In this document: positions 1 through 58,508 of the stretch, one piece after another
How the letters are laid out: every line of letters starts with the position of its first letter
Numbering within the stretch: position 1 is the stretch's first letter
Assembly (NCBI GenBank): GCA_910574865.1
Contig: CAJTDN010000020.1
Coordinates: 1-58,508, forward strand
Direction: 5' to 3'
Length of the DNA: 58,508 nucleotides
From: Lachnospiraceae bacterium
GTDB taxonomy: Bacteria > Bacillota > Clostridia > Lachnospirales > Lachnospiraceae
Position numbers and translations under genes: made by a program
Notes under the pieces: model-generated
What the model was told of the DNA's origin: nothing
The model's input: only the letters and a program-made list of their open reading frames with translations
Databases searched by the model: none

Positions 1-24
1 CTAATAGGTCGAGGGCATAACCAG
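1..24 (+). rRNA. 23S ribosomal RNA, 3' end only
   Basis: The first bases (CTAATAGGTCGAGGGC followed by AACC) match the conserved 3' terminus of clostridial 23S rRNA, which pairs with the 5' end of the molecule. Only the last two dozen bases are in the window. The exact mature 3' end cannot be fixed from sequence. The following 90 bases are processing spacer leading to a terminator, and no 5S-like sequence is present there. Confidence 0.85.
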
Positions 25-114
25 ACGGGTGATAGGGTTCGCAGGAACACTTCGGAGCATTTTTCTTCCCATGCGGTTTTGAAGGTACACGATAATTTGT
101 AAAATTGAATAGTG

Positions 115-157
115 CTGGAGAAATAGGATTATATTAATTCTTTTCTCCAGTTTTTTG
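115..157 (+). terminator. Rho-independent terminator of the rRNA operon
   Basis: CTGGAGAAA at 115-123 pairs with TTTCTCCAG at 142-150 and is followed directly by a run of six T. It closes the rRNA operon that enters from the left. Confidence 0.85.
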
Positions 158-253
158 TTTATAAGAACCTCATTGACACGGAAAGGCGTGTTTTTTTTAT
201 ATTAATTTTTAAGTTATATTAATTTTTAAAATATAAATTCTTTCTAAAGCTTA

Positions 254-282
254 TTGACATGTGATGATTTCAATAGTATTAT
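254..282 (+). promoter_or_regulatory. Sigma-A-type promoter of the gntR-macAB operon
   Basis: TTGACA (254-259), 17-bp spacer, TATTAT (277-282). Predicted start of transcription is near 289, leaving about 105 bases of leader before the gntR start codon. Confidence 0.8.
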
Positions 283-289
283 TTCAAGC

Positions 290-308
290 GTGCATATAGT
301 ATATGAAC
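290..308 (+). promoter_or_regulatory. Putative GntR operator (19-bp palindrome)
   Basis: GTGCATATA (290-298), a central G, then TATATGAAC (300-308): eight of nine positions in the arms are complementary. It covers the predicted transcription start just downstream of the -10 box, the place expected for a repressor site. Short GntR regulators of the YtrA type commonly bind AT-rich palindromes in their own promoter, so autoregulation is the likely reading; this is inference. Confidence 0.6.
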
Positions 309-394
309 AGTTGGGAGACATGTTTGTCTTCATGCAGGCAAATACACAGACTTTTGATGTTCGCGTGATGCATCAGGGGAGGGAAGCATAAGGC

Positions 395-769
395 ATGAAA
401 GTGACACCGAATTTAGACGTGCCGATATATAGGCAGATTGCCGATTCTTTTATGGAAGACATCCTGTCAGGCAGATTCGCCCAGGGAGCGTGCTTACCGT
501 CCATTCGTGCGCTGGCGCACGAATTGGATGTCAGCGTGATTACCACGATAAAGGCTTACAAGATACTTCAGGAGGAAGGGGCGATAGTGGCAGTATGTGG
601 AAAAGGGTTTTTTGTCAATGGGAATAATTTGGAAAAGCTCCGCATGCAGCGTGCCAGTAAGATTGAAGAGAAGCTGCGTGAAGGGGTCCGCCTGGCAAGA
701 CAAGCGGGCATTACGGAGCAGGAATTGGTGGATGAGTTGAAAACGATGATTAAGCAGGAATGGGAATGA
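395..769 (+). CDS. GntR family transcriptional regulator, YtrA subfamily
   Basis: A 124-residue protein with the N-terminal GntR winged helix (IYRQIADSFMEDILSGRF, then PSIRALAHELDVS and a wing ending in GKGFFV) over roughly residues 10-78. Only about 45 residues follow, enough for the short two-helix dimerisation tail of the YtrA subfamily and too little for a FadR, HutC or MocR effector domain. Regulators of this type usually repress a neighbouring ABC transporter. Here the gene heads an operon with a MacAB-like system and sits behind a promoter carrying a 19-bp palindrome. The start follows GGGGAGGG with a normal gap. The inducer is unknown; in relatives it is often an envelope-active compound. 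Confidence 0.9.
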   Translation: MKVTPNLDVPIYRQIADSFMEDILSGRFAQGACLPSIRALAHELDVSVITTIKAYKILQEEGAIVAVCGKGFFVNGNNLEKLRMQRASKIEEKLREGVRLARQAGITEQELVDELKTMIKQEWE

Positions 770-831
770 AACGTAACAGTTTAGTCTTGGTTGAAGCGTT
801 ACAATAAAAACGACAAAAAGGAGACGGATTT

Positions 832-2445
832 ATGGGCACTGAAAGAGGAGCAAGGGAAAATAGGAAAAAGAAAAAGGGAATGGGAATTTGGATGAAAAAG
901 CATAAAAAGTTGTGTGTTTTGTCGGCCATACTCCTGATTGTGGCCGTTGCGGCCGGTGTCATCGGCATCCGTGTCAATCGGGCGATGGAAGAGCTGGAGC
1001 GCGAACTGAACCGTCCCGATACCGCAAAGGTGGAGCGAAGGACCCTGGTGGAAAGTGTTTCTACGACGGGGACGTTTCAGGCTGCATATGAGTCAAATAT
1101 TACTTCCGAGGTTACCAATACGACGGTTCAAGGAGTATATGTCAAGCTTGGGGACCGCGTGACTGCCGGGGACGTGATTTGCGTGTTGGACACGACGGAG
1201 TTGGAGGAAGACTTGGCTGATGCCAGGAAGGATTTGGCGGACAGCGAGAAGAGTAGCCGCGAGGACATGGAGCGGGCGCAGAGGCAACTGGATGACGCGA
1301 CGAGAACCCGTGACGAGAGCACTTCGGATTTGGATAGAAGTATTAATGACGCCCAGCAGAACTGGCAGGAGGCTCAAGCTGACCGCATAGAACTGGAAAA
1401 CCGTTTGGCAGAAGTGGAGAGCCAGATGGAGCAGCTCAAGGCGAGCTATGAATCCGAGGAGGGTGATGAATCGCAGAAAGGCAGTTATATGGACAGTCCT
1501 TCTTATGCACCCCTTAACGAGCAACTGATTTCCTTGCCGGGACAGATCAGCACGGCGCAACGTGCCGAGGAGAGGGCGAAGAATAATTACGACAGCGCGG
1601 TTGCCGACCGTGAGAATAGGTTGCGGCGGATTAATGATACATATCAAAGCGCGGTGGACAATTATAATGCGGCCGTGGATCGGAATCAGGACGCTTCCAA
1701 ACGGGAACGGGAACAAGTCGCGGATTTGGAGGAGCGGATTGCGGCGGCGACGGTCAAGACACCGATTGACGGTATTGTCACGGATTTGGGTGCGACCCTC
1801 TGGGCGGATTACAATGGCGGGTCATTGGCGGTCATAAAGAATACGGATACTTTGCGGGTCGAGGCGGATATCGATGAATACGATGTCAACAAGATTCAAA
1901 TCGGGCAGGAAGTGGTCATTCGCAGCAACGCGACGGGGGACGTGGAGTTGACGGGAACCGTGAGTTCCGTGGCTCCGGCGGCATCTGGAAGCGAGACGTC
2001 GAATTCATCTGTTGGATCCATCGGCGGCCTTGACCTTGGCGAACTGAATGAAATGAGTGGCGGTGGACTTGGTGGCGGCAGTAGCGATGGCGTGGTTTAC
2101 CCGATTCTCATTGACGTCGCGGTACCTGGAGCGGAAGTGCGTCTCGGTATGACGGCGAAGCTTAGCATCATTCTTAGCAAGCAGGAGAACGTGTTGTCGG
2201 TACCGTTTGACGCCGTCCAGGATGACGGGGACGGCGGGTTGTTTGTTGAAGAAGTTACCGGAAAAGATGAAGAAGGGGAGTATACGACGCGTAAAATTTC
2301 CGTGACCAAGGGCGTGGAGAGCGATTATTATGTGGAAATCGGCGGTTCGGACGTCAAGGAGGGAATGGAAATCATCGTGCCGAAGACGGAGAGCAAATCC
2401 ATTTTCGAGATGATGCAGGAAGCTGGAGTCGCGGGGGGAATGTAA
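832..2445 (+). CDS. MacA-like periplasmic adaptor / HlyD family efflux protein
   Basis: A 537-residue adaptor of a MacAB-type ABC exporter. A basic N-terminus precedes one membrane anchor (about residues 27-47). A first half-lipoyl segment (around VYVKLGDRVTAGDVICVLD) leads into a long charged helical hairpin (about 120-300), and the second half-lipoyl segment (VKTPIDGIVTDLGA) and a beta-barrel follow. A Gly/Ser-rich insert lies near residue 410. In Gram-positive bacteria such proteins work outside the membrane with a MacB permease, without an outer-membrane channel. The start follows AAGGAGA. The next gene begins immediately after its stop, so adaptor, ATPase and permease are translationally linked. 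Substrate is not evident; antimicrobial peptides or lipids are usual candidates. Confidence 0.9.
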   Translation: MGTERGARENRKKKKGMGIWMKKHKKLCVLSAILLIVAVAAGVIGIRVNRAMEELERELNRPDTAKVERRTLVESVSTTGTFQAAYESNITSEVTNTTVQGVYVKLGDRVTAGDVICVLDTTELEEDLADARKDLADSEKSSREDMERAQRQLDDATRTRDESTSDLDRSINDAQQNWQEAQADRIELENRLAEVESQMEQLKASYESEEGDESQKGSYMDSPSYAPLNEQLISLPGQISTAQRAEERAKNNYDSAVADRENRLRRINDTYQSAVDNYNAAVDRNQDASKREREQVADLEERIAAATVKTPIDGIVTDLGATLWADYNGGSLAVIKNTDTLRVEADIDEYDVNKIQIGQEVVIRSNATGDVELTGTVSSVAPAASGSETSNSSVGSIGGLDLGELNEMSGGGLGGGSSDGVVYPILIDVAVPGAEVRLGMTAKLSIILSKQENVLSVPFDAVQDDGDGGLFVEEVTGKDEEGEYTTRKISVTKGVESDYYVEIGGSDVKEGMEIIVPKTESKSIFEMMQEAGVAGGM

Positions 2446-3144
2446 ATGGGCAAGGCAGTCATCGAATTAAAGGACATTTATAAACGATTTTACGTGGGAA
2501 CGCCCAATGAACTGGAGGTACTCAAAGGGATCAGCCTGGAGGTACAAGAAGGCGAGTTCGTGGCCATCGTGGGAGCCTCCGGTTCTGGAAAGTCGACCCT
2601 GATGAACATCATCGGTGCGCTTGACCGTCCGACGGAGGGAGAGTACGTATTGGATGGGGTGGACGTGATTGCGGCGAAGGACTTTGAACTGTCCAAGATT
2701 CGTAACCGCAAGATTGGCTTCGTATTCCAGACATATAACCTGATTGCGAAGACGGACGCCATCCGCAACGTGGAAATGCCGATGTTGTATGCGGGTACCC
2801 CGCGGGGAGAACGGATTAAGAAGGCAAAGGAGCTGTTGACGCTGGTGGGCATGGAAGAGCGCATGCGCCACTTGCCGGAGGAGCTTTCCGGCGGACAGAA
2901 GCAGCGCGTGGCGATTGCCCGCGCCATGGCCAACGACCCGGCCATCATTCTTGCGGACGAGCCGACGGGGGCATTGGATTCCGTGACGGGGCGGATGGTG
3001 ATGGATTTATTTCACAAGCTGCACAAGGAGGAGGGAAAGACCATCGTCCTGATTACGCATTCTCCGGAACTGGCGGAGGAGACGCAGCGGATTGTCACGA
3101 TAAAAGACGGGAAGATTATCGGGGAAAGAGAGGGACAAGGCTGA
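2446..3144 (+). CDS. ABC transporter ATP-binding protein, MacB/LolD type
   Basis: A 232-residue nucleotide-binding subunit. Walker A is GASGSGKST near residue 43, the signature is LSGGQKQR near 145, and Walker B runs into ADEPTGALD near 168; a switch histidine is in ITHSPE. The sequence places it in the LolD/MacB/SalX group, whose permeases act as mechanotransmitters rather than classical channels. It starts directly at the end of the adaptor gene and its stop overlaps the permease start by one base. It should hydrolyse ATP on the cytoplasmic face of the MacB-like permease encoded next. Confidence 0.95.
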
Positions 3145-4439
3145 TGATGATTTATGAAAACATCCGGTTGGCGTTGTTCAGCCTGAAAGCCAACAAGATG
3201 CGGGCGCTCCTTACGATGCTTGGCATCATCATCGGAATTGCCGCCGTGATTGCCATCATGACGCTGGGCAACGCCATCACTTCGAGCGTGGAGGATTCCA
3301 TGTCATCGATGGGCGTGACCAACGTCCGGGTAAGGGTACAGCAGAGGGAGGAAGAGGAAGAGTCCATGAACGGCATGCACTTCGGAACCGACGAGGACGG
3401 CAGGAAGATGGTGGAGACGGACTATATTTCGTCGGAGATGGTGCAACAGTTTTGCGACGTTTATGGCAGTGACATTCAGGCCATTTCCGCAGAGGAGGCC
3501 GTCGGCCAGGGGGAAATCGAGAGTGGTTCGCGTCGCTCGGGCGTTTCCGTGGAAGGGGTCAGTCTCGGGTATTTCCGCGTCAACAGCATCAAGATACAGA
3601 AGGGCGGGTATTTTAGCGCGAAAGAGATGGACGAGGGACAGATGGTGGCCATGGTGGCGGTGGACGTGGTGGATGATATTTTCGGCGGGGATATGGACGC
3701 GGCGGTTGGCGGCACCATCCAGGTGGCGTTGGATAACAAATACTATAATTTCATCGTTTCCGGCGTATACGAGGAAGACGATGGCAACAGTATGAGCATG
3801 AGCTCCTATGCCGCATTGTTTGGCGGTGGTTCGTCAACGAGCTGTTATATTCCGATAAAGACGGCACAGCGGCTTAACCATTCCTCAGGCTATACACAGT
3901 TTACCGTCATGGCGAATGCCGACGTCGACCCGGATGAATTCAGTATCCGAATTGAAAATTTTTTTAATAACTTGTATCGCAACAACCAGTATTTCGAGGT
4001 AAGCGCCATGAGCATGTCGGCGATGGTCGACGTGATGGCCGAGATGATGAATACCGTGACGGTGGCGATTGCCTTTATCGGCAGCATTGCGTTGATTGTC
4101 GGCGGGATTGGCGTGATGAACATCATGCTGGTGTCCATTACGGAGCGTACCCGGGAAATCGGCACCAGGAAGGCAATGGGCGCGCCGAACAGTTCCATCC
4201 GTATCCAGTTCATTATCGAGTCCATCGTCATCTGTATCGTCGGGGGAATCATCGGTATCATCCTGGGCTGCGCCGTCGGGGTCGCGGCGGCGAGTTACGC
4301 GGGGGTCAGCGCGAGCCCTTCCGTGGACAGCATTTTCATTTCCCTGGGATTTTCCATGGCCATCGGCGTGTTTTTCGGCTATTATCCGGCCAACAAGGCG
4401 GCGAAGCTGAATCCGATAGATGCACTGAGGTATGAATGA
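3144..4439 (+). CDS. MacB-like ABC transporter permease (FtsX domain)
   Basis: A 431-residue permease with the MacB plan: an N-terminal membrane helix (about residues 15-40, RALLTMLGIIIGIAAVIAIM), a large extracytoplasmic domain (about 45-290), then three helices forming the FtsX domain. The diagnostic GGIGVMNIMLVSITERTREIG and RKAMGA segments are present, and the end ANKAAKLNPIDALRYE is typical. With the adaptor and ATPase it should form a complete MacAB-type exporter. The second ATG of the MM start is equally possible. It is the last gene of the gntR operon; a long hairpin follows before the convergent minus-strand genes. Confidence 0.95.
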   Translation: MMIYENIRLALFSLKANKMRALLTMLGIIIGIAAVIAIMTLGNAITSSVEDSMSSMGVTNVRVRVQQREEEEESMNGMHFGTDEDGRKMVETDYISSEMVQQFCDVYGSDIQAISAEEAVGQGEIESGSRRSGVSVEGVSLGYFRVNSIKIQKGGYFSAKEMDEGQMVAMVAVDVVDDIFGGDMDAAVGGTIQVALDNKYYNFIVSGVYEEDDGNSMSMSSYAALFGGGSSTSCYIPIKTAQRLNHSSGYTQFTVMANADVDPDEFSIRIENFFNNLYRNNQYFEVSAMSMSAMVDVMAEMMNTVTVAIAFIGSIALIVGGIGVMNIMLVSITERTREIGTRKAMGAPNSSIRIQFIIESIVICIVGGIIGIILGCAVGVAAASYAGVSASPSVDSIFISLGFSMAIGVFFGYYPANKAAKLNPIDALRYE

Positions 4440-4516
4440 TGAATGTCATGGCATGAATCGGCAGGAGAGGGATTCGATACTGTCAGATTCAAAATCAGGA
4501 AACATAAAAGCGGGAT

Positions 4517-4574
4517 TGCACATGTCAAAAATCCTCAGCGTAGCCCGCTACGCCTGCGTTTTTTGACATGCACA
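4517..4574. repeat. Long imperfect inverted repeat between convergent genes
   Basis: Arms 4517-4544 and 4547-4574 form a stem of about 28 positions with mismatches in the middle. The outer part is CATGTCAAAAA against TTTTTTGACATG and the inner part is GCGTAGC against GCTACGC. The T-rich outer arm resembles a bidirectional terminator, but the length and TGTCAAAA ends resemble a small repeat element. It lies between the macB permease gene and the convergent fusion gene. Confidence 0.6.
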
Positions 4575-4619
4575 CTTGAAAAAATATCCTTCGTATAACT
4601 ATCAGGAATTTAATATCCG

Positions 4620-6788
4620 CTATACTAGCTGCCTCGCGCCGGGCGCGTACTCCATCAGCTCGAGGCGGTTCCCGTCCGGGTCGACCAGCCAAAACTGGTA
4701 CGCCCCGTCCGCGCCGAGGGAAATTGGCGTGTCCGGCGTGATTCCATTGGCGACTACCGCCGCGTACGCCGTCTGGATGTCTTTTACTTCCAGGCAAAGA
4801 TGCTGGTATCCGTATGCGTCGGAAAGGTTTCTGTCCTCCGTAAGCTGCCGTCCCGCGGTGTGGAACAACTCCAGGTACTGGTGCGGCGCGACTTCGATAA
4901 AGTCAAGCCACGGTTTGTCCTTCATCATCCGCATCCCAGCGAGCATCTGCTGGTCCGCGTTCGGAGCCTGCGCCATCGCCTCCGCCAGTTCGCCGTAAGT
5001 CAGCGTCAGCACTTTCTTTAACCCCAGTCCCAGGCAGTAAAACCGCTCCATGTTTAACTCGTCCTGCACGTTATAAGCGACCTGCGTCGTGTAATTTACC
5101 TCGGAGCAGACCGCGTGCGCCACGTCCTTCTCCATGGAAATCCGTGCCGCGTCCCCTTCCGGGTACTGTGTGAACTGTACCTCGTTGCCGTCCGGGTCAT
5201 GTACGGTAAGTTCGCGCGAACCGTCCAGGCTCGTATGCACGTCCATGTCAATCTTTATCCCGGCCTCCGCCAGCTTGTCACGAAGTTTTTCAATGTCCTC
5301 GACCTCATAATTTAATTTCGTGTAACCATAACCCTCCTGGCGGTTCTCAATCGTCCGGTTCACGTTGCCCAGGTTATAAAACAATTCCAAAAACTGTCCG
5401 TCGGCCAGCTTCAGATAGGTTAGCCACTTCTTTTCGCCCATCTCCCGCATTTTTTCAAACCGGGCTTTTTGTTCCATCAGGCGGGCAATCTGTTCCTCAT
5501 TCATTTCTGCCGCCTGCTGCTCGTACTGTTTTCGTTTTTCTTCGTCCATGCCGTTCATCAAGTCGCCCAGCGTCAGCGTGAACGCCTCCTGCATCCCCAG
5601 CACGTCACGGTAGAAATGTAGCATTTCCTCCGGGTTTTTCATATTAAACGAGACATGCCCGATATTGCAGATACCGACCGCGGATTGGGGCAGAGGCTTT
5701 GGCATCTCGCAAGTGGAGGCAATATCAAGGAACGTTTTGTTTTCCCCGCTTTTTAGGATGCCTGAAAGCACTTCCAGCACATGTGCCGCCATTTCCTTGG
5801 ACGCGCGGCACGGCCTTCCCTCAAAAATGGCGTCCGCCATCTCCGCCGGCCCGATTCCCCGTGAATTTTCGCTGTACTGCGAGAAGTTCCACAGTTCGAC
5901 CGCCTTGGGAGCGGTACGCGGGTCGAGCGCGTTTGGCAAAAACCGCACCGTCCCGCCGAACTGGTTGGGATCCGTCAGATAAAGGATGCCGTTTTTCCCG
6001 TAAATGGCGAAATACGCCTCGTCGCGCATGTTGGAATCCGCGTCCATGTGAAGCGTCCCCGTGATGCCGTTTTCAAGCTGCACGACGGCCGACACCTGGC
6101 TCTCGTTCGGCGTGTCCATCATCTGTCCGAACAAGGGACTCATCGGCATGACATTCTGGTGCCGCGGGTACGGCCGCCCGACAATGCCGCCCACACGGGC
6201 CACCGGTCCCAAGAGGCTTACGAGGGCCGTCATGTAATAGACCGCGTAGTCGTGCAGGATGCCGCCGCCTGGCTCGCGCAGGAAAGAAAAGAGGGAGAGC
6301 AGCAAATCATTATTTCTGTTTGCCGAAATCACGAATGAATGGATGTCGCCCAACAATCCCTGGTCGATGACCGACCGTGCGGTCTGCAAGGCCGCGCCTA
6401 AAAACGTGTCTGGGGCGGAACCCAGGTAAAGATTCTTCTCTTTCGCGATTTCCAGTAATTCCCTGGCCTTGTCCACGTCGTCCGTGATGGTCTTTTCCGT
6501 GTAGACGTGCTTTCCCGCCAGGAGGGCGGCTTTGATGAGCTCATAATGCGCCCCCGCAGGCGTTAAGTTCACCACCATGTCGATACTGTCATCGGCCAGA
6601 AGTTCGTCCACCGTGCAGGCTCGAATTTTAAATTGCTCGGCCTTTTTCCGCGCGTTTTCCAGATGCCTGGACGCTATCGCGGCCACCTCGAGCTGGTCGA
6701 ACTTTTCTGACATGTTTGTCAGATAGATGTCGCTGATTGCGCCGGAGCCAATCACGCCGACCTTCACTGTTTTCTGTTCTGTTGCCAT
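4620..6788 (-). CDS. Gfo/Idh/MocA oxidoreductase fused to two VOC (glyoxalase-like) domains
   Basis: A 722-residue fusion. Residues 1 to about 370 are a Gfo/Idh/MocA dehydrogenase: Rossmann motif GVIGSGAIS near residue 10, GKHVYTEKTITDD where the family has the EKP motif, and a C-terminal half containing GGGILHDYAVYYM. Then come two VOC modules, the first starting at IGHVSFNMKNPEEMLHFYRD, the second at YTTQVAYNVQDELNMERFY; each ends in a PDGN(E/R) strand. VOC1 keeps the usual His and Glu metal positions, whereas VOC2 has Gln where the first His belongs. The start was set at the ATG at 6788 because AAGGAGG lies just upstream; an ATG at 6827 lacks such a site. Substrate is unknown; the dehydrogenase family acts on sugars or inositols with NAD(P). 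Confidence 0.85.
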   Translation of the reverse strand: MATEQKTVKVGVIGSGAISDIYLTNMSEKFDQLEVAAIASRHLENARKKAEQFKIRACTVDELLADDSIDMVVNLTPAGAHYELIKAALLAGKHVYTEKTITDDVDKARELLEIAKEKNLYLGSAPDTFLGAALQTARSVIDQGLLGDIHSFVISANRNNDLLLSLFSFLREPGGGILHDYAVYYMTALVSLLGPVARVGGIVGRPYPRHQNVMPMSPLFGQMMDTPNESQVSAVVQLENGITGTLHMDADSNMRDEAYFAIYGKNGILYLTDPNQFGGTVRFLPNALDPRTAPKAVELWNFSQYSENSRGIGPAEMADAIFEGRPCRASKEMAAHVLEVLSGILKSGENKTFLDIASTCEMPKPLPQSAVGICNIGHVSFNMKNPEEMLHFYRDVLGMQEAFTLTLGDLMNGMDEEKRKQYEQQAAEMNEEQIARLMEQKARFEKMREMGEKKWLTYLKLADGQFLELFYNLGNVNRTIENRQEGYGYTKLNYEVEDIEKLRDKLAEAGIKIDMDVHTSLDGSRELTVHDPDGNEVQFTQYPEGDAARISMEKDVAHAVCSEVNYTTQVAYNVQDELNMERFYCLGLGLKKVLTLTYGELAEAMAQAPNADQQMLAGMRMMKDKPWLDFIEVAPHQYLELFHTAGRQLTEDRNLSDAYGYQHLCLEVKDIQTAYAAVVANGITPDTPISLGADGAYQFWLVDPDGNRLELMEYAPGARQLV

Positions 6789-6823
6789 TTTTTCTGTTCC
6801 TCCTTGAATTTGTTTTTTTAATT

Positions 6824-6958
6824 TCATTCTCCAATCAAAATTTGCTTCCCTCTAAACGCTAACCCATAATGATGAATCCCTTCCCGGGGAATGCCATGGT
6901 CAAGCAAATCCGTATCATATTCAAAGATTTGGTTCCCGATTGAAATCTTAGCGGGCAT
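6824..6958 (-). CDS. Small hypothetical protein (44 residues)
   Basis: An ATG at 6958 preceded by AAGGAGTG opens a 44-codon frame ending 35 bases before the fusion gene's start. The product begins MPAKISIGNQIFEYD and ends KQILIGE, mixing charged and hydrophobic residues without a membrane segment or cysteine pair. It lies in the 221-base gap between two minus-strand genes, so it is probably co-transcribed with them. I do not recognise a family. Support is limited to the ribosome-binding site, reading frame and operon position; a remnant of a larger gene is possible. Confidence 0.5.
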   Translation of the reverse strand: MPAKISIGNQIFEYDTDLLDHGIPREGIHHYGLAFRGKQILIGE

Positions 6959-7009
6959 AAATTCTACACACTCCTTCTTAAATATCATAATGGTATGTGC
7001 CGCAGATTT

Positions 7010-7711
7010 TTATAGAGGCTTGTTTTCCTCCATCTGCTTCAGGATGAGTTCATAACATTTGTCACGGATGCCCGCGTCAAAAAAGCCCATGCCATACTCG
7101 GCGGACTCGGACGGGCTCATCCGCGGGGTCTTGTAAAACAAAATCGTATGTAGGGCGAACACTTCGAACGTCTTTATTTGCGCGCCGTGCTGGGTGTGCG
7201 TCTTTGTTTCTTCCTCGGCCACCACCTGCGAGATGTCGGAAAGCCTGACCAGGATGGCGTAAGGGTAGCTCCCCTCCAGGAAAGCATAGTGCGGGGTGAT
7301 GCGGAAACGGGCCGGGGTTTGCTTCGAGCCGTGCCCGTTTATCTCGTAGGAAATGCAGCAGGCCGAATCCTTGGACGCTTTTAGCATCTCGCGGGCAAGC
7401 GTCTGTTTTTCCGCTTCTTCCATCTGCAATTGTTTTACGGCCTTCTTTACTTTTTTCACATAACGCTTTGGCGACAAGGCCGGGACCATGAACAGCAAAT
7501 AGACGGCGCAGACAAAGACACCGAGCATCAGTCCGCCAAAAGCCCCGGTAAAGAAATCGTCGCCCCCCACGACGCTTAAAAGGCCGAACAAGGCGGCAAG
7601 CCCGATTAAGACGCCCGGAACCACCTGGAGAATGCTCATGCGGATGATTTTTTTCTGGTAAGCCCCAATCCAGTCTTTTTCCTCTTGCAACCATTGTTGA
7701 TAGTAGTTCAT
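7010..7711 (-). CDS. Two-helix membrane protein of unknown function
   Basis: A 233-residue protein. An amphipathic N-terminus (MNYYQQWLQEEKDW) leads to two membrane helices at about residues 25-45 and 52-75. A basic stretch (PKRYVKKVKKAVKQLQ) and a soluble, probably cytoplasmic domain follow. I do not recognise the soluble domain. The start follows AAGGAGA, and a well-formed promoter lies about 50 bases upstream. It is the first gene of the minus-strand unit containing the 44-residue ORF and the dehydrogenase-VOC fusion, with gaps of 51 and 35 bases; a functional link is only suggested by that arrangement. Confidence 0.7.
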   Translation of the reverse strand: MNYYQQWLQEEKDWIGAYQKKIIRMSILQVVPGVLIGLAALFGLLSVVGGDDFFTGAFGGLMLGVFVCAVYLLFMVPALSPKRYVKKVKKAVKQLQMEEAEKQTLAREMLKASKDSACCISYEINGHGSKQTPARFRITPHYAFLEGSYPYAILVRLSDISQVVAEEETKTHTQHGAQIKTFEVFALHTILFYKTPRMSPSESAEYGMGFFDAGIRDKCYELILKQMEENKPL

Positions 7712-7757
7712 GAAAAAGTCTCCTTTCGTTCATGCAAAATGCGTGTTTATTTTTATA

Positions 7758-7786
7758 ATTATACTTGCGGCGCGCCCAAGCGTCAA
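7758..7786 (-). promoter_or_regulatory. Promoter of the minus-strand 7711-4620 unit
   Basis: On the minus strand TTGACG (7786-7781), 17-bp spacer, TATAAT (7763-7758). On the opposite strand a TATAAT at 7879-7884 may serve the divergent DUF5058 gene, but its -35 region (TGGCTT) is poor. Confidence 0.75.
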
Positions 7787-7958
7787 CCCACATTGGATTT
7801 TTTGTTGTTTCCCCACCCCGTGAAAAGTAACCCTGGAACGGGGTAAAAATAAAGCTGGCTTTTTATGCGCGGAAATCGTATAATGGTAGATAGTGAAGCT
7901 TGTCTTGAAAATCAGGATTGCGTTTACGACACAAAATAATGAGGGAGGACTTTTACGT

Positions 7959-8684
7959 ATGAAATTTAATCCAAACAGTACCATTCTTTTCGTGCTGGCG
8001 GCGGCCGTGATTGTGTTCGTCATTGCCCAGTCCGTCTTTTTCATGGTGCGCGCTTACCGCCGGGGGAAGGAACTCGGCATAGACACGGCACAGATGAAGA
8101 AGACAATCGTTTCCACGGCGATTTTCACGATTGCCCCGGCTTTGTCCATTTTGTTGGGCGTGATTACCTTGTCCAAGTTTTTAGGCCTGCCCCTGCCATG
8201 GCTTCGCCTAAGCGTCATCGGGGCCATCACCTACGAGCTTCCGGCGGCCACTTCGACGGCCAGCGCGTTTGGCATCTCATTGTCAGAGACGGTGACGGAT
8301 CCAAAGGTATACACGGCCATCGCCTGGGTGATGACGCTGGGTATTTTCCCGGGGCTCATCTGGGTGCCGCTTTTCATTAAAAAAATCCAGGGCGGCTTGA
8401 TGAAAATCAAGAACAAGGACGGCAAGTGGGGCGACATCCTGATGACCTCGCTGTTCCTTGGCATGATTTCCGCGTTTTTGGGAATGGTGTTTGCCGATAT
8501 CCGTATCGGCCTGGCGGGCTGGATTCCGATTTTCGTCCTGCTGTTTTCCGCCTTTTTGATGGGGATTTGCGGGATTTTAATTAAGAAATGCAACATGAAG
8601 TGGTTGGAGACGTACGCCCTGCCAATCAGCATGTTGGGGGCGATGATTTTCGCGGCGGTTGTCACGCCGCTGATTGGAGGGTGA
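7959..8684 (+). CDS. DUF5058 family membrane protein
   Basis: A 241-residue protein with about six or seven membrane helices. It starts with one helix (residues 8-27) and a basic loop (RAYRRGKELGIDTAQMKK), then hydrophobic segments with the conserved stretch GAITYELPAATSTASAFG. I recognise it as DUF5058, a clostridial family without known function. The start is the ATG at 7959, behind GAGGGAGGA, and not the upstream in-frame codon at 7893. The next membrane protein starts 5 bases after its stop, so the two are very likely subunits of one membrane complex, plausibly a transporter. The M20 peptidase downstream hints at peptides or acylated amino acids as substrate; that is inference. Confidence 0.75.
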   Translation: MKFNPNSTILFVLAAAVIVFVIAQSVFFMVRAYRRGKELGIDTAQMKKTIVSTAIFTIAPALSILLGVITLSKFLGLPLPWLRLSVIGAITYELPAATSTASAFGISLSETVTDPKVYTAIAWVMTLGIFPGLIWVPLFIKKIQGGLMKIKNKDGKWGDILMTSLFLGMISAFLGMVFADIRIGLAGWIPIFVLLFSAFLMGICGILIKKCNMKWLETYALPISMLGAMIFAAVVTPLIGG

Positions 8685-8689
8685 GGGAC

Positions 8690-9346
8690 ATGAAGAAAAG
8701 TTACGAGGAAATGTCGCATGTTTACGGAAGAATCTGGATTTTGACCGCGCTTGGCATGATTTTTGCCTACCCGATTGTCACTTGTATTTATTACGGGGCG
8801 TGGCCGGGGTGGAAGCCGGTACTGACGGGGCTTCTGGGCGTGGCGCCGATTTATTGGACGGTCGGCCTGATCGAGGTGCTGACGTTCGTGCCGATGCTGG
8901 GCACGTCAAGTTCCTATCTGGCGTTCGTGACGGGGAACCTGACGAGCCTGAAAGTCCCGGCGGCGTTAAATGCCATGGAAAACGCGAAGGTAAAGCCGGG
9001 CAGCGAGGAGGGGGAGGTGATATCCACCCTTGCCGTGGGTACTTCGTCCATCGTGACGACCGTCATCATCGCCCTTGGCGTGGCGCTTTTAGTCCCGCTG
9101 ACCCCGATTTTGGACAGCCCCGTCGTCAAGCCGGCCTTTGACAATATTTTGCCGGCCCTATTCGGCGGTTTGGCGGTCGTGTACGTGAGCAAGAACTGGA
9201 AAATCTCGATCGCGCCGCTCGTGTTCATGATTGTGTTGTTTTTGCTCGTGCCGTCTCTGTCAAGTTCCGTCGGGGTGTTGGTGCCGGTGGGAGCGTTGAT
9301 TGCCATCGGGGCGGCCAGGATTATGTATAAGAGAGGAATGTTGTAA
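8690..9346 (+). CDS. Polytopic membrane protein, probable partner of the DUF5058 protein
   Basis: A 218-residue protein with about six membrane helices. A polar segment, KVKPGSEEGEVISTLAV, sits between the helices. Gly/Ser/Thr-rich membrane stretches such as MLGTSSSYLAFVTGN resemble substrate-contacting helices of secondary transporters. I do not recognise the family with certainty; related proteins are sometimes labelled mechanosensitive-channel-like. The start is the ATG at 8690, behind GAGGG and 5 bases after the DUF5058 stop, which implies coupled translation. Its TAA stop lies at the very start of the first 100-bp structured repeat. Confidence 0.7.
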   Translation: MKKSYEEMSHVYGRIWILTALGMIFAYPIVTCIYYGAWPGWKPVLTGLLGVAPIYWTVGLIEVLTFVPMLGTSSSYLAFVTGNLTSLKVPAALNAMENAKVKPGSEEGEVISTLAVGTSSIVTTVIIALGVALLVPLTPILDSPVVKPAFDNILPALFGGLAVVYVSKNWKISIAPLVFMIVLFLLVPSLSSSVGVLVPVGALIAIGAARIMYKRGML

Positions 9347-9542
9347 GAGGAAACTCCGCATAACTAGGTTCGAGAGAACCTCACCAAGGAATGCGGAGTA
9401 CATTCACACTAAGCTCGTGTGAAACCTCGCTAAGTGTTCATGGTAAGAGGAAACTCCGCATAACTAGGTTCGAGAGAACCTCACCAAGGTATGCGGAGTA
9501 CATTCACACTAAGCTCGTGTGAAACCTCGCTAAGTGTTCATA
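9343..9542 (+). repeat. Tandem duplication of a 100-bp two-hairpin element
   Basis: Unit 1 is 9343-9442 and unit 2 is 9443-9542; they differ at one base inside (an A/T change next to ATGCGG) and at the end. Each unit has hairpin A with outer stem ACTCCGCAT / ATGCGGAGT (9353-9361 with 9391-9399), and hairpin B with stem ACACT-A-AGC / GCT-A-AGTGT. Both enclose the core CT-A-(A/G)G(C/T), a 13-14 base loop ending in ACCTC, and the complementary (A/G)C(C/T)-A-AG. The first unit begins at the stop codon of the upstream gene; the second runs into the AGGAGG of the M20 peptidase gene. Related copies are at 14449-14542 and 55757-55842. Confidence 0.85.
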
Positions 9543-9558
9543 GTAGGAGGAAAGTGAT

Positions 9559-10995
9559 ATGTGGATTTTATGGATTGTCTTGGCATTGGTAGTGGTTTGG
9601 CTGGCGGTGGTCCTGGTTCGGGCGGCGTTGTATAAACCGAAGCCGGAGCTGGTTCCGTCCGAGGAGAAGGTGGAACTGGACGAGGGGCGCATTGTCGGCG
9701 ACATGCAGGAACTGATTCGCTGCAGGACGGTTTCATACAATGACGACGCGATGATTGACAAAGAGGAGTTCAAGAAATTCCAAGACTTACTGCCGCGCCT
9801 TTACCCGAAGGTGCACGAGGCGTGCGAGCGGACGTTCCACGGCGTGAACGGCATGCTCTACCACTGGAAGGGAAAGAAAAGCGACGCGCCTGCCGTCTTG
9901 ATGTCCCACTATGACGTGGTACCGGTGGAGGAATCGCAGTGGGAAAAGCCGGCTTTCGAGGGGATTGTGGAGGACGGCGTGCTCTGGGGGCGCGGAACAC
10001 TGGATACGAAGGGGACGCTCTGCGGCATCATGGAGGCGGCGGAAAAGCTGATTGGCGAGGGCTTCGTGCCGGAGCAGGACGTGTATTTCGCGTTCTCCGG
10101 GCAGGAAGAAATCAACGGGCCGAGCTGTCCGGCCATCGTGGACTGGTTCGAAGGGCAGGGCATTCGTCCCGCCATCGTGGTGGACGAGGGCGGCGCGGTC
10201 GTGGAAAACGTGTTCCCCGGCGTGACGCGCGAGTGTGCGCTGATCGGCATTGCCGAGAAGGGGTTGGAGAATATCGAGTTCCATGCCAAGAGCAGGGGCG
10301 GACATGCCTCGACCCCGCCGGTGCACACGATTGTCGGCGAATTGGCCGAGGCGATGGCCAAGGTGGAGAAGCATCCGTTCCCGCGCCAGCTGACCAAGCC
10401 GGTGAAGGAAATGTTGGACATTTTGGGGAGGCATTCTACGTTTGCCTACAAAATCTTGTTTGCCAACTTGTGGTGTTTCGAAGGGCTGTTTGACCTGGTT
10501 TGCAAAAAGTCCGGCGGCGAGTTGAACGCGATGCTGCGTACGACTTGTGCGCTGACCAAGATGGAGGGCAGCAAGGCCTTCAACGTGTTGCCGCCGAAAG
10601 CGTCGGCGGGCATGAACCTGAGGTTGATTGGGACGGACACGACGGAGTCCGCCCGTGCCTACCTTGAGAAAGTGATTGACAACCCGAACATCGAGGTTCG
10701 CATTTTCGAGGGCAGGAACCCGTCCACGGAGTCCGACACGTCCTGCCGGGAATGGACGGACCTTTGCCAGGTGGTCACCGACACCTGGCCGGGGGCGCTG
10801 GTTTCCCCGTACCTGATGATGGCGTGCAGCGATTCGTGGCATTATTGCCGGATTACGGACCGGGTGTATAAGTTTTCCGCCATGAAGCTTTCGAAGGAGG
10901 AGCGCGGCATGATTCACGGAAATAACGAGCGCGTGCCGGTGGAGACGCTGGTGAAGGCCGTGGAATTTTACGTGAGGTTGATGAAGAAATGTTGA
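9559..10995 (+). CDS. M20 family metallopeptidase with N-terminal membrane anchor
   Basis: A 478-residue zinc peptidase of the M20/M28 superfamily. A membrane helix covers residues 2-25. Then come the metal and catalytic motifs: LMSHYDVVP with the first His and Asp, GRGTLDTKG with the bridging Asp, and [10 protein letters not shown] with the general-base Glu pair; a dimerisation insert starts near [17 protein letters not shown]. The large insert and membrane anchor recall carboxypeptidase S-like M20 enzymes, which split dipeptides or N-acyl amino acids. The start follows TAGGAGG. Lying after the DUF5058 pair, it could process what that system imports. Exact substrate cannot be told from sequence. 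Confidence 0.85.
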
Positions 10996-11042
10996 GGCCG
11001 GATTTGAGGGGCGGAAGAAATGTTGTGAAGTGAGTGGAATAA

Positions 11043-14000
11043 ATGATTGACGAGAGAGACGTATATGAAATGGCATCCGGCGGCGCTTATTCGCGCGGGG
11101 TGCAAATTCAGCGGAGTTATTGGAAAATAGAGGAGTTTTCCGTGGAGACGGAAGGAAATTCGGACGTCGTCAGGGCCGTCGTGGCCGGGAGCGGGGACAA
11201 TCATTACGAGGTGGAAATCACATATGACGCCATCGTGGACGAGGCGAAGGACATTTTTTGCGAATGTCCCGCGTTCTATTCGTACCAGGGGATTTGCAAG
11301 CATTGCGTGGCGGTGCTTCTGGAATATATTGATTATAAGGGGCGCAATCGGACGCAATCGGATAATTTGCGCCAGGGGGAACCGGGTATCCAGGAGCAAC
11401 AAAGAATTTTACCAGGGGGACGACGGGGCGGCCAGAAAAATGTCGCGAAAAGTGCCGTAAGGACTTCCAGCGGCATGCAAAAGGCCGCGCCGCCAAAGCC
11501 CGTGCAGAGGGTGGTTCCGCAGACGACGCGTGACGTCAAGGAACTGCTGAGCCGCCAGGTGCGTACCCGTACGGCACCGGTCGTGCAGAGGGGCGTTTAC
11601 GGCCAGGTGGCGTTGGTTCCGTACGTGGTTTATACGGCGACCATGCTCTCCCGCGAACTGAAGGTGGAATTCAAGGTTGGCGACGGGCACATGTATGTGG
11701 TCAAGGACGTGTTTGAACTGGCAAGGCGTATCCGTGGGCAAGAAGATTATGAATATGGCAAGAAGTTAAAATTCATCCATGGCATGCCGGCCTTTGCCGA
11801 AAAATATCACGGCCTGGTGCGGTTCGTTTTGGATTGGACGAGACGCAATGCCGCGCGCTACCAGCAGTCGTCCTATTCCTACGGTTATGGCTATGTCATG
11901 GAACAGCAAAAACTGCGGGCGATTCCGCTGAACGGATATGATTTGGAAGAATTGCTGGAAGTGTTGAAGGATGCCGCGTTTTACCTTACAATGGACGGAA
12001 AGGAACGGACGGGAAAACTTGTGGAGGAGGCATATCCAAGGCGGCTCGTCATTTCCGGAAAAGAGGGATGGGTCGAGATTTCGTCGCCGTCCTGCGTCCG
12101 ATTCCAGGGCAAGAAATATTTGATGTACCTGGATGGGGACACCATTTACCGGATGCCTGACGAGAGGGAATTCATCGTAAAGGATTTTACGGAATGTCTG
12201 GAGCAGAATAAAAATAAGCTTTCCATCCGTGACGAGGACATGCCGGCGTTTTGCACGAGGATTTTGCCGGTTTTGGAAAAACATTTCCGGTGTAAGAAAG
12301 AAAATTTTGACGAGGAAACGTTCCTGATCGCGACCGTTCAGTTTTCCTTTTACCTGGACGCGCCGCAGAAGGATTATGTCACCTGCCAGTGCATGGCTTG
12401 TTATGGGGAAAAGAAGTATAATCTATATGACCGGGGCACGGATAAAAACGTGCGGGACGCGGTAAGCGAGGCGGAGGTCGAGCAGAGCGTGTCATCGTGG
12501 TTTAACGCGTACAATCCCGAGGAAAAAAAGATGGTTATTGCCGAGGACGAGGAACTTTTGTACATGTTTTTGACAGAAGGGATACAAAGCCTGCAGAAGC
12601 TGGGCGAGGTTTACATCTCGGACGCGTTGAAACGTCTCAAGGTCAGCGGCGCGCCGAAGATGGAAGTCGGAGTGTCACTTTCCGGCGGCCTTTTGGAGCT
12701 TAGCATGTCGGTCGAGGACATTTCCCGCGAGGAGCTTTTGGAAATCCTTTCCCGCTACCAGAAGAAAAAGAAGTTTTACCGTTTGAAAAGCGGGGAGTTC
12801 GTTGATATCGACGACGAGCGGATTGCCATGCTGGCGGAGTTGAAGGCTGGGATGGGTATCCGCGACAAGGAATTTTTGGAGGACGTGGTCACCCTGCCCA
12901 AGTACCGGGCCTTGTACCTGGACGCGCAGCTCAAGGAAAACCAGTCTCTTCCGGCGGTGAAGAACCGCGAGTTCCGCGCCCTGGTCCGTGACATGAAAAC
13001 CATCGAGGACAATGATTTCGAATTGCCGAAAGAAATGGCCAATGTCCTGCGCGAGTACCAGAAGCGGGGCTTCTTGTGGATTAAGACGTTGAAGCAGAAC
13101 GGGTTTTGCGGCATCCTGGCGGACGACATGGGGTTGGGAAAGACGCTGCAGGTCATCGCCTTCTTGTTGTCAGAACACCGTCCGGCCTATCTGACGCGCC
13201 GGGAAAATTTGTCCCTGATCGTGACGCCGGCCTCGCTGGTGTTAAACTGGCAGAGCGAGATCCAGCGTTTCGCGCCGGGGCTGCCGGTGCGCGTAATCAC
13301 GGGAAGCGCGGAGGAACGGAAGCAGTTGCTTGCGCAAATCCAGCCGGGTGACATCCTGGTGACATCCTACGACCTGCTAAAGCGTGATATCACGGGTTAC
13401 ACGTCCATCTCGTTTGAAAACCAGGTGATTGACGAGGCGCAGTTCATAAAGAACCATGACACGCAGGCGGCCAAGGCGGTGCGGCGCGTTTCGGCAGGCT
13501 TCAAGCTGGCTCTCACGGGAACCCCGGTGGAAAACCGATTAAGCGAGCTGTGGAGTATTTTCGAGTACCTGATGCCCGGGTTCCTTTACCCGTACCAGCG
13601 GTTCAAGAAGGAAATCGAGACCCCAATCGTGCACGATGAAAACGCGGCGGCCGGCGAACGCCTGCGGAAAATGGTGAGGCCGTTCATCCTGCGGCGGCTG
13701 AAGAAGGACGTCTTGAAGGATTTGCCGGACAAGATCGAGAAGAACATGTGCGCCAAGCTGGAGGACGAGCAGCAGCGGTTGTATGACGCGCATGTCAAGC
13801 GTCTGAAAATGTTGTTGGACAAGCAGACCGACGAGGAGTTTAAAAGTTCCAAGATCATGGTGCTCTCCGAAATCACGAAACTGCGCCAGATTTGCTGTTG
13901 TCCGGCGTTGATTTATGAGGACTACCCGTATTTTTCGGCGAAGGAAAACTTATGCGTGGAACTGATACAGAACGCGCGGGAAGGAGGACACAAGGTATTG

Positions 14001-14447
14001 TTGTTTTCCCAGTTCACGTCGATGCTGGAGCGGCTTGAGAAACGTTTTTCGCAGGAGAAGATTTCTTATTACGTGCTGACCGGGGCGACGCCGAAAGAAA
14101 AGCGCATGCAGATGGTGGAGGCGTTTCAAAACGATGACACGGCGGTATTTTGCATCTCGCTGAAGGCGGGCGGCACGGGGCTTAACCTGACGGCGGCGGA
14201 CATCGTGATCCATTACGACCCGTGGTGGAACCTGGCGGTGCAGAACCAGGCCACGGACCGGGCGCACCGCATCGGGCAGGAGAACGTGGTCAGCGTCTAC
14301 AAGCTGATTGCCAAGGGGACGATAGAGGAAAACATCGTCAAATTGCAGGAAAAGAAGAAAGAACTGGCCGAGCAGATCCTGGGCGGCGAGGGTATGGGAA
14401 GCGGCCGGTTCGACAAAGAGGAACTGTTGGAACTGTTGGGAAACTGA
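11043..14447 (+). CDS. SWIM zinc-finger SNF2-type DEAD/DEAH helicase
   Basis: A 1134-residue ATPase. An N-terminal SWIM finger (CECPAFYSYQGICKHC, about residues 76-91) supplies the CxC...CxH ligands. A long middle region (about 180-620) matches the bacterial SNF2-associated domain in length. The motor follows: motif I DDMGLGKT near 690, motif II DEAQ, motif III LTGTPVEN. The second lobe has LLFSQFTSMLE, SLKAGGTGLNLT and QATDRAHRIGQ. Such proteins are Swi2/Snf2 double-strand DNA translocases and often sit near repair genes, as here with AddAB downstream. Its role is probably clearing proteins from DNA or assisting repair. Its stop is one base before the third copy of the two-hairpin element. 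Confidence 0.92.
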   Translation: MIDERDVYEMASGGAYSRGVQIQRSYWKIEEFSVETEGNSDVVRAVVAGSGDNHYEVEITYDAIVDEAKDIFCECPAFYSYQGICKHCVAVLLEYIDYKGRNRTQSDNLRQGEPGIQEQQRILPGGRRGGQKNVAKSAVRTSSGMQKAAPPKPVQRVVPQTTRDVKELLSRQVRTRTAPVVQRGVYGQVALVPYVVYTATMLSRELKVEFKVGDGHMYVVKDVFELARRIRGQEDYEYGKKLKFIHGMPAFAEKYHGLVRFVLDWTRRNAARYQQSSYSYGYGYVMEQQKLRAIPLNGYDLEELLEVLKDAAFYLTMDGKERTGKLVEEAYPRRLVISGKEGWVEISSPSCVRFQGKKYLMYLDGDTIYRMPDEREFIVKDFTECLEQNKNKLSIRDEDMPAFCTRILPVLEKHFRCKKENFDEETFLIATVQFSFYLDAPQKDYVTCQCMACYGEKKYNLYDRGTDKNVRDAVSEAEVEQSVSSWFNAYNPEEKKMVIAEDEELLYMFLTEGIQSLQKLGEVYISDALKRLKVSGAPKMEVGVSLSGGLLELSMSVEDISREELLEILSRYQKKKKFYRLKSGEFVDIDDERIAMLAELKAGMGIRDKEFLEDVVTLPKYRALYLDAQLKENQSLPAVKNREFRALVRDMKTIEDNDFELPKEMANVLREYQKRGFLWIKTLKQNGFCGILADDMGLGKTLQVIAFLLSEHRPAYLTRRENLSLIVTPASLVLNWQSEIQRFAPGLPVRVITGSAEERKQLLAQIQPGDILVTSYDLLKRDITGYTSISFENQVIDEAQFIKNHDTQAAKAVRRVSAGFKLALTGTPVENRLSELWSIFEYLMPGFLYPYQRFKKEIETPIVHDENAAAGERLRKMVRPFILRRLKKDVLKDLPDKIEKNMCAKLEDEQQRLYDAHVKRLKMLLDKQTDEEFKSSKIMVLSEITKLRQICCCPALIYEDYPYFSAKENLCVELIQNAREGGHKVLLFSQFTSMLERLEKRFSQEKISYYVLTGATPKEKRMQMVEAFQNDDTAVFCISLKAGGTGLNLTAADIVIHYDPWWNLAVQNQATDRAHRIGQENVVSVYKLIAKGTIEENIVKLQEKKKELAEQILGGEGMGSGRFDKEELLELLGN

Positions 14448-14448
14448 C

Positions 14449-14542
14449 GAGGAAACTCCGCATGACTAAGCCCGGGAAGACCTCGCTAAAATATGCGGAG
14501 TGCATTCGCACGTAAGTGACCAAAAGACGGTCACTTACGTGC
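14449..14542 (+). repeat. Two-hairpin intergenic element, third copy
   Basis: Hairpin A keeps the outer stem ACTCCGCAT / ATGCGGAGT (14455-14463 with 14493-14501) and a core starting at 14465, with the 13-base loop ending in GACCTC. Hairpin B differs in sequence from units 1 and 2: GCACGTAAGTGACC at 14508-14521 pairs perfectly with 14529-14542 across a 7-base loop. The element fills the gap between the SNF2 gene and the esterase ribosome-binding site. Confidence 0.8.
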
Positions 14543-14564
14543 CCATGGCATGGAGGTATTTAAA

Positions 14565-15602
14565 ATGAGAGTGGAACAAATCGTATTGAATAAAGAGCGA
14601 AACGTGACGTTGACGGCGTATTTGCAGGAGGTCGGCGGGGAATTCCGAAACGTCACAAAGCGTCCCGCGATGCTGGTGCTGCCGGGCGGCGGTTACCAGT
14701 TCTGTTCTGACCGTGAGGCGGATCCGGTGGCGATGCCGTATTTGAAGGCGGGCTACCAGGTGTTCATCCTGCGTTATTCCGTCAAGGCGGACGCGGTCTG
14801 GCCGAACCCATTGGATGATTACGACCAGGCGATGGAGCTGATCCGCTCGAAGTCGGACGAGTGGCATCTGTTTGCCGACAAGGTGGCGGTCATCGGGTTT
14901 TCGGCGGGCGGCCATCTGGCGGCAGCGGCGGCCACGATGGCGAAGAACCGCCCGAACGCGGCCATCCTGGGCTACGCGGTGGCGGGAGAGGACGTAAAAG
15001 GGTGCAACGCGAGCGCGCCGGATACCATCAAAGCGGTGGATTATAAGACTTGCCCGTGCTTCTTGTTCGCGACGCGCACGGACAGCGTCGTGCCGATTGC
15101 CAATTCGATTCATTTCATGGACGCGCTGGACAAGTACGGTATTTCTTTTGAAAGCCACATTTATAGCTACGGGCCGCACGGGTTCTCGACCTGCGACACG
15201 TCGGTGCAGCACAAAGACACCGAAATCAGTTCCCGCGTGCCGGACTGGGTGGAGGACAGCATCGGGTGGCTGACGGAAGTGTTGGGCGACTATGGCGACG
15301 GGCAGATGACCGAACCCCTTTGTAAGGCGCATGTCAGCGACGACGGGGAGGCGTTCTTGTCCGTGGACTGCACGTTCGGCAGGCTGACGGGCAACCCGCG
15401 GGCGAAGGAACTGATTGACGCGATGATGGAGAACATGAAGAAGCAGGGCGGCCAGACGGCCGGGGCCGGTATGGAAGTGACCGAGGATATGATGAAGATG
15501 GTTTCCAAGATGAAGCTTCGGGACATGCTGGCCTTTGGAAACGCGCCGCAGGAGGTCGTGGAGCAGATTGACGGGCAACTGAGAAAGATACCGAACATCT
15601 GA
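14565..15602 (+). CDS. Alpha/beta hydrolase (acetyl-esterase-like) with extra C-terminal domain
   Basis: A 345-residue esterase. Residues 1 to about 245 form an alpha/beta hydrolase of the BD-FAE/acetyl-xylan-esterase-like group: LPGGGYQF is the oxyanion segment, GFSAGGH carries the nucleophilic Ser, RTDSVVP the Asp region, and GPHGFS the His. The last 80 or so residues, beginning near CTFGRLTGNPRAKELI, form a helical tail also seen in the GH3 at 42631 and the small protein at 38072. The start at 14565 was preferred because the ATG at 14550 overlaps the GGAGG site. No signal peptide is visible, so it should act in the cytoplasm on imported acylated sugars. Confidence 0.85.
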   Translation: MRVEQIVLNKERNVTLTAYLQEVGGEFRNVTKRPAMLVLPGGGYQFCSDREADPVAMPYLKAGYQVFILRYSVKADAVWPNPLDDYDQAMELIRSKSDEWHLFADKVAVIGFSAGGHLAAAAATMAKNRPNAAILGYAVAGEDVKGCNASAPDTIKAVDYKTCPCFLFATRTDSVVPIANSIHFMDALDKYGISFESHIYSYGPHGFSTCDTSVQHKDTEISSRVPDWVEDSIGWLTEVLGDYGDGQMTEPLCKAHVSDDGEAFLSVDCTFGRLTGNPRAKELIDAMMENMKKQGGQTAGAGMEVTEDMMKMVSKMKLRDMLAFGNAPQEVVEQIDGQLRKIPNI

Positions 15603-15620
15603 CTATACCAGGGTTCCAAG

Positions 15621-15655
15621 TCCATGTATGGCATGCAGGTATGCCAATACATGGA
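15621..15655 (+). repeat. Strong hairpin between esterase and addB
   Basis: TCCATGTAT plus GGCAT (15621-15634) pairs with ATGCC, one bulged A, and ATACATGGA (15641-15655) around a 6-base loop. No T-run follows, so it is more likely an mRNA-stabilising or processing structure than a terminator. The addB start codon lies 51 bases downstream. Confidence 0.65.
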
Positions 15656-15706
15656 TCCGGAATCCGCAAAACACCGAAAAGAAGCCATTTTTCGATGGGA
15701 GGAACC

Positions 15707-18700
15707 ATGTCTTTACAATTTATTTTCGGAAATTCGGGAGCCGGAAAGTCCCGCCATTTGTACGAATGGGTCATCAAGGAATCGATGGCCCATCCGTCGC
15801 GTAATTACCTGGTGCTCGTGCCGGAACAGTTTACCATGCAGACGCAGAAGGAGTTGTGCGAGCTGCACCCGCGCGGCGGCATCATGAATATCGACGTCTT
15901 AAGTTTCATCCGCCTTTCCCACCGCGTGTTCGAGGAGACGGGAACCAAGACGGGGCGGGTGTTGGACGACGAGGGAAAGAACCTGATTTTGCGGAAGATT
16001 GCCGGAAAATACGAGAAGGACTTGCGGGTGCTCAAGGGCAATTTGAAAAAACAGGGGTATATCAGCGAGGTGAAGTCGGTCATTTCCGAGTTCACGCAGT
16101 ATGGCATCGGCTTTGAAAAGCTGGATGCCTTTTTGGAAATGCTGGAACCGGAGAGTTACCTTTCTTATAAGCTGCAGGACATCCGCATGGTGTACGAGGG
16201 GTTTGAAAATTTTTTGGCGGACAAGTACATTACCAAGGAGGAGCTCTTGGACGTCTTGAGCGAGAACGTGCCAAATTCCCGGCTTTTGAAGGGCAGCGTG
16301 GTGACGCTGGACGGGTTTACCGGCTTCACCCCCGTGCAGAACCGCCTTCTGGGGGAATTGCTGAAGGTGTGCGAACGGGTGGTGGTCACGGTGGACATGG
16401 ATAAGCGGGAGGATCCGTTCACCTACCGCCATCCATACCAGCTTTTCGCCTTGAGTAAGGAAATGACGACGTCCTTGGTAAAGATTGCCGGGGAACAACG
16501 GGTGGCGGTCGAGGAGCCCGTGTATTTGTACGACGAATCCGTCCGGCGTTTCCGGGACAATGAGGAGCTTGCGTTTTTGGAAGCGGAATTATTCCGTTAC
16601 GGGCAGAAAAAATATGAGGGGGAGCCTTGCAATATTTCCCTCCACGCCGTGCAAAACCCAAGGGATGAGGCGGAATTCGTGGTCGCCGGGATTCGCCGGC
16701 TGGTGCGGGAAAAGGGATACCGCTACCGTGACGTCGCGGTGATTGTCGGCGACATGGAGGCTTACGCCGTGCCGATGGAGAAGGCCTGCGAGGGCTTTGG
16801 AATCCCCGTCTTCATCGACCACAAGAAAAGCATCCTGCTGAACTCGTTCGTCGAGTACGTGCGCAGTGTCCTTGGCATGGCGGCGGATAATTTTTCCTAT
16901 GAGAGCGTGTTCCGTTTCCTGCGCACGGGAATGGGCGGGTTTACGGACGACGAGGTGGACGTGCTGGAAAATTATTGTCTCTCGCTGGGGCTTAAGGGAT
17001 ATAAGAACTGGCAGGGCGTGTGGGCGCGTAAGAACAAGACCACGAAGGAGGAAGAACTGGCGGCGTTAAACGGCCTGCGCGTGCGCTTCGTGGAGAAGGT
17101 GGACGCCCTCATGTTCATCCTGAAGAAGCGGCAGAAGACGGTGAAGGACGTGACGGTGGCCGTGTACGAGTTCCTCGTGCGGGAGAACATGCAAGAGAAG
17201 GTGCAGCGGCTTTCGGAAAAATTCCTGCGGGAAGGGGAACTGGCATTGGCCAAGGAGTACGCGCAGGTATACCGCATCGTCATCGAATTGTTCGACAAGT
17301 TCGTCGAACTCCTGGGCGACGAAAAAATTTCCCTTGAAGAGTATTGCGAACTGTTGGACGCGGGACTCGAGGAGGCCAAGGTGGGCGTGATTCCCCCCAG
17401 CATGGACCAGGTGGTGGTCGGCGACGTGGAGCGCACGCGCATAAACCAGTTGAAGGTCTTGTTTTTTATGGGGGCGAACGACGTGTTTTTGCCGGGAAAC
17501 CTCGGGCAGGGCGGCCTTTTGTCCGAGCGCGACAGGGAGGCTTTTGCCGAGAGGAAGATGGTGCTGTCGCCGGGAGCCAAGGAAAAGGCCTACGTGCAGA
17601 AATTTTATCTGTACATGAACCTGACCAAGCCGTCCGAAAAGCTATATTTGACGTACAGCAAGGTGTCTTCTGACGGGAAGGCGTTGCGCCCGGCCTACCT
17701 GGTGCAGGACGTGCGCAGGATGTACCCGCGATTGAAGGTGAACGACGAGGACGCAAGGACATTGCGGGAGCGGGAACTGACTCCGGCGAAGGGCGCGTAC
17801 GCCCTGGCGGAAGGGTTGCAAGACCGTGTGCGGGGGCTTGACGATACGTGGAAGGAACTGTATACGTGGTATCGGCGCGAGGAAAACCGCATGTGCACGC
17901 GGCATATTTTGGAGGCGGCGTTTTATGAGCGAAATCCCCATTCTCTGGAAGATGCAAAGGAACTGTACGGTGATTTGGCACGGGTTGGCGTCACCCGCTT
18001 AGAGCGGTTCGCCGCTTGCGCGTACGCCCATTTTCTGACCTATGGCCTGCGCCTTTCGGAGCGGGAAATTTACCAGTTCGAGGCGATGGATTTGGGGAAC
18101 GTCGCCCACCAGTCGATGGAGCGTTTTTCCCGCAAGGCGGATGAGCGGCGGGTGGACTGGACGGAAATGCCGGAGGATTTGCGCGCGCGGCTCATCGAGG
18201 AGAGCGTGGAGGAAAGCATTTTAGAATATGGGAACACGGTGCTGTATTCCTCGGCCCGCAATGAATATCTCATCACCCGCATCAAGCAATTGATCCGCCG
18301 TTCGGTCTGGGCGTTGACAAAGCAGATGGAGCAGGGGGATTTTCGCCCCCGGGGTTATGAAATCAAGTTTGGCGGCGGGAAGATTGACCGTGTCGACACC
18401 TGCGAGGACGAGTCGCGGGTGTACGTGAAGGTGACGGATTACAAGACCGGGATGAAAAGCTTTGACATCACTTCGTTTTACCATGGCTTGCAGCTGCAGC
18501 TGCCGGTATACTTGAACGCCGCGATGGAACTGGAAGAACGTAAGGCGGAAAGAGAGAATGGTAAAGCGGATGCCGGTTATGGAGGCGGGGCGGATGTCAG
18601 GAAGGACGTCGTTCCGGCGGGCGTGTTTTATTATCGGATACACGACCCGATTGTCGAGCGGGAGGATGACGATTGGGTCGTGGAACAGAAGATTTTGAAG

Positions 18701-19120
18701 GAGCTGAAGCTGGACGGCCTGATGAGCGCCGATGAAAGGGTGCTCTCACACCTGCAGCATGACGTGGAGGGAACGTCCGCGTTTTTGCCTTTTGGCCGGA
18801 ACAAGGACGGGAGCCTTAGTAAGTTCTCAAAGGTGCTTTCAGCGGAGGAATTCGCCCTCTTCCTGGAATATACGAAAAAGAAGGAACGGGAGTTAAAGGG
18901 GCGCATGGCGGCGGGCGAGGCGGCGGCAAGCCCTTATGAACTGGATGGGAGGACCGCTTGCGATTATTGCGCCTATCGGGCGGTGTGCGGGTTCGACGCG
19001 CGTATTTCCGGGTGCGGGTACCGGGAGTTGGAAAAATATACCCGCGAGGAAGTGATGGGAAAAATCAGGGAGGAAATGGATGGGAATGCAGTGGACCGAG
19101 GAACAGAAAAAGGTAATTGA
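15707..19120 (+). CDS. addB: ATP-dependent helicase/nuclease AddAB, subunit B
   Basis: A 1137-residue AddB subunit of the RecBCD-like double-strand-break resection complex. The N-terminal Walker A FGNSGAGKS is at residues 7-15. The C-terminal nuclease domain has the VTDYKTG motif. The iron-sulfur cluster cysteines are one in RFAACAYAHFL and the others in CDYCAYRAVCGFD near the end. Length is normal for the family (about 1150). The start at 15707 follows GGGAGG; upstream in-frame ATGs lie in the hairpin region. A short Gly/Ala/Glu-rich insertion (around ENGKADAGYGGGADV) interrupts the nuclease domain. The addA start overlaps its 3' end by 41 bases. Confidence 0.95.
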   Translation: MSLQFIFGNSGAGKSRHLYEWVIKESMAHPSRNYLVLVPEQFTMQTQKELCELHPRGGIMNIDVLSFIRLSHRVFEETGTKTGRVLDDEGKNLILRKIAGKYEKDLRVLKGNLKKQGYISEVKSVISEFTQYGIGFEKLDAFLEMLEPESYLSYKLQDIRMVYEGFENFLADKYITKEELLDVLSENVPNSRLLKGSVVTLDGFTGFTPVQNRLLGELLKVCERVVVTVDMDKREDPFTYRHPYQLFALSKEMTTSLVKIAGEQRVAVEEPVYLYDESVRRFRDNEELAFLEAELFRYGQKKYEGEPCNISLHAVQNPRDEAEFVVAGIRRLVREKGYRYRDVAVIVGDMEAYAVPMEKACEGFGIPVFIDHKKSILLNSFVEYVRSVLGMAADNFSYESVFRFLRTGMGGFTDDEVDVLENYCLSLGLKGYKNWQGVWARKNKTTKEEELAALNGLRVRFVEKVDALMFILKKRQKTVKDVTVAVYEFLVRENMQEKVQRLSEKFLREGELALAKEYAQVYRIVIELFDKFVELLGDEKISLEEYCELLDAGLEEAKVGVIPPSMDQVVVGDVERTRINQLKVLFFMGANDVFLPGNLGQGGLLSERDREAFAERKMVLSPGAKEKAYVQKFYLYMNLTKPSEKLYLTYSKVSSDGKALRPAYLVQDVRRMYPRLKVNDEDARTLRERELTPAKGAYALAEGLQDRVRGLDDTWKELYTWYRREENRMCTRHILEAAFYERNPHSLEDAKELYGDLARVGVTRLERFAACAYAHFLTYGLRLSEREIYQFEAMDLGNVAHQSMERFSRKADERRVDWTEMPEDLRARLIEESVEESILEYGNTVLYSSARNEYLITRIKQLIRRSVWALTKQMEQGDFRPRGYEIKFGGGKIDRVDTCEDESRVYVKVTDYKTGMKSFDITSFYHGLQLQLPVYLNAAMELEERKAERENGKADAGYGGGADVRKDVVPAGVFYYRIHDPIVEREDDDWVVEQKILKELKLDGLMSADERVLSHLQHDVEGTSAFLPFGRNKDGSLSKFSKVLSAEEFALFLEYTKKKERELKGRMAAGEAAASPYELDGRTACDYCAYRAVCGFDARISGCGYRELEKYTREEVMGKIREEMDGNAVDRGTEKGN

Positions 19121-22100
19121 GTTGCGAAACCGCAATATTTTGGTGTCTGCCGCCGCCGGTTCGGGCAAGACGGCGGTGCTGGTCGAGCGTATCATCCGCA
19201 TGTTGACGGATTCGGGGCGCCCGATGGACGTGGACCGTCTTTTAATCGTGACGTTTACGGAGGCCGCCGCCTCCGAGATGAAGGAGCGGATTCGCATGGC
19301 GGTTGAAAAGGCCTTGGAAGAGCGTCCGGGCGACGTGCATTTGCAAAGGCAGGCGACGCTGATCCACAGTGCGCACATCACCACCATCCATGGGTTTTGC
19401 CTGAACGTCATCCGGGAATATTTTCACGTGATTGACTTGGATTCCGGTTTTCGCATCGCGGAGGAGGGGGAATTGAAGCTGCTAAAGCAGGACGTCCTGG
19501 CCGAAGTATTGGAGGCGTGCTACGTGGAGGGGGAGACCGCTTTCCTGGAACTGGTGGAAAAGCTGGGCGGCGGCCGCAATGACCGCAATCTGGAAGAACT
19601 GGTGTTGGAACTGTATGAATATTCGCGCAGTTACCCGCAACCGGAGAAATGGTTGGAAAGCTGCGTGGGGCGGTATCGCGGGCCGGAAGACGCGTCGCGT
19701 TCGGAGGGCGGTTGGCCGGATGCCGCGTCGCGCTTGAAGGGTGGCCAACTGAAAGACATCTGGGACAAGGCGGGGCGGGTGGCCGCAGGATATTTGCAAG
19801 ACGCGTGCCAGATTTTACAAGGGGCGGTGGAAGTCTGCGAGGAGGCGGACGGCCCCTACATGTATTTGCCGATGCTGCAGTCCGACCTCGAAATGCTCTC
19901 GGAAGTGGGACGGGCGAAGAGCTTTTCGGAAATGTATTCCCGTGTCAAGACGTTGAACTGGCAGACGTTGTCGCGCAAAAAGGATGATGCCGTTTCGGCC
20001 GGGAAGCGGGAAGAAGTAAAAAAAATCCGCGACCGGGCCAAGAAGCAGGTAAAGGAACTGGTGGAATTTTGTTTTTATGAAAAGCCGGAGACGATGCGGA
20101 AGGACATGGAGGCGACTTCGGGCCTCATGCGGACATTGGCCGGCCTGGTGCGAAGGTTCGCGGACGCGTTCGCGGAAAAGAAGAAGGCCCGCGGCATGAT
20201 TGACTTTGGCGACATGGAGCAGTTCGCCTTTCAAATCCTCGTGCGCGAGCGGGACGGGGAGCTTGTGCCGTCCACCGTGGCGTGCGAGTACCAGAAACAA
20301 TTTTACGAGGTGATGATAGACGAGTACCAGGACAGCAACCTGATACAAGAGGCGATTTTGACCAGCGTGTCGGGCGTGGGGCGCAAGAATTACAATATTT
20401 TCATGGTGGGGGACGTAAAGCAGAGCATTTATCGGTTCCGTCTGTCCAGGCCGGAGCTTTTCATGGAGAAATATGACACGTATCCGACAGAGGATGGCAT
20501 GAAGCAACGGATTGACCTGCACCGTAATTTTCGCAGTCGGAGCGAGGTGCTCGACAGCGTGAACGACGTGTTTTTCCGAATCATGCAGAAGGGGCTGGGC
20601 GGTATCACGTATGACGGGCAGGCCGCGCTGCACCCGGGAGCGGCATACGAGCCACTTGTCCTGGAGAATGGCGCGTCGGCAAACCAAACGGAATTGTGGC
20701 TTTTGGACACGAGCGAGGACGCGGGCCAGGACGGGGACATAAGCCGGGAGAAGGACGCGGACGGGGACGGGATAAGCCGGGACGAGGCAAGGAACGGGGG
20801 GCGCAGGGTCACTTCCGGCCGCCAGTGGGAGGCACGCATGGTTGCCAAGCGCATCAAGGAGCTGGTGGCGACGCACGAGGTCTGGGACAAGGATGCAAGT
20901 GCCTTTCGTCGGGCGAATTACCGGGACATCGTGATCTTGACGCGCAGCGTCAAGGGCTGGTCCGACGTGTTTTTGCAGGAACTGACGGACGCGGGAGTTC
21001 CCGTGTACGCGGGCAGCAGGGAAGGATACTTTGAAGTTTACGAGGTCGACGTGTTATTGAATTATTTGCAGCTTTTGGAAAACCGGCGGCAGGACGTGCC
21101 GTTGGCATCGGTTCTTACGTCCCCGTTCGTGGGACTTTCCGCGCGGCAAATGGCGGAAATTCGCGTGGCCTGCCAGGAGGGGACGTTTTTCGAGGCGGTG
21201 GAAAAGTTTGCCGGGCTGCGGGAGGCGGCCATGACGGAAGAGGGCGGGGAGGAAGAATGCCAGGAAGGGGATTTGAAAAATGACGAAACGGGCGTGGGGG
21301 CAGACGCGCCCGACACCATGACGGAGGACGCGCCAGATGATACGCGCTCCGACACGCGCCGCGTTTTACGGACATTTTTCGCCACCCTGGCACATTTTCG
21401 CGAGATGGTTCCGTACACGCCGATTCATGAGCTTTTATGGAAGATTCTCGAGGAGACGGGCTACGGACTCTACATCACGGCGATGCCGGGCGGCCGGCAG
21501 CGTCTGGCGAACGTGGAGATGCTGGTGGAAAAGGCGGCCGCGTTTGAGAAGACGAGCTACAAGGGGCTGTTCCACTTTGTCCGCTATATCGAGCAATTGA
21601 AAAAATATGACGTGGATTTCGGGGAGGCCAACATTGCCGACGAACAGTCCGACACGGTGCGGATTATGAGCATTCACAAGAGCAAGGGGCTGGAGTTCCC
21701 CATCGTGTTCGTTTGCGGGATGGGAAAACAATTCAACATGCAGGACATAAGAAGCGCCATGGTCATCCATCCGGATTGGGGCGTGGGACTGGATTGCATC
21801 GACTTGGAGCGGCGCACGAAGGCTCCGACGTTGTTGAAAAAAATCATCCGGCATGAGACGAAGCTGGAGAACCTCGGCGAGGAACTCAGGGTTCTTTATG
21901 TCGCGATGACGCGGGCGAAGGAAAAGCTGATTTTGACGGGAGCGGTAAAGGAAACCTCTTACATGGAGGAAAAACGAAAATTGGCGGAAATGTGCGGGGC
22001 GGACGGGCGGGCGTTTCCGCTTTACGAATTATGCTCGGCAAAGCAATATCTCGACTGGCTTCTTCCAGCGGCGTATCTGGAGGAATCCATTTCCGTCCGG

Positions 22101-22922
22101 GTCTGCACGCCGCGGGAACTGGCGGTTGACGAGGCGGCAAAAGCGCATGCGGATGTTTGGGCGCGGGACGTGCTGGAGCATTGGGACGTTTCGAAGGTTT
22201 ATGACGCGGCATTGCGGGAGCGACTCAAGGGACAGTTTTCCTTTTCGTATCCTTATGAAAAGGAAGGCAGGCGCAAGTTGAAATTTACGGTGTCGGAACT
22301 CAAAAAAAGAACTTATCTGGCGGAGGAGGGCGGGGAGCTTCTTATCGAGGAACCAGAGGTGGTTCCATTGCTTCCGCAATTTTTGCAGGAAGAGGAAGAA
22401 ATGACCGGGGCATCGCGGGGAACCGCCTACCATAGGCTTCTGGAACTTTTGGATTTTTCATGTGCCTATGACGAGGGGACGTTGACGGAGGCGGTTGGCA
22501 GGCTGGTGGACGAGGGACGCATGGAGCCGGAAATGGCGGAGTGCATCCGGCCGGCGGACATTTTAGGATTTTTAAATTGTGAAAGCGGAAAACGGATGAG
22601 GCGTGCCGCGGTCGCGGGGGCGTTGTTCAAGGAGCAGCCGTTCGTACTCGGCGTGCCCGCGGGCGAAGTGTACGCCGAAGAAGAGGCGGGCGGGGACGAG
22701 GTGATTCTCGTGCAGGGAATCATCGACGTGTATTTTGAAGAGGCGGACGGCCTGGTGCTTTTGGATTACAAGACGGACAAGGTGCGAAGGGCCGCCGACC
22801 TGGTGGAAAAATACCATGCCCAGTTGGAGTATTATGCAAAGGCGCTTCACCGGCTTTTGGAAAAGCCGGTGAAAGAAAAATGGATTTATTCCTTCACGCT
22901 GGGGGAGGAAATCCGATTGTAG
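19080..22922 (+). CDS. addA: ATP-dependent helicase/nuclease AddAB, subunit A
   Basis: A 1280-residue AddA subunit. The UvrD-type motor has Walker A SAAAGSGKTA near residue 22, DEYQDSN as motif II, VGDVKQSIYRFR as motif III, LHRNFRSR, MSIHKSKGLEFP as motif V, and VAMTRAKEKL as motif VI. The C-terminal RecB-like nuclease has LLDYKTDKV. Together with AddB it unwinds and degrades broken DNA ends up to Chi. The ATG at 19080 has GGGAGG at the right distance within addB. Compared with typical AddA, loops carry hydrophilic expansions around residues 205-225, 545-575 and 720-755, some containing recognisable short duplications. Confidence 0.95.
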   Translation: MGMQWTEEQKKVIELRNRNILVSAAAGSGKTAVLVERIIRMLTDSGRPMDVDRLLIVTFTEAAASEMKERIRMAVEKALEERPGDVHLQRQATLIHSAHITTIHGFCLNVIREYFHVIDLDSGFRIAEEGELKLLKQDVLAEVLEACYVEGETAFLELVEKLGGGRNDRNLEELVLELYEYSRSYPQPEKWLESCVGRYRGPEDASRSEGGWPDAASRLKGGQLKDIWDKAGRVAAGYLQDACQILQGAVEVCEEADGPYMYLPMLQSDLEMLSEVGRAKSFSEMYSRVKTLNWQTLSRKKDDAVSAGKREEVKKIRDRAKKQVKELVEFCFYEKPETMRKDMEATSGLMRTLAGLVRRFADAFAEKKKARGMIDFGDMEQFAFQILVRERDGELVPSTVACEYQKQFYEVMIDEYQDSNLIQEAILTSVSGVGRKNYNIFMVGDVKQSIYRFRLSRPELFMEKYDTYPTEDGMKQRIDLHRNFRSRSEVLDSVNDVFFRIMQKGLGGITYDGQAALHPGAAYEPLVLENGASANQTELWLLDTSEDAGQDGDISREKDADGDGISRDEARNGGRRVTSGRQWEARMVAKRIKELVATHEVWDKDASAFRRANYRDIVILTRSVKGWSDVFLQELTDAGVPVYAGSREGYFEVYEVDVLLNYLQLLENRRQDVPLASVLTSPFVGLSARQMAEIRVACQEGTFFEAVEKFAGLREAAMTEEGGEEECQEGDLKNDETGVGADAPDTMTEDAPDDTRSDTRRVLRTFFATLAHFREMVPYTPIHELLWKILEETGYGLYITAMPGGRQRLANVEMLVEKAAAFEKTSYKGLFHFVRYIEQLKKYDVDFGEANIADEQSDTVRIMSIHKSKGLEFPIVFVCGMGKQFNMQDIRSAMVIHPDWGVGLDCIDLERRTKAPTLLKKIIRHETKLENLGEELRVLYVAMTRAKEKLILTGAVKETSYMEEKRKLAEMCGADGRAFPLYELCSAKQYLDWLLPAAYLEESISVRVCTPRELAVDEAAKAHADVWARDVLEHWDVSKVYDAALRERLKGQFSFSYPYEKEGRRKLKFTVSELKKRTYLAEEGGELLIEEPEVVPLLPQFLQEEEEMTGASRGTAYHRLLELLDFSCAYDEGTLTEAVGRLVDEGRMEPEMAECIRPADILGFLNCESGKRMRRAAVAGALFKEQPFVLGVPAGEVYAEEEAGGDEVILVQGIIDVYFEEADGLVLLDYKTDKVRRAADLVEKYHAQLEYYAKALHRLLEKPVKEKWIYSFTLGEEIRL

Positions 22923-23005
22923 GATGGAACGGCCCCGCGGCAGGCCTGCGCTTCGCCCAGGCCATTGCCCGTGGGGATAAAACGTGATTTTTGGAGGAGG
23001 GGAAG

Positions 23006-23287
23006 ATGGGGAACATGGTGGTTTTGTGCTATCTGGCGGGAATAAATTTGGTCGCCTTTTTGGCTTTTGGCGAGGACAAACGGCGCGCCGCCAAGCATTT
23101 GTGGCGAATTTCGGAGGCGACGCTTTTGAGCCTGGCCGTGATTGGCGGGGCGGCGGGAGCATTGGCCGGAATGCATGTGTTCCGGCATAAAACAAGGAAG
23201 CCGAAATTCAGGTTCGGGATTCCGGCTCTCCTGGTCTTGGAGCTGATGTTAACGTATCGCTTGCTGTGGACGTTTTGCATTGGTTGA
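23006..23287 (+). CDS. DUF1294 family small membrane protein
   Basis: A 93-residue membrane protein with helices near residues 3-18, 38-60 and 70-90. The DUF1294 signatures are clear: DKRRAAKHLWRISEATLL, GGAAGALAGMHVFRHKTRKP and KF. Its function is unknown; the domain also occurs fused to cold-shock domains. The ATG at 23006 follows GGAGGAGGGG; a TTG at 22991 lies inside that site and was rejected. It follows addA by 83 bases and is probably the last gene of that transcript. Confidence 0.88.
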   Translation: MGNMVVLCYLAGINLVAFLAFGEDKRRAAKHLWRISEATLLSLAVIGGAAGALAGMHVFRHKTRKPKFRFGIPALLVLELMLTYRLLWTFCIG

Positions 23288-23407
23288 CCGGAAGCACCTC
23301 AGATGATAATATTTCGTTTCCTAAGCGTCCGTGCATTGACGCGATTTTGGACGATGCAAATAAATCCGGCTTTTGAATTTCTTTAGAAAATTTTCCATAA
23401 TAATATA

Positions 23408-23436
23408 TTGACAAATAATATTATACGAAATATAAT
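23408..23436 (+). promoter_or_regulatory. Consensus promoter of the padR operon
   Basis: TTGACA (23408-23413), 17-bp spacer, TATAAT (23431-23436): both hexamers are perfect. Leader to the padR start is about 90 bases. Upstream, 23288-23407 holds no gene. Confidence 0.9.
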
Positions 23437-23438
23437 AT
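23418..23438 (+). promoter_or_regulatory. Putative PadR operator
   Basis: ATATTATA (23418-23425), five bases CGAAA, then TATAATAT (23431-23438): a perfect 8-bp inverted repeat whose right arm contains the -10 box. A repressor bound here would block RNA polymerase, fitting autoregulation by PadR. Confidence 0.7.
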
Positions 23439-23530
23439 GGGAGACAAAACAATATTGCAGAGTTAAAAAGAAGTTATCGGGAATGGTAATGGACGGCGGC
23501 TGGGAGGGAATACATTTTGGAGGTGGTTAG

Positions 23531-23854
23531 ATGATTTTTAACACTGGTGCCGCATTGCTGGACGCAATCGTCCTGGCAATCGTGTCAAAGGAGACGGATG
23601 GAACGTATGGCTACAAGATCACGCAGGACGTGCGACGTGCGATGGACGTGTCGGAGTCGACACTGTACCCGGTGCTGAGACGCCTGCAGAAGGAGGAATG
23701 CCTGGAAGCGTATGATTTGCAGTTTGACGGGAGGAACCGCAGGTATTACAAGGTTACGGAAAAAGGAATGGCGCAGCTCAATTTGTATAAAATAGAGTGG
23801 AAGAACTACGCGAAGAAGATACAAGAAATTTTTGAGGGAGGTGCGACTGCATGA
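23531..23854 (+). CDS. PadR family transcriptional regulator
   Basis: A 107-residue winged-helix repressor. The PadR signature runs through YGYKITQDV and then SESTLYPVLRRLQKEECLEAYD, with the wing NRRYYKVTEKG and a short C-terminal dimerisation helix. This short form is regularly the first gene before a DUF1700 protein, as here, where the two genes overlap by four bases (ATGA). It probably represses its own operon through the palindrome at 23418-23438. Ligand unknown. The start follows TGGAGG. Confidence 0.95.
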   Translation: MIFNTGAALLDAIVLAIVSKETDGTYGYKITQDVRRAMDVSESTLYPVLRRLQKEECLEAYDLQFDGRNRRYYKVTEKGMAQLNLYKIEWKNYAKKIQEIFEGGATA

Positions 23855-24750
23855 ATCGGTCGGAATTTATGGCAGGGTTGAGAAAGCTGCTTGTCAGCAT
23901 CCCGGAGGACGAGAGGGAGGAAGCGCTGCAGTATTATGAAGATTACTTTGAGGATGCAGGACCGGAGAACGAGGGAAACGTGATTAAGGAACTGGGAAGT
24001 CCGGAGAAGGTGGCATCCATCATCTGGGCGGACTCGAAGGAGGGCAGCAGGGAAAGCGGCGAGTTTACCGAGACCGGTTATACCGACGTGAGGTTCGACG
24101 AGAGAAAGCGTCCGGCATGCCGTGAGAACCCGCCACAAAAAAAGGAGGGGAAAGACGAAGCGCATCAGGCAGAAAATGCGTATTCTTATCACGAAACGTC
24201 ATATACTACGAGTGAGTCGGGCGTTGGAAACGGCCCACGGGAAGCGGCCGGGCGCGGCCAGGATGATGGCGGCCATGGGGCAGGAAACGGTTATGGCGCG
24301 GGAAGTGGTTATGGCACCGGCGGCGGTTATGGGCGGGGACGGCGCGCGGCGGGAGAAATGCGCACGAACAAGACGGTGAAAATCGTGATGATTATCGTGC
24401 TCGCGCTGGTAGTCCTTCGGATGTTTGGCTGGCTGGTTCCGGCCGTGTTCGGGGGCGTCATGGGAATCGTGGGAGTCCTCTTGGGGATTTTTGGTTGCCT
24501 GGTCGGTTTCGCCTTTGCCGGGGTGGGAATCGCGGTGGCGGGAGTCGCCGTCCTGGCCGTAGGCATCGGGGGACTGGCAGGCACCTTCGCGGCGGCCATA
24601 TTGGTGATGGGAGTCGGGTTTTTACTGATAGGGTTGGGCGTGGCGTTTACCATTTTGATGGTAAAGGTCTGTCTGGTGGTTTATCCGGCGGTGTTCCGGT
24701 TTGTCGTGAACCTGGTGAGAAGGATTTTTAATGGAAGGGAGGCGGCGTAA
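23851..24750 (+). CDS. DUF1700 (HAAS) domain membrane protein
   Basis: A 299-residue protein. Residues 1-60 are the HAAS/DUF1700 helical domain (MNRSEFMAGLRKLL, EREEALQYYEDYFEDAG, LGSPEKVA). A long polar linker follows, ending in Gly/Tyr-rich repeats of the type GYGAGSGYGTGGGYG (about 140-165). The C-terminus has several very hydrophobic Gly/Val-rich helices from about residue 178 to 285. HAAS domains pair with PadR regulators and are thought to sense or control envelope state. It overlaps padR by 4 bases and is followed 4 bases later by the DUF4097 gene. Confidence 0.9.
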   Translation: MNRSEFMAGLRKLLVSIPEDEREEALQYYEDYFEDAGPENEGNVIKELGSPEKVASIIWADSKEGSRESGEFTETGYTDVRFDERKRPACRENPPQKKEGKDEAHQAENAYSYHETSYTTSESGVGNGPREAAGRGQDDGGHGAGNGYGAGSGYGTGGGYGRGRRAAGEMRTNKTVKIVMIIVLALVVLRMFGWLVPAVFGGVMGIVGVLLGIFGCLVGFAFAGVGIAVAGVAVLAVGIGGLAGTFAAAILVMGVGFLLIGLGVAFTILMVKVCLVVYPAVFRFVVNLVRRIFNGREAA

Positions 24751-24754
24751 GGTC

Positions 24755-25675
24755 ATGAAAAAGGTATGGAAACTGATTCTGACGATTTCATTTTCCGTCG
24801 CGGGCGTGGGCCTGGTGTTCATCGCGGCGGGCTATATCCTGGGTGCCTCGTCAAGCGAGGTGGACGAACTTTTTTACAATGCCGGCGGCTACGCGCATTT
24901 GGGCCGTATCGAGGAAATGGCCCGGGACATGACTGGAAGGACGCACCACGAGGAACACGGCACGGAATACGACCCTGGTTTGGATTATATCGAATCCGGC
25001 GAAGAATACTATGGGAGTGAGGAGCATTCTTATGACGGGATAGACCAGTTGCAGGTGGAAGTTCCGGCGATGGAAGTCAGCGTCGTGGAAGGAGCCAGGA
25101 GCGACGTGTTCGTAAACTTCATAGACGTGCCAAGGACGCTTCGGGACGCGATTGTGGTGTCTTCGGATGGCGGGGAACTTAAGATTGAGACGGACGATGA
25201 CAAGTCGCTTATGGACTGGCTGAGAAATGACGGATACTGCGGAACCCTTTATATCGAAGTTCCAGAGGGGACCAGGTTCAAGGACGTCTCGTTGGAAGTT
25301 GGCGCGGGAACTTTGACCGTGGAAAACATATATGCGGACGAACTGGACATCGAGGCCGGCGCCGGGGAGGTGTACGTCACGCAATTCGAGGCCGGGGAGG
25401 CCAAGGTACAGTGCGGGGCGGGAGAAGCGGTGCTGACCGGCACGGTGCATGACAAGATTGAAATCGAGTGCGGGGTTGGTTCCGTGGTGTTCAATGACAG
25501 CGGCGAAGAGTCGGATTACGAATACAAACTGGACTGCGGAATCGGCGAGTTGGTCGTGGGTGGCAATTCATACAGCGGTCTGGGTAGCACGAAGGAAATT
25601 AAAAACGGAAGCTCCACGAAAAAGATGAAGATTGAATGTGGAATCGGAAGCGTGGAAGTATATTTTGAAGAATAG
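24755..25675 (+). CDS. DUF4097 family beta-repeat membrane-anchored protein
   Basis: A 306-residue protein with one N-terminal membrane helix (about residues 5-28) and an acidic extracellular stretch. From about residue 95 it has repeated short strands of the DUF4097/adhesin type (VPEGTRFKDVSLEVGAGTL, LDIEAGAGEVYV, AKVQCGAGEAVL, IEIECGVGSVVF, LDCGIGELVV, IECGIGSVEVYF). The regular GAG/CGIG turns indicate a right-handed beta-helix-like stack on the cell surface. The start is the ATG at 24755, since the ATG at 24731 lies inside the preceding gene. It belongs to the PadR-DUF1700 operon and probably takes part in envelope-stress sensing. Confidence 0.88.
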   Translation: MKKVWKLILTISFSVAGVGLVFIAAGYILGASSSEVDELFYNAGGYAHLGRIEEMARDMTGRTHHEEHGTEYDPGLDYIESGEEYYGSEEHSYDGIDQLQVEVPAMEVSVVEGARSDVFVNFIDVPRTLRDAIVVSSDGGELKIETDDDKSLMDWLRNDGYCGTLYIEVPEGTRFKDVSLEVGAGTLTVENIYADELDIEAGAGEVYVTQFEAGEAKVQCGAGEAVLTGTVHDKIEIECGVGSVVFNDSGEESDYEYKLDCGIGELVVGGNSYSGLGSTKEIKNGSSTKKMKIECGIGSVEVYFEE

Positions 25676-25688
25676 GGAGGAATTTATC

Positions 25689-25877
25689 ATGTCGGACAAA
25701 AAATTATATCGTTCAAGGGCAAATCGCATGGTTTGTGGAGTATGTGGAGGAATCGGGGAATATTTCAACGTGGATCCGACGTTGATCCGCCTGGGGGCGG
25801 CCATCCTCACCGTGTGCAGCGTGGGTACGGGACTGGTCTTGTACTTCGTGGCGGCGGTCATCATCCCGGAAGGGTGA
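25689..25877 (+). CDS. PspC domain protein
   Basis: A 62-residue PspC-type protein: basic N-terminus (KKLYRSRANRMVCGVCGGIGEYF), the conserved NVDPTLIRLG segment, then one membrane helix. In enterobacteria PspC helps regulate the phage-shock response; in Gram-positives small PspC proteins travel with LiaI/DUF4097-type genes. The ATG at 25689 follows AGGGAGGA, 13 bases after the DUF4097 stop, and closes the operon. A strong hairpin follows at 25907. Confidence 0.92.
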   Translation: MSDKKLYRSRANRMVCGVCGGIGEYFNVDPTLIRLGAAILTVCSVGTGLVLYFVAAVIIPEG

Positions 25878-25906
25878 GTGTCGGTGTTCGCGGCGTAGGT
25901 AAAGTT

Positions 25907-25939
25907 GGCACCAGTCGGGTTTGCCGTCCGACTGGCGCC
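25907..25939. terminator. Terminator-like hairpin between convergent genes
   Basis: GGCACCAGTCGG (25907-25918) pairs with CCGACTGGCGCC (25928-25939) with one mismatch. It lies between the ends of the pspC operon and the minus-strand DUF2461 gene and probably serves both, though no long T-run adjoins it. Confidence 0.6.
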
Positions 25940-25950
25940 GATGAATCTTG

Positions 25951-26634
25951 TTATCTCGTCGGCATCTGGAATTTTACGAGCGCCTTGTTCAAGTAGTCGT
26001 TAAAAGGTTTCATGATTTGGAAAAGCCCTGCCGCCTTTGCGGCAAATGCTTCTGCGTCGTTCAGCTCCTCGTCTTTTATCGGGTATTCCAGGTACCAACT
26101 CTTAAATTTCAGGTATTCCGCTTGCGGATGCCCCTTGTCATATCCGGCAGGAACTTTCTTTAGTGCCGTTCCTTGTACGGTGAAATGTTTTTCAAAGGTC
26201 GGATCATGTATCAGGTTTTCCCACTCTTCTCCATTCTGGACGATATAATCCCGTACCATCGTCGTCGCATCCTTAAACATGTCCGCAAACAAGCCGCCCC
26301 CTAGAAAGGACTGGTTGCCGGGCTTTACCATGAGATAATATCCGACGGGGACGGGCAGCTTGCCCTTGGAGGAAATATGGGCGCGGAACGCGGGATTATA
26401 AGGCGACTTGTCATGGCTGAAGCGGGTATCCCTTACGATTTTAAACGTAAGGTTTTTCGGGTCGTTATGTAAAATACTGCCGTCAAATTTTCCGATTTCC
26501 AGCATCAAAGCTTGTAATAATTTTTCAAATTCGGCATTTGCCTTTTTATAGTCGTCCTTGTTCGCATGGTACCATTCACGGTTGTTATTCTTGTCCAATG
26601 CCGATAAATAATCAATAATGAACTGTGTATTCAT
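25951..26634 (-). CDS. DUF2461 domain protein
   Basis: A 227-residue soluble protein matching DUF2461 (TIGR02453 type) throughout: LSALDKNNNREWYHANKDDY at the N-terminus, then KIVRDTRFSHDKSPYNPAFRAHI, the GYYLMVKPGNQSFLGGG stretch, and KKVPAGYDKGHPQAEYLKFK. Function is unknown. The start follows AAGGAGATGACTCGCT. It begins 15 bases after the sigma factor gene ends, so it is co-transcribed with it and likely within that sigma factor's regulon. Confidence 0.92.
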   Translation of the reverse strand: MNTQFIIDYLSALDKNNNREWYHANKDDYKKANAEFEKLLQALMLEIGKFDGSILHNDPKNLTFKIVRDTRFSHDKSPYNPAFRAHISSKGKLPVPVGYYLMVKPGNQSFLGGGLFADMFKDATTMVRDYIVQNGEEWENLIHDPTFEKHFTVQGTALKKVPAGYDKGHPQAEYLKFKSWYLEYPIKDEELNDAEAFAAKAAGLFQIMKPFNDYLNKALVKFQMPTR

Positions 26635-26649
26635 AGCGAGTCATCTCCT

Positions 26650-27501
26650 TTACGAGTTCTGGATAATGGAAAGCTGCATGGAACCTAAAAATTCCCGTAT
26701 CAGGTGTTTCGTGCGTTCGGGTGATTGGTAGGGCTTGCAGAACGAGAAGTCTTGTGACAAATCGTCAATATCTTCCATGGCGTTTTTCACTTCCACCATG
26801 GTCTGCATGGGAATCTCCGTGGCCGCCACATAATCCATTTGCAACGGGTTTATCCTATGGTTTTGTATCGCATAATTTACCCGGTTTTTACATTTGCATT
26901 TGCCGCCGCCGTATTCGCCGCAATACTGTCCAAGAAAGTCCGCCATTTTTTTGCGTGTTCGGGAAAGGCGCTGGCGATACGCTTCCGGGGTCATGTTCAA
27001 AATGTCCCCCGCGACGCGGCTGTCAATCTTGAACATGGTGCCCAATATGAAAATACACCTGCTCTCTGCGTCAAGGCATTGAAGCATCACGTTGGTACAG
27101 GACATTTTCAGTTCCTCAGCCAATATGTCCTTTTCCACGTTCTGCGTCAAGTCGGGCACGTCCTGTATTTTTCCGTTTTCAATATCATCCCCATAATATT
27201 CAAAACTTAACGGGTGGTGGGCGAACATATGCTTCTTGTAATTTTTCAGGTGATTGGCCGCGATGCTGAAAACCCATGTCGTAAAGGAACTGTCACCCCT
27301 GAAAGAGGACAGGTGCGTAATCATCTTCAACAAGATGTCCTGCGTGGCATCCTCCGCGTCGGCGAACGTGCCAAGCATGCGCAGGGATAAATTGAATACG
27401 ATGTCCTGCACGCTTGTAACAAGCGTTTCAAGGGATTCCTTGTCCCCGGCCGTGGCTTTGTCAATCAAAGCCCGCAATTCTTCATTCGTTTTTTTGTCCA
27501 T
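26650..27501 (-). CDS. ECF-type RNA polymerase sigma factor with Cys-rich C-terminal extension
   Basis: A 283-residue sigma factor. Region 2 is at about residues 28-95 (VFNLSLRMLGTFADAEDATQDILLKM, then FTTWVFSIAANHLKNYKK). Region 4 is at about 135-190 (MSCTNVMLQCLDAESRCIFIL, TPEAYRQRLSRTRKKM). The protein runs about 100 residues beyond a normal ECF factor. The extension opens with CGEYGGGKCKCKNR, three cysteines that could bind metal, then a helical tail. No anti-sigma gene adjoins, so the extension may do the control itself; that is inference. The start follows TAGGAGG, and an ECF-like promoter lies upstream. Confidence 0.88.
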   Translation of the reverse strand: MDKKTNEELRALIDKATAGDKESLETLVTSVQDIVFNLSLRMLGTFADAEDATQDILLKMITHLSSFRGDSSFTTWVFSIAANHLKNYKKHMFAHHPLSFEYYGDDIENGKIQDVPDLTQNVEKDILAEELKMSCTNVMLQCLDAESRCIFILGTMFKIDSRVAGDILNMTPEAYRQRLSRTRKKMADFLGQYCGEYGGGKCKCKNRVNYAIQNHRINPLQMDYVAATEIPMQTMVEVKNAMEDIDDLSQDFSFCKPYQSPERTKHLIREFLGSMQLSIIQNS

Positions 27502-27571
27502 AGATTTATACCTCCTACTTAATTAGACAACGTTTCCTTGTCTGTGTGACAGAAAATAATCAATGCATTTT

Positions 27572-27599
27572 TATTCGGAAACCGTGCTTCTTTGTTTCC
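27572..27599 (-). promoter_or_regulatory. Candidate ECF-type promoter of the sigma factor operon
   Basis: On the minus strand GGAAAC (27599-27594), 16-bp spacer, CGAATA (27577-27572). The AAC core of the -35 and the CGnnTA-like -10 fit ECF sigma promoters, suggesting autoregulation. The match was found by eye only. Confidence 0.45.
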
Positions 27600-27889
27600 T
27601 GGTACCATTATTTTTCTTGCGGTTATTTGATGATAACATACCCGTTGTCGAAAGCCAATAGGATTATTATGTTTTTCGGCTGAATGCCGCGAAGTGTCCG
27701 TTTATAAGTAAAATCGGCCGGGAATATTTCGTATTGGGATGGAAAATTTCGTAATACGCAATATGACAATCAAGGTCGTATCCGCCGTCACATGGCGGAC
27801 GGCAAACCACACTACGGCGGGAACAAGGAAAAGGCGGACGGGCAGCGGCAATTTTTCCATTATGCCTGTTTTGGCGGGCGAGGCGGTGC
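27600..27889. other. Intergenic stretch without recognised gene
   Basis: The gap between the sigma factor and the esterase remnant. The plus strand has short open frames but none with a ribosome-binding site and recognisable protein. The small inverted repeat GCCGTC...GACGGC-like sequence near 27780-27800 is the only structure seen. It probably contains decayed upstream parts of the esterase remnant. Confidence 0.4.
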
Positions 27890-28255
27890 GTGGAAGAAAT
27901 TTTCCGTTATCATGTGAAGCCTGACTTGAAATGCGTTTTGGAAAATGTTGGAGGGGACGGCACGCCGCGCCTCTACTATACGGTCCCGCCCACGTTTTTG
28001 TGGCATACGTTCGAGGACCAGATTGTTCCGGTGGAAAACAGCCTTTTGTTCGCCGTTGCCCTGCGAAAGAAGCGGGTTCCCTTTGAACTGCATGTTTATT
28101 CGGATGGCGTCCACGGACTGGCCCTGGCAAATGACCTGACCATGGACGCGGGCGGCGGGGGCGTCTGTAAAAGCTGTGAGGGGTGGCTCGCATTGGCCTT
28201 CGCCTGGCTTCGCCGCCCGGTCAAGGCCTATGTCAAGCGGGATGATTTTCCTTGA
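27890..28255 (+). pseudogene. Remnant of an acetyl-esterase-like alpha/beta hydrolase (C-terminal part)
   Basis: About 120 codons match the C-terminal third of esterases of the BD-FAE/acetyl-xylan group: PPTFLWHTFEDQIVPVENSLL with the Asp region, VPFELHVYSDGVHGLALA with the catalytic His, and LAFAWLRRP. The N-terminal two thirds, including the oxyanion loop and nucleophilic GxSxGG, are absent, and no credible start lies upstream, only a GTG in an unrelated context. Even the kept part has an unusual insert (NVGGDGTPRLYYT) before PPTFLWHT. I read it as a decayed gene. Confidence 0.75.
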
Positions 28256-28280
28256 CAAACCGATTGATTTATAGTAAACT
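28252..28280 (+). promoter_or_regulatory. Promoter of the alanine/glycine symporter gene
   Basis: TTGACA (28252-28257), 17-bp spacer, TAAACT (28275-28280). Predicted start of transcription near 28287, about 23 bases before the leader hairpin. Confidence 0.75.
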
Positions 28281-28309
28281 TTTCTTCCGTGGTATGACGT
28301 TGGGCGATG

Positions 28310-28340
28310 GGGCAAGAGTCGTAGGACTTTTGCCCTTTTT
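28310..28340 (+). terminator. Leader terminator/attenuator before the symporter gene
   Basis: GGGCAAGAGTC (28310-28320) pairs with GACTTTTGCCC (28325-28335) as an 11-bp stem with a GTAG loop, followed by five T. It lies between a good promoter and the symporter's AGGAGG, so it would end most transcripts early unless bypassed. Alternatively it terminates the old esterase transcript and the promoter is fortuitous. Confidence 0.7.
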
Positions 28341-28372
28341 CAGTGTTGTTTAGGAGGAAGGAGAGAGACGTT

Positions 28373-29800
28373 ATGTGGAAAATGATAAATGATGGCTTGC
28401 AGGTGGTTGACGATTTTGTCTGGGGCGTGCCGCTCATGGTGCTCATCCTGGCGGGCGGGCTGCTTTTGACCGTCCGCACGAAGGCGTTGCAGGTGAGGCG
28501 GCTTCCGCTGGCGCTTAAATGGATGGTGAAGAACGAGAAGGGCGGAGAGGGCGAGGTGAGTTCGTTCGGCGCACTGTGCACGGCGCTGTCCGCGACCATC
28601 GGGACGGGAAATATCGTCGGCGTGGCGACGGCGGTTTGTGCCGGCGGGCCGGGAGCGATTTTCTGGATGGTCGTGGCGGCCTTCTTCGGCATGGCGACCA
28701 AGTATTCGGAGGGCCTGCTGGCGGTGAAGTACCGCGTGATGGAGGCGGGGCACGCTCTTGGCGGACCGTTTTATTATATTGAACAAGGCATGGGCGAGAG
28801 GTTCGGGGGCAATTTTAAATGGCTGGCAAAATTATTCGCGTTTTTTGGCGTGTGCGCGGGCCTTTTAGGCATCGGGACCATTACGCAGGTGAACGGCATC
28901 ACGTCGGCGGCGCAGAATTTCTTTGACCCGGGTAATGCCAATACGGTGACGATTCCGGGAATCGGCACGTATTCCTGGGTGGTGGTCGCCGTGTCCGCGC
29001 TGGTGACGGTGTTCGTGGCGTTGGTTCTGATTGGCGGCATCAGGCGGATTTCCACCGTGGCGCAGGTCGTCGTGCCGTTCATGGCGGTAATTTATATCGT
29101 GTTCGCGTTGGTTTTGGTAATCGCGAACATCACCAAGGTTCCGGCCGCGCTTCTGACCATCGTGCAGGCGGCGTTCAGTCCGAAGGCGGTTACAGGCGGC
29201 ATCGTTGGCAGCATGCTGGTGGCGATGCAAAAAGGCGTGGCGCGCGGCATCTTTTCCAACGAGGCGGGCCTTGGCTCGGCTCCCATCGCGGCGGCCGCGG
29301 CACAGACGAAGGAGCCGGTCCGCCAGGGGCTGGTGTCGATGACCGGCACGTTTATTGACACGATTGTCATCTGCACGCTGACGGGCTTGTCCATCGTGAT
29401 TACCGGCGCGTGGCAGGTGGAGGGCCTGGAAGGCGTGGCCGTGACCAGCTACGCGTTTGAAAACGGGCTGCCGTTTCCAGCGAGGGTGTCCGCGCTCATT
29501 TTGATGCTGTGCCTGGTTTTCTTCGCGTTTACCACGATTCTCGGCTGGGATTATTATTCGGAGCGTTGCCTGGAGTACCTAAGCGGCGGCAGGATGGGCG
29601 TTGTCAAGGCATACCGCTGGCTTTACATTCTGGCGGTCTTTATCGGGCCGTACATGACGGTGGCCGCGGTATGGACCATCGCGGACATTTTTAACGGCCT
29701 GATGGCGCTGCCGAACATGATTGCGTTGTTCGCCCTAAGCGGCATCGTGGCGAAGGAGACGAAGGCCTTTTTCGAGGCCGGGAAGCACGAGGCGCCATGA
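28373..29800 (+). CDS. Alanine/glycine:cation symporter (AGCS family)
   Basis: A 475-residue secondary transporter, importing alanine or glycine with sodium or protons. The AGCS signatures are clear: SSFGALCTALSATIGTGNI near residue 65, GPGAIFWM, KGVARGIFSNEAGLGSAPI near 290, and TTILGWDYYSERCLEYL. Around eleven membrane helices are visible. The ATG at 28373 follows AGGAGGAAGGAGA. It is monocistronic with its own promoter and leader hairpin. A glycine riboswitch, common before this family, is not present: the leader is far too short. Confidence 0.95.
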   Translation: MWKMINDGLQVVDDFVWGVPLMVLILAGGLLLTVRTKALQVRRLPLALKWMVKNEKGGEGEVSSFGALCTALSATIGTGNIVGVATAVCAGGPGAIFWMVVAAFFGMATKYSEGLLAVKYRVMEAGHALGGPFYYIEQGMGERFGGNFKWLAKLFAFFGVCAGLLGIGTITQVNGITSAAQNFFDPGNANTVTIPGIGTYSWVVVAVSALVTVFVALVLIGGIRRISTVAQVVVPFMAVIYIVFALVLVIANITKVPAALLTIVQAAFSPKAVTGGIVGSMLVAMQKGVARGIFSNEAGLGSAPIAAAAAQTKEPVRQGLVSMTGTFIDTIVICTLTGLSIVITGAWQVEGLEGVAVTSYAFENGLPFPARVSALILMLCLVFFAFTTILGWDYYSERCLEYLSGGRMGVVKAYRWLYILAVFIGPYMTVAAVWTIADIFNGLMALPNMIALFALSGIVAKETKAFFEAGKHEAP

Positions 29801-29926
29801 TGGCGGCAAGGCCGGCGTGCCGGCGGGGACGGGGCACCCATGTGCTGTTGACTTCCAAATCGGAATCCCGCATGATTTCTTGAATGTCTTTTGGATTTTC
29901 TGGCAATACTTTGTTTGTACGGGCAA

Positions 29927-29953
29927 GGGGGAGCCGCCCTGGGCGGCCTCCCC
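29927..29953 (+). terminator. GC-rich hairpin between symporter and SASP genes
   Basis: GGGG-GA-GCCGCC (29927-29938) pairs with GGCGGC-CT-CCCC (29942-29953), followed by GGGTGTTTTGGG. It probably terminates the symporter transcript. The 126 bases before it hold no gene. A weak sporulation-sigma-like pair, GAATG with a CAATACT about 17 bases later (29882-29910), is only a possibility. Confidence 0.6.
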
Positions 29954-30010
29954 GGGTGTTTTGGGAAATTCAGGAAAATCAAAGAAATTTTAGAAAAGAG
30001 GGAATCCGAT

Positions 30011-30226
30011 ATGGCAGGAAAGAAGGAAAAACCGGTTGACTTGAAAAACCTGGAGCCGGAGGACAAGTTGAAATACGAGATTGCCGAGGAACTGGGACTT
30101 TTGGACCGCGTGCTGGCGGACGGGTGGCGTTCCTTGTCCTCGAAAGAGACCGGGCGGATTGGCGGTATGATGGCCCGCCGGAAGAAGGTACCTACGGCGG
30201 TTTCCGACAAAAATATAGAAAAATGA
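30011..30226 (+). CDS. Alpha/beta-type small acid-soluble spore protein
   Basis: A 71-residue protein with the SASP core: KLKYEIAEELGLLDRVLADG followed by WRSLSSKETGRIGGMMARR. These match the family's two conserved blocks, including the germination-protease site region in EIAE and the GxxGG segment. Such proteins coat spore DNA and protect it from UV and heat. The N-terminus (MAGKKEKPVDLKN) is lysine-rich and the tail short. The start follows AGAGGGA. It shows that the organism belongs to a sporulating lineage. Confidence 0.88.
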   Translation: MAGKKEKPVDLKNLEPEDKLKYEIAEELGLLDRVLADGWRSLSSKETGRIGGMMARRKKVPTAVSDKNIEK

Positions 30227-30235
30227 AGAAGATGG

Positions 30236-30264
30236 TTGAAAAAGAGCCGGACATCTGATACAAT
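30236..30264 (+). promoter_or_regulatory. Promoter of the WecG/TagA-like gene
   Basis: TTGAAA (30236-30241), 17-bp spacer, TACAAT (30259-30264), 35 bases before the chosen start codon at 30299. Confidence 0.6.
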
Positions 30265-30298
30265 TTCACCGGTGGGGTTTAGAAAACGGGTGGAACAA

Positions 30299-30973
30299 AT
30301 GGAAAATAAATTTACCGTTCTGGGAGTGGACTTTGACATGGCCACGGCCAGGGAGTTGTTTAAGCGGACCGTGGAGTACCTGCGGGGCGAGGCTCTTGGC
30401 ACGGTCGAGGCCGTTACGAAGGAGATGCTGATCCAGGGGCAGGAAGACGAGAAGTGGCAGGAGTGGATGTGCCAGATGGACTTGCTCGTGCCGCAGGACC
30501 AGGACATTTTTGAAGCGGCCGGCATCACGGACGGCGGTGTGGCGAGGGACGTGCAGAACGGCACCTACTTCCGCCTGCTTTTGAAATATTTGGAAAAGCA
30601 TGAATGCCGCGTCTTTCTGTTGGCGGATGACGAAGAAGAGATGGCGTGCTTACAAGACGGGTTGCGCCGGTGTGGTTGTGCCTTGTCCATTTGCGGACAA
30701 GCGGTTCTTCCTGCGGAAAGCGGCCAGGAGGAAAAGGTGGTCAATGAAATCAACGGGGCGCTACCCGTCTGCGTCTTGTCCACGCTGTCTTGTCCGTGGC
30801 AGGAAAAGTTCATCGTCCATTTCAAGCCGCTCGTGAACAGCAAGCTATGGTTTGGCTGCCGGGCTTGTTTTGAATCCGGGGAAGCGTCGGGAGAGAACGG
30901 CGGGAGGTTGCATCGTTTTTTTACAAAGAGGCTGTTCCGCTATCTTGTCGGAAGGGAAAAGGAGAGTGAATAA
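30299..30973 (+). CDS. WecG/TagA/CpsF-like glycosyltransferase
   Basis: A 224-residue protein resembling the WecG/TagA family, which transfers N-acetylmannosamine(-uronic acid) onto lipid-linked GlcNAc in teichoic acid or polysaccharide synthesis. Matching segments are VLGVDFDMATARELF at the N-terminus, LLVPQDQDIFEAAGI, and KYLEKHECRVFLLADDEEEM, where the family has its VFLLGG strand. The glycine-rich motif is replaced by ADDEE and the end is shortened, so catalysis is uncertain. The start at 30299 was chosen because the TTG at 30236 lies in the -35 box. No polysaccharide genes adjoin it. Confidence 0.65.
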   Translation: MENKFTVLGVDFDMATARELFKRTVEYLRGEALGTVEAVTKEMLIQGQEDEKWQEWMCQMDLLVPQDQDIFEAAGITDGGVARDVQNGTYFRLLLKYLEKHECRVFLLADDEEEMACLQDGLRRCGCALSICGQAVLPAESGQEEKVVNEINGALPVCVLSTLSCPWQEKFIVHFKPLVNSKLWFGCRACFESGEASGENGGRLHRFFTKRLFRYLVGREKESE

Positions 30974-31038
30974 GCGTTATCCGTTACCGTTTATGGTGGC
31001 AAAATGGCGCAAAATCATAAAATTTTTGTGAAATATGT

Positions 31039-31081
31039 GAGGAAATGCATAAAAAAAGTGGATTTCCTCTTTATTTTTTTG
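31039..31081 (+). terminator. Rho-independent terminator after the WecG/TagA-like gene
   Basis: GAGGAAAT (31039-31046) pairs with ATTTCCTC (31062-31069), followed by TTTATTTTTTTT. The interval 31082-31165 upstream of the next gene is AT-rich and presumably holds its promoter, but I could not pick one with confidence. Confidence 0.75.
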
Positions 31082-31165
31082 TGGTTTTGCATTATATTAG
31101 ACATGTATGTTTATGATTGTACAGAAGACGGCACGGTCGAAGAAGGATAATTGGAGGACGCGGTA

Positions 31166-32257
31166 ATGATTACGAACCAGATACTACTAAGTACCATTGA
31201 AGGCCTGAAAGGGATTACCAAGACGGATTTCTGCGTGTTTGACACGGAGGGAAAGATGCTGGCCGGCACTTTTGACGATGGTCGCGGCCTGGAGGGCGCG
31301 GTCGTGGCGTTTGGTGAATCTCCCGCGGACAGCCGGACAATCCAGGGGCGACAGTTCTTTAAGATATTTGACGAGCAGCAATTGGAGTACGTGCTGGTGG
31401 CCGATGGCGAGGGCGAGGAAGCCTACATGGTCGGCAGGATGGCCGCGTTTCAGGTTTCCAGCCTGCTGGTGGCTTACAAGGAGCGTTTCGACAAGGACAA
31501 TTTCATTAAGAATCTATTACTGGACAACCTTCTTCTGGTGGACATTTATAACCGTGCCCAAAAATTACATATTGACACGGAGGTGAAACGTGTTATCTTT
31601 ATTATTGAAACGTCCCACGAGAAGGACAGCGTGTCACTTGACAACGTGAGAATCTTGCTCGGCGGGCGATCCAAGGATTTCGTGACGGCGGTGGACGAGC
31701 GAAACATCATCGTGGTGAAGGAACTGGCCGAGCGGGACGGGGCCCGCGAGCTGGAACGGATGGCCAGGGAGATGTACGCGCTCCTTCGGGAGGACATGCC
31801 GGGCGAGTCCGTCCACATCGCGTACGGCACGGTGGTGAACGACATCAAGGAGGTGTCCAAGTCCTACAAGGAAGCCAAGCTGGCGCTCGACGTCGGCAAG
31901 ATTTTCTTCGACGAGAAGGACATCGTGGCGTATAGCACGTTGGGAATCGGCCGCTTGATTTACCAGCTCCCGCTTCCGTTGTGCAAGATGTTCATCAAGG
32001 AGATTTTCGAGGGGAAGTCGCCGGACGAGTTTGACGAGGAGACGTTGACGACGATTAACAAGTTTTTCGAGAACAGCCTCAACGTGTCGGAAACGTCCCG
32101 GCAACTATACATTCACAGAAACACGCTGGTTTACCGGCTCGACAAGCTACAGAAGAGCACGGGGCTTGACTTGCGGGTCTTCGAGGACGCCATCACGTTC
32201 AAAATCGCGCTGATGGTCGTGAGGTACATGAAGTATATGGAGACTTTGGATTATTGA
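31166..32257 (+). CDS. CdaR/PucR-type transcriptional regulator
   Basis: A 363-residue activator-like protein. An N-terminal sensor-like region (about 1-115) is followed by the CdaR GGDEF-like domain (about 130-265; VKRVIFIIETSH, HIAYGTVVNDIKEVSKSYKEAKLAL). The PucR C-terminal helix-turn-helix (about 290-350; FFENSLNVSETSRQLYIHRN, TLVYRLDKLQKSTGLDLR) ends the protein. Relatives control sugar-diacid or purine catabolism, but here the next genes are ftsEX and ctpA, so the regulated target is unclear. The ATG at 31166 follows TTGGAGG; the TTG at 31151 is part of that site. Confidence 0.88.
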   Translation: MITNQILLSTIEGLKGITKTDFCVFDTEGKMLAGTFDDGRGLEGAVVAFGESPADSRTIQGRQFFKIFDEQQLEYVLVADGEGEEAYMVGRMAAFQVSSLLVAYKERFDKDNFIKNLLLDNLLLVDIYNRAQKLHIDTEVKRVIFIIETSHEKDSVSLDNVRILLGGRSKDFVTAVDERNIIVVKELAERDGARELERMAREMYALLREDMPGESVHIAYGTVVNDIKEVSKSYKEAKLALDVGKIFFDEKDIVAYSTLGIGRLIYQLPLPLCKMFIKEIFEGKSPDEFDEETLTTINKFFENSLNVSETSRQLYIHRNTLVYRLDKLQKSTGLDLRVFEDAITFKIALMVVRYMKYMETLDY

Positions 32258-32322
32258 CGGCCGGCAAGGGCAATGGTTTTATGGCATTACGTTTTGGGGG
32301 TAAATTAATTTAGGAGGTACTT

Positions 32323-33009
32323 ATGATTGAATTAAAGAACGTGAAGAAGGAGTATTCCAAGGGACATGCGGCCCTGAACGGGGTTTCCGTGAAGATTGAG
32401 AAGGGCGAGTTCGTGTTCATCGTGGGCGACAGCGGTTCGGGCAAATCCACGTTGATTAAGCTGATCATGAAGGAACTGAACCCGACGGAAGGATCCATCA
32501 TCGTCAACGGGCAGAACTTGAACCGGATGAAGCACCGCCATATCGCGAAGTACAGGCGGGGAATCGGGGTCGTGTTCCAGGACTTCCGCTTGCTGAAGGA
32601 CAGGAACATCTATGAGAATATCGCGTTTGCCCTGCGGGTTACCGAGACGCCGATGCGAGTCATCCGCAGGAAGGTTCCGGCCGCGCTTTCCCTGGTCGGG
32701 CTGGCGCAGAAGTACAAGTCCTTTCCCAGGGAACTTTCGGGAGGGGAGCAGCAGCGGGTGGCGATTGCCAGGGCCATCGTCAACGAGCCGGCAATCCTTT
32801 TGGCCGACGAGCCGACCGGTAACTTGGATCCGACGAACTCGTGGGAAATCATGAGTCTTTTGAAGGAGGCGAACGAGAGGGGGACGACCGTTTTGGTCGT
32901 GACGCACAACCAGGAAATCGTAAACGAGATGAACGAACGCGTAATCACGATGAAGCAGGGAGTCATCGTGAGCGATGAACAAAAAGGTGGGTATATAGAT
33001 GAGAATTAG
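32323..33009 (+). CDS. ftsE: Cell division ATP-binding protein FtsE
   Basis: A 228-residue ATPase with Walker A GDSGSGKST near residue 36, signature LSGGEQQR near 140, Walker B ILLADEPTGNLDP near 163, and the FtsE-typical RRGIGVVFQDFRLLKDR and N-terminal IELKNVKKEYSKG. FtsE drives FtsX to activate peptidoglycan hydrolases at division sites. The start follows TAGGAGG. The ftsX start overlaps its end by 11 bases. Confidence 0.95.
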   Translation: MIELKNVKKEYSKGHAALNGVSVKIEKGEFVFIVGDSGSGKSTLIKLIMKELNPTEGSIIVNGQNLNRMKHRHIAKYRRGIGVVFQDFRLLKDRNIYENIAFALRVTETPMRVIRRKVPAALSLVGLAQKYKSFPRELSGGEQQRVAIARAIVNEPAILLADEPTGNLDPTNSWEIMSLLKEANERGTTVLVVTHNQEIVNEMNERVITMKQGVIVSDEQKGGYIDEN

Positions 33010-33949
33010 TACATTGGGATACGTGGGTAAGCAAGGGGTTAAGAACATTGGCAAGAACAAGATGTTTTCCATGGCGTCAATCGCGACCATGGCGGCATGC
33101 ATTTTCCTTTTTGGGTTGTTCTTTTCGATATTGATGAATTTCCAGCACATCATCCAGATGGCGGAAGAGGGCGTGGCCATCACGGTCTTTTTCAATGACG
33201 ACGCGGACGACGCGCAAATCCAAAACATCAAGGAGCAGCTCATGGGGAGGGACGACGTGGGTGACGTCATTTACGTGTCGGCGGACGAGGCATGGGAGAA
33301 GTTCAAGGTCGAATACTTCGAGGGCAACCAGGACCTGGCGGAAGGATTCCGGGACAATCCGCTGGTGGGGTCGGACAACTACGAGGTTTACATGAAGATT
33401 AACGACGAGGAGCAGACAAACATTTTCACGAAGGGAAGGACGCTTTCCACCACGCAGAAGGAACTGGTGGATTTCGCGAGCGGCCTGGAGGGCGTGCGTA
33501 AGGTGAACAAGTCGGACGTCGTGGCAAACGTCCTCTCCAGCGTCAACACGTTGGTCGGCTACGTTTCGGCGGCCATCATCCTGATTTTGCTGGGCGTGAG
33601 CATTTTCCTCATCAGCAACACGGTCACGATGGGCATCACGGTGCGCCGGGAGGAAATCGCCATCATGAAATATATCGGGGCGAAGGACTTCATGGTCCGC
33701 TCGCCGTTCGTAATCGAGGGCTTGATCATGGGCCTGGTGGGAGCCATCCTTCCGCTGGTGCTGCTTTATTTCCTTTATGGGAAGGCAATCGAGTACATTA
33801 TGAGCAAGTTCAGCATTTTGAACAACATTATTGAATTTTTACCGGTGGTTGACGTATACCGTTATCTTTTGCCAATCGGGCTCGCGCTCGGGGTCGGCAT
33901 CGGTTTCGCGGGAAGTTATTTCACGGTGCGCAAGCATTTGAAAGTTTGA
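32999..33949 (+). CDS. ftsX: Cell division protein FtsX
   Basis: A 316-residue permease-like protein with four membrane helices: one at about residues 22-45, then a large extracellular loop (about 48-180), then three at roughly 182-205, 232-258 and 280-308. IGKNKMFSMASIATM and GITVRREEIAIMKYIGAKDFMVRSPF are characteristic. The extracellular loop contacts peptidoglycan hydrolases. It overlaps ftsE by 11 bases, so the two subunits are translated together. A terminator follows. Confidence 0.95.
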   Translation: MRISTLGYVGKQGVKNIGKNKMFSMASIATMAACIFLFGLFFSILMNFQHIIQMAEEGVAITVFFNDDADDAQIQNIKEQLMGRDDVGDVIYVSADEAWEKFKVEYFEGNQDLAEGFRDNPLVGSDNYEVYMKINDEEQTNIFTKGRTLSTTQKELVDFASGLEGVRKVNKSDVVANVLSSVNTLVGYVSAAIILILLGVSIFLISNTVTMGITVRREEIAIMKYIGAKDFMVRSPFVIEGLIMGLVGAILPLVLLYFLYGKAIEYIMSKFSILNNIIEFLPVVDVYRYLLPIGLALGVGIGFAGSYFTVRKHLKV

Positions 33950-33987
33950 CGTGACCGCGGGGGTATCGGGCAGTCACGGTTTGACAA

Positions 33988-34017
33988 CCTCGCCGCTTTA
34001 CGCGGCGGGGATTTTTA
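33988..34017 (+). terminator. Rho-independent terminator after ftsX
   Basis: CCTCGCCGC (33988-33996), loop TTTAC, GCGGCGGGG (34002-34010), then ATTTTTA. A nine-pair stem including one G-T pair. Confidence 0.8.
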
Positions 34018-34062
34018 TGAGAATGGCCGGGAACGGCTGAATATCAAGAAGGTGTGAAAACG

Positions 34063-35244
34063 ATGAAAGACAGAAGCCAATTTTGGAGAGGGATACTTCT
34101 GGGAGCCCTTATCATGTTATGTGTCGTGAGCGTCCTGGGCGGGGTAAGGACGTTTGTCCCGCAGTTGTCCGGGCTCGCCAAAGGAGACGGGCGGGTGGAG
34201 GACAAGCTGGAGCTGCTCCGGCAGATGCTCTCGCAAAACTACCTGCGGGAGGACGAGCTGGACGAGGCGGCCATGGTGGAGCGGGCGTACGCGGGATACG
34301 TGGACGCGCTGGGCGACCCGTATACCGCGTATTATGACGAGGAGCAGACGCAGGCCATGTTGGAAAGCTTCAGCGGGGAATACTCGGGCATCGGTGCCGG
34401 GCTGAACCAGAACCTGGAAACACGGGTAATCACGATTACGAAGGTTTACGAGGGACAGCCCGCGGACGAGGCGGGGATGAAGGTTGGTGACATCCTTTAC
34501 AAGGTGGATGAGAGGGAAATCACGGACGAGGATCTGAGCGAGGTCGTGACGTGGGTCAAGGGCAAGGAGGGAACCACCGTTGACTTGTATGTTTTGCGGG
34601 ACGGGGAGGAACTTAAATTGACCGCGACGCGCAGGAAGGTGGAAGTCCAGACCGTGGAATCCGAGATGAAGGACGGCGGCATCGGCTATATCCTGGTGAC
34701 GGAGTTTGACAACGTGACGTACGAGCAGTTCAAGAATGCCTTGGAGACTTTGGAGGCACAAGGGATGAAGGGGCTGGTCATTGATTTGCGTTCCAATCCC
34801 GGTGGTGGCCTTGACACCGTGGTGGACATGTTGCGGCTGATACTTCCCGAGGGGCGTGTCGTCTCCATGGAGGACAAAAATGGGAAGGAAACCGTTTATG
34901 ATTGTGACGGCAGGCACGAGTTTACAAAGCCGCTTGTCGTGCTGGTGAACGAGAACAGTGCCAGCGCGTCGGAAATATTTGCCGGCGCGGTCAAGGATTA
35001 TGGTATTGGTAAAATCGTGGGCATGACCACGTATGGGAAGGGTGTCGTGCAGAAAATCTTTTATTTGCAGGACGGCTCCAGCATAAAGATTACCATCAGC
35101 GAGTATTTTACGCCGAAGAAAAACTCCATCAACGGAATCGGCGTGGTTCCCGACTTGGAGGTGGAATATGTGAGGGACGAGGAAAATCCCGAGGCGGATA
35201 ACCAGCTGGACGTGGCACTGGAAGAAGTGCGGAGGGAACTGTAA
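34063..35244 (+). CDS. S41 family carboxyl-terminal processing protease (CtpA-like)
   Basis: A 393-residue protease with an N-terminal membrane anchor (about residues 8-30). A PDZ domain (around GMKVGDILYKVDEREITDED) precedes the S41 serine-lysine catalytic core: VIDLRSNPGGGLD, then NENSASASEIFAGAV with the Ser of SASASE, and TTYGKGVVQK with the Lys. It should act outside the membrane on wall-associated proteins. In many Clostridia ctpA follows ftsEX with an M23 hydrolase gene between; here that gene is missing. The ATG at 34063 follows AAGG at a suitable distance; the GTG at 34054 is too close. Confidence 0.93.
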   Translation: MKDRSQFWRGILLGALIMLCVVSVLGGVRTFVPQLSGLAKGDGRVEDKLELLRQMLSQNYLREDELDEAAMVERAYAGYVDALGDPYTAYYDEEQTQAMLESFSGEYSGIGAGLNQNLETRVITITKVYEGQPADEAGMKVGDILYKVDEREITDEDLSEVVTWVKGKEGTTVDLYVLRDGEELKLTATRRKVEVQTVESEMKDGGIGYILVTEFDNVTYEQFKNALETLEAQGMKGLVIDLRSNPGGGLDTVVDMLRLILPEGRVVSMEDKNGKETVYDCDGRHEFTKPLVVLVNENSASASEIFAGAVKDYGIGKIVGMTTYGKGVVQKIFYLQDGSSIKITISEYFTPKKNSINGIGVVPDLEVEYVRDEENPEADNQLDVALEEVRREL

Positions 35245-35369
35245 AATGTAGAAAGAGGGATTGGTATTCACGGACATTTCCTGCATAAGCGCGAAAAGAA
35301 ATACGCCGCTATGGCGGCCGCGCCTGGCGCGGGGGGCATGTGTGCGTGAATGGTAACAAGGGTGGTATC

Positions 35370-36539
35370 ATGTTTCATTTATTACTTGCAATTATATATC
35401 TGTCGTTTATCAGCCTGGGATTGCCGGATTCCGTCCTGGGGGCGGCATGGCCGTCGATGTATCTGGAATTTGGCGTGCCGGTTTCCTATGCGGGTGTCAT
35501 TTCCATGATTATCAGCGTTGGTACAATCGTGTCGAGTTTGCAGAGCGACCGTCTGACGAGATGGCTGGGCACGGGGAAGGTGACGGCCATCAGCGTGGGG
35601 ATGACGGCGGTGGCCTTGTTCGGGTTTTCCGCCAGCCATTCGTTTTTCGCCCTTTGTCTGTGGGCGGTTCCGTACGGGCTGGGGGCGGGCAGCGTGGACG
35701 CGTCCCTGAACAATTACGTGGCACTTCACTATGCAAGCCGCCATATGAGCTGGCTTCACTGCATGTGGGGCGTGGGCGCGGCTTCAGGGCCGTATATCAT
35801 GAGTTTCGCGTTGCTCGGCGGCACATGGAATAGTGGTTATCGCTATATTTCCATCATCCAGATTGTGTTGACGGCGATTTTGTTTTTCAGTCTTCCGTTG
35901 TGGAAAGGGAGAAACGAGGCGGCTGCCGGGGACGACGGTGTGTCTGCGGGAGCGGGGGACAGGCCGTTGACGCTCCGGGAGATTTTCGCGATTACCGGGG
36001 CGAAGGAAGTCATGGTGGCTTTTTTCTGCTACTGTGCCATCGAGAGCACGGCCGGGTTGTGGGCCAGCAGTTACCTTGTGCTGCACCATGGCGTTGAGGC
36101 GCGGACGGCGGCGGGACTGGCCAGCCTGTTTTATATCGGAATCACGGTGGGGCGTGCGGTGAACGGGTTTTTGACGATTAAGTTTACGGACACGCAGATG
36201 ATACGCATGGGGCAGGCGATTATTTTCGCGGGACTTTTGATATTGTTGTTTTCCCCGAACGCGGCGGTCGCCTTCGCGGGCCTGATCCTGGTCGGGCTGG
36301 GCTGCGCCCCGGTTTATCCGTGCATCATCCATTCGACGCCGGCCCATTTCGGCGCGGACAAGTCGCAGGCCATCATCGGCGTGCAGATGGCGTCCGCCTA
36401 TACCGGGACGTGCCTGATGCCGCCGGTGTTCGGGCTAATAGCCAACCATGTGAGCGTGGCTTTGTATCCGGCGTATATGGGAATCATACTGGTGCTGATG
36501 GCCGTGATGTACCAGAGGCTGCTGAGAATAAAAGCCTGA
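35370..36539 (+). CDS. MFS transporter
   Basis: A 389-residue major facilitator with about twelve membrane helices and a longer polar central loop (KGRNEAAAGDDGVSAGAGD). The N-terminal SLGLPDSVLGAAWPSMYLEFG and the GLGAGSVDASLNNYVA stretch match clostridial MFS proteins related to the FucP-like group, so a sugar or small organic solute is plausible. The ATG at 35370 follows GGGTGG. It converges with the AraC gene and lies near GH3 genes, which supports sugar transport as inference. The 125 bases upstream contain GC-rich palindromic sequence but no clear promoter. Confidence 0.85.
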   Translation: MFHLLLAIIYLSFISLGLPDSVLGAAWPSMYLEFGVPVSYAGVISMIISVGTIVSSLQSDRLTRWLGTGKVTAISVGMTAVALFGFSASHSFFALCLWAVPYGLGAGSVDASLNNYVALHYASRHMSWLHCMWGVGAASGPYIMSFALLGGTWNSGYRYISIIQIVLTAILFFSLPLWKGRNEAAAGDDGVSAGAGDRPLTLREIFAITGAKEVMVAFFCYCAIESTAGLWASSYLVLHHGVEARTAAGLASLFYIGITVGRAVNGFLTIKFTDTQMIRMGQAIIFAGLLILLFSPNAAVAFAGLILVGLGCAPVYPCIIHSTPAHFGADKSQAIIGVQMASAYTGTCLMPPVFGLIANHVSVALYPAYMGIILVLMAVMYQRLLRIKA

Positions 36540-36565
36540 CGGCACGGGGGACAAAAGGCCGGTTT

Positions 36566-37819
36566 TCAAACATTCTGGCTTTCTGCCGCCTGGCGAAACG
36601 CGTTGGGCGTGGTGTCCATGTATTTTTTGAAAACACGTTGAAAATGGCTTTGGTCGGAGAAACATAAGTGGAAACTAATCTGCGCCAGCGAAAAATTGGT
36701 GTATCGAAGCAGCGCCTTGGCATTTTCCACGCGCTGGCGCATGATGAATTCACTGATGGGATATCCCGTGTACTGTTTAAACTGCATGGAGAGGTACTCC
36801 CGCCGTTTTTCAAAATGTTTTGCCACGGACTGCGTGGTAATCGGCTTTGTAAGGTTGGCGTTGATATAATTGACGCATTCGGTAACGAGGGCCGGGGTGT
36901 TTGCGGGAAGGGCATATCTGGCGGTTCTTCCCGCGTAGTCGGAAATCATGGTGGAGAAAAGGTTATGGATTTTTTCCATGCTGTCACATCGCTCCACTGT
37001 TATGACATAGTGGTCGCAAAGTTGCAATGCCGTTTCCACGTCCAGCCCGCCGCTGATGGCGGCCCTGGATACCAGGGTCACGGTCAGGATAAAATCGTCT
37101 TTCAGAGTTCTCATTTCATTTAAACTGTATTTGGCGCGGAAAAGGTACGGTGCGCCTTCTTTTAATAACTCTTTGACATCCGTTTGTTTTCCCAAGGTGA
37201 TATTTCTCAGAAATTCTTGTTCATAAGAGTAGTTGTTGTGCAGGACACTGAATTCCCTGTCTTGGTAAATGTCCGTTTCCTGCGTTTTCTTTACGGTTTC
37301 CACGAAAGCATTGGAGTGCGAGGAATACTCCTCCAGGCTTTCCGATTCCAATCCGTTTACGATGAAATTCAAGAAAGCAAGCTTGTTATACAACTGCTCG
37401 TAAGACAGAATCGGGCTGGCGTGGATGTAAGCGTTTAATATCTGGGCGGTATCCTCGTCCAGGGAATCCGGGGCGGGCAGGAGACGGATGTCGTCGTCGT
37501 CGCTGGCCTTGTAGGTCTTCACCGGCCCGATGATAATGGAGCAGAAACGGGTTTTGGGAATCCAGAGCGCCCCATAGAGAAGGTGTCCCTTTGTCTCCGC
37601 GATAGATATGGTGCCGGGGTTGATATTGAAATTAGTTAGCAGTTCATAATGCGAACTGGTTCCCGTTGAAAAGTGGGGATGGACGGACACGAGCTCGTCA
37701 CACACAAAAAAAGCCGCGGGAATCTTTTCACTTTGGCTGAAATGGCGGCAGACGGAGTCATACCACGGGTATTCTTCTGGTAAATTCTGGTTTTGTTGGT
37801 TTTGGGATATTGTACTCAT
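36566..37819 (-). CDS. AraC family transcriptional regulator
   Basis: A 417-residue regulator. The N-terminal two thirds are a sensor-like region without a recognised fold. The C-terminal AraC/XylS double helix-turn-helix lies at about 315-412: ITTQSVAKHFEKRREYLSMQF, then FSLAQISFHLCFSDQSHFQRVFKKYMDTTPNAFR. No membrane helix is visible, so a soluble sensor is expected. Its neighbours suggest control of the MFS or GH3 genes. No Shine-Dalgarno precedes the start, and the predicted -10 box ends six bases before the ATG, so translation may be leaderless. Confidence 0.9.
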   Translation of the reverse strand: MSTISQNQQNQNLPEEYPWYDSVCRHFSQSEKIPAAFFVCDELVSVHPHFSTGTSSHYELLTNFNINPGTISIAETKGHLLYGALWIPKTRFCSIIIGPVKTYKASDDDDIRLLPAPDSLDEDTAQILNAYIHASPILSYEQLYNKLAFLNFIVNGLESESLEEYSSHSNAFVETVKKTQETDIYQDREFSVLHNNYSYEQEFLRNITLGKQTDVKELLKEGAPYLFRAKYSLNEMRTLKDDFILTVTLVSRAAISGGLDVETALQLCDHYVITVERCDSMEKIHNLFSTMISDYAGRTARYALPANTPALVTECVNYINANLTKPITTQSVAKHFEKRREYLSMQFKQYTGYPISEFIMRQRVENAKALLRYTNFSLAQISFHLCFSDQSHFQRVFKKYMDTTPNAFRQAAESQNV

Positions 37820-37825
37820 ATAACG

Positions 37826-37855
37826 ATGATACCATCAAAAGTAACATTTAGTCAA
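37826..37855 (-). promoter_or_regulatory. Promoter of the araC-like gene
   Basis: On the minus strand TTGACT (37855-37850), 18-bp spacer, TATCAT (37831-37826). The ATG at 37819 would be at or next to +1. Confidence 0.6.
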
Positions 37856-37893
37856 GAAGATGGGGAGAATTCTTTCTATAATGGAAACAAAAA

Positions 37894-38050
37894 GTTACAG
37901 TTCAGTCCCCGGCCAATCACCACGCTGATTGGCCGAGAGGATGCACGTAAATCTGGCCGATGCATCACCCGCTTTGCCGTAGGCAAACTAAAAATGCGGG
38001 TGATGCCCGTTACAATTCGGACCCGCGCTGGCGCGGGGCTGAATTGTAAC
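37894..38050 (+). repeat. MITE-like three-hairpin repeat, copy A
   Basis: A 157-bp element ending in GTTACAGTTCAG on the left and CTGAATTGTAAC on the right. Inside are three hairpins: GGCCAATCA/TGATTGGCC; GCATCACCCGC/GCGGGTGATGC with an inner TTTGCC/GGCAAA; and GTTACAATTC...GAATTGTAAC. It is about 94% identical to the reverse complement of 39415-39572. It sits between the araC promoter and the small gene at 38072. T/A-rich flanks (ACAAAAA on the left, AACAAAAAC on the right) could be a target-site duplication. Confidence 0.85.
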
Positions 38051-38071
38051 AACAAAAACGGAGGTGACGAC

Positions 38072-38689
38072 ATGAAAAAGTGTTCGATTGGCATGGAGCG
38101 ATTTCGTGCTGCGGGTGGCGTGAAGATGGAAAAACAAAAGGACGGCTATCTCCTGATGTTTCCCGAGAAAGGGGGCCGTTTGATTCTTGCGGGGGATTCC
38201 ATGCGTCTGGGGGGAGTGGACTGGACGGAAGCGACACACCTGGCTTTTGAGATGACAACATTTGCCAAAGTGGATTTGGAACCGGGGGAGGAACGGGAAG
38301 TCTCGGTGGAAGTGACCGCAAAGGATTTGTGTGTCTATGACCCGTCCAAGGGCGTGGTGCTCCCGGTCGGCGAATACAAGATGTACGTCGGCACGGACTG
38401 CCGGACGATTCTTCACGAGGCGGACTTGCGCGTGCTGGGCAAAAATGTCTACTGCCTGGGCCGGGAGTCGTCGCTTGGCGACATCCTGGCGGTGCCGGAG
38501 GCGGTGGCGGCCGTCGAGACAGTCATCCCGGGGTTCGTGACCCGGCTGGGCGACCATGCCAAGCTGATGGCGGGCAATAATTTTGACGCGATGTTTTCCA
38601 AACATATCATCCAGAGCCAGCCGGATTCGGTCAAGGCGAAAGAAATCATGGACCGGATGTATGCCGAACTGGAAAAGATAGAGCTGTAA
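38072..38689 (+). CDS. Stand-alone protein resembling a GH3 fibronectin-III-like domain plus tail
   Basis: A 205-residue protein without a GH3 catalytic domain. Residues of about 55-125 resemble the fibronectin-III-like domain ending many GH3 enzymes: VDLEPGEEREVSVEVTAKDL, then VVLPVGEYKMYVGTDCRTI. The last 70 residues, from SSLGDILAVPEAVAAVE, resemble the helical tail of the esterase at 14565 and the GH3 at 42631. It may be a binding or oligomerisation module, or the surviving end of a GH3 gene with a new start. The ATG at 38072 follows GGAGGTG and lies 21 bases after repeat copy A. Confidence 0.65.
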   Translation: MKKCSIGMERFRAAGGVKMEKQKDGYLLMFPEKGGRLILAGDSMRLGGVDWTEATHLAFEMTTFAKVDLEPGEEREVSVEVTAKDLCVYDPSKGVVLPVGEYKMYVGTDCRTILHEADLRVLGKNVYCLGRESSLGDILAVPEAVAAVETVIPGFVTRLGDHAKLMAGNNFDAMFSKHIIQSQPDSVKAKEIMDRMYAELEKIEL

Positions 38690-38700
38690 TAAGAAATCGG

Positions 38701-38740
38701 TTCCCGCAGACGTAAGGATTTGGCGTTACGTCTGCGGGAA
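38701..38740. terminator. Bidirectional terminator hairpin
   Basis: TTCCCGCAGACGTAA (38701-38715) pairs perfectly with TTACGTCTGCGGGAA (38726-38740), a 15-bp stem with a 10-base loop. It lies exactly between the converging ends of the 205-residue gene and the toxin gene. Confidence 0.75.
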
Positions 38741-38742
38741 AA

Positions 38743-39078
38743 TTATGTGGGGGGAAATCCGTTTTTTAAGATGGAAATCCAGTCGCTTTTTTGGTATAGA
38801 AAACGGACAATGTAAACGGTATCAGAGAGTTCGTCAATTTGATAAAAGGCAAGATAATTATTGATGGTTATAAATCGGATTCCCCAGGAAGCCAGAAGGG
38901 AATCGTTTATAAGGGCGAATCTTTCTGGAAATGAGGATAATTCATTGATTTTCACATCGATTTCATTTAAAAGAGCCCCGGCGGCTTGTGAGTTTTTAAG
39001 AACGAATTCAATGTAATCCAAAGTGCGAATGATATCTCGTTCAGCGCTTTTGGTAATATGGATATAATAAGTTTTCAT
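38743..39078 (-). CDS. RelE/ParE family toxin
   Basis: A 111-residue toxin of the RelE/ParE superfamily: YYIHITKSAERDIIRTLDYI at the N-terminus, LSSFPERFALINDSLL in the middle, and IRFITINNYLAFYQID with VYIVRFLYQKSDW at the C-terminus. Members either cleave ribosome-bound mRNA or block gyrase; this sequence alone does not decide between them. Its start overlaps the antitoxin stop by four bases. The pair lies inside the region bounded by the two inverted repeats. Confidence 0.88.
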   Translation of the reverse strand: MKTYYIHITKSAERDIIRTLDYIEFVLKNSQAAGALLNEIDVKINELSSFPERFALINDSLLASWGIRFITINNYLAFYQIDELSDTVYIVRFLYQKSDWISILKNGFPPT

Positions 39079-39341
39079 TGTTTTCTCCTGCGGTTCTTAA
39101 GGTCTGCCATCGCTTCTGAAAAAGGTCTGGTATCCCCCCCTTTGATGTCTTCTAGCCCATCTTGTATCAGGCTGTAAAGTTCGAATTTTCCCATGAGCTG
39201 TTCATAGGTTTCGATACTCATGACGGCAAGGTCGCCTTTTCCGTTTTTTGTTATGAAAACCGGTTCGGAATAAGAGTGGCAGAAAGTAGAAATTTCATTA
39301 TAATTGTTTCGCAAATCAGCACTTGATTTAATGGTTGGCAT
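39075..39341 (-). CDS. Phd/YefM family antitoxin
   Basis: An 88-residue antitoxin. The N-terminal Phd/YefM DNA-binding fold is visible (TIKSSADLRNNYNEISTFCH, EPVFITKNGKGDLAVMSIETYEQL), and the charged C-terminus (MADLKNRRRKQ) would embrace the toxin. The start is the ATG at 39341 behind AAAGGAGG; the upstream GTG lies within that site. It precedes the toxin gene and shares four bases with it. A palindrome, TTATA with TATAA, over the -10 box is a plausible operator for the toxin-antitoxin complex. Confidence 0.88.
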   Translation of the reverse strand: MPTIKSSADLRNNYNEISTFCHSYSEPVFITKNGKGDLAVMSIETYEQLMGKFELYSLIQDGLEDIKGGDTRPFSEAMADLKNRRRKQ

Positions 39342-39365
39342 GGCTGACACCTCCTTTATAACAAA

Positions 39366-39394
39366 ATTATACCGAAATTTTACTATAAAAGCAA
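39366..39394 (-). promoter_or_regulatory. Promoter of the antitoxin-toxin operon
   Basis: On the minus strand TTGCTT (39394-39389), 17-bp spacer, TATAAT (39371-39366). TATAATTTTGTTATA (39371-39357) forms a small inverted repeat overlapping the -10 box, a likely autoregulatory site. Confidence 0.7.
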
Positions 39395-39414
39395 GGGGAA
39401 ATCAGACGAATTTT

Positions 39415-39572
39415 GTTACAATTCAGCCCCGCGCCAGCGCGGGACTGAATTGTAACGGGCATCACCCGCATTTTTAGTTTGCCTACGGCAAAGCGGGTGA
39501 TGCATTGACCAGATTTACGTGCATCCTCCCGGCCAATCAGCTCAAGTGATTGGCCGGGGACTGAACTGTAAC
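39415..39572 (-). repeat. MITE-like three-hairpin repeat, copy B (inverted)
   Basis: A 158-bp element, the near-identical reverse complement of 37894-38050, with about ten differences mostly in the loop of the GGCCAATCA hairpin. It ends in GTTACAATTCAG and CTGAACTGTAAC. The flanks, AATTTT on the left and CAAATTTT on the right, may be a target-site duplication. The 175 bases between it and the next gene hold no convincing promoter. Confidence 0.85.
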
Positions 39573-39747
39573 CAAATTTTTATTATTTTTCGCTCTTTTT
39601 TGATATACTTAAACAAGGTATCTGTGTTAAAATAAAAGATAAGCATTTTAATTGCGGGAGCAAGAAGTGTGTGTCAATCAGTGATGTTGGTGGTGATAAT
39701 GCCTTTTGACCCTGACATCATAGGAGAATTGAAGGAGGAAGACAAAG

Positions 39748-42606
39748 ATGGCCATATACGAGATGAAGGATTACATGGCAAAGGCGAGAGAAGCGGTGGG
39801 CGAGGGTATCGTCCTTTTGCGAAACGAGGGGGCGGTCCTGCCGCTTCAAAAGGGCAGCAGGGCGGCGGTGTTTGGCCGCAGTCAGTTTAATTATTACAAG
39901 AGCGGGACCGGTTCGGGAGGTTTGGTCAACACCAGTTACGTGACGGGGATTCTGGACGCGCTTGAGGCGTGCGAGGAAATCGAGGTCAATGAACAGGTCA
40001 AGGCCGCGTATGAAAGGTGGTTAAAAGACCATCCGTTTGACGCGGGCCAGGGATGGGCGTCGGAACCATGGTTCCAGGAGGAGATGCCGCTTGATACGGC
40101 TCTGGTAGCGGAGGCGGCCGCACGGTCCGACACGGCCATCATTATCATCGGGCGCACCGCGGGCGAGGACCAGGATAACAAGGCCGAGGCCGGCAGCTAC
40201 CTGCTGACAGAGGCCGAGGAAGCGATGCTGTCCGTGGTATGCAAGACGTTCAAGCGGACGGTTGTCCTGCTCAACGTGGGCAATGTCATCGACATGAACT
40301 GGGTGGAGAAATACCGGCCATCCGCGGTCGCCTATGTATGGCAGGGCGGGCAGGAAGGCGGGAACGGCGTGCTGGACGTGCTCACCGGCGCGGTCAGCCC
40401 GTCTGGGAAACTGCCGGACACCATCGTCTATGACATCAATGACTACCCGTCAACGGCACAGTTCGGAGAGCGGGAGAAGGCGGTGTATGCCGAGGACATT
40501 TATGTCGGCTACCGTTATTTTGAGACGTTTGCCAAGGACAAGGTACAGTACCCGTTCGGTTACGGGCTGTCTTATACGACGTTCATGACGGAGGTGGTAA
40601 GCGTCACGGCGGAGGCGTTCGGGCAGGGGAATGTAAAGGTCGTCGCGCGGGTCACGAACACGGGATCCGTGCCCGGCAAGGAAGTCGTGCAGGTGTATGT
40701 TGGCGCGCCGCAGGGAAGGCTTGGCAAGGCGGCCAGGAGCTTGTGCGGTTTTTCCAAGACAAAGACGCTGCTGCCCGGCGAAAGCCAGGAAGTGACGATA
40801 GAGATTCCGGCTTATTATTTGGCTTCTTATGACGATTCGGGTGTCACCGGGCATAAGTCCGCATATGTTCTGGAAGAGGGAACTTATGCGTTTTATGTGG
40901 GTGGTGACGTGAGGGCGGCTGCCTTCGCGGCCGGTTTCGAGTTAGAAGAGCTCATTGTTTTGGAGCAGCTTGAGGAGGCCGTGGCCCCGGTGGAGCCGTT
41001 TGATATTTTGAAGCCCGGGATGGTAAAAGGGCGTGCTAAGGAAGAAGCGAGTGAAGAACAAGGCATGTCGTCGTGCGAGGCGAAATACGTCCCGGTGGCG
41101 ACGCGCACGGTTGACCTTGCGGGGCGCGTCACAAAACGGATGCCGAAGACCTACGAATATACGGGTGACAAAGGGTACAAGCTGGCCGACGCGGCGGATG
41201 GCAAGGTATCGATGGAAGATTTCGTCGCCCAGTTGTCGGACGAGGAATTGGCGGCCATCGTGCGCGGCGAGGGCATGTGCTCGCCCAAGGTGACCCCGGG
41301 CATCGCGGGGGCGTTTGGGGGCGTGACGGAAAGCCTGAAAGGATTTGGCATCCCGATTGCCGGATGCTCCGACGGCCCGAGCGGCATCCGCATGGACTGC
41401 GGGACGCTGGCGTTTGCCATGCCGAACGGGACGCTTCTTGCGGCCACGTTTAACGAGCGGCTTTCCACGGAACTGTATGAGTGGGAAGGCTTGGAGCTGC
41501 GCAAGGACAAGATTGACACGCTCCTGGGACCCGGCATGAACATTCACCGCAACCCGCTCAACGGGCGTAATTTTGAATATTTTTCGGAAGACCCGCTGTT
41601 GACCGGCAAGATGGCGGCCGCGCAGCTTAAGGGGATGCACAAGTATGGCGTGACCGGCACGATCAAGCATTTTGCATGTAACAACCAGGAGACGAACCGT
41701 CACGGCGTGCAGGCCGTCGTTTCCGAGCGCGCGTTGCGGGAAATCTATTTGAAGGGATTTGAAATCGCGGTCAAGGAGGGCGGCGCGTATTCCATCATGA
41801 CCAGCTACAACCCGCTCAACGGGTTCTGGTCGGCCAGCAGCTATGACCTTTTGACGACCATTTTGCGTGGCGAGTGGAAATATGAGGGGATTGTCATGAC
41901 AGACTGGTGGGCGAAGGGGAACTTCGAGGGTGAAAAAGGAGAACTTCAAAATACGGCGGCCAAGGCGAGGGCGCAAAATGACTTGAACATGGTAAATCCG
42001 GATGCTTCCAATATGGAATGTGACAATGCCTTGGAGGCGTTGCGTACGGGCAAGGTGTCCAGAGGTGAATACCAGAGATGCGCGATGAATATCTGCAAGT
42101 ATTTGTTGCGCACCCCGGTGTTTGAGCGCATGCTTCACGGCGAGTGCCAGTTGGACGAGGATTTGAAAGGGCTGGAATTCGAAGGCGGCGAAACCATTAC
42201 CCGGACAATCGAGTGGCCGGTTGACGGCGAGGCCGTGCTGGACGGGGACGAACTGGACAAGAGCAAGGGCGGCCTGAACCTTTTGAGCGTTTCCATCAAA
42301 GAGCGCGGCATGTATGAGCTTTCCGTCACCTGCCGGGCGGCCGCGTCGGAAGGCGAACTGGCACAGATTCCGCTGACCATATTCAAGGACAAAGACCTGA
42401 TTGACAGCATCAGCATCACGGGGGCGGACAAGGAGTGGAAGACGTACACGATTGACAAGATGGCCACGTCCCCTTGTTACCAGAACGCGTTTTATTTGAA
42501 ACTGTTCTTCGGCCAGGGCGGCATGGAAGTGAAAGAAGTGAAAATGACGATGACGATGTCGCTTGAGGAACGAATCAGGGAAGCTATGGCGGCGATGGCG
42601 CAGTGA
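39748..42606 (+). CDS. GH3 glycoside hydrolase with swapped domain order (beta-glucosidase-like)
   Basis: A 952-residue GH3 enzyme arranged back to front. Residues 1 to about 260 are the alpha/beta-sandwich domain (EGIVLLRNEGAVLPL, GRTAGEDQDNKAEAGSYLL, YPFGYGLSYTTF). About 265-395 are fibronectin-III-like, about 480-790 the TIM barrel (IAGCSDGPSGIRMD, NPLNGRNFEYFSEDP, GTIKHFACNNQETNRH). The nucleophile is Asp719 in GIVMTDWWAK. A final 150-residue region looks like a beta-sandwich, possibly carbohydrate-binding. Rumen Butyrivibrio and Ruminococcus beta-glucosidases with reversed domains are known, so this is a known variant. No signal peptide. The start follows AAGGAGG; the next GH3 gene starts 24 bases after its stop. 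Confidence 0.92.
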   Translation: MAIYEMKDYMAKAREAVGEGIVLLRNEGAVLPLQKGSRAAVFGRSQFNYYKSGTGSGGLVNTSYVTGILDALEACEEIEVNEQVKAAYERWLKDHPFDAGQGWASEPWFQEEMPLDTALVAEAAARSDTAIIIIGRTAGEDQDNKAEAGSYLLTEAEEAMLSVVCKTFKRTVVLLNVGNVIDMNWVEKYRPSAVAYVWQGGQEGGNGVLDVLTGAVSPSGKLPDTIVYDINDYPSTAQFGEREKAVYAEDIYVGYRYFETFAKDKVQYPFGYGLSYTTFMTEVVSVTAEAFGQGNVKVVARVTNTGSVPGKEVVQVYVGAPQGRLGKAARSLCGFSKTKTLLPGESQEVTIEIPAYYLASYDDSGVTGHKSAYVLEEGTYAFYVGGDVRAAAFAAGFELEELIVLEQLEEAVAPVEPFDILKPGMVKGRAKEEASEEQGMSSCEAKYVPVATRTVDLAGRVTKRMPKTYEYTGDKGYKLADAADGKVSMEDFVAQLSDEELAAIVRGEGMCSPKVTPGIAGAFGGVTESLKGFGIPIAGCSDGPSGIRMDCGTLAFAMPNGTLLAATFNERLSTELYEWEGLELRKDKIDTLLGPGMNIHRNPLNGRNFEYFSEDPLLTGKMAAAQLKGMHKYGVTGTIKHFACNNQETNRHGVQAVVSERALREIYLKGFEIAVKEGGAYSIMTSYNPLNGFWSASSYDLLTTILRGEWKYEGIVMTDWWAKGNFEGEKGELQNTAAKARAQNDLNMVNPDASNMECDNALEALRTGKVSRGEYQRCAMNICKYLLRTPVFERMLHGECQLDEDLKGLEFEGGETITRTIEWPVDGEAVLDGDELDKSKGGLNLLSVSIKERGMYELSVTCRAAASEGELAQIPLTIFKDKDLIDSISITGADKEWKTYTIDKMATSPCYQNAFYLKLFFGQGGMEVKEVKMTMTMSLEERIREAMAAMAQ

Positions 42607-42630
42607 ATGATGACGGGGAGGACGTTTTAC

Positions 42631-45051
42631 ATGGAGAAGCGAAATAGAGAAAAATATCAGAAAATGGCGGAGGAACTGGTGGCGCAAATGACAATCGAGG
42701 AGGCGGCCTCCCAGCTGCTCCACCACGCGCCCGCCATCGAGCGGTTAAACGTGCCGGAATACAACTGGTGGAACGAGGGGCTGCACGGCCTGGCCAGGGC
42801 GGGAATCGCCACGGTCTTTCCGCAGGCCATCGGCATGGCGGCTTCCTTTGACCCGGTATTTTTAGAGGAAGAGGCACAAATCATCGCGCTGGAAACAAGG
42901 GCGAAGTACAACATGTCGCAAAAAGCCGGGGACAATGACATTTACAAGGGGCTGACCGTCTGGAGCCCCAACGTGAACATTTTCCGCGATCCCAAATGGG
43001 GGCGTGGACACGAGACTTACGGGGAGGATCCTTATCTGACCGCGCGCATGGGAGTCGCCTTTATCCGTGGCATGCAGGGAGGCGGGGATTATTTAAAAAC
43101 CGCCGCGTGCGTGAAACACCTTGCCGTGCACTCCGGTCCGGAAAACCTGCGCCACGGCTTTGACGCGCGGGTGACGGAAAAGGATTTGCGTGAAACATAC
43201 CTTCCCGCCTTCGAGGCGGCCGTGAAAGAAGGCGGCGTGGAATCCGTCATGGGCGCCTATAACCGGGTGAACGGGGAACCCTGTTGTGGCAGCGAACGTC
43301 TCCTGGTAAAAATTTTGCGGGGAGAATGGGGCTTTGACGGGCATGTGGTGTCGGATTGCTGGGCAGTCAGGGATTTCCATGAAAACCACCATTATACAGA
43401 ACGTCCGGCCCAGTCCGCCTCGCTGGCCGTGCGCATGGGCTGCGATTTAAACTGTGGCTGTACCTATGAGAACCTGCTCGCCGGATTGGAAGAGGGGCTG
43501 ATTACGGAGGAGGAAATCCGCCGCAGCGCAAAAAGGCTGTTTACCACGAGGTTTTCGCTGGGCATGTTCGATGAGAATTGTAAATATAATGAAATCCCCT
43601 ATTCGGTGGTAAATACGAAGGAGCACAAAAAAGCGGCGTTGGCGGCGGCCGAGAGGTCGCTGGTTCTATTAAAGAATGACGGCTTGCTGCCCCTCTGCAA
43701 AGACAAGGTTAAAAACATCGGGGTCATCGGTCCGAACGCTTACAGCGCGACGGCCCTTTACGGAAACTACAACGGGGATTCCGGCGAATGGATTACTAAC
43801 CTTGACGGAATCCGGCGGGAAGCCGGGGACGACATCCGCGTCTGGTACAGCGAAGGCTGCCACATTTCCAAGGAGGCGGACGACCCGCTTTGCAGGAGGG
43901 AGCGTCTTTTCGGGGAGGCCGTGGCCGTGGCAGAGGAAAGTGACGTGGTAATCCTCTGCGTCGGCCTGAACAGCGACCTGGAAGGCGAGGAAGGGGACGA
44001 GGGAAACGCGTTTGCCTCGGGCGACAAGGAGTCCCTGCTTCTTCCCGAATGCCAGCAGCGGCTCGTGGAAAAAATCATTTCCGTCGGGAAACCTGTGGTA
44101 TTGGTCATCAACAGCGGGAGCAGCCTGGACTTAAGCGCCTACGAGAACCAGGTGTCGGCCGTCATCCAGGCGTGGTATAGCGGGGAAAGAGGCGGCGAGG
44201 CACTTGCCAACGTATTGTTTGGAAAGACAAATCCGTCCGGCAAGCTGCCCGTGACGTTTTATTACGATGCGCAGCCGATGCCTGACTTCACGGATTACCA
44301 CATGGCGGGACGCACTTACCGCTACGTGGAGGCCGCGCCATGGTATCCGTTCGGTTATGGCTTGTCGTACAGTGAGTTCTCATACGATAACATATGGGCA
44401 AAGCCACAAGAAAACGGGGTGGACGTGCATGTTCGCGTGACCAACGAGGGAACGATGGACGGCGGGGAAATTACCCAGCTTTATATCCGCTATGAGGGCG
44501 AGGCGTTTGAAAAGCCGCACCACAAGCTGGCAGCTTTTGAGAGAACTGTTTTGAAAGCGGGAGAGGGGAAGGAACTGGTCTTTTGCCTGACCTCAAAAGA
44601 TTTCCTCTCCGTAAAGGAAGACGGCGAGAACGTCTTATATGAAGGAGTCTACACAATATTCGTGGGCGGCAGCCAGCCGGACGAAAGAAGCGTGGCCCTT
44701 ATGAAAAAAATGCCGCTGGCGGTCGGCATCCGTGTGAAAGGAGAAACGTTTGCCGCGGAAGGGGGGGGCGGGGCCAAGCCTTACCGTTATCCCGACCAAA
44801 ACGACTATGCTGCGAAAGTGGTGGTGCGGAAAAAGTGGGGACTTCACACGCCGTTATGCGAGATTTTCGCGGACGAACGGGCGGGCGGGATTTTAATGGA
44901 AGGGATTCCCATGCTGAAGGACGCGCCTCAACTTGCGATGCTGAAAGGCCTGGCGATGAGTTTGAAGGACATGGCGAAAATGTCCGGCGGCGTGTTTGGG
45001 CCGGAACTCATGGCTTCCCTGGAGGCAAAATTGTCCGAATTGAATGAATGA
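42631..45051 (+). CDS. GH3 glycoside hydrolase, beta-xylosidase/arabinosidase-like
   Basis: An 806-residue GH3 enzyme in normal domain order. The N-terminal YNWWNEGLHGLARAG is the marker of GH3 beta-xylosidases and bifunctional arabinofuranosidases. The barrel continues with NIFRDPKWGRGHETYGEDPY and KHLAVHSGPENLRHGFD to the nucleophile Asp242 in GHVVSDCWAV. The sandwich domain holds GLNSDLEGEEGDEGNAFASGD, and a fibronectin-III-like domain follows YPFGYGLSYSEFSYD. The last 75 residues (TPLCEIFADERAG to MAKMSGGVFGPELM) form the tail shared with the esterase. The ATG at 42631 follows GGGGAGG. It probably releases xylose from imported oligosaccharides. Confidence 0.92.
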   Translation: MEKRNREKYQKMAEELVAQMTIEEAASQLLHHAPAIERLNVPEYNWWNEGLHGLARAGIATVFPQAIGMAASFDPVFLEEEAQIIALETRAKYNMSQKAGDNDIYKGLTVWSPNVNIFRDPKWGRGHETYGEDPYLTARMGVAFIRGMQGGGDYLKTAACVKHLAVHSGPENLRHGFDARVTEKDLRETYLPAFEAAVKEGGVESVMGAYNRVNGEPCCGSERLLVKILRGEWGFDGHVVSDCWAVRDFHENHHYTERPAQSASLAVRMGCDLNCGCTYENLLAGLEEGLITEEEIRRSAKRLFTTRFSLGMFDENCKYNEIPYSVVNTKEHKKAALAAAERSLVLLKNDGLLPLCKDKVKNIGVIGPNAYSATALYGNYNGDSGEWITNLDGIRREAGDDIRVWYSEGCHISKEADDPLCRRERLFGEAVAVAEESDVVILCVGLNSDLEGEEGDEGNAFASGDKESLLLPECQQRLVEKIISVGKPVVLVINSGSSLDLSAYENQVSAVIQAWYSGERGGEALANVLFGKTNPSGKLPVTFYYDAQPMPDFTDYHMAGRTYRYVEAAPWYPFGYGLSYSEFSYDNIWAKPQENGVDVHVRVTNEGTMDGGEITQLYIRYEGEAFEKPHHKLAAFERTVLKAGEGKELVFCLTSKDFLSVKEDGENVLYEGVYTIFVGGSQPDERSVALMKKMPLAVGIRVKGETFAAEGGGGAKPYRYPDQNDYAAKVVVRKKWGLHTPLCEIFADERAGGILMEGIPMLKDAPQLAMLKGLAMSLKDMAKMSGGVFGPELMASLEAKLSELNE

Positions 45052-45060
45052 CAAAAAGAA

Positions 45061-45098
45061 GGCCACCCGGCAAGCATCACCGAATGTGTCGGGTGGCC
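45061..45098. terminator. Terminator hairpin after the GH3 pair
   Basis: GGCCACCCG (45061-45069) pairs with CGGGTGGCC (45090-45098). The A-rich sequence just before (ACAAAAAGAA) would give a T-run on the minus strand. Confidence 0.65.
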
Positions 45099-45455
45099 GA
45101 ATCATCGGCGGGATTGGCGTGATTGAGAACGACTTTCATGACAGAAAGGATCTCGCCCCCAATGTGTGCGCGGTTTATACAGAAGAGGACAGACGGGGGG
45201 ACGGGGAGCCGGACATGACGAGGATGTATGTACATAAGCAACCATGATGTAAAGAGGATTCCAAAAAGTTAAAATGAAGGTGTTGATTAAAAGAGGATTC
45301 CTTGAATTAAAAGTCAGGGTGATGAATCCGTTAAGAATGTGTTCTGGAATCGTTGTCAGAGGGTTCGGCATCGAGGCGGCACGGGACGAATACGTGGAAA
45401 ACAGCGCGGGACAGCTGGCGGCGGCCGCATTCGTGAGCGGCCGCGCCATTATCAT
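45099..45455. other. Gene-poor gap with a GC-rich palindrome
   Basis: About 350 bases without a supported gene. Two short plus-strand frames (45044-45247 and 45274-45516) have no ribosome-binding site or recognisable protein; the second contains AARDEYVENSAGQLAAAAFV, which looks protein-like and may be a remnant. GCGGCCGC occurs twice around a short loop at about 45418-45441, followed on the plus strand by a T-rich stretch, giving a terminator-like hairpin. Confidence 0.4.
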
Positions 45456-45977
45456 TTATCTTTTTGCTTTCAGGCAATCTAAAATCCGAAATGTAACCGG
45501 CTTGAATATAATATGAAAAGCATATCCGAGCATTCCGCCAGTCACGTTCGTGATGATATCCGTGATATCCGAAGACCTGCAACCATCGATGAGCGGCTGC
45601 AATATTTCGATACCCAGGCTCATCATAAAGCAGAAAAATACCGTCCTGCCAAGTCTGGCAGTCTTGTTCTGGGTTAATGGAAACAGGAAACCAAATGGCA
45701 TGGTCATGATAATGTTCAATATTACCTGTCTGGAAAAGTCACCCCTTCCCATTGAAACATCTATAAACGGCACCAAATTCATGGGTTTATAAGGATGGTT
45801 CAGGATGAACGGGAGGGATGTTATAACCGGCATCAACGTAAAATAAAGTACAAAAGAAAAATATATGTACATCAGTGTATTGACAAGCAACACATCCTTG
45901 CCTTTAAGTTTCCATTTTCTGAAGAAAACAAAAGCATATAAGAGAGCCAAAGCTGCAAAATCAATCAAGTATTTCAT
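45456..45977 (-). CDS. VanZ family membrane protein
   Basis: A 173-residue protein with five likely membrane helices. The VanZ pattern is clear: YFTLMPV after the second helix, NLVPFIDVSMGRGDF, the NIIMTMPFGFLFPL helix, and SLGIEILQPLIDGCRSSDITDIITNVTGGMLGY. VanZ-like proteins are associated with glycopeptide (teicoplanin) tolerance in vancomycin clusters, but most homologues, as here, stand alone with unknown role. The ATG at 45977 follows GAGGAGGG. Confidence 0.93.
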   Translation of the reverse strand: MKYLIDFAALALLYAFVFFRKWKLKGKDVLLVNTLMYIYFSFVLYFTLMPVITSLPFILNHPYKPMNLVPFIDVSMGRGDFSRQVILNIIMTMPFGFLFPLTQNKTARLGRTVFFCFMMSLGIEILQPLIDGCRSSDITDIITNVTGGMLGYAFHIIFKPVTFRILDCLKAKR

Positions 45978-46048
45978 GGGAACCCTCCTCAAATGTTATT
46001 TATCGGATTAAGCGGGTTCGTAACCGCATCGTTTTTATCATAGGTATC

Positions 46049-46078
46049 ATTATAGTGTGGGAAGTTGGAAATTGTCTA
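46049..46078 (-). promoter_or_regulatory. Promoter of the vanZ-like gene
   Basis: On the minus strand TAGACA (46078-46073), 18-bp spacer, TATAAT (46054-46049), about 70 bases before the start codon. Confidence 0.65.
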
Positions 46079-46113
46079 AATATTTTATTAAGAATTTTTT
46101 AATATAGAAAGGG

Positions 46114-46162
46114 TAGCGTCGTTGTACGGATTGACCGTGTTACCTTCCGTACAACGACGCTA
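46114..46162. repeat. Perfect 17-bp inverted repeat between divergent promoters
   Basis: TAGCGTCGTTGTACGGA (46114-46130) and TCCGTACAACGACGCTA (46146-46162) are exact complements around a 15-base spacer. It lies between the -35 boxes of two divergent promoters (46049-46078 minus, 46179-46207 plus) and has no adjoining T-run, so it is not a normal terminator. It could be a regulator site, a processed RNA hairpin or a small repeat element. Confidence 0.8.
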
Positions 46163-46178
46163 AGGAAAGAAAAAACGC

Positions 46179-46207
46179 TTGCAAGAGCCATGAAGTAATG
46201 CTATTCT
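46179..46207 (+). promoter_or_regulatory. Promoter of the 46253 transcript
   Basis: TTGCAA (46179-46184), 17-bp spacer, TATTCT (46202-46207), about 45 bases before the start codon at 46253. Confidence 0.55.
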
Positions 46208-46252
46208 ATTCATGGTGGTAATGAATGAAATCTGGATTTATGGAGACGGCTT

Positions 46253-46651
46253 ATGAAGTGGCTTAAAAGGCTTGGGGCCGCGCTTTTGTTTTTGCCGGTT
46301 ATGTTGGTGGTTGTTTTCGTCATATATGAAATTTTTGGCATGTGCATGAACCATATCACGACCAAAGAACAGACCGATACACTGCGTGGTAACTTGGAGA
46401 ATGAAATTTCCGATATCGAGATTGTAAATGTTTATTTGGAAACCGGGAATACGTCAGGAACCGGAAACCATGTTGACTGCTTGTCTTCCATCACGTTTTC
46501 AACAGAGATGCAAGAATCGGAAATAGAGGCTTGCATGTCAAAATATTATGTGTTTGATGAATGGGGGTGTTATGTGAGGAAGAGGGATGGGTGTTACATG
46601 ATTCAAATCATTACATCGGCTCCGTTCCCGGACAATATAGAAGGACATTAG
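46253..46651 (+). CDS. Small single-pass membrane protein of unknown function
   Basis: A 132-residue protein with a basic N-terminus (MKWLKRLG), a membrane helix at about residues 9-30 and a polar extracellular domain. That domain has four cysteines (in VDCLSS, IEACMS, WGCYV and DGCYM), so disulfides are possible. I do not recognise the family. The start follows GGAGACGG. Base use is more AT-rich than in the surrounding GH3 genes, as in the next gene, so the pair may be recently acquired. Confidence 0.65.
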   Translation: MKWLKRLGAALLFLPVMLVVVFVIYEIFGMCMNHITTKEQTDTLRGNLENEISDIEIVNVYLETGNTSGTGNHVDCLSSITFSTEMQESEIEACMSKYYVFDEWGCYVRKRDGCYMIQIITSAPFPDNIEGH

Positions 46652-46699
46652 TATCCTCCGGGGGATAATATGGATGTGTTCATCAGGGAGATTAATAAT

Positions 46700-47140
46700 A
46701 TGAATTTGATTGCAAAAGAATTTGGTGAGTTAAGTACGAAGGAATTATATGAAATTTTAAAGGCAAGGGCAAAAATATTTATAATGGAGCAAAGTATCCT
46801 TTATCAGGACATGGATGATGTTGACTATAAAAGCCTGCATTGTTTCTTTATGGAAAACGACATGGTTGCCGCGTATCTGAGGGCATTTTATAAAGAGGAT
46901 GATAAAGACGTTGTCCGGATTGGAAGAGTATTGACCTTACGACACGGGAACGGGATTGGCAGGGAGCTGATGGAACAAAGCCTGAATGTTATACGGGAAA
47001 AAACGGCATGCAGGAAAATCGGCCTGGACGCGCAAAAATACGCCGTGGGATTTTACGAAAAATTCGGGTTCAAAACAGTGTCTGATGAATACTGGGAAGC
47101 GGGAGTCTGCCATGTGGACATGGAATTGGTGTTTCACTAA
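46700..47140 (+). CDS. GNAT family N-acetyltransferase, ElaA-like
   Basis: A 146-residue acetyltransferase matching the ElaA group: FGELSTKELYEILKARAKIF, then FIMEQSILYQDMDDVD, the acetyl-CoA loop RHGNGIGRELM, and QKYAVGFYEKFGFKTVSDEY. The substrate of ElaA proteins is not established. The ATG at 46700 follows AGGGAG at a normal distance; the ATG at 46670 lacks one. It may share a transcript with the small membrane protein gene 48 bases upstream. Confidence 0.88.
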   Translation: MNLIAKEFGELSTKELYEILKARAKIFIMEQSILYQDMDDVDYKSLHCFFMENDMVAAYLRAFYKEDDKDVVRIGRVLTLRHGNGIGRELMEQSLNVIREKTACRKIGLDAQKYAVGFYEKFGFKTVSDEYWEAGVCHVDMELVFH

Positions 47141-47200
47141 AAATGCATTTGAAGGCAATGTGATAACAAAACCGCGAAATATTATCAAGGAGGTGTCTGC

Positions 47201-47734
47201 GTGAAAATCCAGGTGGTTCGAAAAAAGGCTTCCAGTCTGCGTGAACTGGGGCATGAGGAAATGGAAATCACGCCGGTGGCGACGCTTGGCGAGCTTCTGG
47301 CGGCCGTCGCCCGGGTGGAATTTGAAAAACAGCATGGAAAGGTCGACACGCAGGGAGAGACGGCGCATGACGAGAGGCCGGCCGCACAAGGGGCAGCCGT
47401 GTCGGACGGGAAACCGGGCGCTAAGGAAGGAGCAGCGCGGGGCGGAAATTTGGACGCGCAAGGCGCGATTCCATCCCGCATGGCTTATGCGGGCGAGGAG
47501 GAGCTTAAGGCAGAAGGGCGTTTGGGAAAAGTTCAGTTTGGCGAATCATACGACGACCGTCCGGGGGACTGGGAGAAGGCGCTCGGTACGTTGTTCCAGG
47601 ATTTCGAGGACGGTCTTTACCGGGTTTACATTGACGGGGAGGAATATACGGAACTGTCGGGATCGGTTTCCCTGGAGGAAAACGCGCAGGTCGTGTTTCT
47701 ACGCCTGGTCATGTTAAGCGGCCGGTTGTGGTAA
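47201..47734 (+). CDS. Possible beta-grasp (ubiquitin-like) protein linked to DUF4132
   Basis: A 177-residue protein with two conserved-looking ends joined by a Gly/Ala/Asp-rich linker (about 48-90). The N-terminus (MKIQVVRKK, MEITPVATLGELLAAVARVE) has the strand-strand-helix order of a beta-grasp fold. The C-terminus (YRVYIDGEEYTELSGSVSLE, ENAQVVFLRLVMLSG) resembles the last strands of MoaD or ubiquitin-like proteins, but there is no terminal GlyGly. I do not recognise a named family; the fold is inference. The start is GTG behind AAGGAGG. Its stop lies 14 bases before the DUF4132 gene, so the two are co-expressed. Confidence 0.6.
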   Translation: MKIQVVRKKASSLRELGHEEMEITPVATLGELLAAVARVEFEKQHGKVDTQGETAHDERPAAQGAAVSDGKPGAKEGAARGGNLDAQGAIPSRMAYAGEEELKAEGRLGKVQFGESYDDRPGDWEKALGTLFQDFEDGLYRVYIDGEEYTELSGSVSLEENAQVVFLRLVMLSGRLW

Positions 47735-47748
47735 GGAGGTGTCACGGC

Positions 47749-50700
47749 ATGGGAAACATGGATAATCAGGAAGTCGTCCGGCGGCTGAAGGAATACAACA
47801 AGACGTTGTCACGTTCTTCATGCACCGCGTTGGAAAAACAGTATGTAAAAGAAGTGGACGAGCGCGGTTACCTTTACGGGTTTAACATAAGGGAAATGGA
47901 GGCCGCCAGGGACGTGGATTCGTTTTTGCACGACGAGAGGGAATTTCGTGGCCTTTTAAAGGAACATGCTCCCAAGTTGTGCGAGTACCTAAGGCGTTTG
48001 ACGGAATTTACTTGCAACACCGGCCTGATTCGCATGGATGTGCGCAGCAAGGAGTTTCGAAGGCAGTCGGAAAAGGCGAAGCGCGCCATCGGGGCCTTTT
48101 ACATATTTTACGGGGCGGGGCTTGACATGCGCGCGCTGGTGTACGGCGAGTACCGTAATTTGTTCTACGGGTCGTACCTGGCTCCCGTCATCGCGCAGGA
48201 ACTGTTCGCGGGAAATGAAGAGGTCGTCGGTTACTGCCGGGACGTGCTGACGAGCGAGAACAACACGGCGGTCATCACGCGGGACGTGATTATCGCGATT
48301 GAACAAAGCCACAACAAGGAACTGCACGCGCTTTTGACGAATTTGTTCCTGGCCGCGAAGCTGCAGGAGGGCCTGCGCCAGAGCGTGGCGGAAACCGCCG
48401 ATGAAAATAACCTGGAATATTTTTTGGAACTTTTGGACGTGATTGACAAGGAAAACCTCTTACGCTTTTCCTCTATCCAGCGGGCGGTCCTGACGTGGAT
48501 CGGTCTTGGATACGAGGAGGCCAAGGAGAAGGACGTGCGGTACATTTTCGGGAAAATGCGTTTGTTTCTTAAGGACGAATCGGAGCGGGAAGCAAGCCTT
48601 TTAGCGACGGAAAATCCGCTGGACGTGTATCTGGCATTGTATGGCATCGGAGTTCACGACGTGGAGGAAGCGGTTCTTCGGGCAAAAGCCTTGCTTGGAA
48701 ACAATCGGCGGTTCGTGGTGGCGAGCGCGCTCATTTATCTGCGCATGACCCATTGCTTTGAAATCAGGGAGCATCTGGATTTCTTTGACAAGTTTGCCGA
48801 CGACGAGTGGATCATGGCCTTGTTTTTCGCCGAGTGTTCCCAGAAAACGTGCGGCGGCTGGAAGTTAAGCCGCGAAGAGGCCTTGCTTCTCTATCGGAAG
48901 ACGCTGGAATTTCTGGCCGCCAACGGGGCGAAAAAGGAGTATCACTCGCAAGGGTTTTCCTGGTTTTACGTGCAGATTGGCAAGGAGAATTTGTGCCATA
49001 TTCTATACGGGATTATCGAAAGCTTCCCCGAGCCGGAACTGGTGGAAGGGTATCTGCCTTACGTGGCCTCCACGCTATACTATTCACGGCTTGAAACGTT
49101 CATGGAAAAATATTTCCGCAGGGCTTCGGAGGAAAAACGGAAGGAATTTTTGCTCAAGGCGATTATCGCCTCCAACGAGAAATTGCAGGAATGGGCGGAG
49201 AAAGAATACAAGGTGCTTGAACTGTCGAAAAAGGACGTGGACGCGCTCGCGGGCAAGCTGAAGACGAAGAAGGCCTCGGCCCGCGGCCACATTGTGAATG
49301 TCTTGGCGGCGCAGGAAAAAGAACATGTGCTGGACGTTTACCATCGCTTGTCGGAATCTTCGGTCAAGACTATCCGTGAGTCGGCGGTTGAACTGCGCCG
49401 TAAGGCGGGCGGTTGTTTCTTGGACGAGCCGGAAACGGATGCAACCGGCTTTGGAAATCCGGCCGTAGATGGCGGGGATGTGCAAAATTTGCCCACGTCG
49501 GCTCAGGCCGTGCAAACCTCGTCTAAGCAGGGGGGGCTTGCGGAAGGGGCATCCGTGGCGGACAGGCGCGCCACGCCGCCACGGGCTTTCCTGGGAAGCG
49601 TGAAAATCCAGGGAAAGGAGAGCGGGTACGGGCTGTATGCGCCGGATGCCGTGCCCGAGCTTCCTTACGAGAGCCATGTGGCAACGAAGAAAAAAGGTCT
49701 CGTCATAAAGAAGGAAACTTTGGATTTGAGCGGGCTGTTCCCATGGGACAAGCGGAAGGTATCGGAATATCTCGCGCTCTGGGGCAGGCGCATTACCGAG
49801 CATGAGAACGACGAGTACGACGCGGGGCATGAGTTCCGCCAGGTGAAGGACAACCGGTTCTGGCCGGTTAACCGGGAAAAGAAGGGACTTTCGGCCTTGC
49901 CGCTCTCCGACGTGTGGCGGGCGTATTTTGCCGAGGACGAACTGAACGCGGATGAAATGTTTGAAATCCGTTTCCTTCTGGAGAGCGAGCATGACAACGT
50001 GTACCTGGAAAAAATGCTGGACGTGCCGGACGAGATGTTCACGATTGATTCGAAAGACGCGAAAGCGTGCGCGTATTTCGGGCATTTCGAGACGATATTC
50101 TCACATTATTGGCAGGAGCGCAAGGAGGCGGGGGAGCCCGTGGACGGCGGTATGCCGGCGGGAGAGCCCGTGGATGGCGAGGCACGGACGGACGTGTCCG
50201 CCGGCATATCAGGTTTTGCGGAATGCTGGTTCGAGAAGGCTTTGACGCTTTTGGAGCTTGTCAATACGCACCATAAATCGACCACGTATCAGCGGAAAGG
50301 TTACCGTGACGTGATGGAGACACATTCTGTGGCCGGTATCCGCAGCATCACGTTTTTGCGCGGGCTTCTGGATTTGACGCAGGCGGACGAGGAACATTTT
50401 CGGCGGGCGTTTCCGCTGGAACTGCAGTTGTACGCGCAATACAATTTGAAATGCGCGGAAAGCGCGGGCAGCAAGCCGGTCATCGCGCCGCTCGTGCTGG
50501 CGCGCGCGTACACGTTGGGGATGATTCCGGTCGAAGTGGTGTACGAGGGGATTCTCGACACGCATTACGACCCGGCTTCGCGAAATCCGTACGTGTACGG
50601 GGCCAATCGCGCGCACCAGTTGTTCGAAAGCTTTCGCGACGCGTACTTTGAGGGAAAAGGAATCTGGGGACGGCCGAAGTTGTCCCTAGAAGGGTATTAC

Positions 50701-53055
50701 CATATCCGTGCGAATTGTAAAAGCGAGGTTTATGAAACGTTAAGGAATATATTGGATACAATAATAAATACATTGCTTGCTATGGAATCCGGGCGGCTTA
50801 ACGAGCAGACCGCCGTGACGAACCTGGTGGAAAATCTGACCGTGGTCCGCGGCGTGGAGCATTTGATTTTGGCGCTGCAGGTGCTGGAGGGCGAGGAATT
50901 CCGCCGCCAGACGTACGGTGTCCACGACCGTTGCGCCGTATTTTCCAACGTCATCCGCCATTGTTACCCGGCGGGGGGCCAGGATTTGGCGAGTGGCCAG
51001 GAAGCGGCGGGCGGGCGAAAACCAGAAACCGGGCTGGAAGTTGCGGCGGGCGGGCAGAACCTGGCGGGGAGCCAGGCGGACAGGGAACGTCTTCGGGACG
51101 CGCACTTTTCCGAGAGACGGCTGGTGGAGACGGCCATGCTTGCCCCGCAGTGGATTGACGTGGTGAACGACGTGCTTTCGTGGGACGGCTTCAAGGAAGG
51201 GTGCTATTATTTCATGGCGCATATGAAGCAGTACGATTACGTGCAGAAAAAGGCCGAGATTGCCCGCTTTACCGAGTTGGAGCCGGAGGAGTTAAACGAC
51301 GGGGCGTTCGACATGGCGTGGTGCCGCGAGGTTTATCGGAGGCTGGGGGAAAAGCGGTTCAAGCTGCTGTACCAGTCGGCCAAATTTCTGTGCGACAATT
51401 CGTTCCACACCCGTGCCCGCAAATATGCCGACGCGTGCCTGGGAAAGGTAGGCAAGGAGGAGTGGCGGGCGCAGGCCGAGGAAAAGCGCAACAAGGACGC
51501 GTTAAACGCGTATTGCATCTGCCCGTTGGAGGATGACAAAGATTTGTTGGAACGCTACCTTTACGTGCAGCGGTTCGTGAAGGAGACGAAACAATTTGGC
51601 TCGCAGCGGCAGGCGAGCGAAAAGCGGGCGGCGGAGATGGCGGTTTTGAACCTGGCGCGCAATTCCCGTTTCGAGACCGTGACGCGGCTGTCGTGGATGA
51701 TGGAGAGCGAGCTGGTCGGGCAGAACGCGTGGGCGTTAAGCCCGCAAAGGCCGGGGCCGTTGGAGAATGGCGAACGTCCGCCCGCGCAGGACGCCATAGG
51801 GGGAAAAGACGCGGGAAATGTATCGGAATACGAGTTCTGGATTGAAATTGACGAACAAGGGGATAATGAAATCTGCGTGAGAAAGAATGGCAAGAAGCAG
51901 AAATCCATCCCGGCGGCGTTCAAGAAGGACGAGACGGTATTGAAGTTGAAAGAAATCCATTCTCAATGGAAGGAGCAGTACCGTCGCTCACGGAAAATGC
52001 TTGAGCAGGCGATGGAGGAGCGGACGGCGTTTTCGGCGGAAGAGCTGGGGGCGATGTGGAAGAACCCCGTCGTGTCGCCGATGCTCGCCAAATTGGTGCT
52101 GATTTGCGCAAGAGGCGGCGCAGAAAGCCGTGACCTGGCGAATGCCCACGGGAACCGTGATGAATCGATTAAGGCTGAAAACTTAGCATGCAATGTAAAA
52201 ATCGGCTTATACGAGGAACTTGAAAAAGACGGTCTGGCCGGGGAAATCCGTATTGCCCATCCGTATGACCTATATGAGCGGGATTGCTGGCATGCATGGC
52301 AGAAGCGCATATTTGAGGAAAAAATCGTCCAGCCGTTCAAGCAGGTGTTTCGGGAGCTGTATTTGAAGCTGGAGGACGAGCGGGAGACTTCGGTGTCCAA
52401 CCGCTATAGCGGATACCAGATTCAGCCGAAAAAAGCGGCGGCGGTGCTAAAGGGGCGCAAATGGAACGTAAGCTACGAGAACGGCCTGGAGCGGATTTAT
52501 TATAAGGAAAACCTGGTAGTCAACTTGTTTGCCGAGGCGGACTGGTTCTCGCCGGGGGACATCGAGGCGCCGGCGATTGACTACGTGGAATTTTTCGGCC
52601 GCAAGGACGGAAAACGTGTGCCAATCAAGGACGTGGACGACGTCGTCTTTTCGGAGACGATGCGCGACCTCGACCTGGCGGTCAGCACGTCCTACGTGGG
52701 CGGGGTGGATCCGATCACGTCATTTTCCACGGTGGAGCTTCGGGCCACGATTGCCGAATATACCTGCCGCCTGATGAAGCTTGACAACGTGACGGTGGAG
52801 GGACATTTTGCCAACATCAAGGGCGGGCTCAATGATTACAGCGTGCACCTGGGCAGCGGGACCGTCCGCCAGGGCGGCGGGGCGGCCATCCACATTTTGC
52901 CGGTGCACAGCCAGAAGCGCGGGAAGGTGTATCTGCCGTTTTTGGACGAAGACCCGAAGGCCGCGGAAGTTTTGTCCAAAATCATCTTGCTGGCGGAGGA
53001 CGGCAAGATAAAGGATCCGTCTATACTTGACCAGATACGGACAAGGGAGAAATGA
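47749..53055 (+). CDS. DUF4132 domain-containing giant protein
   Basis: A 1768-residue cytoplasmic protein without membrane segments. The N-terminal 560 residues look like helical repeats (many LxxLL-type amphipathic helices, e.g. KFADDEWIMALFFAEC). The C-terminal part has the DUF4132/MolR features: QPFKQVFRELYLKLEDE, FAEADWFSPGDIEAPAIDYV, then VEGHFANIKGGLNDYSVHLG and GTVRQGGGAAIHILPV. Homologues include E. coli YehI and MolR, whose function is unsettled. Low-complexity Gly/Ala inserts occur near residues 560-610, 795-820 and 1085-1120, some as tandem duplications. The ATG at 47749 follows AAGGAGG. A terminator follows. Confidence 0.85.
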   Translation: MGNMDNQEVVRRLKEYNKTLSRSSCTALEKQYVKEVDERGYLYGFNIREMEAARDVDSFLHDEREFRGLLKEHAPKLCEYLRRLTEFTCNTGLIRMDVRSKEFRRQSEKAKRAIGAFYIFYGAGLDMRALVYGEYRNLFYGSYLAPVIAQELFAGNEEVVGYCRDVLTSENNTAVITRDVIIAIEQSHNKELHALLTNLFLAAKLQEGLRQSVAETADENNLEYFLELLDVIDKENLLRFSSIQRAVLTWIGLGYEEAKEKDVRYIFGKMRLFLKDESEREASLLATENPLDVYLALYGIGVHDVEEAVLRAKALLGNNRRFVVASALIYLRMTHCFEIREHLDFFDKFADDEWIMALFFAECSQKTCGGWKLSREEALLLYRKTLEFLAANGAKKEYHSQGFSWFYVQIGKENLCHILYGIIESFPEPELVEGYLPYVASTLYYSRLETFMEKYFRRASEEKRKEFLLKAIIASNEKLQEWAEKEYKVLELSKKDVDALAGKLKTKKASARGHIVNVLAAQEKEHVLDVYHRLSESSVKTIRESAVELRRKAGGCFLDEPETDATGFGNPAVDGGDVQNLPTSAQAVQTSSKQGGLAEGASVADRRATPPRAFLGSVKIQGKESGYGLYAPDAVPELPYESHVATKKKGLVIKKETLDLSGLFPWDKRKVSEYLALWGRRITEHENDEYDAGHEFRQVKDNRFWPVNREKKGLSALPLSDVWRAYFAEDELNADEMFEIRFLLESEHDNVYLEKMLDVPDEMFTIDSKDAKACAYFGHFETIFSHYWQERKEAGEPVDGGMPAGEPVDGEARTDVSAGISGFAECWFEKALTLLELVNTHHKSTTYQRKGYRDVMETHSVAGIRSITFLRGLLDLTQADEEHFRRAFPLELQLYAQYNLKCAESAGSKPVIAPLVLARAYTLGMIPVEVVYEGILDTHYDPASRNPYVYGANRAHQLFESFRDAYFEGKGIWGRPKLSLEGYYHIRANCKSEVYETLRNILDTIINTLLAMESGRLNEQTAVTNLVENLTVVRGVEHLILALQVLEGEEFRRQTYGVHDRCAVFSNVIRHCYPAGGQDLASGQEAAGGRKPETGLEVAAGGQNLAGSQADRERLRDAHFSERRLVETAMLAPQWIDVVNDVLSWDGFKEGCYYFMAHMKQYDYVQKKAEIARFTELEPEELNDGAFDMAWCREVYRRLGEKRFKLLYQSAKFLCDNSFHTRARKYADACLGKVGKEEWRAQAEEKRNKDALNAYCICPLEDDKDLLERYLYVQRFVKETKQFGSQRQASEKRAAEMAVLNLARNSRFETVTRLSWMMESELVGQNAWALSPQRPGPLENGERPPAQDAIGGKDAGNVSEYEFWIEIDEQGDNEICVRKNGKKQKSIPAAFKKDETVLKLKEIHSQWKEQYRRSRKMLEQAMEERTAFSAEELGAMWKNPVVSPMLAKLVLICARGGAESRDLANAHGNRDESIKAENLACNVKIGLYEELEKDGLAGEIRIAHPYDLYERDCWHAWQKRIFEEKIVQPFKQVFRELYLKLEDERETSVSNRYSGYQIQPKKAAAVLKGRKWNVSYENGLERIYYKENLVVNLFAEADWFSPGDIEAPAIDYVEFFGRKDGKRVPIKDVDDVVFSETMRDLDLAVSTSYVGGVDPITSFSTVELRATIAEYTCRLMKLDNVTVEGHFANIKGGLNDYSVHLGSGTVRQGGGAAIHILPVHSQKRGKVYLPFLDEDPKAAEVLSKIILLAEDGKIKDPSILDQIRTREK

Positions 53056-53095
53056 GGATGAGACAATAAAATGACTGCAAATGGCAGCAGACGAG

Positions 53096-53141
53096 GCACC
53101 CGGGAATTTGGCAATGTGCATAAATCCGGGTGCTTTTTTTT
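53096..53141 (+). terminator. Rho-independent terminator after the DUF4132 gene
   Basis: GCACCCGG (53096-53103) pairs with CCGGGTGC (53126-53133), extended by AATTT/AAAT inside, and is followed by a run of eight T. Confidence 0.9.
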
Positions 53142-53322
53142 GTGCGAAAATACCAATTAAAAAACGATTTATGACGAATTTCCTACAGTTTGTGAAAAAA
53201 ACGCGCACGCGGCGGATTTTCTGGTAAAATATGAAGCAATATGGAAGTTGTGCTGCCACTAAGCTTGAAGGAATTTCGCCAAGTGGACGGCAACAAGTTA
53301 AGAAAAGTAGGAGGAGAACCAG

Positions 53323-55740
53323 ATGAGACACCAGGATATCATTGAAAAGATGACTTTGGAAGAGAAATGTGCCTTCCTTAGCGGCAAGACCGTGTGGGAG
53401 ACGCGGGACGTGGGACGTCTTGGCATCCCGTCCATTTTCTGTAGCGACGGCCCCCACGGGGTGCGCAAGCAGGCCGGGGAAGGCGACCACCTGGGGCTGA
53501 ACGCGTCCCTGCCGGCGACGTGTTTCCCGACGGCGGCGACGATTGCCAACAGTTGGAACGAGCAACTGGGGGAAGAAATGGGGCGGGCCTTGGGAGAGGA
53601 GGCGGCCTCGCAAAACGTCCACGTGTTGCTGGGGCCGGGTCTGAACATTAAGCGGAGTCCGCTTTGCGGCCGTAATTTCGAATATTTTTCCGAGGATCCG
53701 TATTTGGCGGGAAAAATGGCGGCCTCTTACGTGAGAGGTATCCAGAGCAAGGGCGTCTACGCCTGCCCGAAGCATTTTGCCGTGAACTCGCAGGAGCTTC
53801 GGCGGATGGCGATGAACGCCGTGCTGGACGAGCGCACCCTGCGCGAGATTTACCTGATCGGTTTTGAAATCGCGGTCAAGGAGGGCAAAGCGAAGACCAT
53901 CATGTCCAGCTATAACGAGGTAAATGGCGTCTATGCAAATGAAAACAAGCATCTTTTGCAGGAAATCCTGCGTAAGGAATGGGGGTTCGACGGCATCGTC
54001 ATCACCGACTGGGGCGCGTCGAACGACCATGTGGCGGGCGTGGCGGCAGGGTCGAACCTGGAAATGCCGGCTCCGGGGCTTGACCCGGCACGGGAGCTGA
54101 TTGCCGCGATTGCTGACGGCAGTTTGAAAATGGAAGAATTGGACGCGTGCGTGGACGATTTGCTGGACGCGGTGCTGGTTTTGAATGAGAACGCGAAAAA
54201 CAAGCCGAATGAGTTTGACAAGGACGCGCATCACGAGTTGGCGAAAAAGGCCGTGCACGAGAGCGCGGTGCTTTTGAAAAATGAAGACTGTATTTTGCCG
54301 CTGCGGGCGGGCTGCAAGGTGGCCGTTGTCGGGGATTTCGCGGTGGAGCCGAGATACCAGGGCGCGGGCTCGTCGGTGGTGAACCCGACGAAATTGGAGA
54401 CGACCGAGCAAATAATCGGCCGGTATGACCTGCAGGTTGCGGGAATCGCCCGTGGTTATAAGAGAACCGGCGAGGCAGACGCGCAGCTAAAGCAAGAAGC
54501 ACTCGGGCTGGTGAAAGACGCGGACGTGGTGTTGTATTATTTCGGACTGGACGAGTTGAGCGAATCCGAGGGACTGGACCGTGTGCATATGAGAATTCCC
54601 AAAGTGCAGGTGGAATTGCTGGAGGAAATGGCGAAAATAAATCCGAACATTGTCGGGGTGATGAGCGCGGGCGCGTCGGTGGAAATGCCGTGGGAAGGGG
54701 CGTGCAAGGCCATCCTCCACGGGTATTTGAACGGCCAGGCGGGCGCGGGAGGGATGCTCGACATCCTGACCGGGAAGGTGAATCCGTCCGGCAAGCTGAA
54801 CGAGACATACCCGTTAAAATACGGGGATACCCCGGCTCGCCGCAATTTTCCGAGCAAGGAGAGAAATTCCGAATATCGCGAAGGCATTTTTGTCGGATAC
54901 CGATATTATGACACGGCGGGAGTAAGGGTACGGTATCCGTTCGGCTATGGATTGTCCTATACCACGTTTGTATATTCCGACTTGCGGGTGAACGACGGGG
55001 GCGTGACCTTCAAAGTCACAAATACCGGGAACCGTGCCGGGGCCGAGGTTGCCCAGCTCTACGTGGGGATGAAGGGCGGCAAGGTGTTCCGCCCGGCAAA
55101 AGAGCTGAAAGGTTTTGCCAAGGTATTTTTGAAGGCGGGCGAGAGCGAGGACGTGACGATTTCTTTCGATGACAAGACGTTCCGTTACTGGAACGTAAAG
55201 ACCGACGCATGGGAAACCGAGGGGGGCGCGTACCAGGTGATGGTCGGCGCGAACGTGGCGGACATTCGTCTGGAGACGGAAGTGGCGGTCGCGGGTACCG
55301 TGGCGGAATGTCCTTACGACGAGGTGAAATTGCCATCCTATTATAAAGGAACCGTGCAGGACGTGCCGGATGAGGAATTTGCAAAACTTTTGGGCGGGCC
55401 GGTTCCAAACGGACATTGGGGCGGCGAGCTTGGCGTCAACGACGCGATTTGCCAGATGAACCATGCCAGAAGCGGCCTGGCGCGGTTGATTTACAAGATA
55501 TTGACAAACATGAAGGAAAAGAGCGAGGCCAAGGGCAAGCCGGACTTGAACATCTTGTTCATTTACAACATGCCTTTCCGGGGCATTGCCAAGATGACGG
55601 GCGGCGCGGTCAGCATGGATATGGTGCGCGGCATGGTGCTGGTGGTGAACGGCCATTTCTTCAAGGGACTGGGAAAAATAATCAGCGGATATTTCGCCAA
55701 CTCGAAGGCGAACAAGGCGTATGAGGCAAAGTTAAAATAG
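53323..55740 (+). CDS. GH3 glycoside hydrolase, beta-glucosidase-like
   Basis: An 805-residue GH3 enzyme in normal order. Barrel: IFCSDGPHGVRKQAGEGD, GLNIKRSPLCGRNFEYFSED, KHFAVNSQELRRMAMN, with nucleophile Asp229 in GIVITDWGASNDHVAG. The sandwich domain has AVVGDFAVEPRYQGAGSS and GLDELSESEGLDR, with a plausible acid/base Glu. A fibronectin-III-like domain follows YPFGYGLSYTTFVYSD. The final 125 residues include NMPFRGIAKMTGGAVSMDMV and a hydrophobic helix, related to the tail of the second GH3. No signal peptide. The start follows AGGAGGAG. Upstream, a TAAAAT at about 53223 may be a -10 box, but no good -35 was found. Confidence 0.92.
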   Translation: MRHQDIIEKMTLEEKCAFLSGKTVWETRDVGRLGIPSIFCSDGPHGVRKQAGEGDHLGLNASLPATCFPTAATIANSWNEQLGEEMGRALGEEAASQNVHVLLGPGLNIKRSPLCGRNFEYFSEDPYLAGKMAASYVRGIQSKGVYACPKHFAVNSQELRRMAMNAVLDERTLREIYLIGFEIAVKEGKAKTIMSSYNEVNGVYANENKHLLQEILRKEWGFDGIVITDWGASNDHVAGVAAGSNLEMPAPGLDPARELIAAIADGSLKMEELDACVDDLLDAVLVLNENAKNKPNEFDKDAHHELAKKAVHESAVLLKNEDCILPLRAGCKVAVVGDFAVEPRYQGAGSSVVNPTKLETTEQIIGRYDLQVAGIARGYKRTGEADAQLKQEALGLVKDADVVLYYFGLDELSESEGLDRVHMRIPKVQVELLEEMAKINPNIVGVMSAGASVEMPWEGACKAILHGYLNGQAGAGGMLDILTGKVNPSGKLNETYPLKYGDTPARRNFPSKERNSEYREGIFVGYRYYDTAGVRVRYPFGYGLSYTTFVYSDLRVNDGGVTFKVTNTGNRAGAEVAQLYVGMKGGKVFRPAKELKGFAKVFLKAGESEDVTISFDDKTFRYWNVKTDAWETEGGAYQVMVGANVADIRLETEVAVAGTVAECPYDEVKLPSYYKGTVQDVPDEEFAKLLGGPVPNGHWGGELGVNDAICQMNHARSGLARLIYKILTNMKEKSEAKGKPDLNILFIYNMPFRGIAKMTGGAVSMDMVRGMVLVVNGHFFKGLGKIISGYFANSKANKAYEAKLK

Positions 55741-55756
55741 ATAATAATAAAGAAGT

Positions 55757-55842
55757 GACGCTGCACTAGGCTCGGAAAGACCTCGCCAAGTTGCAGGTAA
55801 CTACATTCGTACGTAAGCACCTAAAACATAGGTGCTAAGTAC
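55757..55842 (+). repeat. Two-hairpin intergenic element, fourth copy
   Basis: Hairpin A has a different outer stem from the other copies, CTGCA/TGCAG (55761-55765 with 55792-55796), but the same core CT-A-GGC, 13-base loop ending in GACCTC, and GCC-A-AG. Hairpin B pairs GTACGTAAGCACCTA (55809-55823) with TAGGTGCTAAGTAC (55829-55842). TAGGAGG of the next gene follows at once. Confidence 0.8.
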
Positions 55843-55862
55843 TCATAGTAGGAGGTACTATC

Positions 55863-56450
55863 ATGGGAGCATTGAAAAACTGGTGTCTGGGTGTCTGGGG
55901 TGGTTTCGCCGAGAGGAACCCCAAGGCGGCGAAATGGGTGCGGGAGGGCGGCTTGTTCGTCATCGTCAGCAACCTGATTACCGTGTTCAAGTACATTTTA
56001 TTACAATTCTTACCGGCGGCGTTTGCAAGCCTGCCGTTGGTGGATTTTGGCTGGCCGGGCATTGACGTGACGTTGTTTGGCGAGACGTTTAAATGGAACA
56101 TTTTAGGATACGACGCGGCGCACGGCGGCCTGCCGTATTTCTGCGCGTACATCATCGCCATGTTCGTCGGTGAGTGCATCAATTTCCCGTTACAGAGGAA
56201 CATCGTGTTCCGCAGCAAAGGAAATGTCGGCTACCAGGGACTTTGGTATCTAATCGCGTTTTGCATCATCACCTGCATCGTGAACTCGGTGAACTGCGTT
56301 TGGGTGGCCGTGGCCGGCTTGTTCGTGCCGGACTTTATTTACAATATCGGGACGACGGTGTTAAACGGCGGTATTTCGATGGTGATTTTCTTCTTCGTGA
56401 ACAAGATTATCTTTCCCGAGGGAGAGGCGAAAAAGGAAAAATGCCATTGA
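55863..56450 (+). CDS. GtrA-like polytopic membrane protein
   Basis: A 195-residue protein with four likely membrane helices, at about residues 29-52, 95-112, 128-152 and 160-185. GECINFPLQRNIVFRSKGNV resembles the GtrA segment in which an Asn/Arg-rich loop precedes WxF-type residues. GtrA-like proteins are thought to flip or handle polyprenyl-linked sugars. No glycosyltransferase gene adjoins, so the family call stays tentative. The start follows TAGGAGG, directly after the fourth copy of the two-hairpin element. Confidence 0.65.
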   Translation: MGALKNWCLGVWGGFAERNPKAAKWVREGGLFVIVSNLITVFKYILLQFLPAAFASLPLVDFGWPGIDVTLFGETFKWNILGYDAAHGGLPYFCAYIIAMFVGECINFPLQRNIVFRSKGNVGYQGLWYLIAFCIITCIVNSVNCVWVAVAGLFVPDFIYNIGTTVLNGGISMVIFFFVNKIIFPEGEAKKEKCH

Positions 56451-56725
56451 ATCAATTCGTTTTCGTTTCCTTTTGGATAGCGACAAACTAACGTCATTTG
56501 ACAAAGAAGAACTGACTTGTTTGATGAGAGGTGACTTTAAAAAAAGTATCACTCTCCACGATGGTTTGAACGAATTGTTATTTTGCACTTTAAGCAGGGA
56601 GGAACCGTATTAGGAGCAGGTTGGCAGAAGCTTTTCTGTACACAGAAAATGAAGCGGGCGCAGAGATAGAAAATATGCAATAATGACTCTTGGAAAATTT
56701 GCTAAAAAGTAGAATATCAAGCACT
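56451..56725. other. AT-rich gap with decayed coding sequence
   Basis: A plus-strand frame over about 56450-56612, without a start, reads FRFLLDSDKLTSFDKEELT and ends at a TAG after REEPY. A second stretch at 56619-56683 reads RLAEAFLYTENEAGAEIEN before a TAA. Neither has a ribosome-binding site. They look like fragments of broken genes; I recognise no family. Confidence 0.35.
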
Positions 56726-56789
56726 GGATTCGGATATCCAAATGACGATTTTGCACCGTTTACATGTTTGTAAAATGGATATCCAATCC
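56726..56789. repeat. GGATATCC inverted repeat at the edge of the truncated gene
   Basis: GGATTCGGATATCCA (56726-56740) and TGGATATCCAATCC (56776-56789) are complementary apart from one extra base. The 35-base spacer includes the apparent start of the next reading frame. It may mark the break point where the 5' part of that gene was lost, or a recombination site. Confidence 0.5.
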
Positions 56790-57860
56790 GCTTGCAGGGG
56801 AAAAGTCCCCTACCCCCTTACGATTGCGGGATTGCTTTTTGTGGGTAAAGAGACGGCGATTAATCGATTGCTGCCGCAGGCAGAAGTGATATATCTTCAT
56901 TATTCAGCAGACAATATGGAAGAGTATGATTCCCGATTGGATCTAAAACAGCCGATAATATCTGTGATTGATCGTTTAACTGAGAAGATACAAAATACCA
57001 ACAAAATTGTAAACGTACAAGTGGGGCTGTTTCGGCTGGAGGTTGAAGATTTTTCGGAAAAGGTATTTCAAGAAGCACTCTTGAATGCGTTATCGCACAG
57101 AGATTATCTGAATATGGGAGCAGTGTATGTAAAGCATTATCCGGATAGAATTGTGATTGAAAATCCAGGTGCATTTCCAGAGGGAGTGAATGAGAAAAAT
57201 ATAATTACACATCCGTCTACGCCGAGAAATAAATTGATTGCAGAGACATTACAAAGGCTTAAATATGTGCAAAGGACGGGACAGGGTGTCGATATTATCT
57301 TTCGCGAGATGATTTCTTCGGGGAAACCATATCCGCAGTATTACGCATACAGCGAAGCAGTGTCATTGACCATTTTCAGTGCGATTGATGATGTGAATTT
57401 TGTTAAATTGATTGCCAGCGAGCAGGACAAGCTGCAAAAGATTCTGCCTTTGCCGGAACTAATGATATTGCGGTATTTGACAGATAATAAAAGAATCATA
57501 TTGTCTGAGGCACAGGAATTGACACAGCTTCCGATAGCAGAAGCACGAAAAAGCTGTAATAATCTTGTGCGGGATGGTTTAATTGGATTATCTGGTAAGG
57601 AGTATATGCTGACGGCTAAAGTCTATGATGCAATTAAATCAGATGTAGAATACATCCAAGATACTGTGATTCGGTATGTAAAAGCCAAAAGTTTGATAGA
57701 GGAATATTTGCAGTCTGCTGAATTTATTACGAATGAAAAAATTCGAGAACTGTGCGGATTTACGAGGCAGCAGGCGAGAATTACTTTGGATAAAATGCGG
57801 TCTGAAGGAATATTGCGATTGGAAGGGCAGGGACGTGTAGCTAGGTATTATAGAAATTAA
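56742..57860 (+). pseudogene. RecG-like ATP-binding transcriptional regulator, 5' truncated
   Basis: The frame encodes 372 residues matching the C-terminal two thirds of AlbA/Schlafen-type regulators with a RecG-like HATPase module: LTIAGLLFVGKE, then FQEALLNALSHRDYLNMGAV with the ATP-binding Asn, IENPGAFPEGV, and RTGQGVDIIFREM. A C-terminal helix-turn-helix region ends in TRQQARITLDKM. The N-terminal AlbA_2 domain is missing, and homology begins abruptly at VPYPLTIAGL, some 24 codons in, right after an inverted repeat. No ribosome-binding site precedes the ATG. The DNA is clearly more AT-rich than the rest. I read it as a decayed, probably transferred gene; a functional short form is less likely. 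Confidence 0.7.
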
Positions 57861-57864
57861 TGTG

Positions 57865-57935
57865 TTTCAATGCGTTTTTAATGCGTTTTAAATACGTTTT
57901 TTTGAGTGGGAGACGCATTTAAAAACGCATTGAAA
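57865..57935. repeat. Long hairpin after the truncated gene
   Basis: TTTCAATGCGTTTTTAATGCG (57865-57885, 21 bases shown as two arms' left side) pairs with the segment ending at 57935, with one bulged base. Inside, ATGCGTTTTAAATACGTTTTTTT repeats the same theme, ending in seven T. Confidence 0.6.
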
Positions 57936-58194
57936 GCGAAACAGACGCAATTTGCTCCGTGATAACACCATGATAACAAAAATTCCCAAAACGTCAGATA
58001 CAAGGTGCAGTTGTACTTAACAGTAAGCGGAAACAAATAATAGAGTTATATGCAAATGTAAAAAAAGCAGTAACATATATCAAATTGAAAAGCTTAACGG
58101 AACCTTATGCTCGCTTCCCAAAGATTATATGAGAAATTTGATTCTGATTCCGACTTAAAATATTATTTGGATGATGAAAACATAATAAACCGTG
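57936..58194. other. AT-rich stretch without supported gene
   Basis: No start with a ribosome-binding site and no recognisable protein on either strand. A short frame from 58107 (starting MLASQRLYEKFDSDSDLKYY) shifts out of phase before the nuclease remnant and may be part of the same broken gene. Confidence 0.35.
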
Positions 58195-58374
58195 AGGGAA
58201 AGCATAATTCCTGCGACGAAGACGGGCTGCGTCATCGAGGTCAAATATGCCGAAGACGGGAAGCTCGAACAGACGCTCGCCAATGCGATGGGGCAGATTG
58301 ACAAAAACGGGTATGCCGAAGTGCTGAAGCAGGATGGGATGGAGACGATTTATAAATACGGCATCGCTTGTTAA
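58195..58374 (+). pseudogene. C-terminal remnant of an AAA-ATPase/PD-(D/E)XK nuclease gene
   Basis: About 58 codons end in VIEVKYAEDGKLEQTLANAM, then QIDKNGYAEVLKQDGMETIY and KYGIAC before the stop. This is the signature ending of the large clostridial AAA-ATPase-like plus PD-(D/E)XK nuclease family (DUF1703 type), in which the E-K pair of the nuclease core lies in IxExK. The ATPase body, several hundred residues, is absent. Its higher GC content contrasts with the AT-rich DNA before it, so the join is probably a recombination point. Confidence 0.75.
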
Positions 58375-58508
58375 AAAAAGAATGTAAGGTACGGGGTGCT
58401 ACTCACGGGGACGTGCGCTCGCCGCACGGCCACCGTCCAATGGAGTGACGGGGTCGATGGGCATCCAGCCCATTGCCGCAGGAAATTTCAAATGGCTGGA
58501 TGCCATTA
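58375..58508. other. Intergenic end of window with inverted repeat
   Basis: GGCATCCAGCC (58460-58470) pairs perfectly with GGCTGGATGCC (58494-58504). Upstream, GGACG...CGTCC-like GC-rich complementarity lies at 58410-58440. No gene is seen before the window ends. Confidence 0.5.

Follow-up and report, generated by a model that had tools for sequence, protein, structure and literature searches.

The paired hairpins that occur in intergenic leaders of a 58,508-nt stretch of DNA from a Lachnospiraceae bacterium (contig CAJTDN010000020.1; hereafter the window) are copies of a dispersed two-hairpin element. We consider it somewhat probable, at a little under 0.6, that this element is a small DNA repeat of the Lachnospiraceae, mobile now or in the past, which resembles the REPINs and is addressed to Shine-Dalgarno (SD) sequences. 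The evidence that carries this reading consists of the copy number of the element, the covariation of its stems, its presence or absence at the same sites in relatives, its nested arrangements and its position relative to genes, all of which were observed directly.

Organization of the element

The element is roughly 100 nt long (about 102) and is made up of two hairpins, both in the same orientation. In an alignment of 24 host copies, hairpin 1 is composed of a variable outer stem, CT-A-xGy, a TC/TC internal loop, a short loop, ACCTC and yCx-A-AG, and hairpin 2 of an outer TAC/GTA and AT/AT stem, a TC/TC mismatch and a GCAC/GTGC stem. The tip of hairpin 2 is either the same core as that of hairpin 1 or a GTAA/TAA junction followed by an inner stem of hypervariable sequence. 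Both hairpins of most copies carry the A·A and TC/TC motifs, as read by eye from the alignment, and the 3' end of the element is ..TCATNGYAAG. The conserved parts comprise the A·A mismatch together with two loops, the TC/TC internal loop and TCG..ACCTC. A preliminary description of this DNA had regarded both the A-A mismatch and the loop as fixed. The mismatch is indeed found in all six cores of the window, but the loop is partly variable, the bases between TCG and ACCTC differing from copy to copy.

A regular expression for the core finds exactly six cores in the window, at 9364, 9409, 9464, 9509, 14466 and 55766, which agrees with the four copies and six cores first reported; the inner stems, the A-A mismatch and the alternative outer stems (ACTCCGCAT/ATGCGGAGT versus CTGCA/TGCAG) are likewise as first described. 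The tandem pair consists of two 100-nt copies that are 98% identical and that a repeat comparison places at 9343-9442 and 9443-9542. Its coordinates stand, but the single copies that had been placed at 14449 and 55757 are wider according to R1, the covariance model introduced below (Table 1). The order at all three sites of the window is stop codon, element or elements, GGAGG and start codon, so that the original placement between a stop codon and a ribosome-binding site holds throughout.

The copies of the window differ in several details. The core at 14466 has CCG in its loop and ends in TAAA, and its outermost C is therefore unpaired. The second hairpin of the 14449 copy, which has an unbroken stem without the mismatch, is an exception to the usual anatomy, and that of the 55749 copy is without the core and retains the A-A motif (GTAAGC..GCTAAG). 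The folding energies of three copies lie 4.1-7.2 s.d. below those of dinucleotide shuffles.

Table 1. Copies of the element and adjoining signals in the 58,508-nt window
Feature	Position	Strand	Evidence
Two-hairpin element, tandem copy 1; core in both hairpins	9347..9446	+	R1, 105.9 bits; 98% identical 100-nt repeat
Two-hairpin element, tandem copy 2; 3' end adjoins SD of gene at 9559	9447..9546	+	R1, 107.8 bits
First-hairpin core CTAGGTTCG..ACCTCACCAAG, copy 1; identical at 9464-9488 in copy 2	9364..9388	+	Core regular expression
Second-hairpin core CTAAGCTCG..ACCTCGCTAAG, copy 1; identical at 9509-9534 in copy 2	9409..9434	+	Core regular expression
Stop codon of upstream gene (8588-9346), immediately 5' of copy 1	9344..9346	+	
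SD GGAGG, gene start 9559; first base of SD is last base of array	9546..9550	+	
Single two-hairpin element; core 14466-14490; second hairpin an unbroken 14-bp stem	14449..14551	+	Regular expression, folding, R1
SD GGAGG, gene start 14565; immediately 3' of the 14449 element	14552..14556	+	
Single two-hairpin element; outer stem GTGACGCTGCA; core 55766-55790	55749..55851	+	Regular expression, R1
SD GGAGG, gene start 55863; first base is last base of the 55749 element	55851..55855	+	

Copy number and distribution

The covariance model R1, which was trained on host copies, has at least 128 matches in the 5.33-Mb host genome (E<=0.1), and these group into 86 arrays; the counts are lower bounds since 150 of 1000 candidates were scored in the host search. 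BLAST returned 52 matches in the same genome at E<=1, and a model-free scan of 1.25 Mb for the core returned 44, compared with 8-14 in controls, in agreement with the R1 count. The family first described from the window thus has many further copies in the same genome, and the search of relatives with the covariance model extended it well beyond the host. Matches occur in each of the 12 genomes of the genus, that of the host among them (range 2 to 120), and the second-richest member, genome G008, has 72. Under strict filters, matches were found in 34 of 150 genomes of the family (26 candidates scored per genome) and in 6 of 291 genomes of the class (13 candidates scored per genome), and all six of the latter belong to the host's family. 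A search of GTDB genomes with the core pattern gave at least 120 stretches. Among the 80 matches listed, most are named as Lachnospiraceae or as genera of that family, and a few are named by order or class only, or as Clostridium, Clostridiaceae or Eubacterium.

The hairpins had not been recognised as a known riboswitch, and Rfam bears this out: the window has no match at the gathering threshold, positions 9320-9570 have none at E<=1, and at the loci of 15 relatives only rRNA, tRNA and TPP reached gathering. No account of this element was found among the open-access papers listed in literature searches. Spread on phages or plasmids was considered and rejected, with no matches there. In a separate observation, the exact core was seen in four contigs of the IMG/VR viral collection (L499-L502), two for each of two core patterns, which may be phage or host DNA.

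Position relative to genes

Genes were called with our own script, a non-standard caller that ignores tRNAs. In the host, 75 of the 86 arrays are in the sense orientation; 72 are followed by a gene on their own strand and the other 3 precede tRNA genes (C10:131123, C5:229331 and C18:33168). The distance from the end of the array to the start codon is at most 20 nt in 52 of the 72 and at most 40 nt in 68 (median 14), and an SD-like motif is present near the array end in 54. Arrays located between divergent genes end no more than 39 nt from a start codon in 16 of 17 cases and have 94-959 nt free upstream (Fisher-combined P 5e-8 for all 17). None of the 78 resolved arrays lies between convergent genes, where about 8 would be expected (P 2e-4). 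The downstream genes are of many kinds, judging from translations read by eye, and include what we take to be DnaX, valyl-tRNA synthetase, GyrA-like, PurM-like and HisD-like proteins, among others.

The reversed arrays number 11 of 86 and belong mostly to other subfamilies, and nine of them lie within 11 nt of a stop codon and away from an SD. One reversed subfamily, observed in genome G000 at C1:49850 (L108), C10:45344 (L112), C4:79862 (L120), C7:209422 (L110) and C9:189672 (L113), has ATCCACTCA..GGGAT-like stems and a TTGCTTTCGG-like end, and lies no more than about 11 nt from the stop codon of an opposite-strand gene.

In relatives, copies adjoin what by eye are 16S genes (L068, L069, L155, L164, L372 and L425) and tRNAs, and Rfam places the 16S gene in L155 and the tRNAs in L145. 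Other copies precede genes that, named by eye, are presumably rplB, rplF, rplN and rplC. The orientation of the element in the spacer before rplF, which we take to be the rpsH-rplF spacer, is opposite between genera (L161, L163, L166 and L167 versus L056, L141 and L144). A universal element of 16S leaders was considered as the origin of the family and rejected, as the element was seen by eye in 4 of the 33 family genomes viewed (G149, G124, G085 and G016). The 16S loci viewed were the best matches to a query from G149 or matches to RF00177, which matched 4 of 60 genomes because five candidates were scored per genome. At L370 (G057) no 16S start was obtained, and for G049 coordinates point to one further putative 16S-leader copy. 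Sequestration of the SD by the ACCTC loops was also rejected, since the element leaves the SD, if anything, slightly more open, at 0.58 compared with 0.49 when the upstream region is shuffled (P 0.004, 51 copies).

Empty sites and nested copies

For the detection of empty sites, both flanks of host arrays were mapped on G008, of which 20 stretches totalling about 395 kb were used, a procedure that favours filled sites because these stretches were chosen around the elements of G008 itself. Of the 17 comparable sites in G008, 5 are empty; 9 are filled, 1 (C10_103969) has only a 3' remnant, and 2 were left unjudged. The SD is in place at each of the empty sites (C20_9347, C4_332981, C4_357163, C5_63779 and C6_188584). 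At the focal site 9347, which corresponds to the SD at 9546..9550, G008 has TTGTGAGGTGGCTGACATG without the element. The 14449 element is missing from the syntenic locus of another relative, G011, and the G008 locus orthologous to the 55749 site holds an element of different arrangement.

At 14 host junctions the 3' end of one element runs into the 3' half of another, in hairpin 2 in 12 cases and in hairpin 1 in 2. From their sequences these appear to be copies nested inside resident copies, and several of the junctions could instead be tail duplications. Two pairs of orthologous arrays differ by a nested copy, which is present in C11_7456 and absent from L431 of G008, and present in L435 of G008 and absent from C10_67471. 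The inserted copy in both pairs ends at the CAAG or CAAA of the resident, and the 3' inner strand of the resident is lost.

Target-site duplications were not detected in 68 arrays (mean boundary match 5.32 versus 5.21 permuted, s.d. 0.15), which leaves the exact ends of the element unproved. Terminal inverted repeats were not found by eye in 72 arrays, the ends of which are not inverted repeats of each other, and every inverted repeat around the tandem pair is a hairpin-1 stem. The arrays behave like insertions. A BOX-like mobile repeat was one of two possibilities raised at the outset, and it gains support from more than 100 dispersed copies, from orthologous sites that are filled in one genome and empty in another, and from the apparent nesting.

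No intact Y1 transposase gene was found in the host, its Y1_Tnp matches being three decayed fragments, and no Y1 transposase was found in G008, which has 72 matches to the element; both are drafts (96% and 94% complete, respectively) in which a Y1 gene could be missed. Among 56 Y1 loci of the family that were scanned, the core was found at 2, both in G049 and more than 1 kb from the gene. An association of the element with an adjacent Y1 transposase was rejected, no such pairing having been found in the host, in G008 or at the 56 family loci. RAYT-like Y1 proteins of about 190-315 aa are encoded in a number of Lachnospiraceae genomes (L479-L493), and the core hairpin is not adjacent to them.

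Covariation and the balance of wobble pairs

Across 120 distinct host copies, 89.8% of the cells in the R1 structure are paired, and pairing falls to at most 31% when the partner is slid. Both sides change in 20 of 22 pairs in the host, a count reached in none of 500 shuffles that ignore the relatedness of the copies, and in all 22 pairs in relatives (31 copies), figures that lean upward because the alignments were fitted to the model and their rows are related. The covariation of the stems, which was first noted from the six cores of the window, is genuine.

Folded RNA accepts G·U far more readily than A·C. In a control set of 75 distinct tRNAs from the same loci, scored at the fixed stem positions of ARAGORN models, the ratio of G·T to A·C is 77:3. 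The inner stem of hairpin 2, collected with a regular expression that does not demand pairing, has ratios of 7:10 in 49 host hairpins and 4:7 in 51 hairpins from relatives, which sum to 11:17; the loop-closing pair, as C·A, accounts for 11 of the 17 A·C, and leaving it out gives a total of 9:6. The well-paired columns of the model alignments give 53:43 in the host and 16:7 and 12:7 in relatives, and all model pairs give 88:69 in the host and 22:11 and 55:31 (about 2:1) in relatives. When the host rows are ranked by score, the ratio is 18:6 in the 30 best, 9:22 in rows 31-60 and 61:41 in the third group. Every set of elements has a lower ratio than the tRNAs, with Fisher P values from 0.004 to 8e-11 on rows that are not independent.

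A·C is so common relative to G·T that pairing seems to be kept largely irrespective of which strand is transcribed. Decayed copies alone would also shift the ratio toward parity, and the 2:1 lean in relatives together with the top-scoring host rows is compatible with an RNA contribution. The other possibility raised at the outset, a selected RNA structure that acts in mRNA, is thus weakened; the covariation on which it was based is real, but the share of A·C is far above that in tRNA.

Comparison with known repeats

By analogy, the element would appear most like the REPINs, though its units are not inverted and no RAYT gene was found beside it. REPINs, as described in an excerpt of PMC3116915, consist of two inverted REPs, are random in extragenic space and are tied to a neighbouring RAYT; their stems are compensatory, copies occur in or beside existing copies, folding as single-stranded DNA or mRNA is predicted, and sequence reads from excised forms are reported. 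The element shares with the REPINs and REPs of Pseudomonas and E. coli covered there the character of a short intergenic hairpin repeat, the compensatory stems and the insertion into or beside other copies. It differs from them in that its hairpins are direct, most of its arrays adjoin SDs, and no intact Y1 gene was found in the two richest genomes.

Similarities to other families are less extensive. The BOX, RUP and SPRITE repeats of Streptococcus pneumoniae are, in the part of PMC3049150 consulted, dispersed, modular, folded repeats of about 100 nt that are co-transcribed with genes, as the present element would be. According to the same part, BOX and RUP are enriched between convergent genes, whereas the present element is found there in 0 of 78 cases and mostly ends at an SD. 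Correia elements lie mainly just 5' of genes and their RNA is cut by RNase III (excerpts of PMC10969869 and PMC2229807). Correia/NEMIS and ERIC, which are MITEs, are also short mobile repeats, but they are described in these excerpts as having terminal inverted repeats and target duplications, neither of which was found here. The YPAL element of Yersinia has internal inverted repeats, and its targets span or adjoin dyad symmetry, comparable to the nesting seen here; it differs in its length of 168 bp, its target duplications of 3-26 bp and its phylum, and the excerpted account names no SD address (PMC2229807).

Proposed mechanism and alternatives

If the element is a mobile DNA repeat, the A·A and TC/TC mismatches and the TCG..ACCTC loop would be recognition features for a protein that handles a folded single strand, presumably a single-stranded DNA intermediate. 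The stems would need only to pair and would thus be free to drift with compensation. Insertion would be one-way and directly 5' of an AAGGAGG-like SD that serves as the address; it would also occur at the 5' ends of tRNA and 16S genes and, at (C/T)AAG, within the hairpins of copies already present. The AA of AAGGAGG would be restored by the 3' end of the element itself, which would keep the SD intact and make insertion harmless. The proposal of an SD address comes from the position of the arrays, which function could equally impose. A more specific proposal, that a mobile hairpin DNA found throughout the Lachnospiraceae is addressed to the SD (AA^GGAGG, or its own (C/T)AAG), colonises leaders harmlessly and is moved by an enzyme other than a Y1 transposase, is offered tentatively and has somewhat less than an even chance of being correct. 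Some copies, such as those in 16S and tRNA leaders, may have a role as RNA.

Alternatively, the hairpins could be a selected mRNA element that acts in processing, stability or translation just 5' of an SD, tRNA or 16S gene and spreads by duplication, for example an RNase III-type intercistronic site. This is unlikely. The sense orientation of 75 of the 86 arrays and their constant distance to the start codon fit such an element, yet both would also be expected from insertion beside an SD. Copies precede 16S, tRNA and ribosomal-protein genes in relatives, but the 16S leaders contain the element in only 4 of the 33 family genomes viewed and the genes downstream in the host are diverse. The covariation, which extends to 20 of 22 pairs in the host and to all 22 in relatives, and an SD that is slightly more open than with a shuffled upstream region (0.58 versus 0.49), are also consistent with function in mRNA, and in relatives G·T outnumbers A·C by about 2:1; this wobble excess, however, is far below the tRNA level, 5 of 17 orthologous sites are empty, and 11 arrays are reversed.

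A REPIN or PATE in the strict sense, that is, a relative of IS200/IS605 or REP elements that is non-autonomous and depends for its movement on a Y1 (HUH) transposase with single-stranded DNA as substrate, would account for two hairpins with unpaired conserved positions, for nesting into resident copies without target duplication, and for compensatory stems like those in the excerpted account of REPINs (PMC3116915). RAYT-like proteins do exist in the family, but with no intact Y1 gene found in the host and none in G008, cores at only 2 of 56 Y1 loci (both in G049 and more than 1 kb from the gene), and hairpins that are direct rather than inverted, this origin is improbable. It is very improbable that the complementary stems have no selected function and are kept by replication, with template switching perfecting quasi-palindromes. 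Such a process should erase the A·A mismatch, yet the mismatch and the loop stay while the stems drift. The near parity of A·C and G·T in host copies would follow from it, as would the related cores that tip copy-specific, near-perfect palindromes with G·T:A·C of 26:22 in 18 cases.

Lachnospiraceae are abundant in the gut, and if the SD is the address of a mobile repeat, the leaders of 72 genes or operons have been altered in one of their genomes. This would be a safe-harbour strategy, which is absent from the excerpted accounts of BOX, Correia, ERIC, YPAL and REPINs. A functional RNA is usually proved by its covariation. The present repeat lies in mRNA leaders and covaries at 20 of 22 pairs, yet its wobble signature is much weaker than that of tRNAs from the same loci, which is a warning against assigning a riboswitch-like label from covariation alone.

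Related hairpins

Two further observations concern the inner stem and the core. The orthologous elements C14_110960 (G000) and L433 (G008) are nearly identical except in the six-base inner stem, which differs by several pairs (GCGTCC/AGACGC versus GTGACC/GGTCAC) and looks as if it had been swapped as one block. The same core also tips very long, near-perfect palindromes with 44-94 paired positions in many Lachnospiraceae (L179, L190, L191, L231, L248 and other loci). The arms of these palindromes are copy-specific, a GCTYTCGCT-like side motif accompanies them, the G·T:A·C ratio of 26:22 comes from the 18 that were measured, and the palindromes make up a second, larger class of repeat with the same head.
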